NCBI GenBank assembly: GCA_022796475.1
Contig: JAAWIS010000021.1
Coordinates: 1 to 47,825 of the forward strand
Direction: 5' to 3'
From: Lachnospiraceae bacterium
GTDB taxonomy: Bacteria; Bacillota; Clostridia; Lachnospirales; Lachnospiraceae
DNA length: 47,825 nt
Under the pieces are notes generated by a model that saw only the letters and a list, made by a program, of their open reading frames with translations, did no database searches and was not told where the DNA came from. The stretch's first letter is position 1. Each line of letters opens with the position of its first letter. Both the position numbers and the translations under genes were made by a program. Positions 1 through 47,825 of the stretch are shown piece by piece.

Positions 1-1
1 A

Positions 2-87
2 CGGAGAGAGTGGGATTCGAACCCACGCGCCCTTGCGGACAAACGGTTTTCAAGACCGCCTCGTTATGACCACTTCGATATCTCTCC
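2..87 (-). tRNA. tRNA-Ser (anticodon UGA)
   Basis: Read on the minus strand, the 5' end GGAGAGA pairs with TCTCTCC near the 3' end, followed by a G discriminator. The anticodon loop CTTGAAA gives anticodon UGA, reading UCA serine codons. A T-arm with GGTTCGAATCC is present. The 86-nt length and the extra variable-arm hairpin (TTGTCCGCAAGGGCG) are typical of class II tRNA-Ser. CCA is not encoded. A tRNA gene next to the window edge could serve as an integration site, but no integrase is visible on this side. Confidence 0.97.
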
Positions 88-101
88 AAACGTGCTTTAC
101 A

Positions 102-130
102 ATATTATCAAACAAATCAACGCTTGTCAA
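102..130 (-). promoter_or_regulatory. Predicted sigma-70 promoter of tRNA-Ser
   Basis: Minus strand: a perfect TTGACA -35 (125-130), a 17-bp spacer and TAATAT as -10 (102-107). Transcription would start a few bases before the tRNA 5' end at 87, as expected for a tRNA gene. Confidence 0.7.
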
Positions 131-467
131 GAGTTTTTTTATTTTTTTAATTAATATTTTTGCTATAAGTTGGTCTGTATTTTTGCATCAGTTTGTCTGC
201 TTATAGAAATTCTTGTCTTTCTCAGCGCGACTTGATTATTCTAGCATGTATGCCGAAATCTGTCAACGGTTTTCTTTTATTTTTTTCAGTATTTTTTGTT
301 CGTTTCATTTTTGCTGCAATCAGCCCTTTTAATCTGGTTATTTCTGAAACATGAGCGCTTCTTAAATAGCCTTTAACAACAAAATTTGCTGGTCGGAAAA
401 GTTCTATATAAATTTTTCGATACAGCTACCAAAATGCTTCTGACATTTTTCCAGTACAAAGCTCTGC
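131..467. other. AT-rich noncoding stretch
   Basis: Between the tRNA promoter and the 3' end of the acyltransferase gene I see only AT-rich sequence with T-runs. A weak hairpin on the minus strand around 430-455 (AAAATG/CATTTT) might end transcription of the upstream acyltransferase gene, but it is short. No gene or repeat was recognised. Confidence 0.5.
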
Positions 468-1514
468 TCACTTAAACTTTAAATCATGCAGCCTGTTATC
501 GCTAACAAATTTCTTCTTTCTTGGGTCGCCCTCTGCACGGTAAACTACTAAGCTCTCCAAATCAAATATGGAACTCCAAACGGTTTCAAAGTCTGGCTCA
601 TTGTCATATTGGCACATGAAGCCATAATTGCCTTTTAAAAGCTGTTTGGTAGTTTCAATATAATCCTTTCTTATCTGCCCCGAAGAAAAACTGTCTATGA
701 CAACCTTATAACGCTTGCAGGAATCATAGTCATTTCCATTTGCATCATCATAAGGCTTCATTTCATCAGAAATAAAACTATTGACCGTACAAACGATCGT
801 ATCCTTATGAAAAATTTCTGCTTCACGAATTCTTTTAATGGTTGGCGTACATTCAACTACCACCATACTGCCATTTTTATCTGCAAGTAATATGTTGCAG
901 TTAGAAGCTATCGGCAGATTCATAAGCAGCGAAACTGCCTGCTCTGTATTGTCTGCCCTTTCCAGCAAATACCGTACAATAAAACATGAGTTAAACCCTG
1001 CCTTTATTTTTTTTAGGTCAGTCATAACAAACGTCATTGCCACGGCAAGCCCATGTTCGTTTAGTCCCTCTTCTCCATTGACGAAAGAAGATGTGGTGAT
1101 ATGAAATCGGGTTCCATTCTTCGGCACATAAATTTCACTTTTGCATCCGTCACGCAAATAAGGCGGCAAATCATTATTTCTTCCATATATCAATTTCCCC
1201 TTTTTTGAATAGGCAAATGCGGTACAGCCCCGAATCTCCACAGGGAAGTTGTTCTCCAAGTTATACATACAGCAGCCCATGCACAGCATCCATGAAACAA
1301 AACGCAGATAGTCTGCTCCTATGGTATCGCTTATCCCTTTTATTTCCTCACATACTTCTGGAAAAAACGTTCTTAATATTTCCTCGCTTTGTTTTCCATG
1401 TTCCAATTGAAAATCATCCAACTGGAGCGGAAAGGCAATTCGGCTTTTATTAAAAATCTTCCCACGCTTCACACCCATTTTATAATGGTCACCTTTTAAC
1501 CTTAAATGGTACAT
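468..1514 (-). CDS. C45-family autoproteolytic acyltransferase/hydrolase (AAT-like)
   Basis: A 348-residue Ntn-hydrolase-fold protein resembling the acyl-CoA:6-aminopenicillanic acid acyltransferase (peptidase C45) family. The signature is RGCTAF at about residues 95-100. In this family the enzyme cuts itself before the Cys (here Cys97), which becomes the N-terminal nucleophile. Downstream there is an NN/D pair (GRNNDLP) and a LNEHGLAVAM segment typical of the fold. Family members cleave or transfer acyl groups on amides; the substrate here is unknown. No signal peptide is visible, so it is probably cytoplasmic. The start is preceded by AAGGAGG about 10 nt upstream. It lies 16 nt behind an AraC-type regulator on the same strand, so the two are probably cotranscribed. 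A choloylglycine-hydrolase-type activity is an alternative, but Cys is not N-terminal here. Confidence 0.8.
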   Translation of the reverse strand: MYHLRLKGDHYKMGVKRGKIFNKSRIAFPLQLDDFQLEHGKQSEEILRTFFPEVCEEIKGISDTIGADYLRFVSWMLCMGCCMYNLENNFPVEIRGCTAFAYSKKGKLIYGRNNDLPPYLRDGCKSEIYVPKNGTRFHITTSSFVNGEEGLNEHGLAVAMTFVMTDLKKIKAGFNSCFIVRYLLERADNTEQAVSLLMNLPIASNCNILLADKNGSMVVVECTPTIKRIREAEIFHKDTIVCTVNSFISDEMKPYDDANGNDYDSCKRYKVVIDSFSSGQIRKDYIETTKQLLKGNYGFMCQYDNEPDFETVWSSIFDLESLVVYRAEGDPRKKKFVSDNRLHDLKFK

Positions 1515-1530
1515 CTCTTATCTGTCCTCC

Positions 1531-2382
1531 TTATTTAATTGCAATCCATACTTTGGAATGTCCATGTGCAGCCCGGCTGTCACAAACCGGATACACTTCA
1601 ATGTCTGGCAATTTTGCATACTGATATCCGGAGAACGGCAGCCATTCCGTGCAAAACCGTCTGAATACACGCTGCACATCTTCCTGAAAACGTCCATCAC
1701 TTTCAAATATAACCCATGTAGCTGCTGGAATTTCATACTCATACATACCCGCAGGAGCAGAAACAGTGGTAGCAACACCGATATAATAATAGATTTCTTT
1801 TGGGCTTTCATATACGCTGATTCCTAAAATTCCATTTGGCTCTTGATTAGATAATTTACATATTTCTAAAAATTGATTTCCCTGCAATACACCTTTCCAA
1901 AAATCAGGAACTATCCTTAGATTCACTTCCATATCCCAGACCAAAGGAATTCGGATTCCCACAATATGCAGTGGCTGTCTTTCCGCAATATGATATGCAA
2001 TCCCACTTCCTCCTGTTAATTCGACCTTAAACTGTATGGACGGATATGCTTGCAGCATACTCCCCATAGATTTCGCTGCTGCTGGCGTAATTCCATGAAC
2101 ATTCTGAAAAGCCCGATTAAAAGAAGTTGGAGAAGAATAACCATATTTCAAAGCAATATCGATCACTTTTGCCTCTGTCCGCTGCAGTTCAAATGCTGCC
2201 TGCGTCATTTTTCGGCGGCGTATATATTCCGACAATGAAACGCCCGAAACATATGAAAAAATGCGCTGAAAATAACAGGGAGAGCAGCACGCAATACGGG
2301 CTGCTTCGTCATATGATATTTCCTTGTCCAAGTTATTTTCGATGTAATCAATGGCTGCTCCAAGTTTTTTCAACCATTCCAT
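1531..2382 (-). CDS. AraC-family regulator with GyrI-like effector-binding domain
   Basis: About 283 residues. Residues 1-105 form two AraC helix-turn-helix motifs (ISYDEAARIACCSPCYFQRIF and a second with YGYSSPTSFNRAFQNVHG). This is followed by a C-terminal domain of the GyrI-like/AraC effector-binding type (MYEYEIPAATWVIFES...). This DNA-binding-first order is that of Rob/SoxS-like one-component regulators that sense small hydrophobic molecules. I chose the internal ATG at 2382 because GGGGAGG sits 7 nt upstream; an in-frame ATG at 2400 lacks such a site. The gene directly precedes the C45 acyltransferase, so it may control that enzyme in response to its substrate or product (inference). 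Confidence 0.88.
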   Translation of the reverse strand: MEWLKKLGAAIDYIENNLDKEISYDEAARIACCSPCYFQRIFSYVSGVSLSEYIRRRKMTQAAFELQRTEAKVIDIALKYGYSSPTSFNRAFQNVHGITPAAAKSMGSMLQAYPSIQFKVELTGGSGIAYHIAERQPLHIVGIRIPLVWDMEVNLRIVPDFWKGVLQGNQFLEICKLSNQEPNGILGISVYESPKEIYYYIGVATTVSAPAGMYEYEIPAATWVIFESDGRFQEDVQRVFRRFCTEWLPFSGYQYAKLPDIEVYPVCDSRAAHGHSKVWIAIK

Positions 2383-2529
2383 TTTTATGCCTCCCCGCAA
2401 ATAAGGATAGCCTAATCAATGTTATTTTTCCTCTCTTTTCCTGCTATCTTTTGTAAACCTATCCCTTTGTCCACTAAGTGTAGTGTATCTGAATAAAAAA
2501 TTCATTTCAATAGCTTCATGAAAGGAAAT

Positions 2530-2592
2530 TTTCCTTAGGTGCGAAGTACGCATCCCCCAGAGATTTTGCTTTATAGGGCGTGATTTCCTATA
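2530..2592 (-). repeat. Interspersed structured repeat, copy A
   Basis: A 63-bp element whose near-identical partner lies at 16487-16552. On the minus strand it contains TATAGGAAAT, CCCTATAAAGCAAAA, GGGGGATGCG, ACTTCGC and CCTAAGGAAA in the same order as the other copy. Differences between copies fall partly in potential pairs (TGCG/CGCA here, TGCG/CGCG there). It begins immediately after the T-run of the ispD terminator. Together with the flanking sequence it fills the 310-bp gap between the AraC gene and ispD; no protein is supported there. Confidence 0.75.
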
Positions 2593-2593
2593 G

Positions 2594-2624
2594 AAAAAGG
2601 GCAGGAGGATTTGACCTCTCGCCC
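2594..2624 (-). terminator. Rho-independent terminator after ispD
   Basis: Minus strand: GGGCGAGAGG, a 6-nt loop, CCTCCTGCCC and TTTTT. Nine of ten positions pair, counting one G-T wobble. It lies about 70 nt after the ispD stop codon and closes the tex-to-ispD run. Confidence 0.8.
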
Positions 2625-2692
2625 AGTAACCAATAAGGAATATTTCGAACAAGCTTTCATTTTCTGTATTCTCAAACAGAATTACACATCTG

Positions 2693-3406
2693 TCAATACT
2701 CTGCAAAAGACAAGAACGCTTCTGCAATTAGAAGATCTTCTGGTGTTGTTACCTTAATATTCCGGTAATCCCCTTCCACCAGTTTTACCGGGCAGGACGT
2801 CATAGTTTCAACTACCATGGCATCATCTGTAATCCTCTTCTGAACGTTATGCAGGTGCATCATTTTTTCGTAGGCATCAAAGATTAAACGAAACTGAAAT
2901 GCCTGAGGGGTCTGTATCTGCCACAAATACCGTCTGTCCGGAGTTTCCGCCGCAAATCCTTCTGCATTGCTGACTTTAATTGTATCCTTTACCGGCATTC
3001 CCACCACACAGGCCGGATACTGTTTAACTGCTTCTATGACTCTCCTAATTACAGCGCCTGAAATCAAAGGACGCGCCCCATCATGAATTAGTACATAGTC
3101 CAAAACAGATTCACAGCCAAATACCTTTAATCCTTCATATACAGAATGATACCGTTCCTTTCCTCCCGGTATCACTGCCTTTACCTTAGTAAATCCGTAA
3201 GCCTTTACAATCTCATTTTGGCAGTAGTCCACAGTATCCTTCCCTACAACCAAAACAACGGAATCGATCTGGCTTTTTTCAAATGCCTCTAATGCATAGC
3301 AAATCAGCGGCTTTCCTTTCAGCTTCATAAACTGCTTTGCAATCCCAGCATCCATCCGCTTTCCTTGTCCGGCTGCTAATACAACTGCTCCAATTTTCAC
3401 TTCCAT
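2693..3406 (-). CDS. ispD: 2-C-methyl-D-erythritol 4-phosphate cytidylyltransferase
   Basis: 237 residues, normal length for IspD. It activates methylerythritol phosphate with CTP in the MEP isoprenoid pathway in the cytoplasm. The N-terminal nucleotide-binding motif AAGQGKRM is at residues 12-19. The loop IHDGARPLIS, the DTIK segment and TPQAF are the standard IspD motifs. The start codon lies 4 nt after the tsaD stop, so ispD is the last gene of the minus-strand run and is followed by a clear terminator. IspF is not adjacent; nothing suggests an IspDF fusion. Confidence 0.96.
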   Translation of the reverse strand: MEVKIGAVVLAAGQGKRMDAGIAKQFMKLKGKPLICYALEAFEKSQIDSVVLVVGKDTVDYCQNEIVKAYGFTKVKAVIPGGKERYHSVYEGLKVFGCESVLDYVLIHDGARPLISGAVIRRVIEAVKQYPACVVGMPVKDTIKVSNAEGFAAETPDRRYLWQIQTPQAFQFRLIFDAYEKMMHLHNVQKRITDDAMVVETMTSCPVKLVEGDYRNIKVTTPEDLLIAEAFLSFAEY

Positions 3407-3410
3407 AATA

Positions 3411-4448
3411 TCAGCGTTCTCCCAGCTTTAAGTTAGGCACTGCATTCAAATCCCAGCCCTTTATATTCCCTTTCAGCCATTCATAATATCCGGCTGCTCC
3501 AATCATTGCCGCATTATCGGTGCAGAAAACAGGCGACGGGTAAAAAAGGGAAAGCCCCTGTTTTTTACATGCCGTTTCCATCCCTGCCCGCAAAGCAGTA
3601 TTAGAAGCCACGCCTCCTGCAAGGGCAACTTTCTGATAGCCGAACTCTTTCGCTGCCGCTACCGTCCGGCTGACCAATGAATCTACAACTGAATTCTGGA
3701 AAGAGGCGGCAAGATCCGGTACATAAATTTCTTCCCCTGTCATCCTGGCATGATTGATATAATTCAGAACACAAGACTTTAATCCGCTGAAGCTGAAATC
3801 ATAGGGGGAGCCTTCCACCTTGCCCCTGGGAAATTCCACTGCATGGGGATTTCCTTCTTTTGCCGCTTTATCAATCTTGGGGCCGCCGGGATAACCCAGT
3901 CCTACAGCCCGTGCTACCTTGTCAAAGGCTTCTCCCGCCGCATCATCCCGAGTCCGTCCGATAATCTCAAATTCCCCATAATCTTTTACAATTACAAGGT
4001 GGGTATGTCCGCCGGATACAATCAGGCATATAAAAGGCGGCTCTAACTCCTGGTGCTCAATAAAATTTGCAGAAATGTGCCCTTCAATATGATGAACGCC
4101 AATCAATGGCTTTTTTGCTGCAAATGCCATCGCTTTTGCCTCTGCCACGCCTACCAGTAAGGCGCCTACCAGTCCCGGTCCATACGTTACCGCAATTGCC
4201 GTTATTTGATCCAACTTTTGATTTGCCTCTTCCAGCGCCTTTTCGATTACCTGATTAATGGCTTCAATATGCTTCCTTGAAGCAATTTCCGGCACTACCC
4301 CGCCATACAAAGTATGAAGCGGAACCTGCGATGATATAATATTTGACAGAACCGTACGTCCATTTTTTACAACAGCAGCCGCTGTTTCATCACAGGAACT
4401 TTCAATCGCCAAAATATAAACATCTTTTTTAATCTCTGGTCCTTCCAT
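3411..4448 (-). CDS. tsaD: tRNA N6-adenosine threonylcarbamoyltransferase
   Basis: 345 residues. TsaD transfers the threonylcarbamoyl group from threonylcarbamoyl-AMP to A37 of tRNAs that read ANN codons, working with TsaB and TsaE. The N-terminal ATPase-like motif [14 protein letters not shown] is at residues 14-27. The metal-binding pair is H120 and H124 in [11 protein letters not shown], and a DNAAMIG segment near the C-terminus supplies the third ligand. GGGGGAAAGAA precedes the ATG. It sits between rnz (12 nt upstream) and ispD (4 nt downstream). All three t6A partner genes tsaB, tsaD and tsaE are in the same strand run. Confidence 0.97.
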
Positions 4449-4460
4449 TTCTTTCCCCCG

Positions 4461-5372
4461 TCATTCCTCTTCAAAACCAAGCTCTGCACTCCAGCCATCT
4501 CTGGCAGCTTTCGCTGCCGGAAAGATAGCGCGTACCTCTTCCATAAATTCTTCCGGCTTAGTCAATGACGGGCTGTAATGGGTCAGCCAAAGCTCTTTGG
4601 GGCTGGCTGCTTTCGCAAGATTTGCTGCCTCATAAAAAGTCATATGTTTATACTCTCTTGCCTTTGCCGCCTTATCTTTTTCTCCATACATGCCTTCGCA
4701 TATCATCAAATCTGCGTCTTTTGCATATTCTGCAATAACCGGAACCGGACGGGTATCGGTACAGTAGGCAACCTTAATCCCTTTTCGGGCCGATCCAAGA
4801 ACCATATCCGGCGTTAAAACTCTGCCGTTTGTTTCTATGGTTTCCCCTTTCTGGAGGCGGCTCCAAAACTTTTGAGGAATCTCCTGTTTTCTTGCCCGTT
4901 CCACGCTGAATCGCCCAGCTCTTGGAATCGAAACTGCATATCCATAACAGATTACATTATGGTTCACCCGGTAAGCATCCAGTACATAAGGCCCCAGCTT
5001 TAGCTGCTGCCGGTTCTCATCAAGTTCTGTAAAACGCAGTTCAAAGGGCAGCTCCGGTGCAATCATCCGAAGTGCCCCTACTACTTTTTCTAATCCTTTT
5101 GGACCAATCAGAGTCAGTGGTTCTGTCCTCTCTGCATTTCCCATAGTAAGCAGCAGACCCGGAAGACCGCTGATATGATCTGCATGGTAATGGGTAAAAC
5201 AGATAAAATCAATGGGTTTCGGACTCCACCCCTTTTCTTTTAATGCGATCTGAGTTCCTTCTCCGCAGTCAATTAACAGATTACTCCCTTCACAGCGGGT
5301 CATAAGAGCCGTAAGCCACCGATATGGCAGTGGCATCATCCCTCCTGTTCCCAACAGGCAGACATCTAACAT
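4461..5372 (-). CDS. rnz: Ribonuclease Z
   Basis: 303 residues of the metallo-beta-lactamase fold, the typical short-form RNase Z length. It removes 3' trailers from tRNA precursors that lack encoded CCA, which fits the CCA-less tRNA-Ser in this window. The zinc motif HYHADH is at residues 61-66 with a GGMMPLPYRW segment near the N-terminus. A later CYGYAV-CTDTRPV pattern and a C-terminal THYSPS motif also match RNase Z. The ATG is preceded by a GAGGAGATAAC site. It is followed closely by tsaD. Confidence 0.94.
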   Translation of the reverse strand: MLDVCLLGTGGMMPLPYRWLTALMTRCEGSNLLIDCGEGTQIALKEKGWSPKPIDFICFTHYHADHISGLPGLLLTMGNAERTEPLTLIGPKGLEKVVGALRMIAPELPFELRFTELDENRQQLKLGPYVLDAYRVNHNVICYGYAVSIPRAGRFSVERARKQEIPQKFWSRLQKGETIETNGRVLTPDMVLGSARKGIKVAYCTDTRPVPVIAEYAKDADLMICEGMYGEKDKAAKAREYKHMTFYEAANLAKAASPKELWLTHYSPSLTKPEEFMEEVRAIFPAAKAARDGWSAELGFEEE

Positions 5373-5496
5373 GTTATCTCCTCTCTTCTTTCAGCAAGCA
5401 CCCTCAAAAATTTCAGGAGCACTCGAAAACTAATATAAGCTGTAAAGGAGCAAACATGGAATTTTTACGAACACATCATTCCCACTGAATAGCGAA

Positions 5497-5739
5497 TCAA
5501 AGAAACTCTGTCTGCTCCTCCACCTCTACCGCAATTTTAAACTGGCTGATCCAGTCGTCATAACAATCCTCACACAAATCAAAATGATGGATCTCCCCAT
5601 CTTTTTCGGAAAAGAAATCCCAGCTGTGGTCAAGCATAATTCCGCCTTCCCGCAGAATTCCCTTTTCTACTACCATCTTCTTTCCGCATTTGTTGCAGAC
5701 AACTGTTTCAAGCTGTCCATTCTTACTGAAACGTCTCAT
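5497..5739 (-). CDS. Small zinc-ribbon protein of unknown function
   Basis: About 80 residues with two cysteine pairs, CNKCGKK near the N-terminus and CEDCYDDW near the C-terminus, enough for one zinc ribbon. I do not recognise a named family. I chose the internal start (MRRFSKNG...) because AGGTGAGG precedes it; the longer in-frame start lacks a site and overlaps a probable promoter. The protein is acidic at its C-terminus and has no membrane segment. It lies between rimI and rnz on the same strand but has its own 170-bp upstream region with a promoter-like -10 and a perfect palindrome, so it may be separately controlled. Confidence 0.7.
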   Translation of the reverse strand: MRRFSKNGQLETVVCNKCGKKMVVEKGILREGGIMLDHSWDFFSEKDGEIHHFDLCEDCYDDWISQFKIAVEVEEQTEFL

Positions 5740-5836
5740 AACATCCTCACCTTTCTTAAAATCAAGCATCCCCTGTATCCTTGTTTTTTTGTTTGCCGCA
5801 ACATACAAAACTGCCGGTAACAGCTTGTTGCATTGC

Positions 5837-5870
5837 AGGAAATTTCAAAATTTCCTATGGCTCAAGTATA
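5837..5870 (-). promoter_or_regulatory. Promoter-like -10 followed by a perfect operator-like palindrome
   Basis: Minus strand: TATACT at 5865-5870, with TTAAAA 16 bp further upstream as a weak -35. The 20-bp sequence AGGAAATTT-TG-AAATTTCCT at 5837-5856 is a perfect inverted repeat located just downstream of the -10, where a repressor would block initiation. It stands about 100 nt before the zinc-ribbon gene. There is no T-run, so it is unlikely to be a terminator. Confidence 0.4.
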
Positions 5871-5911
5871 ACGCAGATTTTGTCGATTTTAAGTGGTAAA
5901 TGTTGCATAGC

Positions 5912-6352
5912 TCACGAAAGCTGCCGCTTCCACATAATAATGGCATCTTCTTCCGGATTCCGGTAATAGCCTTTTCTTCGTCCTTCCTCCATAAAACCCG
6001 CAGAAACATACAGCCTTCTGGCTGAAAAGTTCGATTCCCGGACTTCTAACGTAACAGCCCTGGCCCCTCTTTCTTTTGCAGTCTTTTCCAATACAGCCAG
6101 CAATTCCCGGCCCAAACCTTTTTGCCGAAATGCCGGGAGAACAGCAATCCGCTGAATCTCTCCTTCTCCGGCAATTACACAAACTGTCCCATATCCGATC
6201 AGCTCCTCACCCTCCTGAGCCACAAGGAATACATTCCAGGGACTTTCCATGCTTTCTTTCAGAAGACTGGCTGACCAGCTTTCCCGAAAGCAGATTTCCT
6301 CTATACAGGCTGTCTGCTCCAAATCCCCATATGTCATAGGACGAATTCTCAC
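5912..6352 (-). CDS. rimI: Ribosomal protein alanine N-acetyltransferase (GNAT)
   Basis: 146 residues of the GNAT fold. RimI acetylates the N-terminal alanine of ribosomal protein S18. The acetyl-CoA motif appears as RQKGLGRELL (about residues 76-85), and SNFSARRLYVSAGF is the conserved C-terminal region of RimI. Its ATG overlaps the tsaB stop by 4 nt (ATGA), so translation is probably coupled. The tsaB-rimI neighbourhood is the usual one in Firmicutes and supports the name. Confidence 0.92.
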   Translation of the reverse strand: MRIRPMTYGDLEQTACIEEICFRESWSASLLKESMESPWNVFLVAQEGEELIGYGTVCVIAGEGEIQRIAVLPAFRQKGLGRELLAVLEKTAKERGARAVTLEVRESNFSARRLYVSAGFMEEGRRKGYYRNPEEDAIIMWKRQLS

Positions 6353-7047
6353 AGTGTAATCCCTTCTCTTTCCCGTTCTGCCTGAGGCTTCCTTAAATAT
6401 TCCGGTTTATGCTCTGCTGCAGATTCCGCCTTCCCCTCTGCCATATAGCGAAGCCCCAGCGCTGCCACGGATGCTGCTCTTTGGCGGCTGCTTTGAGCCG
6501 GAGCAAATCGAAATGGCACGGTTAGTTCCATTTTGATTATATCCTGATACACTGGTACGCCATCCCCTAAGAAAATCACAGCTTCCCCTCTGGAATTAAG
6601 CTGGCATACAAGCTGGTGCATATCCATAGCACATTGTTGTTTTACTACTTCCAACTGCTCCTCTGCATAATAAAGTCCCGTATAAACCTGATTTCTCCTG
6701 GCATCCATAATCGGACAGATTAGACTGCTGCTGCCCCACAGATTATAAGCCATGGCTTCCAGCGTTGGGATAGGAAGCAGCGGCTTTTTTAAGGCCAGGC
6801 CAAGCCCCTTGGCAGTAGCAGAACCAATCCTAAGACCGGTAAATGAGCCTGGTCCTGCTGATACTGCAATTCCGTCAATGGTATCCAAATCCAGTTCCAG
6901 CAGCTTTCCTACTTCATCCAGCATCGGAAGCAGCGTCTGGGAATGGGTCTTTTTATAATTCACCGTATATTCTGCTGTTAAAATCCCATCGGTTACCACT
7001 GCCACCCCTGCTACCAGGGAAGAACTTTCGATTCCTAAAATCCTCAT
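6349..7047 (-). CDS. tsaB: tRNA t6A biosynthesis protein TsaB
   Basis: About 232 residues of the ASKHA/YeaZ fold. TsaB is the non-catalytic partner that holds TsaD and TsaE in the t6A-forming complex. The start MRILGIESSS is the family N-terminus; a longer frame extends upstream into the tsaE 3' end and is not homologous. The AGPGSFTGLRIG motif (about residues 65-76) is diagnostic. It starts 16 nt after the tsaE stop and overlaps rimI by 4 nt. Confidence 0.95.
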   Translation of the reverse strand: MRILGIESSSLVAGVAVVTDGILTAEYTVNYKKTHSQTLLPMLDEVGKLLELDLDTIDGIAVSAGPGSFTGLRIGSATAKGLGLALKKPLLPIPTLEAMAYNLWGSSSLICPIMDARRNQVYTGLYYAEEQLEVVKQQCAMDMHQLVCQLNSRGEAVIFLGDGVPVYQDIIKMELTVPFRFAPAQSSRQRAASVAALGLRYMAEGKAESAAEHKPEYLRKPQAEREREGITL

Positions 7048-7063
7048 TTCATCCTCACTCCCG

Positions 7064-7615
7064 TCATTCACAGTCAGACTCTTTCCTGTTCCTGTGAAAG
7101 TCCTGCCGCCGATTAGGCGGCCTAAGTTCAGGGATTCCAAATGCGCCCGCCACACTTTCCTGTGTGGTGGTGCGTCTGCTGCCGGGCGCATGAAGGTTTA
7201 TGGTAATTTTACGGTAGTCAAATCCCTGTTCCAAATCTTTTTCAATCCGGATCCAAATTCCGTTTTCCGGTATCACTTCCCTGATCTGCTCTGGCCACTC
7301 TACAAGGCTGACACCTGTGCCATAAAAGCAGTCTTCATATCCGATTTCCTCCATTTCCTCTGCATCTTCTATGCGGTATGCATCAAAATGGTACAAGGGA
7401 AGCCGTCCCCCTTCATAAGGCTGGAGTATTGTAAAGGTGGGGCTGTTTACGTTTTCTTCTATTCCCATTCCTTTTGCAAATCCTTGGGTAAAAACGGTCT
7501 TTCCAACCCCTAAATCACCGCTCAGACAGTAAACCTGCCCTGGCTCTGCCTCTTTTCCTAACTCCACTCCCAGTTGAAACGTTTCTTCAGGGCTTTGTGT
7601 TATGACTGTTCTCAT
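7064..7615 (-). CDS. tsaE: tRNA t6A biosynthesis ATPase TsaE, with extended C-terminus
   Basis: 183 residues. TsaE is the P-loop ATPase that resets the TsaB-TsaD complex. Walker A GDLGVGKT is at residues 33-40, followed by NSPTFT, LYHFDAYR and EWPEQI, all typical. The recognisable family sequence ends near residue 142 (ITINLHA). The last ~40 residues, rich in Arg, Pro and Thr, are encoded by a palindrome-rich DNA block and resemble no part of the family, which is usually about 150-160 residues. I infer that a small palindromic element entered the 3' end and supplied a new tail and stop codon. The start overlaps the end of the ycxB-like unit (2 nt gap). Confidence 0.93.
   Translation of the reverse strand: MRTVITQSPEETFQLGVELGKEAEPGQVYCLSGDLGVGKTVFTQGFAKGMGIEENVNSPTFTILQPYEGGRLPLYHFDAYRIEDAEEMEEIGYEDCFYGTGVSLVEWPEQIREVIPENGIWIRIEKDLEQGFDYRKITINLHAPGSRRTTTQESVAGAFGIPELRPPNRRQDFHRNRKESDCE
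7105..7191. repeat. Nested palindromic element inside the 3' end of tsaE
   Basis: A 9-bp inverted repeat, ATGCGCCCG at 7141-7149 and CGGGCGCAT at 7183-7191, encloses a second perfect hairpin, CCACAC at 7050+100 (7150-7155) with GTGTGG at 7162-7167. A third hairpin, GCCGCC/GGCGGC with a 5-nt loop, lies at 7105-7121. This GC-rich structure inside a coding region, coinciding with the non-homologous TsaE tail, looks like a REP- or BOX-type insertion. No second copy was recognised in this window. Confidence 0.55.
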
Positions 7616-7617
7616 TT

Positions 7618-8127
7618 TTATACTCCCTTGCAGCGCGCTTTCGGCAGTTTATCCCGAACCAGTTTCCGGAAACCATCCTCGTCCGCTCCCATAGAAGCCC
7701 GGGGAATTAATGACGCATGAGCCCGGTCGCCGTAGACAATCACCATATCCCCAACGATTTCAATCTTGCTGATATCGTCCCACTCAATATGGCCGCCTTC
7801 GCTTCCCTGAGTAACTTCTACCCCCTCTTCACCAAACGCTAAAACCAAAGGCGGCTGCTTTTCCAGCTCCTTTGCCTGGCGCAGCGCTTTAGGGTACAGC
7901 ATTGCCGGCTGCCAAATAACAAACAAAAATATAATAAAAACCAGTAACAGACGCTGAAACAGTTCAAGGGAACTCCACCTGGTAAGCAAAAGAAAAATGG
8001 ACCCCCCTACCAGAATCAGATTCACAATACCGCGAAATCCTTTATTGGCATAAATCATAGAAAACTTCCAAAGCTCTTTCACTGTAGGTTTTGTTGTAAA
8101 CGAAAATTGTGTCTTGCTCTCCTCCAT
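7618..8127 (-). CDS. YcxB-like membrane protein
   Basis: 169 residues. Two adjacent membrane segments (about residues 35-52 and 57-75) are followed by a soluble C-terminal domain with a conserved IEWDDISKIEIVGDMVIVYG stretch, the pattern of the YcxB-like C-terminal domain family. The molecular function of that family is not established. It lies between tex and tsaE, with 2 nt before tsaE, so it is part of the same transcript. The start is supported by its position directly after tex and by the polar N-terminus; no alternative is better. Confidence 0.75.
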   Translation of the reverse strand: MEESKTQFSFTTKPTVKELWKFSMIYANKGFRGIVNLILVGGSIFLLLTRWSSLELFQRLLLVFIIFLFVIWQPAMLYPKALRQAKELEKQPPLVLAFGEEGVEVTQGSEGGHIEWDDISKIEIVGDMVIVYGDRAHASLIPRASMGADEDGFRKLVRDKLPKARCKGV

Positions 8128-8163
8128 AATTTAATCCTTTTCGAATCCTTTCTAACGCGTGTC

Positions 8164-10554
8164 TTAAAATTTCTTCCCGGCAAATATACCGCTGTTTGGT
8201 ATCCGGATATCCTCTGTCTTTTTGGCTGATCCCCGGCCTTCCTTTCGGTTATTTGCCCCTTTATGATCACGACGGCTGTGGTTCTGATTTCGTTTTTCTT
8301 CCAGTTTGCCTTCCGTTCTTTTCTGATCCCGGCTCTCCTGCCTGCCGCTTTTTCCCTGTCGGTTTTGGCTGTTTTTCTTTTCTGGGTTGTTTTGGTTTTT
8401 CACTTCTCTCTCAGGCCCTTCTTCCAGCTTCATAGACAGGCTAATCCGCTGCTTTGCCTCATCCACTCCGAGTACCCTGACTTCTACAATATCTCCTACG
8501 CTTACAGCCTCTAACGGATGTTTGATAAAGCGCTCTGTCATTTCCGAAATATGAACCAATCCGTCCTGATGAACCCCGATATCCACAAAAGCCCCAAAAT
8601 CAATAACATTCCGTACTGTACCCTTTAAAATCATTCCAGGCTTTAAATCCTTTAAATCCATTACATCTGTGCGAAGAATTGGCTTTGGCATCTCATCCCT
8701 TGGATCCCGGCCCGGGCTTGCAAGCTCTTTTACAATGTCCCGCAGAGTTGGTTCTCCAATCCCCAGCTCCTCTGCCAGTTGTGAATAGTCCCGAATCAGA
8801 AAACTGGAAGGCCCTTTCAAGATATCTTCCGGTGAAATTCCTATTTTAGACAGAAGCTTTCCGGCTGCCTCGTAGCTTTCCGGATGAACACCAGTACAGT
8901 CTAATGGATTTTCCCCATTCTGTATCCGCAAAAACCCTGCACATTGCTCAAAGGCCTTTGGTCCAAGCTTTGCTACTTTTAGAAGCTGCTTCCGGTTAGT
9001 AAAAGCTCCGTTTGATTCCCGGTATGCCACAATATTTTTTGCCAGCGCTTTGCTGATCCCGGAAATATACTCTAAAAGAGAAGGAGACGCCGTATTCAAG
9101 TCTACCCCTACCTTATTCACGCAATCTTCCACTACGCCGCTTAAGGTTTCGCTTAAGTGTTTCTGGTTCATATCATGCTGGTACTGCCCTACGCCGATGG
9201 ATTTTGGCTCAATCTTAACCAGCTCAGCCAGCGGATCCTGAAGCCGGCGGGCAATTGAAGCTGCACTTCTCTGCCCTACATCAAACTCCGGAAATTCTTC
9301 TGTAGCCAATTTACTGGCTGAATATACGGAAGCCCCTGCCTCATTTACAATCACATACTGAACTTTCTGAGGGATCTCTTTCAGAAGTTCAACTATAATT
9401 TGCTCTGATTCCCTGGAAGCAGTTCCGTTTCCAACAGAAATTAAAGTGATTTGGTACTGTTCAATCAGCTTCTTTAAGGTTTTCTTTGCTTCTTCTACTT
9501 TATTCTGTGGCGCTGTAGGGTAGATCACCACAGTATCCAATACTTTTCCAGTTGGATCTACTACAGCCAGCTTACATCCCGTTCGAAATGCAGGATCCCA
9601 GCCCAATACAACCTGTCCGGGAATAGGCGGCTGCATCAAAAGCTGTTCTAAATTTTTTCCGAATACCTGAATGGCCCCATCCTCTGCCATCTCAGTTAAT
9701 CCGCTCCGCACCTCCCGCTCAATGGCCGGACCGATTAGCCTGGTATAACTATCCTGAACCACTTCCTTAAGAATTGGACTGGTATAAGGATTGTCCGAGA
9801 TCAAGACCTGTTTTTCCAGATACCGCAGAATCCGCTCCTGAGGCGAAACCACCTTTACTGTAAGGACTTTTTCTGCTTCTCCTCTGTTTAATGCCAAAAT
9901 TCTGTGCCCGGCAGCTTTGGAAACCGGTTCTTCATAGTGGTAATACTGTTCGTATACGGTCTGAGCTGTGTCATCCTTTGCTTCTGACTGAAGCAGTCCT
10001 TCCTTCATGGTAAGCTCCCGTATGTAGGTCCGGTACTGGGCCTGATCAGAAATCTGCTCTGCAATAATATCCTTGGCGCCCTCCACCGCTTCTTTGGCGC
10101 TTTCTACGCCCTTTTCCAAATCAATGAATTCTGCAGCCTTTTCTTCTGCCGGAACCTCCGCTTCCTGAAGCAGAATCCACTGGGCCAAAGGTTCTAACCC
10201 CTTTTCTTTGGCAATGGTAGCCCTGGTGCGCCGTTTCGGACGGTAAGGGCGGTATAAGTCTTCTACTGCCACCAGTGTTTTTGCCTCTGTAATCTGCTTT
10301 TCCAGTTCCGGCGTCAGCTTCTCCTGTTCGCGGATGGTTGTTAACACCTGGGTTTTCTTTTCCTCCAGGTTTCTTAAATACTTGAGCCGTTCATCCAGTT
10401 TTCGCAGCACCTCGTCATTTAGTGAGCCAGTTGCTTCTTTCCGGTATCTGGCAATAAACGGAATTGTATTTCCCTCATCAATTAACGTCACCGCGGCCTC
10501 TACCTGGCTCCGGCCAATCTGCAGCTCTTCCTGCAACGCTTGAATAATATCCAT
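8164..10554 (-). CDS. tex: Tex family S1 RNA-binding transcription accessory protein
   Basis: About 796 residues. It has the Tex arrangement: N-terminal helical region (MDIIQALQEELQIG), a YqgF/RuvC-like nuclease-fold domain in the middle (VVLGWDPAFRTGCKLAVVD), helix-hairpin-helix repeats (DLNTASPSLLEYISGI) and an S1 domain near residues 625-695 (GMILKGTVRNVIDFGAFVDI). After the S1 domain comes an unusually long charged tail, rich in Lys, Arg, Asn, Gln and Glu, ending in GIFAGKKF. Tex proteins bind nucleic acid and act on transcription or ribosome-associated RNA. I chose the ATG at 10554, with GAGAGG upstream, over an in-frame ATG further out. It starts the long run to ispD from a strong promoter. 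Confidence 0.95.
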   Translation of the reverse strand: MDIIQALQEELQIGRSQVEAAVTLIDEGNTIPFIARYRKEATGSLNDEVLRKLDERLKYLRNLEEKKTQVLTTIREQEKLTPELEKQITEAKTLVAVEDLYRPYRPKRRTRATIAKEKGLEPLAQWILLQEAEVPAEEKAAEFIDLEKGVESAKEAVEGAKDIIAEQISDQAQYRTYIRELTMKEGLLQSEAKDDTAQTVYEQYYHYEEPVSKAAGHRILALNRGEAEKVLTVKVVSPQERILRYLEKQVLISDNPYTSPILKEVVQDSYTRLIGPAIEREVRSGLTEMAEDGAIQVFGKNLEQLLMQPPIPGQVVLGWDPAFRTGCKLAVVDPTGKVLDTVVIYPTAPQNKVEEAKKTLKKLIEQYQITLISVGNGTASRESEQIIVELLKEIPQKVQYVIVNEAGASVYSASKLATEEFPEFDVGQRSAASIARRLQDPLAELVKIEPKSIGVGQYQHDMNQKHLSETLSGVVEDCVNKVGVDLNTASPSLLEYISGISKALAKNIVAYRESNGAFTNRKQLLKVAKLGPKAFEQCAGFLRIQNGENPLDCTGVHPESYEAAGKLLSKIGISPEDILKGPSSFLIRDYSQLAEELGIGEPTLRDIVKELASPGRDPRDEMPKPILRTDVMDLKDLKPGMILKGTVRNVIDFGAFVDIGVHQDGLVHISEMTERFIKHPLEAVSVGDIVEVRVLGVDEAKQRISLSMKLEEGPEREVKNQNNPEKKNSQNRQGKSGRQESRDQKRTEGKLEEKRNQNHSRRDHKGANNRKEGRGSAKKTEDIRIPNSGIFAGKKF

Positions 10555-10624
10555 ATTATACCTCTCATTTGATCCACTGCCTACTGTCTGGCTATTTTTT
10601 TCCAAAGAAGCCAAACTGCCTTTC

Positions 10625-10653
10625 ATTATAATTCATATATCCGGCTTTGGCAA
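10625..10653 (-). promoter_or_regulatory. Predicted sigma-70 promoter of the tex run
   Basis: Minus strand: TTGCCA (10648-10653), 17-bp spacer, perfect TATAAT (10625-10630). It lies about 70 nt before the tex start codon. Confidence 0.75.
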
Positions 10654-10660
10654 GCCCGTC

Positions 10661-10689
10661 TGGACAACAGCCAGATTTCGTGTTACAAT
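10661..10689 (+). promoter_or_regulatory. Predicted promoter of the DUF4190 gene
   Basis: Plus strand: TGGACA (10661-10666), 17-bp spacer, TACAAT (10684-10689) with an upstream TG making an extended -10. It is arranged back to back with the tex promoter, with 7 bp between their -35 hexamers. Confidence 0.65.
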
Positions 10690-10764
10690 ACGTCTTAACG
10701 CTTATCTGCAAGGCAGATTTTCAACACATAACTGGAAAGATACACTCAAATATGGAGGATATAC

Positions 10765-11520
10765 ATGGACGATTATAATAATAAGCCAAAGCCGGAAAGC
10801 CAAATTCTTCCAGAAGCAGAAACGGCTGCCCAAACTGCAGCCGATCCAATAGCGCCGGATCAAAATACGCAAAACCAGGGACAGCCAGATAACCAGGAGC
10901 CCTGGGTTCAAGGACAAGAGCCAGCAGATAACCAGGGGCCTTGGGTTCAAGGACAAGAGCCAGCAGATAACCAGGAGCCCTGGGTTCAAGGACAAGGGCC
11001 AGCAGATAACCAGGGGCCCTGGATTCAAGACCAGGGGCAGACGGATAGTCAGGCCCCATGGCAGCAAAACCCCAATTACCCTGCAAATCCACCGCCCCAA
11101 AATCCTTATTATCCGGCTCCGCCTCAAGATTATTACTATGGCCAAAGGGGGCCTTCGCCCAGGGGCAGCCAATCCTGGCAAAATCCCCAGCCTCCCCAGG
11201 CTGCCCCACCTGTCAATAACATGGCTGTAACTTCTATGGTACTGGGAATTGCTTCCATGATTATTAGCTGCTGCTGTTTCCCAGCCGGTTTTATTATCGG
11301 GTTTGCACTTGGTATGGGCGGCCTGGCATTATCGATTCTTTCAAAAAAAGGAAAACCCTTTTCCGGCTACGCCATTGCCGGCCTGATCCTCTCCATTTTG
11401 GGAATCTGTGAAAGTTTATTCATATTCGTATGCTATCTGATCACTGCCCACATGATGCAGGATCCGAAAAACGCTGCCTTATTTAATGAAATACTCCGGC
11501 AGTATTATAACGGCAATTAA
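10765..11520 (+). CDS. DUF4190-type membrane protein with repetitive N-terminus
   Basis: 251 residues. The first ~150 residues are Gln/Pro/Asn/Trp-rich and disordered, and include four near-perfect 13-residue repeats of the type DNQEPWVQGQEPA (residues about 42-93), then a PQNPYYPAPPQDYYYG stretch. The C-terminal part has two membrane segments (about residues 155-190 and 205-235) with the small-residue pattern of DUF4190, a family of unknown function. GGAGGA precedes the ATG. The repeat region should face the cytoplasm if the helices follow the usual hairpin topology (inference). It stands alone between its own promoter and a strong terminator. Confidence 0.85.
   Translation: MDDYNNKPKPESQILPEAETAAQTAADPIAPDQNTQNQGQPDNQEPWVQGQEPADNQGPWVQGQEPADNQEPWVQGQGPADNQGPWIQDQGQTDSQAPWQQNPNYPANPPPQNPYYPAPPQDYYYGQRGPSPRGSQSWQNPQPPQAAPPVNNMAVTSMVLGIASMIISCCCFPAGFIIGFALGMGGLALSILSKKGKPFSGYAIAGLILSILGICESLFIFVCYLITAHMMQDPKNAALFNEILRQYYNGN
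10888..11043 (+). repeat. Four tandem 39-bp coding repeats
   Basis: Units start at 10888, 10927, 10966 and 11005, each beginning GATAACCAGG and encoding 13 residues. Units differ by a few bases (GAGCC/GGGCC alternation), and a decayed fifth unit follows. The 39-bp length keeps the reading frame, so copy number can change without frameshift. Confidence 0.9.
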
Positions 11521-11569
11521 TCTGCATAAAACTTACTCTAACTGACTTTACTTTATACAACACAAAATA

Positions 11570-11613
11570 AACACCGGCTGAAAGGAATCCTACCAAAATC
11601 AGTCGGTGTTTTT
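11570..11613. terminator. Bidirectional rho-independent terminator
   Basis: AACACCGGCTGA and TCAGTCGGTGTT pair over 12 positions with one wobble, followed by a T-run on the plus strand and preceded by an A-rich stretch that gives Ts on the minus strand. It separates the convergent DUF4190 and DUF2752 genes. Confidence 0.85.
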
Positions 11614-11632
11614 CTGATACTTTTTCACTATT

Positions 11633-12019
11633 TTATGCCAGAGGCAAAAGCAAATCAATCCCCGCTGCCAGAAACAGATTTTTAACCAGCCAATTGATCA
11701 GTACAATTCCTGCTGCTGCCAGCGTCCAAAACCGATATCTTCTTTCCAGGCCCAAACAATACCTTTTTGCCCGCTGCCATACTCTGCCGTCTTTATCAGG
11801 CTTACCTGGCCTTCCTATAGAAGCCAGAAACAGAACCCACTCGATTCCAAAAACCAGCACCCCATAAAGCACCAGCGGATGATACTGAAAGCTTCCTGCA
11901 AAATCTCCCCTGAATAAAAGCAGTATTGCTCTCGTGCCTCCGCAGCCGGGGCAGTAAAATCCGGTCAGAAGATGAAACAGGCAGGGCAGCATCTTAATCT
12001 GCAAGTTCAAATGCATCAT
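11633..12019 (-). CDS. DUF2752 membrane protein
   Basis: 128 residues. The motif FYCPGCGGTRAILLLFRGDF near residues 22-41 is the DUF2752 hallmark, with a CPxCG pair at the start of a membrane segment. Two further hydrophobic segments lie at about 50-70 and 98-125. The family is of unknown function. The start used here overlaps the 3' end of the aspartokinase gene by 26 nt and has GGTGAG upstream; an internal ATG at 11992 would avoid the overlap but has no visible ribosome site. Translation is probably coupled to lysC. Confidence 0.75.
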   Translation of the reverse strand: MMHLNLQIKMLPCLFHLLTGFYCPGCGGTRAILLLFRGDFAGSFQYHPLVLYGVLVFGIEWVLFLASIGRPGKPDKDGRVWQRAKRYCLGLERRYRFWTLAAAGIVLINWLVKNLFLAAGIDLLLPLA

Positions 12020-13202
12020 GAACCGTTCTCACCGCCCGGTTTGCGTCTGCCTCGTCAATCAGTACTGTTATGCGGATTTCAGAAGTCGCAATCATCTTAA
12101 TATTAATATTGGCACTATACAGCGCTTCAAACATCTTCGCCGCCACACCTGGATTACTTAACATTCCGGCTCCGATGATGGACACTTTAGCCACCTCTTC
12201 CTCACAGGTAATCTTCTGAGCTGTAATGGCTGCCTGATTTTCATTCAGAAGAGTCATAGCCTCCTGAAGGTCTGTTTTTGCAACAGTGAAGGAAATATCC
12301 TTCCGATCCTCCCGTCCTACTGACTGAATAATAATATCTACATTAATATGGTTTCTTGCCAGCATATTAAAAATCTTAAATGCAATTCCCGGCTCATTTT
12401 TTACGCCGATTACGGAGATTCTGGCTGTATTTTTATCCGCAGCCACACCGCTTACCAACATCCGTTCCATCCTTGCGCCCTCCTTCACTACCGTCCCCTC
12501 TGCCCTGGACAGGCTGGAAAGGACGATTAGCTGTACCCCATACTTTTTCGCCATCTCCACGGATCGATTGTGAAGAACTTTCGCGCCGACTGAGGCAAAT
12601 TCCAGCATTTCATCATAAGAAACCTCCGGCAATTTTTTTGCATTGGGCACAATCCGGGGATCTGCTGTGTACACGCCTTCCACATCTGTATAAATCTCGC
12701 AGGAATCTGCATGAAGGGCAGCCGCAAGGGCTACTGCCGTGGTATCAGAGCCGCCCCTTCCTAATGTGGTCATATCTTCATATTTATTCATCCCCTGGAA
12801 CCCGGTTATAATTACAATTCTCCGGTTTTCCAGTTCATTCCGTATCCGCTCAGTCTGAATCCGCTTTAGTTTTGCTGCCCCATAAGCTGAGGTAGTACGC
12901 ATTGCTACCTGAGCGCCGTTCAGGGAAACAGAAGGAACCCCCAATACATGGAATGCCATCGCCATTAATGCTACGGAAACCTGTTCGCCAGTTACCAAAA
13001 GCATATCCAGTTCCCTTTTTGGCGGATTGGGGTCCATTTCATAAGCCTTCGCAATTAATTGATCCGTAGTTTTTCCCATAGCGGAAAGCACTACAACAAT
13101 TTGATGCCCCTTTTGATAGTCCTCCATGCAGCGTTTTGCCACATTAAAAATCCGCTCCTTATCTGCCACGGAGCTTCCTCCGAATTTCTTTACAATTAAC
13201 AT
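11994..13202 (-). CDS. lysC: Aspartate kinase
   Basis: 402 residues. It phosphorylates aspartate, the first step toward Lys, Thr and Met. The N-terminus KFGGSSVAD is the kinase signature; TGFQGMN and TTLGRGGSDTTAVALAAAL follow in the catalytic domain. Two ACT domains occupy about residues 265-400 (ISVIGVKNEPGIAFKIFNML and VSIIGAGMLSNPGVAAKMF), so feedback inhibition by an end product is expected. It lies about 95 nt after the homoserine dehydrogenase gene in the same orientation. Which of the LysC isoforms it corresponds to cannot be told from sequence alone; the gene symbol is generic. Confidence 0.95.
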   Translation of the reverse strand: MLIVKKFGGSSVADKERIFNVAKRCMEDYQKGHQIVVVLSAMGKTTDQLIAKAYEMDPNPPKRELDMLLVTGEQVSVALMAMAFHVLGVPSVSLNGAQVAMRTTSAYGAAKLKRIQTERIRNELENRRIVIITGFQGMNKYEDMTTLGRGGSDTTAVALAAALHADSCEIYTDVEGVYTADPRIVPNAKKLPEVSYDEMLEFASVGAKVLHNRSVEMAKKYGVQLIVLSSLSRAEGTVVKEGARMERMLVSGVAADKNTARISVIGVKNEPGIAFKIFNMLARNHINVDIIIQSVGREDRKDISFTVAKTDLQEAMTLLNENQAAITAQKITCEEEVAKVSIIGAGMLSNPGVAAKMFEALYSANINIKMIATSEIRITVLIDEADANRAVRTVHDAFELAD

Positions 13203-13297
13203 CTGGCTGTACTCCTCTTTGTATTACTTCGTACATCTCTTACTTTCCTCTTTCCAAAAAGGAGGCTGTATCCTGTCAACACAAAACGCCTGTTTTT

Positions 13298-14512
13298 TTA
13301 TCGTTCTGCACGGATTGTTTTAATTATTCCCTCTATCCCTGCTGCAACCTTTTTAAATTCTGCCTCCGACATTTTTTTCGAAATAACTGCAAATTCATCC
13401 GGCCTGCCTATGGAAATCACTTCTCCCGGGCCAAATTCCGCAAGTTTTGGCAGCATCTCGTTTGGCTGTCCGGATATGCGGATAAAATAGTGGAATTCAT
13501 TCTTCTCCATAGGGGCAATCTTTTGTTTCTGGCTGCTCCAGCCCATGGCAACATTTTCATCGGAATGCTTTGCTGCCTCAATAATATCTGCCACTACGGC
13601 GCTGGCTGTGGGAAGTTTCCCGGCGCCGCTCCCATAATACATGGTAGTTCCAAGCATATTCCCCTTTACCAAAATACCATTATACACATCGCTAACCATA
13701 TAAAGAGGATGCTCTCTGGAAATCATAAGAGGCAGCACATATGCACTGACTGTTTTATCATCTCTGCATTTGCTGGAACCAACCAGTTTCACTGACATGC
13801 CTATCTTTTCGGCATATTGGAAGTCTGTATCAGAGATCTGCGTAATCCCCTCTGTATAAATTTCTTCGTAATTTACTTCCATCCCTGCTGCCATTGCCGT
13901 TAAAATTGCAATTTTGCGGCAGGTATCATGGCCTTCCACATCAGCCTCCGGATTCTGCTCTGCATAGCCAAGGTTCTGGGCCTCCTTTAATGCTGCGTCA
14001 AAGGACCATCCTTCTTTATCCATTTTGGTCAGGATAAAGTTAGTCGTACCATTTAATATACCGGTTATTTCTTCGATTTTTTCTCCTGTCAGACAGGTGG
14101 AAATGGGACGTATAATGGGGATTCCTCCTCCTACGCTGGCTTCAAAGAAGAAATTCACCTTGTGATTTCTGGCAATCTCAAGAAGCTCCGTACCATAAGC
14201 AGCTACAAGAGCTTTATTGGAAGTTGCTACATGCTTGCCTGCCAGCAGGCAGGCCTTTACAAAGGGATAGGCCGGATTTAATCCGCCCATCGCTTCCACA
14301 ACAATCTGTACCTCCGGATCCTGTTCAATCACGGAAAAATCATGGATTATTTTATCTTCCACAGGACTTCCCGGAAATTCCCTTAAATCCAGTACGTATT
14401 TCAGCCCAATCTCCTGTCCTGCCGCCTTTTCAATCACTGCTTTATTTTTCTCTAAAATTTCAGCCACACCGGAACCGATGGTGCCATATCCCATTACTGC
14501 TGCTTTCATCAT
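13298..14512 (-). CDS. hom: Homoserine dehydrogenase
   Basis: 404 residues. It reduces aspartate semialdehyde to homoserine, the branch toward Thr and Met. The NAD(P)-binding loop GYGTIGSGV is at residues 8-16; TSNKALVA, GGGIPIIRP and LNGTTNFILTKM are the catalytic-domain motifs. The C-terminal ~80 residues (HYFIRISGQP...) look like a divergent ACT domain for regulation. GGGAG lies about 10 nt before the first of two adjacent ATGs. It is placed 7 nt after the ACT-regulator gene and upstream of lysC, so the three form a functional group for the aspartate family. Confidence 0.96.
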   Translation of the reverse strand: MMKAAVMGYGTIGSGVAEILEKNKAVIEKAAGQEIGLKYVLDLREFPGSPVEDKIIHDFSVIEQDPEVQIVVEAMGGLNPAYPFVKACLLAGKHVATSNKALVAAYGTELLEIARNHKVNFFFEASVGGGIPIIRPISTCLTGEKIEEITGILNGTTNFILTKMDKEGWSFDAALKEAQNLGYAEQNPEADVEGHDTCRKIAILTAMAAGMEVNYEEIYTEGITQISDTDFQYAEKIGMSVKLVGSSKCRDDKTVSAYVLPLMISREHPLYMVSDVYNGILVKGNMLGTTMYYGSGAGKLPTASAVVADIIEAAKHSDENVAMGWSSQKQKIAPMEKNEFHYFIRISGQPNEMLPKLAEFGPGEVISIGRPDEFAVISKKMSEAEFKKVAAGIEGIIKTIRAER

Positions 14513-14519
14513 AATTTTT

Positions 14520-14963
14520 CTACTCCCTGGCTACTATTTTCACATAGTGGATTCCTTCCATCTCTTCCATATCTTCTACCATTTTTGAAACATTGCCTGT
14601 ATTTGCGCTTACTTCCACACTTAGCGTAAGAGTGGCAATCCCATTAACCGGGATACTTTGATGAATGGTCAAAATATTCGCCTTACACACAGCTACTACA
14701 TGAAGCAAATCGGATAACAGCCCCTGCTTGTCATCCATCTGAACTACTAAAGTTATCGTTTTCCCTTTTGTATTATCAAAAAATGGGAATATATCATCTT
14801 TGTACTTATAGAAAGAGCTTCGGCTGATTCCTACCTTATCCGTGGCCTCCTGAACGGTTATCGCCCGCTCCGAAGCCAAAAGCCGTTTTGCCTCTACTAC
14901 CTTAAGCAGCACTTCTGGCACAGCCTTTTGCTTCACAACAAAATACCTGCTTTTTTCTTCCAT
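14520..14963 (-). CDS. PheB/UPF0735-type ACT-domain protein
   Basis: About 147 residues. An N-terminal helix-turn-helix-like region (AITVQEATDKVGISRSSFYKYKDDIF) is followed by an ACT domain at about residues 70-145 (ITLVVQMDDKQGLLSDLLHVV). This architecture is that of the UPF0735/PheB family, which often accompanies hom in Firmicutes; ACT domains bind amino acids. I chose the ATG at 14963 because GGTGGAGG lies 6 nt upstream; an in-frame start 15 nt earlier is less well placed. It is the first gene of the ACT-hom-lysC group and may adjust it to amino-acid supply (inference). Confidence 0.9.
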   Translation of the reverse strand: MEEKSRYFVVKQKAVPEVLLKVVEAKRLLASERAITVQEATDKVGISRSSFYKYKDDIFPFFDNTKGKTITLVVQMDDKQGLLSDLLHVVAVCKANILTIHQSIPVNGIATLTLSVEVSANTGNVSKMVEDMEEMEGIHYVKIVARE

Positions 14964-15142
14964 GGTTTCCTCCACCATTATCCGGAAAAGACTTTTTATG
15001 CCTGGATGGCATCCTGCATCTGTCCGTTTCCGAAAAACATATGTGTTTGCAAGGAAGATATTAACATAATTCTAAGGGGTTTGCAAGTTATATTTTTCCA
15101 AATGGCCCATGTCCGTCTGAAATGTGTCTGAATTTAGATCCA

Positions 15143-16274
15143 TTAGTCCTGCCCGCGTTTATCCGGACATCCTAAACTAAGCCACTTTAAATATTCACTG
15201 ATAAAAATGTCAATCCCTCCGTCCAGCACATGATCCGCATTTCCGCTTTCTGCTCCGGTCCGGTGATCCTTTACCATGGTATACGGCTGAAGTACATAGG
15301 AACGAATCTGGTTTCCCCAGCCAATTTCCTTTACATCGCCCCGGATATCGGAAATCTTTTCTGCATTTTCCTGCTGCTTTAAAAGAAGAAGCTTCGTTTT
15401 TAACATCTGCATCGCCTTATCCTTATTTTGGAACTGGGAACGCTCATTCTGACAGGTTACCACAATTCCCGTTGGAATATGAGTAATTCGGATAGCTGAG
15501 GAGGTTTTATTAATATGCTGCCCACCGGCGCCGCTGGAGCGGTAAGTATCAATACGCAGATCATCCATGTTAATTTCTACATCTAAGTCTTCTTCAATAT
15601 CCGGCATTACATCACAGGAAACGAAAGATGTCTGACGCTTTCCCGCAGCATTAAAAGGCGAGATCCGCACCAAACGGTGAACGCCTCTCTCTGACTTCAG
15701 ATAACCGAATACATTTTCCCCATTAATCTGAATCGTTACTGATTTAATGCCTGCCTCTTCCCCGTCTAAAAAGTCCAGTACCTCTGTGGTAAAGCCTCTG
15801 CTGTCTGCCCATCGGCAGTACATCCGGTAAAGCATACTGCACCAGTCACAAGATTCCGTGCCTCCGGCTCCTGCATTCAGACGCAAAATCGCATTGCAGT
15901 TATCGTACTCGCCATTCAGCAGCGTGCCAATTCTCATCTTTTCCAGTTTTTCTGCAAAATTATCCAGCATCTCCTGGATCTCCGGAATTAAATCTGCATC
16001 ATTTTCTTCGTACCCCATCTCGATCATAAGGCCGATTTCTTCATACGCTGTTTCTAATTTTTGGAACCCTTCTACGGTATCTTTTAAATGTTTTGCTTCC
16101 TTCATCAGCTTTGTGGACTTGTCCGCGTCGTCCCAAAAGCCAGGTTCCTCCATACTTTTATCCAGTTCGTCAATTCTCCTTAACTTATGATCTAAGTCAA
16201 AGTGAATCCCTCACTTCCACTAATGGTTTTTCATACGTTGATAACGTATATTTGAATTGATCGAATTCAACCAC
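15143..16274 (-). CDS. prfB: Peptide chain release factor 2, with programmed +1 frameshift
   Basis: RF2 ends translation at UGA and UAA. The gene starts at a GTG (16272-16274) with GCAGGTG upstream, reads 25 codons (VVEFDQFKYTL...EVRDSL) and meets an in-frame TGA at 16197-16199. A +1 shift at CTT-TGA-C joins it to the downstream frame (DLDHKLRRIDEL...) that runs to 15143, giving about 376 residues in all. The GGQ motif for peptide release is in SSGAGGQHIN and the codon-recognition SPF motif is in RISPFN. Because the stop in the shift site is UGA, low RF2 favours shifting, a known autoregulation. It lies downstream of secA, the standard Firmicutes neighbourhood. Confidence 0.96.
16196..16210 (-). 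other. prfB programmed frameshift site
   Basis: Minus strand GGGATTCACTTTGAC. The slippery CTT codon at 16200-16202 is followed by TGA and C, the classic weak-stop context. An upstream GTGAGGGA can pair with the 3' end of 16S rRNA as the stimulatory element, though its distance to the CTT codon is slightly longer than in E. coli. Confidence 0.9.
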
Positions 16275-16378
16275 AAGCTTCACCTGCTTTCTTTTTATTA
16301 TTCTTGAGCATGTTTCGAATCTGCTTTTTTGCAGAAACAGGTCATACTCCAAGGCTTCTCACTGCCTTCGTCTTCCTT

Positions 16379-16407
16379 ATCATACATGAAAATCCTTATG
16401 ATGACAA
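16379..16407 (-). promoter_or_regulatory. Predicted promoter of prfB
   Basis: Minus strand: TTGTCA (16402-16407), 17-bp spacer, TATGAT (16379-16384). It leaves a leader of roughly 100 nt before the GTG start. It lies after the secA terminators, so prfB appears to be transcribed independently of secA. Confidence 0.6.
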
Positions 16408-16428
16408 GGGAATCCTGTTCCGGCCAGT

Positions 16429-16454
16429 AAAAAAGAGTCCGGCTTGCCGGACTC
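16429..16454 (-). terminator. Second terminator-like hairpin downstream of secA
   Basis: Minus strand: GAGTCCGGC, AA loop, GCCGGACTC and a run of six Ts. The stem is a perfect 9 bp. It lies 100 nt beyond the first secA terminator, on the far side of the interspersed repeat. Confidence 0.8.
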
Positions 16455-16486
16455 TCGCGCCGGAGCGCGTCTGCGTCAGCAGACAG

Positions 16487-16552
16487 TTTCCTTAGGCGCG
16501 AAGTGCGCATCCCCCCGGAGGGGTTTTGCTTTATAGGGTGCAATTTCCTATA
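16487..16552 (-). repeat. Interspersed structured repeat, copy B
   Basis: A 66-bp partner of the element at 2530-2592, in the same orientation. It contains a 10-bp perfect inverted repeat that extends into the flank (GCTTTATAGG/CCTATAAAGC, 16528-16556) and a GGGGGATGCG-CACTTCGCGCC segment. As at copy A, it starts directly after the T-run of a terminator, here that of secA. Confidence 0.75.
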
Positions 16553-16555
16553 AAG

Positions 16556-16591
16556 CAAAAACAGCCTCTGGCACTTTAGCCAGAAGCTGTT
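16556..16591 (-). terminator. Rho-independent terminator after secA
   Basis: Minus strand: AACAGCTTCTGGC, a short loop, GCCAGAGGCTGTT and TTTTT. All 13 positions pair, one as a wobble. It lies about 30 nt after the secA stop. Confidence 0.88.
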
Positions 16592-16622
16592 CTTCCTTCT
16601 GTTTTAAAACAATAATCCTTAA

Positions 16623-19205
16623 TTACGCCTTTGCTAATGGTTTCCTCCCGCAGCACTGCTTATACTTCTTTCCGCTGCCGCATGGACAGGGATCATTTGG
16701 ATAAATCTTCTGCACATCCCGTTTTTTCGGCCCTTTGACCAAACTGGTATCTTTGTTCGTTCCGGTTACCTTAGCTGCCGGCTCCCGCTCTACCTTCTGT
16801 TCCACGCGGATATGATATAAGATACGGACAGTTTCTTCCCGGATAGCAGCCGTCATGCCGTCAAACATTTCAAATGCTCCCATCTTATACTCAACCACCG
16901 GATCTCTCTGGCCGTAAGCCTGGAGGCCAATCCCTTCACGTAGCTGATCCATGTCATCGATATGGGCCATCCACTTGTTGTCAATCACTTTAAGAAGGAT
17001 AACACGCTCGATTTCACGCATCTGTTCCGCCTCTGGGAACTGGGCTTCTTTTGCCTCATAAAGCTTAACTGCCTGTTCTTTTAACCGCTGCTTTAATCCG
17101 TTTTTATTGATGGATTTCATATCATCCGTCAGCGCAATCGGCTGCAATGGGATTACCGGAAGCAGAAGAGAGTTTAATTCCTTCAGATCCCAATTTTCCT
17201 GGCTTGCTTCATCCGGTATGGACAGATCCACAGCATTTTCCACAATATCCGTAACCATCTTCAGAATCACATCCCGCATATTGTCGCCGTCTAATACCTT
17301 CCGGCGCTCTGCATAAATCACCTCTCGCTGCTCGTTATTTACCTCGTCATACTTTAACAAGTTTTCACGGATTCCGAAGTTATTGGTTTCAATCTTCATC
17401 TGTGCTTTTTCGATTGCATTGGAAAGCATCTTATGCTCAATCTGTTCCCCCTCAGGAACGCCCAGGGCTTCAAACATCTTCATCAGACGCTCAGAGCCAA
17501 ACAGACGCATCAAATCATCTTCAAGGGACAGATAGAAACGGGATTCTCCCGGATCGCCCTGACGTCCAGAACGTCCGCGAAGCTGGTTATCAATTCGGCG
17601 CGACTCATGGCGTTCCGTTCCAATTACCTTTAAGCCACCTAATTCTCTGGCCTCTTCATCCAGCTTAATATCCGTACCACGGCCTGCCATATTGGTTGCA
17701 ATGGTAACCGCTCCATGGATTCCGGCGTCTGCCACAATTTCCGCTTCCAGTTCATGGAACTTTGCGTTCAATACCTTATGGGGGATTCCGCGCCTGCGAA
17801 GCATTCCGCTTAGCATTTCGGAAGTTTCGATTGTAATGGTGCCAACCAAAACGGGCTGCCCTTTTTCATGAGCTGCCTCAATCTCATCAACAACTGCTTT
17901 AAACTTTTCTTTTTTCGTTTTGTAAACTGCGTCATTTAAATCTACACGGGCAATCGGTTTATTTGTAGGAATGGCAATTACGTCCATGGCATAAATATTC
18001 CTGAATTCCCGCTCTTCCGTAAGGGCTGTACCTGTCATGCCGGCCTTCTTAACAAATTTATTGAAAAAATTCTGAAATGTGATGGTTGCCAAAGTCCTGC
18101 TTTCGCGGCGCACATTCACATGTTCTTTCGCTTCAATAGCCTGATGAAGTCCGTCCGAATAACGGCGGCCCGGCATGATACGCCCGGTAAACTCATCCAC
18201 GATCAATACTTCTTCATCTTTTACCACATAATCCTTATCCCGGTGCATCAGGTTATTTGCACGGAGTGCAAGGATGATATTATGCTGGATTTCCAGATTT
18301 TCCGGATCTGCCAGGTTTTCAATGTGAAAAAACTGCTCTACCTTTCGGACGCCTTGTTCCGTTAGGTTTACGACTTTATCTTTTTCATTAACAACAAAAT
18401 CTCCGGTTTCCTCAATCGTTTCCCCTAAAATTGCATTCATCTTGGAAAACTCGCCGGATTCCTCGCCCCGCTCTAACTGGTGAGCTAAAATATCGCAGAC
18501 TTCATAAAGTTTTGTGGATTTTCCGCTTTGTCCGGAAATAATCAGCGGAGTCCTTGCTTCATCAATCAGCACAGAGTCTACCTCATCGATAATAGCATAT
18601 TCAAGGCCGCGCAAAACCATCTGCTCTTTATAGATAGCCATATTATCTCTCAGATAGTCAAATCCAAGTTCATTGTTGGTTACATACGTAATGTCACAGG
18701 CGTAAGCTTCCTTCCTCTGTTCGGAATTCATATCGTTTAAAACCACGCCTACAGTTAAGCCTAAAAAACGGTGAACCTGACCCATCCACTCTGCATCACG
18801 CTTAGCCAGATAATCATTTACCGTAACAATGTGAACGCCTTTTCCTGCCAAAGCATTTAAGTAAGCCGGAGCCGTGGATACCAATGTCTTTCCTTCACCA
18901 GTACGCATCTCTGCAATTCGTCCCTGATGGAGCACAATGCCGCCGATTAACTGAACTCGGAAATGCTCCATATTTAAGGTTCTCTTAGCTGCTTCCCGAA
19001 CTGCTGCAAAAGCTTCCGGCAGAATATCATCCAATGTTTCGCCCTCAGCCAGACGTTCTTTAAAGATCCGCGTCTGGTCACGCAGTTCCTCATCCGACAT
19101 CTCTGTCATCCGGGGGCGCAGACTTTCAATCTTATCTACAAGGGGATAAATTAATTTCAATTCCCTCTCACTATGGGTTCCAAACATTTTTTCTATAATG
19201 TTCAT
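16623..19205 (-). CDS. secA: Preprotein translocase ATPase SecA
   Basis: 860 residues. SecA drives unfolded preproteins through SecYEG at the membrane. Walker A MRTGEGKT lies near residues 100-107; Walker B is in [17 protein letters not shown]; the second helicase lobe has [10 protein letters not shown] and [11 protein letters not shown]. The C-terminal zinc-binding SEC-C motif [15 protein letters not shown] is intact, so it can bind SecB-like partners or lipids. The ATG has TTAGGAGATTACCG upstream. It is transcribed away from hpf; in most Firmicutes hpf and secA point the same way, so the divergent layout with a long regulatory gap is unusual. Confidence 0.98.
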
Positions 19206-19268
19206 CGGTAATCTCCTAACTGTTTCAATACCATTTCCTTCAATACAATTCTAATCATAATCTTCCTT

Positions 19269-19297
19269 ATTGTATCACTAAGTTACCTTTAATTCAA
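19269..19297 (-). promoter_or_regulatory. Predicted promoter of secA
   Basis: Minus strand: TTGAAT (19292-19297), 17-bp spacer, TACAAT (19269-19274) with an extended TG. It lies about 65 nt before the secA start codon. Confidence 0.65.
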
Positions 19298-19402
19298 TCT
19301 GTTCATAAAAAATTAACATTCCTTATGTTTCTTTCGTTACCATAACATTCCCTATTATGGTCAACTATGCAACTTGCACAAAATCTATGTTTGTTTTTTG
19401 AC

Positions 19403-19516
19403 TTATCCACATTATCCACATTTTTCATCCACACTTTTCCTATTTTTTATCCACTGAGAAAACCTTGATATTGCAGGAAATGAAAGTTATGCACCAAGTT
19501 ATCCACATTATCCACA
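19403..19516 (+). promoter_or_regulatory. Cluster of DnaA boxes between secA and hpf
   Basis: Four perfect TTATCCACA nonamers lie in two head-to-tail pairs, 19403-19411 with 19412-19420, and 19499-19507 with 19508-19516. Each pair forms the 18-mer TTATCCACATTATCCACA. One-mismatch boxes lie at 19425-19433 and 19447-19455, and a weaker AAATCCACA at 19539-19547. All point the same way. This sits inside a 587-bp AT-rich gene-free stretch (19206-19792) that otherwise holds only the secA and hpf promoters. By chance the 9-mer is expected about 0.4 times in the whole window on both strands. No dnaA, dnaN or rpmH is near, so this is more likely a DnaA-titrating or DnaA-regulated site than oriC itself. 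Confidence 0.75.
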
Positions 19517-19733
19517 ATTTCTTTCCGGATAAAACCGAAAATCCACAAGATTCCCAATATTGGAAAAACTTTGTACAGATGTCATAAACCGACAGAAATC
19601 GATAAATTATTTCTATTTTCCCCTTGACTTTTTTATTCCGGAGGATTCGTATTTCAAAAAACAATTCTTCACTGCAAAAGAATAAATTTATAAAAAATCC
19701 CCCAAAATTGTCTTTGCAATTCAGCGGTATTTC

Positions 19734-19762
19734 TTGTCTTTTTCAAATAAATATGTTATACT
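19734..19762 (+). promoter_or_regulatory. Predicted promoter of hpf
   Basis: Plus strand: TTGTCT (19734-19739), 17-bp spacer, TATACT (19757-19762) preceded by TGT, an extended -10. It lies about 30 nt before the hpf start. Confidence 0.65.
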
Positions 19763-19792
19763 GGACTCATCTCAATAAAAGGAGTTGATTAT

Positions 19793-20323
19793 ATGCGTTA
19801 CACAATCGTCGGAAGAAATATTGAAGTAACCCAAGGGCTTCGGGATGCCATTACAGAAAAAATCGGAAAACTGGATCGCTACTTTACTCCTGATACCGAG
19901 GTGAATGTCACCTTAAGCGTACAGAGAGAGCGCCAGAGCATTGAAGTAACCATCCCAATCAAAGGAAGTATTATCCGCGCTGAAGAGTCCAGCAGCGATA
20001 TGTATGTGTCCATCGACCTGGTGGAAGAAATTATTGAACGTCAAATTTTAAAATATAAGAAAAAGCTGATCGACCGGAAGCAGTCCTCACCTTCTTTCTC
20101 GGAAGCATTCCTCCAGGAAGAAACTCCTATTACAGAAGAGGATATTAAGATTGTCAAAACGAAAAAATTTGCAGTAAAGCCTATGGATCCGGAAGAAGCC
20201 TGTCTGCAGATGGAACTTTTAGGACACAGTTTTTATGTATTCTTAAATTCAGAAAGCGATCAGGTTTGTGTAGTATATAAGCGCAAAGGCGGCACATATG
20301 GACTGATTGAACCGGAATTTTAG
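19793..20323 (+). CDS. hpf: Ribosome hibernation promoting factor, long form
   Basis: 176 residues. Long HPF links two 70S ribosomes into inactive 100S dimers during slow growth. The N-terminal domain (MRYTIVGRNIEVTQGLRDAI to about residue 100) binds the decoding centre. After a linker, the C-terminal dimerisation domain starts near residue 118 (IVKTKKFAVKPMDPEEACLQMELLGHSFYVF). AAAGGAG precedes the ATG. A strong terminator follows. It is divergent from secA across the DnaA-box cluster. Confidence 0.95.
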   Translation: MRYTIVGRNIEVTQGLRDAITEKIGKLDRYFTPDTEVNVTLSVQRERQSIEVTIPIKGSIIRAEESSSDMYVSIDLVEEIIERQILKYKKKLIDRKQSSPSFSEAFLQEETPITEEDIKIVKTKKFAVKPMDPEEACLQMELLGHSFYVFLNSESDQVCVVYKRKGGTYGLIEPEF

Positions 20324-20369
20324 CCTTTGCCTGTGATTTTCAGTTATGTACCCCAAATTAAAATGTTAC

Positions 20370-20397
20370 AAAAAAGCTGCCTAAGGGCAGCTTTTTT
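20370..20397 (+). terminator. Rho-independent terminator after hpf
   Basis: AAAAAAGCTGCC, TAAG loop, GGCAGCTTTTTT: a perfect stem with a T-run, about 45 nt after the hpf stop. Confidence 0.92.
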
Positions 20398-20460
20398 GTA
20401 TGCTAAATCCTGTTTTGTATCTTAAAGCCTGTGTCTAATCATACCATCAGTACAAGAATA

Positions 20461-20702
<242 letters not shown>

Positions 20703-20791
20703 TCACATCTGCCTTAACCTATTGCCATTAACCTGTAAATTACTCATAGAGTTTTGTCATAATATTTCTTTCACAAATACTGCTCTCATTC

Positions 20792-20821
20792 TTGCAAACC
20801 AATGGATCCGGATGGTATAAT
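20792..20821 (+). promoter_or_regulatory. Predicted promoter of the DUF1576 gene
   Basis: Plus strand: TTGCAA (20792-20797), 18-bp spacer, perfect TATAAT (20816-20821) with an extended TG two bases upstream. It gives a leader of about 110 nt. Confidence 0.65.
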
Positions 20822-20937
20822 TCTTTTCAGATACCCTTAGCGGACAAAAGAATACACACTCAAAGCCCGCTAAGCGTAACAACATTGCACATCTGTATGG
20901 AAACGGATCCTTTATGTTCCGGCAGACGGAGGAGAAA

Positions 20938-22392
20938 ATGAAGCAAACTCGTTATACAAACAGTCAAATCATCAACGGAACGGCTTTTGGCTTTTCTGCC
21001 ACGTTCCTGGTTTCAGCGTGGATCGCCGCTATATATACAGGAGAATGGGGAATGGTATGGTCAAACTGGTATCACATTATGATTTCCCCCTGCCCCCTGG
21101 TCACAGATTACCTGGCATTAGGAGGGCTGTCCAGCGCCATGCTGAATGCGGGCGCCTGTGGAATGGCCTGTTTTCTTTTTATGGCTGGTCTGAAAGGCGA
21201 ATCCCAGGCCAATACCTTAGCCGGATATTTCCTGGTTATCGCCCACTGTTTTTACGGTCTTAACTTTTTTAATATGTGGCCTTGCTTCCTGGCTCCACTC
21301 CTCTATCTTTACTGGAAAAAGCTGGATTTCAAAAAAAATCTTCATGTCTGCATGTTTGCCACATCTTTTGCACCGTTTATCAGCGAGTTTTTATTCCGTT
21401 ATACCCAAAGAGGAAGTTACGTTTTCGGCCATCTTAACTTAACTTGGTCCGGTATCCTGCTTACTATTTTATTTAGCCTGCTGTTAGGTTTTGTGATCCC
21501 GGCTATCCTGCCTGGCGCCCAGGCTTGGCACAAAGGCTACAATCTGTATAACGGCGGACTGGCTTTCGGTATTTTCGGCTTTTTTGTTTATAACTTCATG
21601 TATCGGACTATGGGGATTCTTTCAATGGGGCCGGTTTTCCACAACAATGAAATTTACAATCGGTTTCACCACTCCTACCGGCTGTATGCCAACTGCTTTT
21701 TTCTTGTGATTTTTCTGACCTGTCTTCTGGCCGGGTATCTGTTAAACGGCAAAAGCTTTCAGGGATACCGGCTTTTGCTTAAGGATACCGGGCACAGCAG
21801 CAATTTTTCTGAAAAATACGGAATGCCGGTGTGCCTGATTAATATTGGCTGTTACGGACTTCTGTTTTTAGCCTATTTGAATATTGTGATTCATTTCACA
21901 CAAGGAGCCGGATTCACTGGCCCTACCATAGGTGTGGCTTTAGCCGCTTTAACCTTTACCGCCATGGGGCAGCATCCTAAAAACGTATGGCCTATTATAA
22001 TCGGATACCAGATCCTTTATCTGGTTACTTCTTTTTTCTGTCATATTAATGGGAGGGAAATCACCTGGTCAATTACTACCCAGGGATATATTAACGGCGT
22101 TGCCTTTGCTACCGGGCTTTGTCCGATTGTAGGCCGTTATGGTGTACGGGCTGGTTTTCTATCCGGCTTCTTATGTGCATCCATGTGTACTGCCACCAGC
22201 GCACTTCATGGAGGGTTTGTTCTCTATAATGGCGGCTTTACTACCGGAATCACCGCTTTAATTCTGCTTCCAATTTTAGAACATTATATCCCAAAAACAA
22301 GGGATGAAATGAAACCCCAGGCACCTATCATGCAGGGCATGATTACCCTGGTAGAAAATATCTCCTCTTCCGGAAAAAATGGCCAGGATTAA
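20938..22392 (+). CDS. DUF1576 polytopic membrane protein
   Basis: About 484 residues with around ten to twelve hydrophobic segments. The sequence matches my recollection of DUF1576, a family of multi-spanning proteins found mainly in Firmicutes, of unknown function. Two glycine-rich internal segments with similar wording, YNLYNGGLAFGIFGF and HGGFVLYNGGFTTGI, suggest an internal duplication, as in many transporters. I chose the ATG at 20938 because GGAGGAG lies 5 nt upstream; an in-frame ATG 24 nt earlier lacks a site. It is a single-gene unit between its promoter and a bidirectional terminator. A transport role is only an inference from topology. Confidence 0.75.
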   Translation: MKQTRYTNSQIINGTAFGFSATFLVSAWIAAIYTGEWGMVWSNWYHIMISPCPLVTDYLALGGLSSAMLNAGACGMACFLFMAGLKGESQANTLAGYFLVIAHCFYGLNFFNMWPCFLAPLLYLYWKKLDFKKNLHVCMFATSFAPFISEFLFRYTQRGSYVFGHLNLTWSGILLTILFSLLLGFVIPAILPGAQAWHKGYNLYNGGLAFGIFGFFVYNFMYRTMGILSMGPVFHNNEIYNRFHHSYRLYANCFFLVIFLTCLLAGYLLNGKSFQGYRLLLKDTGHSSNFSEKYGMPVCLINIGCYGLLFLAYLNIVIHFTQGAGFTGPTIGVALAALTFTAMGQHPKNVWPIIIGYQILYLVTSFFCHINGREITWSITTQGYINGVAFATGLCPIVGRYGVRAGFLSGFLCASMCTATSALHGGFVLYNGGFTTGITALILLPILEHYIPKTRDEMKPQAPIMQGMITLVENISSSGKNGQD

Positions 22393-22406
22393 CTCCTGAC
22401 CATTTT
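22376..22406. terminator. Bidirectional terminator between DUF1576 and NlpC/P60 genes
   Basis: AAAATGGCCAGGA and TCCTGACCATTTT pair over 13 positions with one mismatch around a 5-nt loop, with A and T tracts on the two sides. It overlaps the last codons of the DUF1576 gene and serves the convergent pair. Confidence 0.75.
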
Positions 22407-22430
22407 AATTGGTACAGATAATATTGGAAA

Positions 22431-23783
22431 TCAGTCTAAAAATGTTACGGCCCTGCATGGCGTCCGATAATTGGCCGGGCTGATGATAATCCCGGTTTTC
22501 GCGCTGGCCGCATGGATTACCTGGCCGCCTCCAATATAGATTGCCACATGGTTTATGGTATCGCCGCTGGCATAAAACAGCAAATCACCTGGCTGAACTG
22601 CGTTAATGGAAATCATCCGGCCGTTGACAGCCTGCTCTCTGGAATTTCGTCCTGTCTGGATTCCAAAATGTTCGTAAATCCGCATAACAAATCCAGAACA
22701 ATCCGCACCCTGAGTCAGGCTGCTGCCGCCATATACATAGGGATTTCCTAAAAACTGCTTTGCATATGCAACTACCGCTGTTCTGGTTGCAGAAACCATG
22801 GCCGACGAAGCATTCCCTCCGGGGCCATAGGAAATGCCGGGCTGTTCCGAAGAAGATGGGACGGTAATTGGAGCCTGCACCTGAGGATTATTTCCGTTGC
22901 CGAAAGGATTTGCCGCTATGGTTTGACTTTCCTGGCTTGTCTGACCGAAAGCAGGTTCCGGAATCATGGTAACAGCAGAATCTCCTATCGCTTTGGGCGT
23001 TTCAGCCGGCTTCAAGCTTCCGGACCCTGAATCATTTTTCGCTTCAACCATCTTAATTTCTTCCAAATTCTGCAAAGCAGCTTCTGCTTCCTGCTTCCTT
23101 TTTGCTTCCTCCGCAAGTTTAGACGCCTCTTCTTCCAGTGAAACAGCTTGTCTGAATTCAATCCGGGTAGTTATGTAATCCATGGATACATACCCTTCCA
23201 GGTCTTCATCCACGGAAAGATGTGCAAAATGATTTGCTTCCCCCAGCATCACATACTCTGCCCCCTGAGGCAATGTGGTAAGAACAGGCGCCGACAAATC
23301 AGGCGCTGCCCGAAGCCGCAGAGCTGTTCCCTGGATAATGGCATATTCTGTTCCGATTTCTCTGGCAATTTCTTCTGCCTGGGCGCCTGTGATAAAGTAC
23401 TGGGCTTTTATATAACCGCTTACGTTCCCAGACTGGATCTGATACCAATTGCCGCCCTCCCCTTCTACTGTCTGCAGAATAGTGGCTGCACAATTATTAT
23501 ATATTTTTCCTACCACCTGTCCTGATGTGTTTGGTTCCTGGCGAATATTTACGTAATCTGATACCTGAGAAACCGCAATATTCTGGTAATCCTCCGGCGC
23601 TGTTACCCGCCAGAGATCACGATTGCTTACAGAAAGAACCTCATTCTCCCTCATTTCCACAAGCTCTTCCTGATTCACACCATTTCTCCGGTCTTCTTCA
23701 TAAATACCAATTCTGAAGCCTGTCCCAATCAAACATAACAGGAATCCTGCTGCTAATATTTGTGTTTTCACCCGTCCCTTCAT
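22431..23783 (-). CDS. SH3-domain and NlpC/P60 cell-wall endopeptidase
   Basis: About 450 residues. An N-terminal basic and hydrophobic segment (about 1-24) is a signal or anchor. Two bacterial SH3 domains follow (about 75-135, YVNIRQEPNTSGQVVGKIY; and 145-205, ALRLRAAPDLSAPVL), then a low-complexity Glu/Ala and Pro/Ser linker. The C-terminal ~110 residues form an NlpC/P60 domain with catalytic Cys in GADCSGFVMR, His in NHVAIYI and a further HAAS. Such enzymes cut D-Glu-diaminopimelate peptide bonds in peptidoglycan outside the cell, with SH3 domains holding the wall. The ATG start was preferred over an in-frame TTG 36 nt earlier. It lies 78 nt after trxB on the same strand. Confidence 0.93.
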   Translation of the reverse strand: MKGRVKTQILAAGFLLCLIGTGFRIGIYEEDRRNGVNQEELVEMRENEVLSVSNRDLWRVTAPEDYQNIAVSQVSDYVNIRQEPNTSGQVVGKIYNNCAATILQTVEGEGGNWYQIQSGNVSGYIKAQYFITGAQAEEIAREIGTEYAIIQGTALRLRAAPDLSAPVLTTLPQGAEYVMLGEANHFAHLSVDEDLEGYVSMDYITTRIEFRQAVSLEEEASKLAEEAKRKQEAEAALQNLEEIKMVEAKNDSGSGSLKPAETPKAIGDSAVTMIPEPAFGQTSQESQTIAANPFGNGNNPQVQAPITVPSSSEQPGISYGPGGNASSAMVSATRTAVVAYAKQFLGNPYVYGGSSLTQGADCSGFVMRIYEHFGIQTGRNSREQAVNGRMISINAVQPGDLLFYASGDTINHVAIYIGGGQVIHAASAKTGIIISPANYRTPCRAVTFLD

Positions 23784-23861
23784 CCACCTCTTCCTTTTTA
23801 TCCTGAATGGCCCTGTCAAATATCAGACAGACACCATATTACTATTCTGTCTGCATAATAT

Positions 23862-24848
23862 TCAGGTAACTCTTCCTGTCTGTTCGCCCCTCTGCTGCAC
23901 TTTACTTTCCTCCCGGCCAAACCGTGCCAGATACCGTTCTGCACTGGTTACTGCATTTGCCCCGTCTGCTGCCGCCGTTACAACCTGCCGGAGAGATTTC
24001 GTGCGCACATCCCCTGCTGCAAATATCCCTGGAACGGAAGTTGCACAGTCTTCTTCCGCCTTAATGTATCCATCTTCCATCGCCACCAGCCCCTTGAATG
24101 CCTGGCTGTTGGGAGTAATTCCAACTGCGATAAACACCCCTTGAACCTGCAGATCCCTGATCTGCCCGTTTATTACGGATTTCAGCTTTAAATTTTCTAC
24201 CTGATCGTCGCCTTCAATCGCGTCCACCACTGTATCCCAAATCACCTCAATGTTTTCTTGGGCCTCCATGGTTTCCTGAAGAATCTTTGCGCCTCTCAGT
24301 TCATTTCTCCGATGAATTACGTATACTTTGCTGCACATCCTGGAAAGAAAAATCGCATCTTCTAATGCTACATCACCGCCGCCAACTACTGCCGTTACCT
24401 TATTCCGGAAAAAAGCGCCGTCGCAGGTAGCACAGTACGAAACCCCCCTTCCCCTAAGCCTTTCTTCGCCGGAAACTCCGAGCATTCTGTGAGTTGCCCC
24501 AGAGGCAAGAATAATCGTTTTGGCCAAGTAAGTTCCATTTTCTCCCACTGCCTGCTTCCAGCTCCCTTTTGGAGCACTTGTTTCCTGCACCTGAAGTTCT
24601 TTTATCTCATCTTCTATAAATACGGCTCCTAACTGTTCTGCATGTTCCCTGAACTTCATTCCCAGTTCAAAGCCGCCGATTCCCATAAGTCCGGGATAGT
24701 TGTCCACATCCATAGTAGTCAGCACCTGCCCGCCGCTCATCATCTCTTTTTCGATTACCGCCGTATTTAAACGAGCCCGCTGGGCATAAATCGCTGCTGA
24801 CAGCCCTGCCGGGCCAGAGCCAATTATAAGCAAATCATATTTCTCCAT
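23862..24848 (-). CDS. trxB: Thioredoxin reductase
   Basis: 328 residues. It passes electrons from NADPH through FAD to thioredoxin. The FAD motif GSGPAGLSAA is at residues 10-19. The redox pair is CATC at 139-142 followed by DGAFF. The NADPH-binding motif VVGGGDVALEDA follows, and a C-terminal GIFAAGDVRTKSLRQVVTAAADGA is the second FAD-contact region. Compared with the typical 305-315 residues it has a slightly longer tail (GREESKVQQRGEQTGRVT). AGGAGATTGAAAT precedes the ATG. No thioredoxin gene is adjacent. Confidence 0.95.
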   Translation of the reverse strand: MEKYDLLIIGSGPAGLSAAIYAQRARLNTAVIEKEMMSGGQVLTTMDVDNYPGLMGIGGFELGMKFREHAEQLGAVFIEDEIKELQVQETSAPKGSWKQAVGENGTYLAKTIILASGATHRMLGVSGEERLRGRGVSYCATCDGAFFRNKVTAVVGGGDVALEDAIFLSRMCSKVYVIHRRNELRGAKILQETMEAQENIEVIWDTVVDAIEGDDQVENLKLKSVINGQIRDLQVQGVFIAVGITPNSQAFKGLVAMEDGYIKAEEDCATSVPGIFAAGDVRTKSLRQVVTAAADGANAVTSAERYLARFGREESKVQQRGEQTGRVT

Positions 24849-24943
24849 ATTTCAATCTCCTGACTATATTTTCCAATTTTTATAAATAGATGTCAAATGT
24901 TTCCTGTCGGCTTCCCTTTTGCGGTTGTATTTTCTTATTTTTT

Positions 24944-24952
24944 AGTATAACA
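24944..24952 (-). promoter_or_regulatory. Extended -10 element upstream of trxB
   Basis: Minus strand TGTTATACT, an extended -10 without a good -35. It lies about 95 nt before the trxB start. A TTGACA at 24891-24896 could belong to a nearer promoter but would leave almost no leader, so I prefer this site. Confidence 0.35.
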
Positions 24953-25017
24953 TATTTTCATGGCATAATTCTATTGATTTTCTTACAATTCTGTTACATG
25001 TAGAAAGGATACTGCAA

Positions 25018-25758
25018 ATGGAACCTGCACCTTCTAAAACCATTTTAATTACTGGCGCTTCCCGTGGAATCGGGAAAGCAGCCGCTTTAAAATTTGCCCA
25101 GCATGGCTGGCAGATTGCAATCACCTGTATTCAAAATACAGAAAAACTGCTTCAGGTCAAAAATGAAATCCAGGCTCTCGGAAGCCCCTGCTTAGCTTAC
25201 ACCGGAAACATGGGAGATTTTGATTCCTGCCGCCGTCTGTTTCAGCAAATTCAGATCCAGCTTGGTCCTGTGGACGCGCTGGTAAATAATGCGGGAATCT
25301 CACGAATCGGCCTGCTTCAGGATATGTCCATCTCAGAGTGGAATCAAATTATAGAAAGCGATTTAACCTCTGTATTCTGCTGCTGCCGCTTAGCTCTGCC
25401 GGAGATGATCCGACGCCGCAGCGGGCGAATCGTTAATATTTCCTCTGTTTGGGGAGTCTGCGGCGCATCCTGCGAAGCAGCTTATTCCGCTGCAAAAGGC
25501 GGAGTCAACGCGTTAACAAAAGCATTGGCAAAAGAACTTGCCCCCAGCAATATTCAGGTGAATGCCATTGCATGCGGAGCCATTGAAACGGAAATGAACC
25601 AGTGGATGGAACCATCCGAAAAAAAAGCCCTGCTGGAAGAAATTCCTGCAGGACGAATGGGACAGCCTTCTGAAGTAGCTGAGCTGATTTTTCAGTTGAT
25701 TACCGGAAATTCTTATCTGACCGGTCAGATAATCAATCTGGACGGAGGATGGATTTAA
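25018..25758 (+). CDS. SDR-family oxidoreductase (FabG-like)
   Basis: 246 residues. Classical short-chain dehydrogenase: cofactor loop TGASRGIGKA (about 13-22), NNAG at about 89-92, catalytic Ser in NISSVWG and YxxxK as YSAAKGG. An Asn-rich structural site and a C-terminal NLDGGW end match FabG-type 3-oxoacyl-ACP reductases. It stands alone, not in a fatty-acid operon, so the substrate is uncertain and it may act on another ketone or alcohol. AAAGGAT precedes the ATG. Its stop lies only 7 nt from the convergent MATE gene, leaving no room for a terminator between them. Confidence 0.88.
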   Translation: MEPAPSKTILITGASRGIGKAAALKFAQHGWQIAITCIQNTEKLLQVKNEIQALGSPCLAYTGNMGDFDSCRRLFQQIQIQLGPVDALVNNAGISRIGLLQDMSISEWNQIIESDLTSVFCCCRLALPEMIRRRSGRIVNISSVWGVCGASCEAAYSAAKGGVNALTKALAKELAPSNIQVNAIACGAIETEMNQWMEPSEKKALLEEIPAGRMGQPSEVAELIFQLITGNSYLTGQIINLDGGWI

Positions 25759-25765
25759 TTGATAT

Positions 25766-27127
25766 CTACGCAATAATCTGTTTTCGGCTCCATCTCCCAG
25801 TCAGATACCAGATAAAGGAAATCAAGAAATTCACGCCCCATCCCATAGGAATGGCATACCAGACAGCCTGAACGCCCCAGACAGGTGCAAACAAATTGGC
25901 TACCAATACACGAATTCCCAGATTTACTAAATTTGCTGCCATATAAATTGTTACGTCGCCAGATCCCCGAAGTACACCGTCAGTAGCCGCCTTAAGTCCG
26001 ATTAAGGCAAAAAACCAACTGATAAAACTTACGTAAGAATTGGCTGTGGAAAAAGCCAGGGGGCCGCTTTCCATGTTGATAAAAGCGGATATCATCTGCC
26101 TGTGGAATAAATTTAAAATCAGGCAGATTGCCGCGCCGAATATTCCTATCATGAAAAAGCTGCTTTTTAAACCCTTGCGGACCCGCTCAGGCTGCTTCGC
26201 TCCTAAATTTTGTGCCGTAAATGTGGAAACACCATTTCCCGTAGCAATCATGGGAACAATGCAGATCGACTCTATCCGGGTTCCGGCAGAATATCCGGCA
26301 AGCACTGACGAGCCGAAGCCATTTACTACCGACTGCACCAGAAGCATTCCGATGCTGACAATAGACTGCTGAACAATGGACGGAATTGCAATCCTCGTTC
26401 CCCGCACCAGCATATCCCGGTCATAACACGTTGCCTTCTGACCATCAGCTATGGGATAATGGTTCAGCTCCCTTAACAAAACCAGAAAGGAAATCACAGC
26501 AGAAAGACCCTGGGCTGCTACTGTGGCGATCGCTACGCCGGCTACTCCAAGCTGCCAGCCGATTACCATCCATAAGTCCAAAGCCACATTTAACACGGAA
26601 GAAAAGATAAGAAAATACAGGGGAATTCTGGATTTCCCCAGAGCATTAAACGTGGCGGAAAGCACATTGTACATAAAAAGAAAGGGAAGTCCCATAAAAT
26701 AAATCTGCAGATAAAGCACCGCATCTTCAAACACGTTATCTGGCGTTTTCAGTGCTTTCATAATCCAGGGATTCAGGAAAAATCCAAACAGTGCAAGCAC
26801 AATACTGACTGCTAAGAAATTAATTAGTGCCGTATAGGCAGAGGTACGCATTTTCCCATAGTCCTCTGCCCCAAGATACTGGCTGGTAAGAACGGAAGCG
26901 CCAATCCCGCCTCCAATAGCTATCATAATAAACACATTAGTAAAGGAATAGGAGGCCCCTACTGCCGCCAATGCCTCCTCCCCTACATAACGCCCTACTA
27001 TAACAGAGTCTGCCATATTATAAAACTGCTGGAACAAATTTCCTATAATCATGGGAAGGGAAAAGAAAAATAAAGTTTTTCCCGGTTTTCCCGTTAACAT
27101 TTGATTCGTTTTCATGTTCTTATTCAT
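25766..27127 (-). CDS. MATE-family efflux transporter
   Basis: 453 residues with twelve predicted membrane segments in two similar halves. The first half starts at GKTLFFFSLPMIIGNLFQQFYNMADSVIVGRYVG, a typical MATE opening. MATE proteins export drugs or metabolites in exchange for Na+ or H+. Its start overlaps the stop codon of the HicB-like gene by 8 nt, so the two are translationally linked; an ATG 12 nt further in is possible. Substrate unknown. Confidence 0.92.
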   Translation of the reverse strand: MNKNMKTNQMLTGKPGKTLFFFSLPMIIGNLFQQFYNMADSVIVGRYVGEEALAAVGASYSFTNVFIMIAIGGGIGASVLTSQYLGAEDYGKMRTSAYTALINFLAVSIVLALFGFFLNPWIMKALKTPDNVFEDAVLYLQIYFMGLPFLFMYNVLSATFNALGKSRIPLYFLIFSSVLNVALDLWMVIGWQLGVAGVAIATVAAQGLSAVISFLVLLRELNHYPIADGQKATCYDRDMLVRGTRIAIPSIVQQSIVSIGMLLVQSVVNGFGSSVLAGYSAGTRIESICIVPMIATGNGVSTFTAQNLGAKQPERVRKGLKSSFFMIGIFGAAICLILNLFHRQMISAFINMESGPLAFSTANSYVSFISWFFALIGLKAATDGVLRGSGDVTIYMAANLVNLGIRVLVANLFAPVWGVQAVWYAIPMGWGVNFLISFIWYLTGRWSRKQIIA

Positions 27128-27395
27128 ATCCGGGAACTAATTGGATCGTCATGGTCAGATATTTTACAATCTGTCCCTTTTCCAACATCAAATCATCTGC
27201 ATGGCTCAATTCAGGCAGATCATTTCCTTCCTCCATTTCTACCAGAATCCAGTCTGTAGCTGCTGCTCTGGCCTGATCCGCAGCGTCTTCAATCTCAGGT
27301 CCTTCTGCCGTACAGCCTTCCAAATCCGGAAAATATGCCTGATAGCCGCTCCCATCTTCTTTTTTTGAAAAAATTGCAGGATATACAATCTTCAT
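27120..27395 (-). CDS. HicB-like protein without a HicA partner
   Basis: About 91 residues. The sequence MKIVYPAIFSKKEDGSGYQAYFPDLEGCTAEG is the degraded-RNase-H fold of HicB antitoxins, and the following helix is EIEDAADQARAAATDWI. Known HicB proteins usually pair with a small HicA toxin upstream. Here the upstream neighbour is the ribosome GTPase-NYN fusion gene 53 nt away, and no HicA-sized frame lies between. There is also no obvious DNA-binding tail. It may be a solitary domain protein with another role. GGGAG precedes the chosen start. Confidence 0.85.
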   Translation of the reverse strand: MKIVYPAIFSKKEDGSGYQAYFPDLEGCTAEGPEIEDAADQARAAATDWILVEMEEGNDLPELSHADDLMLEKGQIVKYLTMTIQLVPGYE

Positions 27396-27448
27396 TCGCG
27401 CTCCCATCCTTTGTTTTTATAGTTTGTTTGATTTTTGTTTTCATCTAT

Positions 27449-30280
27449 CTAACTGTTTTTTTGTCTGGTTTCCCCAGTTTTTCCCTTTGTAGTTGGTCCG
27501 GTCTTTCCTTTTGTAACTTGTTCGGTTTTTCCTTTTGCAGCTTGTCCAGACTTTGCCTTTATCGTTTCTTCCGTTTTCCCTGCTGCTTCCAAAAAAGCCG
27601 CTGTTTCAGAGTCAACTTCCTGAAACAAAAGGTTTTGCTTTCTATGAGGCTTTTCCAGATATTCTTCCCGCATTACCTGGTTAACCCGCTCGATCTCTTC
27701 TTTTAAGTCAGAGGCTGACATGCGAAGGCCGCCCTGACCAAGGATAATCACTTGTTCCAGTCCATCTGAAGTGGCAACAGTTACCCGGTACTGCTTTCCC
27801 AGCTCATGAACTACCTTTTCAATATATTGATCTGCCGTTTCTGCCTCTTTTGTATAAACGATATGGATATTGTGATAGGCCTGAACTTCACATCGGTGCC
27901 CTGCCACCCGGTAAGCATCAAACACCAAAATCAAATGGCACTTTTGAAACCCCTGATAATTGCATAAAATATCCATCAGGCGATGTCTGGCTCCATCCAA
28001 ATTTGTTTTCGCCAGTTCTTTTAATTCTTCCCAGGAAAAGATAATATTATATCCGTCAACTAAAAGATACTCCTCCTTCGGTTCTGTATGCTTCCATACC
28101 CGCTCTTTTAGTCCGTTCCTTCCCGACAGCCCGCCTCCATGCTGCCGTTTTCCTTGCAGCTCCTGTTTATTTTTGCTTCCCTTGTAAGTCCGCGCAAAAA
28201 TTTCTTCCAGTTCCTTATCCATTTCCAATGAACCGGAATATTGATCCCCCAGGCTTCGTCTGACAGCATCCTTCCCGCCATCCTCCCTCTGATGATCCTG
28301 TTCTGACTCATTTTGTTTTTCTTCACTCTGTCCAAAACCGCTGTCAACATGCATATAATTCTCTACCTGATGCCATGGGACGATAAAGCCTGCCCCATGA
28401 GAACAAAAAACAGAATCTGGCGTATTCTCTAAATCCAGCTCCGGATCATAGCCGGAATCTGCCAGCACTTCTGCTTCCCTATGGCAGGGTTCATATCCTT
28501 TCATCGTACAGAATAATCTTCCCAGTCCCTTAGAATAAGCAGCTACCTGGCTTTGATAGCCCCGCATTTCCTCCACAGGGGCGCTTCCTGTCAAGACAGC
28601 CTGGACTCCATCCTGTCTGGGCGCTTCAAAAGTTCCGCTCATCTTCTGAATATCCGACATAGCACGTCCTACATACTCTGCCGGAATCTCCAGGCGGAAC
28701 TGATAATAAGGCTCCAGCAATATGCTTTTCGCCTTCATCAGCCCCTGGCGGACTGCCCGGTAAGTAGCTTGGCGAAAATCACCGCCTTCCGTATGCTTTT
28801 GATGAGCTTTTCCTGCAATAACTGTAATTTTGATATCAGTAATTCCGCTTCCTGTCAAAACACCTTTGTGTTCCCGTTCTTCCAGATGGGTGAGTATCAG
28901 CCTTTGCCAATTCCGGTCCAGAATATCTTCGCTGCAGGAAGCGAAAAACTGCATCCCGCTTCCCCGCTCTCCCGGTTCCAGCAAAAGATGCACTTCTGCA
29001 TAATGGCGCAAAGGCTCAAAATGCCCAATGCCCTCCACCGGTTCCAGAATCGTTTCTTTATATACGATATGGCCTGGCCCAAAATCCGCCTTTACCCCAA
29101 ACCGCTCCTCAATTAAATTTTTCAGTACCTCAATCTGGACTTCGCCCATTAACTGAGCATAGATTTCATTTAATTGCGGATCCCATAAAACATGGAGAAG
29201 TGGTTCTTCCTCTTCCAACTGACGCATATTTCCAAGCATTTGATGGATATCGCAATCTTCCGGAAATATAATCTGAAACAGCAGGACTGGTTCCAATACC
29301 GGCATATCAGAAGCTGTTTCTTTCCCAAGTCCCTGCCCGGCATACGTTTTTGTCAGCCCTGTTACTGCACACACACTCCCTGCCGTCACTTGACTGACTG
29401 CCTGGAATTTTGCACCGGAATAAATCCGGATCTGGTTTACTTTCTCTTCTTCTGTTATGCTGTCTTTAACCTGCAGGCTGCCTCCGGTGATCTTCATATG
29501 CGTCAGGCGTCCTCCTTGAGGATCCCTGGTTATTTTAAATACCTTCGCTCCAAATTCCTGAGGATAGCTCTGCTTTTTTGTATAGCCTAAGATTCCTTTT
29601 AGAAATCCCTCCACCCCATCCAGCTTTAGAGCGGAACCAAAATAGCAGGGAAACACCTTCCGCTTCCACACCAGTTCCCGGATCTCTTCTTCTTCAATGC
29701 ATCCCTTCTCCAGATACTGTTCCAGCAGTTCTTCATCGCACATAGCCAGATTTTCATAAAACTCTTTCCATGCCTCTTGAGAAGTCCTCTCCTCCTTTTT
29801 CAAACCGCAAAGAGAAAAATCCACACACCGTTCATCCAGCCTCTTTTGAAGCTCATCCAAAAGTAGTTTTTGATCGGTGCCTTCCTGATCCATCTTATTG
29901 ATAAATAAAAATACTGGTATTTGATATCTGTTAAGCAGCTTCCACAGAGTCAGTGTATGAGCCTGGATTCCGTCTGAACCGCTAATTACCAAAATTCCGT
30001 AATCCAAAACTTGAAGCGTCCGCTCCATTTCTGCCGAAAAGTCCACATGTCCCGGCGTATCTAACAGAGTGATCTCTGTTTCTCCCAGAGAAAATACCGC
30101 TTGTTTTGAAAAGATCGTAATTCCTCTGGCCCGCTCCATTTCATATGAGTCCAGGAAGGCATCTCCATAGTCAACTCGCCCCAAAGTCCGCAAGTATCCG
30201 CTAACGTAAAGCATAGCCTCAGAAAGAGTAGTTTTTCCTGCGTCTACATGGGCCAATATTCCTATCACTAATTGTTTCAT
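27449..30280 (-). CDS. TetM/EF-G-like ribosome GTPase fused to a NYN (Rae1/YacP-like) nuclease
   Basis: 943 residues from the ATG at 30280 (GGAGAAAA upstream; a longer frame has no site). Residues 1-640 follow the TetM/TetO ribosomal-protection plan: GTPase motifs AHVDAGKT 10-17, DTPGH 74-78, NKMD 128-131, SAL 216-218, then EF-G domains II-V, ending like TetM at KGYEPCH. A polar, charged linker covers about 640-735. From YLLVDGYNIIFSW (738-750) to about 875 there is a NYN/PIN-like domain with acidic residues D742, D788 (FDAY), D817 (ETADQYIEK) and D839 (ATSD), matching YacP/Rae1, an mRNA endonuclease acting in the ribosomal A site of B. subtilis. The tail has KGKT repeats. I infer a factor that enters the A site with the GTPase and cuts mRNA there. 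Tetracycline resistance is possible but unproven. Confidence 0.9.
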   Translation of the reverse strand: MKQLVIGILAHVDAGKTTLSEAMLYVSGYLRTLGRVDYGDAFLDSYEMERARGITIFSKQAVFSLGETEITLLDTPGHVDFSAEMERTLQVLDYGILVISGSDGIQAHTLTLWKLLNRYQIPVFLFINKMDQEGTDQKLLLDELQKRLDERCVDFSLCGLKKEERTSQEAWKEFYENLAMCDEELLEQYLEKGCIEEEEIRELVWKRKVFPCYFGSALKLDGVEGFLKGILGYTKKQSYPQEFGAKVFKITRDPQGGRLTHMKITGGSLQVKDSITEEEKVNQIRIYSGAKFQAVSQVTAGSVCAVTGLTKTYAGQGLGKETASDMPVLEPVLLFQIIFPEDCDIHQMLGNMRQLEEEEPLLHVLWDPQLNEIYAQLMGEVQIEVLKNLIEERFGVKADFGPGHIVYKETILEPVEGIGHFEPLRHYAEVHLLLEPGERGSGMQFFASCSEDILDRNWQRLILTHLEEREHKGVLTGSGITDIKITVIAGKAHQKHTEGGDFRQATYRAVRQGLMKAKSILLEPYYQFRLEIPAEYVGRAMSDIQKMSGTFEAPRQDGVQAVLTGSAPVEEMRGYQSQVAAYSKGLGRLFCTMKGYEPCHREAEVLADSGYDPELDLENTPDSVFCSHGAGFIVPWHQVENYMHVDSGFGQSEEKQNESEQDHQREDGGKDAVRRSLGDQYSGSLEMDKELEEIFARTYKGSKNKQELQGKRQHGGGLSGRNGLKERVWKHTEPKEEYLLVDGYNIIFSWEELKELAKTNLDGARHRLMDILCNYQGFQKCHLILVFDAYRVAGHRCEVQAYHNIHIVYTKEAETADQYIEKVVHELGKQYRVTVATSDGLEQVIILGQGGLRMSASDLKEEIERVNQVMREEYLEKPHRKQNLLFQEVDSETAAFLEAAGKTEETIKAKSGQAAKGKTEQVTKGKTGPTTKGKTGETRQKNS

Positions 30281-30344
30281 TTTTCTCCTGCTTCTATTCC
30301 ATAATCCAACAATCCATGTATCTGTCTGCCAATAATCTGCAACC

Positions 30345-30378
30345 AAAAACCTCCCGGGGTGCCACCTGAGAGGTTTTT
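30345..30378 (-). terminator. Terminator hairpin with T-box-like sequence, ahead of the GTPase-NYN gene
   Basis: Minus strand: AAAAACCTCTC, loop AGGTGGCACCCC, GGGAGGTTTTT. The stem has 11 pairs on the minus strand, one a wobble that would be a mismatch on the plus strand, so it serves minus-strand RNA. The loop sequence AGGTGGCACCCCG resembles the conserved T-box motif (GGTGGNACCNCG). It lies between the kinase gene and the GTPase-NYN gene, about 65 nt before the latter. A full T-box stem I would have to lie inside the kinase gene, so this may be a plain terminator or a T-box remnant. Confidence 0.6.
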
Positions 30379-30460
30379 AGACAGTTTCCTGCTTCTGTTA
30401 TTGATTTAAAATATTGTGTTCAAACAGCCATAACCATGATTCTGCCTTTTGACTGCAGCA

Positions 30461-33004
30461 TTACTTCAGATACTTCTTTAACTGCTGAATCAATTGGTTC
30501 ACATCAATGGGCTTTGCCACATGAGCATTCATACCGCATTCCAAACTTTGCTGAATATCCTCTGAAAAAGCGTCTGCTGTCATAGCAATAATGGGCAAGT
30601 TAGCATCTGGCCGGTTCAGCGCCCGGATGGATTTTGCTGCCTCATAGCCGTTCATTATCGGCATCCGGATATCCATTAATATCACATCAAAGGCGCCCAC
30701 CTTTGAATCCTGGAATTTTTCCACACAAATCTTTCCATTTTCTGCCCGTTCCAGCGTAAAGCCAGCTTCCGAAAGCAGTTCCTCTGCAATTTCCCAGTTT
30801 AAGTCATTATCCTCTGCCAAAAGGATATGTTTTCCGGCAAAATCGATGCTTTCCTGTTCGTTCCGGACAGCTTCCTTCTTCGTTCCTCCAGCAAAGACAT
30901 TTAATCCCAGATATAAGTTTGAGCGGAATAATGGCTTTGAAATAAATCCATGAGCGCCTGCACTGCGGGCCTCATCCTCAATATCACTCCAGTCGTAAGC
31001 TGAGATAATTAAAATCGGAGTTTCATCGCCTACCTGTTTGCGGATCTCACGTGTAGTCTGAAGGCCATCCATCCCTGGCATCTTCCAATCCAAAAGAATA
31101 ACCTGGTAACTGTCATGGCGCTGATGCCTGTTTACCACCATTTCTACTGCCATCTCACCGCTGGTAGCACATTCCGCATGAACTCCAATCGCCTTAAGCT
31201 CTGCCACTGCGCTTTTACAAAGTTCTTCGTTATTATCTACAACCAGAATATTCCATGGCGGAAGAATCATATCCTCTACCTGCACCTGGGACTTCTCCAA
31301 ATCTAATATAACATGGAACTCGCTTCCTTTTCCCGGAGTGCTGGCAACCTCAATTGTTCCTTTCATAGCATCTACAATGCACTTGGTAATGGCCATGCCA
31401 AGGCCGGTTCCTTCTGTTTTCTGAACCTGCTTGGAATCATCTCTGGTAAACGTATCAAATATTTTATTTTGAAACTCATAAGACATGCCAATCCCGCTGT
31501 CTTTTACCCGAAAATGGCACCGCACATAATCTTCTCCCAGGGGAGAAGGTTCCTGGAACAGATAAACATTAATATTGCCTTCATTTGGCGTAAATTTCAC
31601 AGCATTGGACAGAAGGTTAATTAAAATCTGGTTCAGCCGTACATAGTCACAGTTTACATATTCTGTTTCGATTTGCTGAATAAAAATATCAAAATGCTGT
31701 TTTTTTGCCCGGATCTGAGGCTGTACAATATTTACAATACTGTCCATAGTTTCCCGCAAGGAAATCTGATCCATATTTAATGACAGCTTTCCATTTTCAA
31801 TCTTAGACATATCCAGCACATCATTAATCAATCCCAGAAGGTGTTTGCTGGATAAGGTGATCTTTTTCAGGCAATCCTGAACCCGATCCATATCATGAAT
31901 ATTGGTCATGGCAATGGCTGTCATCCCCACAATCCCATTCATAGGCGTCCGGATATCATGGCTCATATTTGACAAGAACTCGCTTTTTGCTTTATTTGCC
32001 CGGTCCGCTTCCCGCTTTGCTTTATCCAGCTCCCGCATCTGCTGCTGAGAAAGGTGCAGATATAGGGCAAATACTCCCACCATTCCCACTAAAATGGTAC
32101 TGCAGGCGGCCAACATCGTATACACTCTCTGGTTCCCAAGGTTACTAATCGCATCATCCAGCACCCCATAAGGCATAACCGTTACCAAATACCAGTTAGA
32201 ACCTGGCAGCATCGAACAGTATAGATGGCGGTGGGAATCATCTGACCGGAGGAGGGCGGAATAATCCTGCCCCTGTTCCATAGCAGCTTTCATTTCTTCT
32301 ACATACTGCTTTTCCTCTCTCCCGTCCATAGTCTGGGTAACATCCGTAAGCCTGGTGAAGTAATTGTCGCGGTAAGCTTCCCCGCTGCGAATCACAAAGC
32401 TTCCATCCCCTCGTATAATATGGGAATATACTAAAGCGTTATCCTCCTCTAAAACTAAAGCATCCTGAAGGTATTTCATGGGAATTCCTGCTACTATGGC
32501 GGAACTGGTCTTCCCATCTGGCATTTGATATTGTGCATCTACAATTAGTATCAGAAGCTTTTCTCCTTCTGCAGTAAAGCCGCTGGATAATCTTTTTTCC
32601 GGATTGCTTAAAGTTTCTATAAATTCTTCCTGATCAATAATCTCTATGGGATCACCATATATAACTTCACAATCTCCATCCTCTGTGTAAAGCCCCAAAT
32701 ACTCAAATGTACGGACGCTGGCGCCTAGTGACAATTCCTCCCGCATTAATTCTCCGTAAGCCATTGTTTCAGGAGGCGTCCGCCGGACAATCCCTTCCAC
32801 CTGAGATAACCAAAGTTCCACAATCGCACTGAATTTTTGACGATACTGGGTACTCATTTCAGACATATAAATCATGCCTACCTCGCTGATAGCACCCTCG
32901 CTTTTCCTGCTCATAGAGGAAACAATCCAGGTAAATACTGCTACACACAGAAGAATCATACAGCTAAGGCTTATCAGCAGAAATTTTTTAGTCTTCCCAA
33001 TCAT
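30461..33004 (-). CDS. Hybrid sensor histidine kinase with two receiver domains
   Basis: 847 residues. Membrane helix about 8-30, an extracytoplasmic sensor region (31-290) of the Cache type by pattern, and a second helix about 295-316. The kinase core follows: phospho-acceptor H349 in NMSHDIRTPMNG, N-box NLLSNAVKF 463-471, DSGIGM 502-507 and TGLGMAI near 533-539. Receiver 1 is at about 585-700 with D639; receiver 2 at 725-845 with D778 and the K831 P pair. No Hpt domain or separate response regulator is in view, so the output partner is elsewhere. GGAG lies 9 nt before the ATG. It is upstream of the GTPase-NYN gene on the same strand, separated by a terminator. Confidence 0.95.
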   Translation of the reverse strand: MIGKTKKFLLISLSCMILLCVAVFTWIVSSMSRKSEGAISEVGMIYMSEMSTQYRQKFSAIVELWLSQVEGIVRRTPPETMAYGELMREELSLGASVRTFEYLGLYTEDGDCEVIYGDPIEIIDQEEFIETLSNPEKRLSSGFTAEGEKLLILIVDAQYQMPDGKTSSAIVAGIPMKYLQDALVLEEDNALVYSHIIRGDGSFVIRSGEAYRDNYFTRLTDVTQTMDGREEKQYVEEMKAAMEQGQDYSALLRSDDSHRHLYCSMLPGSNWYLVTVMPYGVLDDAISNLGNQRVYTMLAACSTILVGMVGVFALYLHLSQQQMRELDKAKREADRANKAKSEFLSNMSHDIRTPMNGIVGMTAIAMTNIHDMDRVQDCLKKITLSSKHLLGLINDVLDMSKIENGKLSLNMDQISLRETMDSIVNIVQPQIRAKKQHFDIFIQQIETEYVNCDYVRLNQILINLLSNAVKFTPNEGNINVYLFQEPSPLGEDYVRCHFRVKDSGIGMSYEFQNKIFDTFTRDDSKQVQKTEGTGLGMAITKCIVDAMKGTIEVASTPGKGSEFHVILDLEKSQVQVEDMILPPWNILVVDNNEELCKSAVAELKAIGVHAECATSGEMAVEMVVNRHQRHDSYQVILLDWKMPGMDGLQTTREIRKQVGDETPILIISAYDWSDIEDEARSAGAHGFISKPLFRSNLYLGLNVFAGGTKKEAVRNEQESIDFAGKHILLAEDNDLNWEIAEELLSEAGFTLERAENGKICVEKFQDSKVGAFDVILMDIRMPIMNGYEAAKSIRALNRPDANLPIIAMTADAFSEDIQQSLECGMNAHVAKPIDVNQLIQQLKKYLK

Positions 33005-33137
33005 AACTTTACACTCCGTCTTCTAATACTCAATCATTATGAGGTACATCAAATCTTCTTTACCGAAAACGCATTATTCAAGATTGATATCAATTATATC
33101 ATTCGTTCTGTGAAAAAGCAACCAAATAGAAAAATAC

Positions 33138-33166
33138 TTGCAATGACAGCTTTTCTATTATAAAAT
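33138..33166 (+). promoter_or_regulatory. Predicted promoter of the DUF3592 gene
   Basis: Plus strand: TTGCAA (33138-33143), 17-bp spacer, TAAAAT (33161-33166). It lies in the gap between divergent genes, about 48 nt before the start codon. Confidence 0.45.
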
Positions 33167-33213
33167 TAGGAATGTAAAATTTTATATTATTTTTATTTCA
33201 GGAGGTATCAGAC

Positions 33214-33693
33214 ATGGACAGCAGTTTTTATCTTGTTGTTGCAGGAATTTCACTGGTATTTGTTCTTTTAATTGCCTTTGTTGCATGGACCTTTTTCAGC
33301 CGTTATAAGCGGCTTGGCACTGTGCTGAACCGGGCTCATGAAATGACCAAGACTGCCACCGGAACCATCAGTGAAATTGTAACTGTGACCCGAAGGAACC
33401 GGTCCTTCCGCTGGAAAAACGAATACCCGGTCATCTCTTTCGCCGCAAATGGAAAGCAGTATACGGTACATATGGACTGGGCAGAAAAACGAAAAGGCCA
33501 CTATGATTTAGGCGGAACCTATAAGGTTTGCTATGTTCCGGCAGATCCCGGCTGCTGCGTTGTTGAAGAATTCCGTAAAACCATGCAGAAAACCAGAACC
33601 CAAAGCCTGATTTGGACTGTGGTTTTCGGACTTGTGGCGTTAAACATGCTGTTTAGCATTATTCTCCAAACAATTACATCAATTGCTGGTTAA
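33214..33693 (+). CDS. DUF3592-like small membrane protein
   Basis: 159 residues. An N-terminal membrane segment (about 6-28) and a C-terminal one (about 133-153) flank a soluble beta-rich middle with PVISFAANGKQYTVH and GGTYKVCYVPADPGCCVVEEF. This layout and the YxPxxP-like turn match DUF3592, a family of unknown function. GGAGG stands 9 nt before the ATG. The next gene starts about 70 nt later on the same strand. Confidence 0.65.
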   Translation: MDSSFYLVVAGISLVFVLLIAFVAWTFFSRYKRLGTVLNRAHEMTKTATGTISEIVTVTRRNRSFRWKNEYPVISFAANGKQYTVHMDWAEKRKGHYDLGGTYKVCYVPADPGCCVVEEFRKTMQKTRTQSLIWTVVFGLVALNMLFSIILQTITSIAG

Positions 33694-33760
33694 AATACCA
33701 CACTTTTTTTGCACTCCTTTCATATTCTACATTACATGTATGAATATAAAGGAGTGCTTT

Positions 33761-35185
33761 ATGCTGGAAACCATAACCATCCTGACCCCGCTCCACTATT
33801 TGTATCTGGTTGGGGTTATTGTTATTTTAGGCGTCATGATCCTGCGGAAAGATACCCCTGCTGTCTGCCTTGGGTTTCTTTTTCTTCTGGGCATTGCAGG
33901 AAGCGGAAATGTAATTGGCGGAATTCAAACTGTTTTCAGCGCCATGCTTTATGCTGCAAAAGAATTTATGGAAGTAATCGCAACCATTGCTCTGGTAACC
34001 GCCCTTTCAGGATGCCTAAGTGATTTAGGCAGCGACTATCTGTTAATGCGTCCCATGGGAAAAATTATGAAAACCCCTTCTGTTACCTGGTGGATTCTGG
34101 GTCTTACCATGCTTATTTTCTCATTATTTTTATGGCCTTCCCCTTCTGTGGCCCTGGTAGGCGCTATTATGCTGCCATTTGCTGTCCGGACCGGGTTAAA
34201 CCCGCTTTTTGCTGCAATGGCTATGAATTTATTCGGCCATGGAATTGCTTTAAGCTATGATCTGGTAATACAGGGAGCGCCTGCCATATCTGCAGGAGCT
34301 GCCGGAATTTCGGCCAGCCAAATTCTTACGGAGGGCAGACCGGTGTTTCTGGTTATGGGCGCTGCCACCGTTCTTTCTGCTTTTCTCCTTAACCGCAAAT
34401 ATATGTACGGAGAGCGGGTAACCATAAACCAGGCCGCTCCTGGCCAAACGCCAAACTTACCATCCGATTCCAATACTCCCGGCAGCACCCGCCCGGCTCT
34501 CATTCTGGCAGTGGCTACCCCTCTTGCTTTCCTGGCCGATATTGCCGCCATGTTTGCCTTTCACCTTCGCGGAGGAGATGCCACCAGCCTGGTTTCCGGC
34601 ACAGCCGTCCTCCTTATGTGCTTCGGTTCCATTCTTGGTTTTGGAAAATCTTCCCTTGAGAGAATTACTGGTTATCTGACCGACGGCTTTCTATTCGCCA
34701 TCCGGATCTTTGCCCCGGTTATTGCTATCGGCGCATTTTTCTTCCTGGGCGGAGAAGGAATCTCAGCGATTATGGGAGGTGCCGAAGTTTCTCAGATTCT
34801 TGGAAACGCTTCTACCGGAGGCATTATGAATGACTGGGCCGTGTGGCTTGCTTCCCATGCTCCCTTAAACAAATATCTGATCGGAGGAATTCAGTTAGCC
34901 ATCGGCGCATTAACTGGTCTTGACGGTTCCGGCTTTTCCGGCCTTCCCCTTACCGGTTCACTGGCCAGCACCTTTGGCGCTGCTGTAGGCGCTTCCGTTC
35001 CGGTTCTGGCTTCTCTCGGTCAGATTGCCGCTATCTTTGTGGGCGGCGGAACTATCGTTCCCTGGGGCCTGATTCCTGTTGCCGCTATCTGCAACGTAAA
35101 CCCCTTGGATCTGGCCCGAAAAAATCTGCTTCCCGTTTTTATTGGATTCCTGTGTGCATTTATAACAGCCTGCTTTTTGCTGTAG
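33761..35185 (+). CDS. Polytopic membrane protein, probable transporter of unassigned family
   Basis: About 474 residues with around eleven hydrophobic segments. I do not recognise the family firmly. The pattern of two halves, with helix breaks such as WPSPSVALVGAIMLPFAV and GALTGLDGSGFSGLPLTGSLASTFG, resembles ion-transporter superfamily carriers such as GntP, NhaC or CitM proteins. A polar ~20-residue loop rich in Pro and Asn lies near the middle (GQTPNLPSDSNTPGSTRP). AAGGAG lies 7 nt before the ATG at 33761; the frame extends further upstream without a ribosome site. It lies between the DUF3592 gene and asnB, all in the same direction. Confidence 0.7.
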   Translation: MLETITILTPLHYLYLVGVIVILGVMILRKDTPAVCLGFLFLLGIAGSGNVIGGIQTVFSAMLYAAKEFMEVIATIALVTALSGCLSDLGSDYLLMRPMGKIMKTPSVTWWILGLTMLIFSLFLWPSPSVALVGAIMLPFAVRTGLNPLFAAMAMNLFGHGIALSYDLVIQGAPAISAGAAGISASQILTEGRPVFLVMGAATVLSAFLLNRKYMYGERVTINQAAPGQTPNLPSDSNTPGSTRPALILAVATPLAFLADIAAMFAFHLRGGDATSLVSGTAVLLMCFGSILGFGKSSLERITGYLTDGFLFAIRIFAPVIAIGAFFFLGGEGISAIMGGAEVSQILGNASTGGIMNDWAVWLASHAPLNKYLIGGIQLAIGALTGLDGSGFSGLPLTGSLASTFGAAVGASVPVLASLGQIAAIFVGGGTIVPWGLIPVAAICNVNPLDLARKNLLPVFIGFLCAFITACFLL

Positions 35186-35256
35186 CGAAATCCAATTTAT
35201 AAGAACTCTTAAGCCTTCCGCTTCATTTTTTATTCTCAGGAAAGGAGCCTTTTATT

Positions 35257-37110
35257 ATGTGCGGTATTTCCGGCTTCTACCATCCGAAAAAAGACTATAC
35301 CCAGCAAACAAAACACTATGAGGATATTTTACGTTCTATGAACCTGGCTCTTAAGCGCCGGGGACCTGATGATTCCGGCACTTTTTTGTGCCGCCATGGA
35401 GGCCTTGGGCACGTGCGTCTGGAAATTGTAGATCTTCTTACCGGGCATCAGCCTATGCTGAAAACGGAAAATGGCTTTACCTGGGCAATCGTATATAATG
35501 GTGAGCTTTATAACACTGCGGAACTTCGCCAGGACCTGATTTCCCTTGGCTATTCGTTTCAGACTTCCAGTGATACTGAAGTTTTGCTTACCGCTTATCA
35601 GGAATTCGGACCCGATTTTGTCAAACTCCTGAATGGTATTTTCGCTTTCGCCATCTTCGATCCCATCCGGCAAAGTCTGATGCTGTGCCGTGACCGGGCA
35701 GGCGTAAAACCTTTATTCTATACTGCCTGTGAAGAAGAGATCATCTTTGCCTCCGAAATCAAAGGCTTGTTTTGTTATCCCGGCGTGACAAAGCAGTTAG
35801 ATTTAGACGGGCTAAACGAAATCTTTGGCATCGGCCCTGCCAGGACAAACGGATCCGGAGTGTTCAAACGCATTTTTGAAGTTCTTCCCGGTCATTATCT
35901 GCTCTGCTCCGAAAATGGAATCCGCCAGGAATGCTACTGGAAACTGGAAAGCCATCCTCATGAGGACAGCTATGAGGACACCATTGAAAAAGTGTCATTC
36001 CTTTTAGAAGATTCTATCCGCCGGCAAATGGTTTCTGATGTGCCTATCTGTACATTTTTATCAGGCGGGATTGATTCCAGCCTGGTTTCCTCCATCTGTG
36101 CAAGGGAGTTAAAAAAGAAAAACCGGCAGCTTACTACGTTTTCTTTTGACTTTACAGGAAACCAGGAAAACTTTCGGGCCAGCGATTTTCAGCCTTCCCA
36201 GGACCGCCCATATGTGGAAACGATGGTGAAGTACCTCCATTCCAGGCATTATTATCTGGAATGCAGCACTCAGAGCCAGACAGACTGTTTAACGGATTCC
36301 GTCCTTGCCCACGATCTTCCTGCTATGGCTGATGTAGATTCTTCCATGCTGTATTTCTGCTCCCAAGTCCGCCCTTTCTGCAAAGTGGCGCTGACTGGAG
36401 AATGTGCCGATGAAATCTTTGGCGGATATCCCTGGTTCCACCGGAAAGACTGTTTCCACGCCCATACATTCCCATGGACTATGGATTTGAAGGCCCGTCA
36501 GGTTCTGCTGTCTGATGAATTTTTAGCGGAGCTTAAAATGGAAGATTACGTAACTAAAACTTATGAAGCCTCCCTGGCTCAAGTTCCCCGCCTTCCAGGC
36601 GAACCAGAAGACGAAGCCAGGCGAAGAGAAATCTCCTATTTGAATCTTCGCTGGTTCATGCAGACCTTATTAAACCGCATGGATCGTGCCAGCATGTACA
36701 ACGGCTTAGAAGCCAGGGTTCCTTTTGCAGACCACCGGATTATAGAATATCTCTGGAATGTGCCGTGGGAAATGAAGGCAAAGGATCAAATCGTGAAAAA
36801 CCTGCTGCGCCAGGCAGGAAAGGGCTGGCTCCCTGATGAAATCCTTTTCCGCAAAAAATCACCCTACCCGAAAACTTACGATCAGGGGTATGAGCGGATT
36901 TTGGCTGGGAAAGTCCGTGAAATTTTAGAAGATCACAGCTCCCCTGTGCTGCAGTTTCTTGATAAGCGCAAGACAGAAACATTTTTAGAAAGCCCATCGG
37001 ACTACGGAAAACCATGGTATGGACAGCTAATGGCAGCTCCGCAGATGATGGCCTATGTGATTCAGACAGACTTTTGGCTTCGGACGTATCAGCCGGACAT
37101 TTTAATATAA
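35257..37110 (+). CDS. asnB: Asparagine synthase (glutamine-hydrolysing)
   Basis: 617 residues. It makes asparagine from aspartate, ATP and glutamine. The N-terminal glutaminase starts MCGISGFY, where Cys2 is the nucleophile, and has RRGPDDSG and YNGELYN. The C-terminal synthetase domain has the PP-loop SGGIDSSLVSS (about 271-281) and later GECADEIFGGYPW. Length and motifs are those of the common AsnB class. AGGAAAGGAG precedes the ATG. It follows the unassigned transporter by about 70 nt and may share its transcript. Confidence 0.96.
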   Translation: MCGISGFYHPKKDYTQQTKHYEDILRSMNLALKRRGPDDSGTFLCRHGGLGHVRLEIVDLLTGHQPMLKTENGFTWAIVYNGELYNTAELRQDLISLGYSFQTSSDTEVLLTAYQEFGPDFVKLLNGIFAFAIFDPIRQSLMLCRDRAGVKPLFYTACEEEIIFASEIKGLFCYPGVTKQLDLDGLNEIFGIGPARTNGSGVFKRIFEVLPGHYLLCSENGIRQECYWKLESHPHEDSYEDTIEKVSFLLEDSIRRQMVSDVPICTFLSGGIDSSLVSSICARELKKKNRQLTTFSFDFTGNQENFRASDFQPSQDRPYVETMVKYLHSRHYYLECSTQSQTDCLTDSVLAHDLPAMADVDSSMLYFCSQVRPFCKVALTGECADEIFGGYPWFHRKDCFHAHTFPWTMDLKARQVLLSDEFLAELKMEDYVTKTYEASLAQVPRLPGEPEDEARRREISYLNLRWFMQTLLNRMDRASMYNGLEARVPFADHRIIEYLWNVPWEMKAKDQIVKNLLRQAGKGWLPDEILFRKKSPYPKTYDQGYERILAGKVREILEDHSSPVLQFLDKRKTETFLESPSDYGKPWYGQLMAAPQMMAYVIQTDFWLRTYQPDILI

Positions 37111-37190
37111 TATTTTTGCTTTTTTATTTACAATTTCAGAGGTCAAGGCAGCCCTCATTCTTTGCTGCCAGAATTTTTAACCATGCTGTG

Positions 37191-37300
37191 GTATGTTTGA
37201 ACATTTCGTTCTGACTGATATGGGGCACACGCTTTGCCCATAGGGCAAATCTCCCACAAAATGGAGATTACAAATAGCGGGAATGAATGTTCAAACATAC
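37191..37300. mobile_element. Terminal-inverted-repeat element (MITE-like)
   Basis: Left end GTATGTTTGAACATTTCGTTC (37191-37211) pairs with right end GAATGAATGTTCAAACATAC (37281-37300), with one bulge. Inside are two perfect hairpins: TTTGCCC-ATA-GGGCAAA and AATCTCC-(8)-GGAGATT. There is no open reading frame. The ends and the nearby CGGGAATGAA segment recur at 45921-46080. It sits between asnB and the convergent capA, where it may also act as a terminator for both. Confidence 0.6.
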
Positions 37301-37321
37301 TCTAAGCAGGTTCTTTGCTTT

Positions 37322-38524
37322 TTAATTTCCATCCGTACCAGCTTCCCGAATCACGCCGTTTCCGTCAATGGATGCATTGGCTGAAATCCCCTCCAGAAAC
37401 TGATACACTCTTTGCTTTTGCCCTTCATCTGTAACCAGGCTGGTACGGCATCCCTGCTGCAGGCATGGAACAAAACGAAGTTCTTTTAATCCATCCTCCC
37501 CAATGTCTGCTTGTACCAGCCCAGTATCCAGAGTCCGGCTGTTAAACCAGTAATTACCCAAACTGTAAAAAATCGGAACTCCTTTGTAATATTCAATTCC
37601 CTGAAGGCAGTGGGGATGATCCCCAATCACCAAATCAGCCCCCGCGTCAATATACTGATGTCCCAGAAGCTGCTGATCCCCTTCAAAATAATTCGTTCCT
37701 TCCGTTCCCCAATGAACATAGACCACCACAAAATCACTGGTTTCCTCTGCTTTTTTAATGACCTCAAGAAACACATCCGGATAAAAAGTTCTAAGCACCC
37801 CCGGTGTCTGCTCTGTCGCTTCTTTTGTAAATACATAGGAGCGTTCTACCTGAGTAGCACTGACAAACGATATGGTTATCCCGCCAGACCGGAAGTAAAC
37901 GATTTTCTTTGCCTCCTTAAGATTCCTTCCGGCTCCCACATAAGGAATTCCGTGCTGATCTAAGGTATCCATCGTATCCAAAAGGGCTGTTTCCCCGTAA
38001 TCATAAACATGATTATTCGCTAAGGATACCAAATCCACTGACAAACGGCCAAGATTTGCCGCTGTTTCCGGCTTCCCGCGGAAGGTAAAGGTTTTTCCGG
38101 AAAGAGGCGTTCCCCGATTGCTGTAGGTAAATTCATTATTAAGCATCATAATATCTGCAGCGTCCATGATTTCTATCACTTCCGGCATAATGCACTTTGT
38201 AATATCATCTCCATTGCTGTGGTAATAGGACATATTGGCATAGCCCTCTGCAAAGCTGATATCTCCAGCAAAGGATACCGTAACTTTGCCAGGTGATTTC
38301 GCTTCCCGCTCATAGACCGGGCCAGCCAATTCCACCTGAAGCTGCTTATTTTTTGCTCCGTCATTCTCTCCTGTAATCTCCCGGTTTTCGCTGGTTTTTT
38401 CCCAAATCAGCGCCTGGTTCTTTCCGGCTTCGTGATCCTGCATATTGTCAGAAATCGTACTGCCAGAAAAGAAGCCTCCAGTTAAAGAAACAATGGCAAG
38501 AACCATTGGCACTAAATTCCACAT
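37322..38524 (-). CDS. CapA-family metallophosphatase-like protein
   Basis: 400 residues. An N-terminal hydrophobic segment (about 3-20) is followed by a polar region, then the CapA domain from about residue 80 (KVTVSFAGDISFAEGYANM) to 350. Typical motifs are LNNEFTYS, DLVSLANNHVYDYGE, VVYVHWGTEG and VIGDHPHCLQGIEYY. CapA/PgsA proteins have a calcineurin-like phosphatase fold and act in poly-gamma-glutamate or other capsule synthesis at the cell surface. No capB or capC is nearby, so a capsule role is not supported by context. GGAGTGAAGTT precedes the ATG. Confidence 0.9.
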   Translation of the reverse strand: MWNLVPMVLAIVSLTGGFFSGSTISDNMQDHEAGKNQALIWEKTSENREITGENDGAKNKQLQVELAGPVYEREAKSPGKVTVSFAGDISFAEGYANMSYYHSNGDDITKCIMPEVIEIMDAADIMMLNNEFTYSNRGTPLSGKTFTFRGKPETAANLGRLSVDLVSLANNHVYDYGETALLDTMDTLDQHGIPYVGAGRNLKEAKKIVYFRSGGITISFVSATQVERSYVFTKEATEQTPGVLRTFYPDVFLEVIKKAEETSDFVVVYVHWGTEGTNYFEGDQQLLGHQYIDAGADLVIGDHPHCLQGIEYYKGVPIFYSLGNYWFNSRTLDTGLVQADIGEDGLKELRFVPCLQQGCRTSLVTDEGQKQRVYQFLEGISANASIDGNGVIREAGTDGN

Positions 38525-38564
38525 AACTTCACTCCTGTTCTGCTTTTTTCTCTCTGCTGCCTAT

Positions 38565-38593
38565 AGTTTATCATCTTCAAAAGATTTCGTCAA
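38565..38593 (-). promoter_or_regulatory. Predicted promoter of the CapA gene
   Basis: Minus strand: TTGACG (38588-38593), 17-bp spacer, TAAACT (38565-38570), about 40 nt before the start codon. Confidence 0.55.
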
Positions 38594-38681
38594 AATTATT
38601 CCCTTCTGTTTATGTTTTCCCTTACTCCTTTCCTTTTCCCGCAATATACAGAAGCGCTTTTTATTCTCTCCATTGCAAATA

Positions 38682-38710
38682 TTGCACTTCTATGATAAAT
38701 TGATTATAAA
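38682..38710 (+). promoter_or_regulatory. Predicted promoter of the AraC-family gene
   Basis: Plus strand: TTGCAC (38682-38687), 17-bp spacer, TATAAA (38705-38710). A short hairpin, CTGGCC-TGATA-GGCCGG followed by CTTTTT, lies in the leader at about 38749-38771 and could attenuate the transcript. Confidence 0.5.
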
Positions 38711-38815
38711 AGTTCTATCGTTGATTCAGAAATGTGCTTCCAACATGTCTGGCCTGATAGGCCGGCTTTTTCGTTTCATCATGGAACATACGCCGCGAAA
38801 GAGCAGGTAACTTAA

Positions 38816-39730
38816 ATGCCGAAAAAACTGCAGACTCCATTCAGCTCCCGCCAATACATGCTTTCCCGGGATTTTGAAATTTACTATTACAGTGACAGTC
38901 ATCTCACTGCTGTAAACAGCCACTCCCACAGCTATTATGAATTTTATATATTTTTGGAAGGACAGCTTACTATGTATGTAGACAGCGTATCTTTGTCACC
39001 TAAAACAGGTGATGTGCTTTTAATTCCTCCCCAAATTCCCCATCATGCAGTAAATCAAAACCCGTCTGTGCCTTACCGCAGGTTTGTATTCTGGGTTAGC
39101 TGCAGCTATTTCCATCAATTAGAACAGCTTTCCCCTTGTTATTCTTATCTGATCCATCAAGCCTTAAATCGTCATTGGTATCATTTTCATTATGATTTGG
39201 TCAGCTTTCATACACTTCAGGGAAAACTGTTCCGCCTGATTGAAGAAATGCATTCCCAGCATTACGGCAAAGAGGCTATGATTTCCCTGAATGTATGTGA
39301 TTTAATACTTTGCTTAAACCGCACAGCATATGAACTGGCGCACTCAGATACCTCCCATACAGGACAAAAGCTGTATGAAGGGCTGATTCAATATATTGAA
39401 GGCCACCTGGAGGAAGATTTAACTTTAGAACATCTGGCTCAAAACTTTTTTGTCAGCAAGTACCATATTGCCCATGTATTTAAAGAGCACCTGGGCATTT
39501 CTGTTCATCAGTATATAACAAAAAAGCGCCTGGCTATGTGCCGCGACGCAATTTTAAGCAATACAGAAATCCAAAAAGGATATTTAATGTATGGATTTAA
39601 GGATTATTCCAGCTTCTTTCGGGCTTTCCGGAAAGAATACGGGCTTTCGCCAAAAGAATATAAGGAATTATACTCCTCTCAGTCCAATATTTCTTCCATA
39701 AGAAAGCAAGGACAGCATCTGCCAAAGTAG
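38816..39730 (+). CDS. AraC-family regulator with cupin sensor domain
   Basis: 304 residues. The N-terminal half is a cupin-type sensor (HSHSYYEFYIFLEGQ near residue 42, and GDVLLIPPQIPHHAV near 63-77), where the His residues suggest a small-molecule pocket. The C-terminal ~100 residues carry two helix-turn-helix motifs (DLTLEHLAQNFFVSKYHIAHVF and YGFKDYSSFFRAFRKEYG). This is the usual sugar-sensing AraC layout. There is no adjacent sugar gene; the divergent neighbour is CapA, so its target is unclear. AGCAGGT precedes the ATG. Confidence 0.92.
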   Translation: MPKKLQTPFSSRQYMLSRDFEIYYYSDSHLTAVNSHSHSYYEFYIFLEGQLTMYVDSVSLSPKTGDVLLIPPQIPHHAVNQNPSVPYRRFVFWVSCSYFHQLEQLSPCYSYLIHQALNRHWYHFHYDLVSFHTLQGKLFRLIEEMHSQHYGKEAMISLNVCDLILCLNRTAYELAHSDTSHTGQKLYEGLIQYIEGHLEEDLTLEHLAQNFFVSKYHIAHVFKEHLGISVHQYITKKRLAMCRDAILSNTEIQKGYLMYGFKDYSSFFRAFRKEYGLSPKEYKELYSSQSNISSIRKQGQHLPK

Positions 39731-39862
39731 CAGAAGTACAAACGCAGCTGCTGCACAAATAAGATTTGCCATAATGATATCAAAATACTTATCTTGCTAT
39801 ATACTGGAAATTACACAATGCTGTAGCAGCCAGAGCACTCGTCATCTTCAACAATATGGCTG

Positions 39863-40372
39863 CTATTTTACGTCTATTTTCCCATTTCGGCTCCATTCCA
39901 CCGGTTTTCCGTTGAGTTTTGCTTCTGCCAGCTCTCCATGACCGTTGTATACTAGCTTTAGTGAAAAGAATGGCGCCTCCTCATCTAAAAGCCGGAAAAA
40001 GATCTTATCTCCTTCCCAGATATTTAAATCCTGGATTCGCTCCGCCTTCACCCACTCCAGTTCCCCTTCATCACATGGAATCGGATCCCCTGTAAAACCG
40101 TCTGCTGTAAACAGTGACATGTATTCTGTCACCCCATCCCCCGAAATAAAGGTTACCAGTCCCCGGAAGCGGTAAGAAGTTAAGGTATATCCTGTTTCTT
40201 CCTTCACCTCCCGAAGCAAACATTCTTCCGGGCTTTCCCCTTCTTCAAAGTGTCCTCCTACTCCAATCCATTTATCCCGGTTCACATCATGTTCTTTCAC
40301 CGTTCGATGAAGCATCAAATATGCCCCGTCTTTTTGAATGTAGCAAAGTGTACTTAAGTGTTTCATAGACAT
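39863..40372 (-). CDS. NUDIX hydrolase (MutT-like)
   Basis: About 169 residues. The NUDIX box GHFEEGESPEECLLREVKEETGY is complete, at about residues 39-61. The preceding YLMLHRTVKEHDVNRDKWIGVGG is typical of 8-oxo-dGTP diphosphatase-like proteins, which hydrolyse nucleoside diphosphate derivatives. I chose the start at 40372 (AAGGAG about 10 nt upstream) rather than a very basic upstream extension that overlaps the gntR end. It lies 52 nt after the GntR gene on the same strand. Confidence 0.88.
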   Translation of the reverse strand: MSMKHLSTLCYIQKDGAYLMLHRTVKEHDVNRDKWIGVGGHFEEGESPEECLLREVKEETGYTLTSYRFRGLVTFISGDGVTEYMSLFTADGFTGDPIPCDEGELEWVKAERIQDLNIWEGDKIFFRLLDEEAPFFSLKLVYNGHGELAEAKLNGKPVEWSRNGKIDVK

Positions 40373-40424
40373 GGTTCCATATCTCCTTCTTATTTTTCTA
40401 AATGTCCTGTTCTGCTTTCCCCTC

Positions 40425-41180
40425 TTAAATTTCTTCTTCGCCTTCTTCTTTTCTCTCATCCACTCCTTTTCCATTGCGCATAGTAATCAGTGATTCTACC
40501 CGTGAAAGATGCATCCTCATGGCTTCATACGCTTTAGATTCATTTTCATCTAAAATACTTTCGTAAATCTGAGTGTGGAAGGAAACCACCTCATCCCTGG
40601 GTGTGGTGTATTTTAAACTCCAAAATTGGTGAGAGCGAACCAAAAGAGGCATGGTATTCATCGTATCCATAAGAAATTTGCTTTTGGATGCTTTTAAAAT
40701 CGCTTGGTGAAAGGCATGGTCAGCATCAAAAAATGCATTGTTTTCCTTTAATTTCAGCTTCCGGATTTCATTGATGGAGTCAAACAGGGCACTTTGGATT
40801 TTTTTAATATCCTCTGTTGTGCGGTTGACCGCAGCCAGACGGGCAGCCTCTGATTCGATCAGACACCGCAGCCGGATCGTTTCCAGCAAGACACGGGTAT
40901 CTCCAATTTCAATCGGTGCATGGTGAATCACTGATTCTCCCTCTTCTTCAAACAGCGCATTTCCCTGAGAAATCACAACTGTGCCAGACCCGGCCATAGA
41001 TTTTACAAAACCCTGTTCTGCCAGCAGCCGAATAGCTCCGCGGACAGGAATCCGGCTGGTAGCATACTGCTCTGCCAACTGCCGTTCTGGCGGAAGCTTT
41101 TCATTTACTTTATAATTTCCAGCAATTATTTTATTTTTTAAATCGCGGAAAATATCATCACTTAATCGAGATCTTGCCAT
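40425..41180 (-). CDS. GntR-family (FCD domain) transcriptional regulator
   Basis: 251 residues. An N-terminal winged helix (LPPERQLAEQYATSRIPVRGAIRLLAEQGFV, about 28-58) is followed by an all-helical FCD effector domain (about 95-235), with the metal-binding pattern D-x-x-FH as DADHAFHQAIL and later H residues. FCD regulators respond to organic acids and sugar acids and usually repress adjacent catabolic genes. It is divergent from the aldolase-lactonase-Tm-1-GntP set across a 425-bp region, so that set is its most likely target. The C-terminus is highly acidic (ERKEEGEEEI). Confidence 0.92.
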   Translation of the reverse strand: MARSRLSDDIFRDLKNKIIAGNYKVNEKLPPERQLAEQYATSRIPVRGAIRLLAEQGFVKSMAGSGTVVISQGNALFEEEGESVIHHAPIEIGDTRVLLETIRLRCLIESEAARLAAVNRTTEDIKKIQSALFDSINEIRKLKLKENNAFFDADHAFHQAILKASKSKFLMDTMNTMPLLVRSHQFWSLKYTTPRDEVVSFHTQIYESILDENESKAYEAMRMHLSRVESLITMRNGKGVDERKEEGEEEI

Positions 41181-41605
41181 TTTTTACCCTCTTATCTTTT
41201 CTGCCTTCTTAGAGCATGTCTGAAAATTGCTTTTTTATATATAAGTAGAAAAGCTTTTCCTCCAGTTTATCATGAACCGGAACATTCAGCAAGAATAAAC
41301 ATCAGAATGTTACGTCAAAGTGGTATCTATTCTCAAAATAAAATTCCAGTTATTTAAATCGGGATACTATATATTCCAATTATATACCAATTTTTAAATT
41401 CATCTGGCACAAATTTCAATTTTTGGGACAAAATAGACGAATAGTATTGATTAAAATTCATTATAATGTTAAATTATGACCAATAAAGATTACCAAATTT
41501 AATACCAATCATTCAACCAATTTAAACCACACATCTTAATCTGTGTAAACCAAATCACCAAAAATCCCAAATTGGGATATATTCTGAAAGGAGGCAACTT
41601 AGACT
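41181..41605. promoter_or_regulatory. Regulatory region with operator-like palindrome
   Basis: A 425-bp AT-rich region between gntR and the aldolase operon. The palindrome ATCCCAA-A-TTGGGAT (41564-41578) is perfect and ends about 28 nt before the first aldolase gene. Related half-sites TCGGGATA (near 41359) and TTTGGGACA (near 41422) occur upstream in the same orientation. A TATAAT (41462-41467) may be a -10 without a clear -35. I infer that these are GntR operator sequences. Confidence 0.5.
41209..41233. repeat. Fragment of the terminal-inverted-repeat family
   Basis: TTAGAGCATGTCTGAAAATTGCTTT matches the end of the element at 45921-45943 at all but two or three positions, and resembles the right end of the element at 37191-37306 read on the minus strand (CTTAGAGTATGTTTGAACATT). 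No second end is seen here, so this is a solo end or relic within the gntR leader. Confidence 0.5.
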
Positions 41606-42205
41606 ATGTACCGTGAATTTTTAAAAGCAAAAACAGATTTTCTTCAGGCTGCAGCGAGGACGTATCAAAGTGGAATCCAGACTGGAACAGGCGGAAATTT
41701 AAGTGTACGCATTCCCGGAACCGATCTTATGATTGTAAAACCCAGCGGTTATTCTTACGGACAGTGCACCGAGGAAAACCTGACCATCACTGATTTTTCT
41801 GGCAATCTTCAAGAGGGAACTTATAAGCCTACCAGAGAAAGCACGCTCCATGGAAATCTTTATAAACGTTATGCAAATATCGGCGGTATTGTCCACACTC
41901 ACAGCCCATATTCCATTTTAATTTCTCTGAATTTTTCCTGGCTTAACCTGGTAACCCTGCATTCAGAACTAAAATTAAAAAAACCAGTTCAGGTAATTGA
42001 TGTAGCCACTCAGTCAGTAACCGAAGAAGAGCTGCCAAAAGTGTTTGCCGTAATGGATCAGGCGCCGGATACGTCGGCATTTATACTGAAAGGGCACGGA
42101 ATTGTTGCTATGGCATCCAGTACAGTAAAGGCCGAACAAATCGCCGAGTTGGTGGAAGAAACCGCTGAAATTGCATGGCAGCAATATTTGGCCAAAAAAG
42201 CATAA
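41606..42205 (+). CDS. Class II aldolase/adducin-family protein (first)
   Basis: 199 residues. The fold is that of L-fuculose-1-phosphate aldolase and related zinc aldolases, decarboxylases and epimerases. Likely active-site residues are E78 (PTREST), zinc ligands H97 and H99 (VHTHS) and H164 (KGHGIV), with the phosphate or carboxylate loop GTGGNLSVR near 27-35. It is the first gene of the putative operon behind the GntR region, followed 132 nt later by the MBL-fold hydrolase. It is only about 30% similar by eye to the second aldolase at the far end of the locus. Retro-aldol cleavage or decarboxylation of a sugar-acid is the likely reaction (inference). Confidence 0.85.
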   Translation: MYREFLKAKTDFLQAAARTYQSGIQTGTGGNLSVRIPGTDLMIVKPSGYSYGQCTEENLTITDFSGNLQEGTYKPTRESTLHGNLYKRYANIGGIVHTHSPYSILISLNFSWLNLVTLHSELKLKKPVQVIDVATQSVTEEELPKVFAVMDQAPDTSAFILKGHGIVAMASSTVKAEQIAELVEETAEIAWQQYLAKKA

Positions 42206-42337
42206 GAAACTGCTGTTCTAATATGGCAACATGAAACCGTCAAACTATAAAACAGCTTTCAACCGTGCGAACCTAATCTCAAAAAGCGAGAGGGATTCGT
42301 AAGCAGCAATAAAATCATAACAGAAAGGAATTTAACC

Positions 42338-43135
42338 ATGATTAACTATACCATTACCCCTATTAACACAGGCCTTGTAAATTCAAACAAAGCAACTTAT
42401 CTGTATCATCACAGCGTACATAAATTTTATGACACCGAAGGCAATATCCAGCTCCCGGTTACCGTTTTCTTAGTCCAGGGAGGCGGACGGAAAATTATGA
42501 TTGATACCGGCATGTCCAATACAGAAATCGCCGGGAAATATCATCACCCAGGTTCCGTCCAGCCGGAAGGCTTTGCCATTTACGAACAGCTTAAAAAACT
42601 GGGAGTGGATCCCTTAGAAATTACCGATATCATTTTTACCCATCTTCACTGGGATCACGTATATTATCTGGATCGGTTTACAAATGCCAGCCTTTATGTA
42701 CAGAGAAAAGAATATGAATATGCAATGAATCCTATCCCTCTGTATTACAAATCCTATGAATATCCGGCACTTGGCATTCAGCCCCAATTCCATGGGCGAT
42801 ATTTTAATTTGCTGGATGGGGAATGTGAGGTTCTGGAGGGTATTTATGTATATCCGACTCCGGGCCATTCCGTAGGTTCTCAAACTGTAGTGGTAAATAC
42901 CACAGAAGGCCAGTTCCACTGCTGCGGCGATTTAATCTTTACTTATGATAATTTAAAGGAAGTGCCAGAAATGGGATATGCTATCACTCCGCCTGCAAGG
43001 TTCTTAAATATCGAGGAAGAATGGCACAGTATCTGTGAACTGAAAAGAAGAGCAAAGGGAAATCAGTACATTCTTCCCACCCATGCCCCGGAAATGTTTG
43101 CCATCGTTGAATCTGGCAGAGTATACGGAAGGTAA
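42338..43135 (+). CDS. MBL-fold hydrolase, N-acyl-homoserine-lactonase-like
   Basis: 265 residues. The metallo-beta-lactamase motif is HLHWDH at 102-107. Further metal ligands are a His in PTPGHSVG (about 178), an Asp in CCGDLIF (about 200) and a His in LPTHAPEM near 254. The sequence is closest in style to the AHL-lactonase (AiiA) branch, whose known reaction is opening of a lactone ring. In a catabolic operon, hydrolysis of a sugar or aldonic acid lactone is more likely than quorum quenching (inference). GAAAGG lies before the ATG. The next gene starts 10 nt after its stop. Confidence 0.85.
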   Translation: MINYTITPINTGLVNSNKATYLYHHSVHKFYDTEGNIQLPVTVFLVQGGGRKIMIDTGMSNTEIAGKYHHPGSVQPEGFAIYEQLKKLGVDPLEITDIIFTHLHWDHVYYLDRFTNASLYVQRKEYEYAMNPIPLYYKSYEYPALGIQPQFHGRYFNLLDGECEVLEGIYVYPTPGHSVGSQTVVVNTTEGQFHCCGDLIFTYDNLKEVPEMGYAITPPARFLNIEEEWHSICELKRRAKGNQYILPTHAPEMFAIVESGRVYGR

Positions 43136-43145
43136 AGGTGGTACA

Positions 43146-44429
43146 ATGGGAAGTAAAATGCAAACTAACGCAGAACATGAACTGCTGGCCCCTCCTTTGG
43201 CCAATGAAAAAAATAAGATCGCATGTATTGCCTCCCTTGACACAAAGTATCAGGAAACCATGTATGCATGTGATGAAATCCGGCGCTGTGGCTGCGAACC
43301 GGTTCTAATTGATATCAGTACGAAAACTTTAGCAGATCGGGGAGCCCAAATCGGACCAGAGGAAATCTTACGTGTTTATGGAATGGCCTGGGAGGATTTT
43401 GACCCATTAAATAAAGCAGACAGCATAGAAACCATGGCACGTGCGCTGGAACAGGCAATACCCGGTTTTTACAGCCAAGGCCGGTTTGACGGGATAATTT
43501 CCATCGGAGGCGGACAAAATGCCCGGATGGCTGCCGCTGCTATGAAGCCCCTTCCCTTCGGTATTCCCAAAATTATTGCCTCTTCCCTGGCATGCGGCAA
43601 GCGGACTATGGAACAGTATGTAGGGGATAATGACATTATGGTAGTTCATACGGTAGCAGATATTTCCATGCTGAATGATACCACGAAAACGGTAATTTTA
43701 AACGTGTGTCATGCTGCTGCCGGAATGTTAAAAAATTTTAAGACTATTCAGCCGGATACCAGAAAAAAAGTAGCCGCTACCATGCTTGGAATTACTTCGA
43801 AAGGAGTTGAGGGAACACTTAACCGTCTTCCTGACCAGCAATATGAAAAAACCTGTTTCCACGCAAACGGCGTAGGCGGCAGATGTATGGAAACACTGAT
43901 TGACGCCGGAAAATTTGATGTAATTTTAGACATGACCCTTCATGAGATTACTTGTGAAATTCTGGGCGGATATTGCACAGGCGCCAACCACCGTCTGGAA
44001 GCAGCTATCCGCAGTAAAATTCCTATGGTGGTTGTGCCCGGGGCTTTGGATATGCTGGATTTCTTTATTGACGAAGATGGAAAAGGTCTTCCGGAAGATA
44101 TCAACAAACGGAAAACTGTATACCATAATGCAAGCATATGCCATACTAAAATTTATCCGGAAGAGGCTGTCCGCTTAGCCCAGGTTCTGGCCCAGCGTCT
44201 GAACCGTTCCCAGGCCCCAGTAACTTTGATACTGCCGGATGAAGGCTTCTGTGAAGCTGCTGCCCTCGGAGGACCTTTGTATGATCCGAAAGCAGATCAG
44301 GCATTTATTCAGACAATCCGTCCGCTGCTGAAAAAAGAAATCAAAGTAGTGGAAGTGCATGGAAATATCAACAGTCCATCCTGCCAGCAGGCTGCAGCCG
44401 ACGCGTTAATAAGTATTACTGCCCGCTGA
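43146..44429 (+). CDS. Tm-1-like ATP-binding protein (UPF0261)
   Basis: About 427 residues. The sequence follows the UPF0261/Tm-1-like family: IACIASLDTKYQETMYACDEIR at the start, GIISIGGGQNARM near residue 139, a VGDNDIMVVHTVADI segment and a C-terminal LPDEGFCEAAALGGPLYDPKAD. The plant homologue Tm-1 blocks tobamovirus replication and binds ATP; bacterial members lie in operons with unknown roles. AAAGGTGG precedes the ATG at 43146. It is 10 nt from the hydrolase gene and 96 nt before the permease gene, so it belongs to the same unit. Its ATP-binding nature makes it a candidate for the activation step missing here (inference). Confidence 0.88.
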   Translation: MGSKMQTNAEHELLAPPLANEKNKIACIASLDTKYQETMYACDEIRRCGCEPVLIDISTKTLADRGAQIGPEEILRVYGMAWEDFDPLNKADSIETMARALEQAIPGFYSQGRFDGIISIGGGQNARMAAAAMKPLPFGIPKIIASSLACGKRTMEQYVGDNDIMVVHTVADISMLNDTTKTVILNVCHAAAGMLKNFKTIQPDTRKKVAATMLGITSKGVEGTLNRLPDQQYEKTCFHANGVGGRCMETLIDAGKFDVILDMTLHEITCEILGGYCTGANHRLEAAIRSKIPMVVVPGALDMLDFFIDEDGKGLPEDINKRKTVYHNASICHTKIYPEEAVRLAQVLAQRLNRSQAPVTLILPDEGFCEAAALGGPLYDPKADQAFIQTIRPLLKKEIKVVEVHGNINSPSCQQAAADALISITAR

Positions 44430-44469
44430 CTTGACATCACAGATCAAAACGGCTTTTCTTTCCCTATGT

Positions 44470-44499
44470 ATTCGCCTGGCACGCTGCCATCCGGCGAAT
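44470..44499 (+). promoter_or_regulatory. Intercistronic hairpin
   Basis: ATTCGCC-TGGCA-CGC-TGCCA-TCC-GGCGAAT: a perfect 7-bp outer stem and 5-bp inner stem with a 3-nt bulge. It lies between the Tm-1-like and permease genes and has no T-run. It may stabilise or process the mRNA so that the two parts are made in different amounts. Confidence 0.5.
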
Positions 44500-44525
44500 G
44501 CTGCGGGATTTAATATGGAGGAAAT

Positions 44526-45923
44526 ATGAGTACATTCATCAGTATTATCGGATTATTTTTGGCGCTGTTCCTTTTAATCTATCTGGCATTTAAAGGCCAT
44601 AGCGTTATTATCATCGCACCTATTGTTGCTATGGTAGCCGTAATATTTTCATCTGGCGGCAATGCTCATCTTATGGCAGACTACACAGAAACCTATATGA
44701 TCGGATTTGCCAATTATGCTAAAAGTTATTTTCCATTGTATTTATTCGGCGCAGTATTTGCAAAAATTATGGAGGTATCCGGATATGCAGATGCTGTTTC
44801 ACATGTGATTGCAAAAAAATTGGGCAAAGAAAAAGCCATTTTATCTGTGGTCCTCTGCTGTGCGATCCTGACCTATGGCGGCGTATCCTTATTCGTAGTA
44901 ACCTTTGTGGTGCTTCCTATTGCAATCTCTCTGTTCCGTCAGGCTGATATCCCAAAAAGACTGATTCCAGGCTCCATAGCCCTTGGCGCATTTACTTTTA
45001 CCATGACCGCTATGCCTGGATCCCCGCAGGTTCAAAATACCATTCCCATGACTTATTTCGGAACAGATGCCTTTGCCGCCCCAGTACTGGGAATCCTTGC
45101 ATCGATTCTGATATTTGGTTTTGGTATGCTGTGGCTTACCAAACGTGAAAAATCAGCCCGCAGCAAAGGAGAAGGGTACGGCAGTCATGTAGATGACAGC
45201 AAGGATCTTGCTGCTTCTGAGAAAGAGCTTCCCAGCATTCTCCATCCAGTCATTGCATTTTTACTTATCGTAGGCGTAAACTTGCTCTTTTCAAAAGTGT
45301 ACTATCCGGGTTCAGATGCAGCGTACCTGGAGCAATACGGAACAAAACTCAGCGCTGTGTCCGGTAACTGGTCCGTACTGATCGCCCTTTTGGCTGCCAG
45401 CATTTACCTGATTCTTGTAAGCCTGCCCCGCCTTCAGAAGAGCTTAAAAGGAGATTTAAAAACAGCCGCTTCCAATTCGCTGATGCCGCTGATCAATTCC
45501 TGTGCCGTTGTGGGATTCGGCGCAGTCATTAAAGGCCTGGCTATTTTCGGAATCATTCAGGCATTTATATTGTCAATTTCTGCTAATCCACTGGCTTCAG
45601 AAATTCTGGCTGTAAATCTTCTTTGTGGCATGACAGCCTCTGCTTCCGGAGGCTTAGGGGCAACCTTAGAAGCTTTGGCTCCTACATTTATCAATGCCGG
45701 CGCAAAAATAGGCATCGGGCCGGAAGTGCTTCACCGGGTTGCATCGATCTCCTCCGGCGGTCTGGACTCCCTTCCCCACAATGGTGCCACTGTTACCACC
45801 TTGTCACTGTGCAATATTAACCATAAAGAAGGATACCTGGATATGTTTGTCTGTTCTGTGGCAATCCCTATCGGCACAGCAATCATCATTGCTATATTGG
45901 CATCTCTTGGTATCCGGTGCTAG
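44526..45923 (+). CDS. GntP-family permease
   Basis: 465 residues with about twelve hydrophobic segments. The GntP family carries gluconate and related sugar acids or short hydroxy acids by proton symport. Matching segments are AILTYGGVSLFVVTFVVLPIAISLF, AFTFTMTAMPGSPQVQNTIP and the C-terminal SSGGLDSLPHNGATVTTLSLC. The last is strongly conserved in the family. The stop codon TAG coincides with the first bases of a repeated element. The gene supplies the uptake step of the putative catabolic operon. GGAGGAAAT precedes the ATG. Confidence 0.92.
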   Translation: MSTFISIIGLFLALFLLIYLAFKGHSVIIIAPIVAMVAVIFSSGGNAHLMADYTETYMIGFANYAKSYFPLYLFGAVFAKIMEVSGYADAVSHVIAKKLGKEKAILSVVLCCAILTYGGVSLFVVTFVVLPIAISLFRQADIPKRLIPGSIALGAFTFTMTAMPGSPQVQNTIPMTYFGTDAFAAPVLGILASILIFGFGMLWLTKREKSARSKGEGYGSHVDDSKDLAASEKELPSILHPVIAFLLIVGVNLLFSKVYYPGSDAAYLEQYGTKLSAVSGNWSVLIALLAASIYLILVSLPRLQKSLKGDLKTAASNSLMPLINSCAVVGFGAVIKGLAIFGIIQAFILSISANPLASEILAVNLLCGMTASASGGLGATLEALAPTFINAGAKIGIGPEVLHRVASISSGGLDSLPHNGATVTTLSLCNINHKEGYLDMFVCSVAIPIGTAIIIAILASLGIRC

Positions 45924-46080
45924 AGTGTGTCTGAAAATTGCTTTCCGTCAGATGTGCCTTTCACTTCGTGGAAAATTTGTGCCAAATGAAGGAGGCATAG
46001 TGAGCTATGCTGACTGAATTGGGCACAAATATGCCATGAAGTGAGAGGTGTTGATAACGGGAATGAAAGAAATACACGAA
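45921..46080. mobile_element. Terminal-inverted-repeat element, divergent copy
   Basis: The left end TAGAGTGTGTCTGAAAATTG begins at the GntP stop codon. Inside, CACTTCGTGGAAAATTTGTG (from 45962) pairs with 46022-46043 over 22 positions with three mismatches. The central hairpin GCATAG-TGAG-CTATGC lies at 45995-46010. The right end has AACGGGAATGAA, as in the element at 37191-37300, but then diverges. No protein is encoded. It separates the permease from the second aldolase. Confidence 0.6.
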
Positions 46081-46101
46081 AAGCCAGAAAGGAAACGAAA
46101 A

Positions 46102-46788
46102 ATGGATCAATATATGAATGAAACAGAAGCTCGAAAAGCAATCGCAGAAATCGGGAAGCGTGTTTATCAGAACGGCTATGTGGGTGCGAATGACGGAAAT
46201 ATTAGCTGCCGCATTCAAGAAAACAGAATAATTGTAACGCCTACCGGTGTTTCTAAGGGGTTCATGACAGAGGAAATGATGGTTATAATGAAACTGGATG
46301 GAACGGTGATAGGAAGCGGCAGGCCTTCTTCTGAAATAAAAATGCATCTGAGAGCATATCAAGATAACCCTGATATCAACGGTGTAATACACGTTCATCC
46401 ACCTATATCTACTGCATGTTCCGTTATCGGAATGGCTTTGGATCAGCCGCTGGTGGCTGAGGGAGTTTTAGTAACTGGAAATATCCCTATTGCAAACTAT
46501 GCAAAACCAGGTTCCCAACAAGTTCCGGAATCCATTGCTCCCTATTTAAAAGAATACCACGGCGCTCTTTTAGAACGCCATGGTGCTATCACCTGGGGCA
46601 AAGATGTGTACCAGGCCCTGTATCGGATGGAAGCCATGGAGCATCAGGCAAAAATTATGCTCTATACCTGCCTTCTGTCTTATCTTACCGGAAAGACTGC
46701 AAACAAGTTTTCAAAAGAAGAACTGGACGATTTAATCCAGATCCGGAAAGATATGGGGATTTCTACTGGCGGCAGGCCCAGCTTATAA
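46102..46788 (+). CDS. Class II aldolase/adducin-family protein (second)
   Basis: 228 residues from the ATG at 46102, with AAAGGA 8 nt upstream; longer in-frame starts lie in the repeat element. Active-site residues are E78 (SSEIKMH), H97 and H99 (IHVHP) and H160 (ERHGAI), with NDGNISCR as the binding loop at 30-37. It is longer than the first aldolase and looks like the more usual L-fuculose-phosphate aldolase or 3-oxo-tetronate-phosphate decarboxylase type. It probably acts in the same pathway, as a paralogous second step. It is convergent with the phosphatase gene, 7 nt away. Confidence 0.87.
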   Translation: MDQYMNETEARKAIAEIGKRVYQNGYVGANDGNISCRIQENRIIVTPTGVSKGFMTEEMMVIMKLDGTVIGSGRPSSEIKMHLRAYQDNPDINGVIHVHPPISTACSVIGMALDQPLVAEGVLVTGNIPIANYAKPGSQQVPESIAPYLKEYHGALLERHGAITWGKDVYQALYRMEAMEHQAKIMLYTCLLSYLTGKTANKFSKEELDDLIQIRKDMGISTGGRPSL

Positions 46789-46795
46789 TGGAAAA

Positions 46796-47251
46796 TCAGC
46801 GCTCCTGAATCCGATTAAGCAAGCCCTGACATCCTCTTACAACATCTCGATACGTGCTTTCAAAGTCACCTGTATACCAAGGATCTGCCACTTCTGCGCT
46901 GCTCCCGGCAAATTCTAACAGTTTAAACACCTTTTTCTCCGGATCCCCACCCAGGATCCGGAGCATGTTTCGAATATTCCAGTTATCCATGCCAATCAGA
47001 TAATCGTACTTATCGTAGTCTTGGCGCTTCAACTGGACTGCCTGTTTGCCTGAAGTACTAATTCCCACAGATTTCAGCTTTTCCCTAGTTCCCCGATGAA
47101 CCGGGTTGCCAATCTCTTCTGTGCTGGTAGCAGCAGATGCTATGTAAAAATTATTTTCCAGGCCTGCGCGCTTTACCATATCTTTCATAACAAATTCAGC
47201 CATGGGAGAGCGGCAGATATTGCCGTGGCAAACAAATAATATTTTTATCAT
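46796..47251 (-). CDS. Low-molecular-weight protein tyrosine phosphatase
   Basis: 151 residues. The P-loop CHGNICRS (C8 to S15) is at the N-terminus, with nucleophile Cys8 and Arg14. The general acid Asp is in ADPWYTGDF near residue 122. These enzymes remove phosphate from phosphotyrosine and sometimes phosphoarginine. Length and motifs are standard. AAAGGAT precedes the ATG. Nothing in the neighbourhood points to a kinase partner; the integrase end of a mobile element begins just upstream. Confidence 0.94.
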   Translation of the reverse strand: MIKILFVCHGNICRSPMAEFVMKDMVKRAGLENNFYIASAATSTEEIGNPVHRGTREKLKSVGISTSGKQAVQLKRQDYDKYDYLIGMDNWNIRNMLRILGGDPEKKVFKLLEFAGSSAEVADPWYTGDFESTYRDVVRGCQGLLNRIQER

Positions 47252-47340
47252 CTTGAATATATCCTTTCATAAGCCTTTAAACCTTGATATATCGGGCTTT
47301 TTGGCACTTTTTTTCAATTTTATTTTTTACCCTTACCTCA

Positions 47341-47401
47341 CGCAAATCTATGTAAATCTACGCAAATTTATGGGCAAATGGTGTAGTAAGTGGTGTAGTA
47401 A
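47341..47401. repeat. Integrase arm-type repeats near the end of an integrative element
   Basis: Three 10-bp tandem units, CGCAAATCTA, TGTAAATCTA and CGCAAATTTA (47341-47370), are followed by two copies of TGGTGTAGTAA, 12 bp apart (47379-47389, 47391-47401). They stand directly behind the integrase stop codon. Tn916-type integrases bind direct repeats at element ends through their N-terminal domain, which fits. The exact attachment site should lie between 47252 and 47340 but cannot be fixed from one end. Confidence 0.55.
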
Positions 47402-47414
47402 ATTGGTTCATTTT

Positions 47415-47825
47415 TCAACTTGATTTTCTTTTGTATCCCTGCATATCAGTATCTTTAAAATCAATGATTCTCGCCATTTGCTCCGCTGCACGGTCAAAAC
47501 TTGCATGGGTGTAAACATTCAGTGTAACGCCCACATCAGAATGCCCCATTACATATTGCAGGTTCTTGATATCCATGCCAGCATTTGCCATATTGGTACA
47601 GAATGTATGGCGGAACACATGGGGCGTGATATGGGGCAATGGTTTATCCGGGTGCAACTTCTTGTATTTCTTCATTGCCCAACGCATTTCATTTTCGATA
47701 TGCAAGGCTACTTTCGGCTTATCATCCTTATCCAGCAAAAGGAAACTACCATATCCGTCCACAACGATTTCCGTTTTCACTTTCTTGCGGCTGGCAAGTA
47801 TGTTTTGCAGACTTTGGTAAACTTC
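47415..47825 (-). CDS. Tyrosine-recombinase integrase, Tn916 type (5' end beyond the window)
   Basis: A partial gene: the visible 136 residues are the C-terminal catalytic region, and the frame continues open to the window edge (EVYQSLQNILASRKK...). The box-II motifs HVFRHTFCTN and LQYVMGHSDVGVTL and the nucleophile Tyr in NVYTHAS are intact. The closest style is the integrase of Tn916 and related conjugative elements. It lies next to arm-type repeats, so a mobile element continues to the right. Any apparent internal start at 47780 is a GTG inside the domain. Confidence 0.92.
   Translation of the reverse strand, partial: EVYQSLQNILASRKKVKTEIVVDGYGSFLLLDKDDKPKVALHIENEMRWAMKKYKKLHPDKPLPHITPHVFRHTFCTNMANAGMDIKNLQYVMGHSDVGVTLNVYTHASFDRAAEQMARIIDFKDTDMQGYKRKSS

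Follow-up and report, generated by a model that had tools for sequence, protein, structure and literature searches.

Introduction

What could a bacterium gain from having, on a single polypeptide, a GTPase related to those that visit the ribosome and a nuclease related to Rae1, and is such a protein a drug-resistance factor, a housekeeping factor or both? The question is raised by one gene in a stretch of 47,825 nucleotides from a Lachnospiraceae bacterium (contig JAAWIS010000021.1, the whole of which is called the window in what follows). The GTPase-NYN architecture is not new: it has been on record since 2015, when, in the passages of the paper that deal with it, Atkinson (BMC Genomics, PMC4342817) reported that the Tet proteins of ten clostridial species had acquired a YacP-like NYN domain, and suggested that they confer resistance through a mechanism involving RNase activity. 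Among the matches listed in the literature searched, no subsequent work on the fusion was found, nor was any other paper found there that treats both the NYN domain and tetracycline resistance, while the replacement of the standalone nuclease described below may already be in print in Condon et al. 2018, on the distribution of Rae1. What is added here is the frequency of the fusion in its family, the absence from the sampled genomes of a fused copy together with a complete standalone one, the rlmB context, the compatibility with a single origin and a conserved motif in the linker.

The fused gene and its product

Read on the minus strand, positions 27449-30280 translate into 943 codons plus a stop, and the gene is complete. 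A mechanical list of open reading frames also offers a TTG start at 30346 (965 aa), which is thought less likely than the ATG at 30280. The length of the frame is not due to chance, since the longest stop-free run in 50 mononucleotide-shuffled versions of the window was 261 codons (mean 167). Pfam finds, in this order, GTP_EFTU, EF-G_D2, EFG_III, EFG_IV, EFG_C and NYN_YacP (Table 1). The structure model of the whole chain has a mean pLDDT of 81.9 and a pTM of 0.57, so that the placing of the GTPase half relative to the NYN half is not confident.

Table 1. Features of the fused gene, its product and its immediate surroundings in the window.
Feature	Position	Strand	Basis
Fused translational GTPase + NYN (Rae1/YacP-like) endonuclease, 943 aa	27449..30280	-	translation, Pfam
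Likely ribosome-binding site AGGAG ahead of ATG 30280	30285..30289	-	read by eye
GTPase (G) domain, residues 4-234	29579..30271	-	PF00009 (GTP_EFTU) E 5.8e-47; G motifs conserved
Domain II, residues 243-315	29336..29554	-	PF22042 (EF-G_D2)
Domain III, residues 330-401	29078..29293	-	PF14492 (EFG_III)
Domain IV, residues 404-518	28727..29071	-	PF03764 (EFG_IV)
Domain V, residues 521-602	28475..28720	-	PF00679 (EFG_C)
GTPase C-terminal module, residues 603-645 (SVFC.HG.GF...W..V..YMH)	28346..28474	-	unfused near relatives stop about here
Variable linker, residues 646-735	28076..28345	-	65-205 aa across 117 proteins
Conserved short linker motif, residues 689-700 (KELEEIFARTYK), probably helix	28181..28216	-	pattern count and model
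NYN_YacP (Rae1-like) nuclease domain, residues 739-898	27587..28066	-	
D742 codon, predicted metal ligand	28055..28057	-	invariant 117/117
D788 codon, predicted metal ligand	27917..27919	-	invariant 117/117
D817 codon, predicted metal ligand	27830..27832	-	invariant 117/117
D839 codon, predicted metal ligand	27764..27766	-	invariant 117/117
HicB-like protein, next downstream gene	27120..27407	-	PF15919; context only
MATE-family efflux protein	25766..27127	-	PF01554; context only
Intrinsic-terminator-like hairpin and T run, between upstream histidine kinase gene and fused gene	30346..30377	-	read by eye

Conservation was followed in an alignment of 117 distinct full-length fused proteins (the window's and 116 relatives, one duplicate having been dropped), in which D742, D788, D817, D839, N745, K16, T17, D74-H78, N128, K129 and D131 are invariant (117/117); the checked residues are likewise kept in all 12 fused genes examined from outside the class. 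The G motifs that the initial annotation had placed at residues 10-17, 74-78, 128-131 and 216-218 are present there, the four acids it had named stand where it put them, and its central observation, the fusion of an EF-G/TetM-type factor to an NYN domain, is confirmed: it exists, it is widespread, and its catalytic residues are kept throughout the aligned proteins.

The nuclease half

That the C-terminal region is Rae1-like, as had been proposed, is borne out by sequence, by profile and by predicted fold. The match to NYN_YacP (PF05991) scores 178.2 bits, above the gathering cut-off of 24.6, and against YacP/Rae1 of Bacillus subtilis the domain gives an E-value of 1e-25 by sequence and of 3.7e-40 by profile. 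Folded and fold-searched alone, the NYN part has the fold of solved Rae1, which is also its closest solved relative (PDB 5mq8, 5mq9). The columns of the four active-site acids are equally kept in 20/20 standalone NYN proteins, and the clustering of these acids in space would follow only from the predicted match to the Rae1 fold. For Rae1 itself, the literature describes translation-dependent mRNA decay and proposes an entry into the ribosomal A site; among its candidate targets, PMC10632193 names S1025, yrzI and bmrC/bmrD.

The GTPase half

The N-terminal half has the G1, G3 and G4 motifs and the domains II-V of the EF2/EF-G superfamily of translational GTPases, and a fold search with the whole model (which reported the GTPase part only) finds it to resemble ribosome-bound EF-G and TetM. 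Domain IV, which in EF-G and TetM reaches the decoding site, is the best conserved domain of the fused proteins (mean share of the commonest letter 0.80 over the 117), with tip loops unlike those of TetM: around Tet(M) S508-P509, loop III reads AHQKHTEGGDF in the window versus YYSPVSTPADF in Tet(M/O/W). The sequence of this loop alone cannot exclude activity, because TetM loop mutants can still work, a triple mutant at S508, P509 and V510 being given as still active in the relevant part of PMC4750697.

Among NCBIfam models the best match is tet_protect, with 431.2 bits against a curated cut-off of 775; the scores also stay below the cut-offs of the TetM/TetW model (301.2 versus 1100), the Otr(A) profile (316.1 versus 900) and the EF-G model TIGR00484 (302.3 versus 659.4). 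The GTPase is 45-52% identical to seven unfused near relatives, each compared individually, about 30% to TetM, TetO and TetW, and 25-28% to the two EF-G-type proteins of the window's genome, one of which has an EF-G score of 1130 bits. In the tree it falls outside the TetM/O/S/W clade (SH-aLRT support of 100 for the near clade and of 86 for its grouping with TetM/O/S/W). The term 'TetM-like' used in the initial annotation is therefore apt for the fold of ribosome-bound EF-G/TetM and inapt in the sense of resistance (separate clade, low identity, sub-cut-off score, no TetM loop III sequence), and for these same reasons, added to a neighbourhood that is not conserved, a role in drug resistance is unsupported. 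Unfused relatives are called by NCBI either translation factor GTPase family or TetM/TetW/TetO/TetS family. The fused protein of Agathobacter rectalis (L194 5980-8781) is labelled TetM/TetW/TetO/TetS family tetracycline resistance, a label that is probably misleading.

The linker

The two halves are joined by a linker of 65-205 residues over the 117 fused proteins. In the model its segments 665-687 and 699-732 have a pLDDT under 50, and a low-confidence helix (686-699) overlaps a short motif. The pattern E[LIV]xxI[FILY]xxT occurs in 99/117 fused linkers (mean 0.03 in 200 shuffles) and a looser one in 105/117 (mean 1.7 in 200 shuffles), counts into which related sequences enter many times and whose comparison with the shuffles is descriptive, not a prior test, because the pattern was derived from the same sequences. 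The motif was found neither in 20 tails of unfused GTPases (0/20) nor in 20 standalone NYN proteins (0/20). Half of the fused genes from outside the class (6/12) carry it by a slightly different pattern, and five of the other six have another linker stretch in common. In the linkers of L207, L208, L209, L212 and L213 (group f127), a stretch resembling YxQAVxANK replaces the motif of the window. One might guess that the motif serves for docking, either to the ribosome or to a partner domain. There is also one locus (G042, L197 2017-4702) in which a frame change within the linker, due either to sequencing error or to fission, leaves two frames in place of the fused one, a GTPase of 712 aa and an NYN of 214 aa.

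Distribution of the fusion

How common is this architecture? The tallies made by hand rest on the matches listed, with at most 8 (family) or 5 (class) scored candidates per genome. A profile search finds NYN_YacP in 135/150 genomes of the window's family, and by frame length and inspection of the odd cases 126 of these carriers are fused-type (several of them cut by contig ends or with broken frames) and 9 standalone (hand tally, among the matches listed); in the 15 family genomes without the domain, no GTPase was found either at E 1e-60, among the matches listed. In the class, the domain is present in 161/245 genomes, and a frame of 780 aa or more that also holds the GTPase occurs in 86 genomes, including that of the window (hand tally, among the matches listed; two of them, G219 and G369, carry an internal stop). 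These 86 span 24 family-level groups among the matches listed, one of which, f27, is represented through G369 only. In the phylum, 147/299 genomes match NYN_YacP, and 18 of the 147, including the window's, have frames of at least 850 aa; 12 of the 18 come from outside the class (by hand tally, among the matches listed).

Among named loci at least 588 relatives were confirmed and 80 kept, with a complete fused gene in 76/80. The closest named relatives among the matches listed are Lachnospiraceae (L092, L093), and the carriers include Blautia, Mediterraneibacter, Faecalibacterium and Oscillibacter, Blautia and Faecalibacterium being common gut bacteria. In several genomes the fused gene lies on chromosome-size contigs (e.g., 3.6 to 4.9 million bases), and in Agathobacter rectalis and Monoglobus it sits on records called plasmids. 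Altogether 1319 plasmid records match, and in 2 of these a matching place spans 80% of the protein.

Probable replacement of the standalone Rae1

Does a cell with the fused gene keep a separate Rae1 as well? A fused copy together with a complete standalone copy was seen in none of the sampled genomes of the family, the class and the phylum, among the matches listed. In the window's genome (95.6% complete) the fused gene is the sole PF05991 match. Two NYN matches per genome occur in 3/135 (family), 4/161 (class) and 3/147 (phylum), and were rejected as a pattern, since the second matches are mostly below the cut-off (G285, G350 and G390, E about 5e-4), fragments (G076, short and below the cut-off) or pieces of one frame (G130, G399, G626). 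The others are G609, with two standalone copies, G282 (61% complete), with two fused copies, and G039, which has a fused gene plus a second NYN copy cut by the contig end, of a type that is not assignable.

The standalone gene lies directly 3' of rlmB in 16/20 loci, and in most of them mrnC and cysS are found upstream (one further locus, L099, the 21st, was left out, its frame being a broken fused gene); mrnC and rlmB have roles in rRNA processing and modification. This arrangement, usual without being a strict rule, is not that of the window's gene: in its genome rlmB was found by profile; it is preceded by what seem by eye to be ispF, cysS and mrnC and is followed by a gene other than yacP. 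Over the fused loci, an rlmB-like gene falls inside the fetched stretch in 2/119. The simplest interpretation is that the role of Rae1 passed to the fusion, which appears to be the Rae1 at work in a large bacterial group. Neither part needs the other, because no NYN was found in 7/19 genomes that carry an unfused GTPase of the near clade (the frame being partial or broken in some of the 19) and no near-clade GTPase in 4/9 family genomes with a standalone NYN (G007, G016, G020 and G068, of which G016 is 87% and G020 67% complete), both by hand tally among the matches listed.

Origin of the fusion

The GTPase tree comprises 68 proteins, with TetM, TetO, TetS and TetW as its named Tet proteins. 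In it, a single group (SH-aLRT 96) contains all 40 fused rows and, among them, one unfused Ligilactobacillus salivarius protein; 16 unfused relatives form the neighbouring group (support 80), L081 is unplaced, and TetM, TetO, TetS and TetW are placed elsewhere. Holding the 40 fused rows together gave a higher likelihood than the quick tree (p-AU 0.919). Resolution is poor in the NYN tree, which did not show the fused domain as strictly monophyletic (2 changes; a single group in 26% of 200 bootstrap trees); holding it as one group was not rejected (p-AU 0.415, five long-branch rows dropped). A single fusion event may have occurred and would be compatible with both domains. On the L. salivarius plasmid pHN3 (L193 5986-7920), an unfused GTPase relative that groups with the fused clade lies beside rpsN (S14), which would fit either a loss of the nuclease or its never having been acquired.

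Neighbourhood of the gene

In the window, the HicB-like antitoxin-type gene stands in tandem with the fused gene and the MATE gene, no HicA having been noticed by eye among the neighbours; the HicB-like cluster (representative L093) is at +1 in 2/117 fused loci. The commonest neighbour cluster, MATE-like by eye, lies within three genes in 12/117 fused loci (the window not being among these 117), in 7 of the 12 at +2 and on the same strand. A drug-resistance island was ruled out, the neighbours within three genes not being conserved. The hairpin upstream is most likely the terminator of the histidine kinase gene. A scan for a hairpin plus T run was positive upstream of 20/114 fused relatives, and in 8/46 where the nearest upstream gene is not in tandem; a tet(M)-type attenuator or leader peptide was accordingly dropped, there being no conserved attenuator when hairpins precede just 20/114.

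Elsewhere in the window, the release factor 2 gene (15143-16153, minus strand) is preceded by a short upstream frame and by CTTTGAC at 16196-16202, which we take to be the classic +1 programmed frameshift site of release factor 2. Two open reading frames, 33683-35185 (plus strand, 500 aa) and 44526-45923 (plus strand, 465 aa), have no Pfam match at 1e-5 and 1e-6.

What the fused protein may do

The reading favoured here, to which we give a probability of about 60%, is that the fused protein is the cell's Rae1, a ribosome-dependent mRNA endonuclease mounted on an EF-G/Tet-related GTPase, serving as a quality factor that cuts the A-site mRNA of stalled ribosomes. Its computed basis consists of intact domains, catalytic residues, the Rae1 fold, the EF-G/TetM fold and the fact that both complete copies never occur together in the sampled genomes; from it we infer ribosome binding, stall recognition, mRNA cleavage, and a hand-over between domains with its dependence on GTP. 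The GTP-bound GTPase would recognise paused ribosomes with an open A site, its domain IV would go into the decoding site and clear or probe the A site, GTP hydrolysis would release it, and the NYN domain, on its flexible linker of 65-205 residues, would move into the vacated A site and cut the mRNA if the stall persisted. The two halves cannot occupy the A site together, because Tet-type factors overlap it (as stated in the pertinent part of PMC8161019) and Rae1 has been proposed to enter it, so that cooperating halves would have to act in turn, which the long tether allows. Several points weigh against this reading: domain IV and Rae1 would be rivals for the A site, the neighbouring genes are not conserved, the model does not place the two halves confidently, and, as an argument against obligatory coupling, each part is found without the other (7/19 and 4/9 genomes, among the matches listed). 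The earlier idea of one factor that both hydrolyses GTP and cuts the message would be plausible. A stronger version is conceivable, and should be taken as tentative: in most family members Rae1 would no longer find stalls alone, the GTPase inspecting the A site and handing over to the tethered nuclease, with the linker motif as docking element for the ribosome or for either domain.

It could also be that two independent housekeeping activities merely share one chain, a ribosome-clearing GTPase being co-produced and co-localised with Rae1 while its GTP hydrolysis exerts no control over cutting. The long, mostly low-confidence linker would suit such an arrangement, as would the fact that each part exists alone elsewhere (no NYN in 7/19 unfused-GTPase genomes, among the matches listed); the retention of one fused group across many families and the conserved linker motif nevertheless suggest that the joining matters. 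We hold this option to be rather unlikely. Lower still stands the drug-response factor, in which the GTPase would free the A site of tetracycline-like drugs while the NYN domain would add a nuclease step. This is what Atkinson proposed in the section concerned (PMC4342817), and tet_protect being the best NCBIfam match (431.2 bits), the label of the Agathobacter rectalis protein and the MATE gene two genes downstream in the window all lean towards it; against them weigh a score far under the cut-off of 775, the absence of the TetM loop III sequence, the presence of the gene in 126/150 family genomes (hand tally, among the matches listed), the lack of a conserved attenuator or neighbourhood, and the 80% coverage of the protein in just 2/1319 matching plasmid records. 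We regard it as improbable, and 'drug-resistance factor' as an over-reading of a true and already recorded architecture. An enzyme of rRNA or tRNA maturation that uses its GTPase to reach ribosomal particles seems the least probable: a role of NYN domains in the maturation of rRNA and tRNA has been proposed (by Anantharaman and Aravind, cited in PMC4342817), and standalone yacP adjoins mrnC and rlmB, but the closest solved relative is Rae1, for which translation-dependent mRNA decay is described.

If its halves are coupled, the fused protein would be an example from nature of one chain whose GTP hydrolysis on the ribosome could govern the cutting of mRNA, and it would reveal by what route a nuclease reaches the A site. 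As it seems to serve a large group of bacteria as Rae1, this question of access can be put to the test. For annotation, a widespread factor of gut genera is publicly labelled as tetracycline resistance (Agathobacter rectalis), although the window's protein scores below the curated threshold for such a name.

Comparison with known systems

With Rae1/YacP of Bacillus subtilis, the window's protein has in common the fold, the catalytic residues and usually one copy per genome, but it is fused to a GTPase and lies away from rlmB in its own genome. From the ribosomal protection proteins Tet(M)/Tet(O) it differs in identity (about 30%), domain IV loops, a sub-cut-off score and the added nuclease domain. 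Elongation factor G shares its domains, G motifs and overall fold, although the identity to the two EF-G-type proteins of the window's genome is only 25-28%. Its nearest GTPase relatives are the unfused GTPases of Clostridia and Ligilactobacillus salivarius, which have the C-terminal module in common and, unlike it, stop about at the YMH motif, without the linker motif (0/20) and without NYN. Closest in architecture and lineage are the clostridial Tet-NYN proteins of Atkinson, as far as that paper's account of them goes, and the window's protein looks like one of that set; yet that account files them under a TetM/TetO-like group of ten species, whereas here the fusion is far commoner, stands apart from TetM/O/S/W and appears to replace the standalone Rae1.
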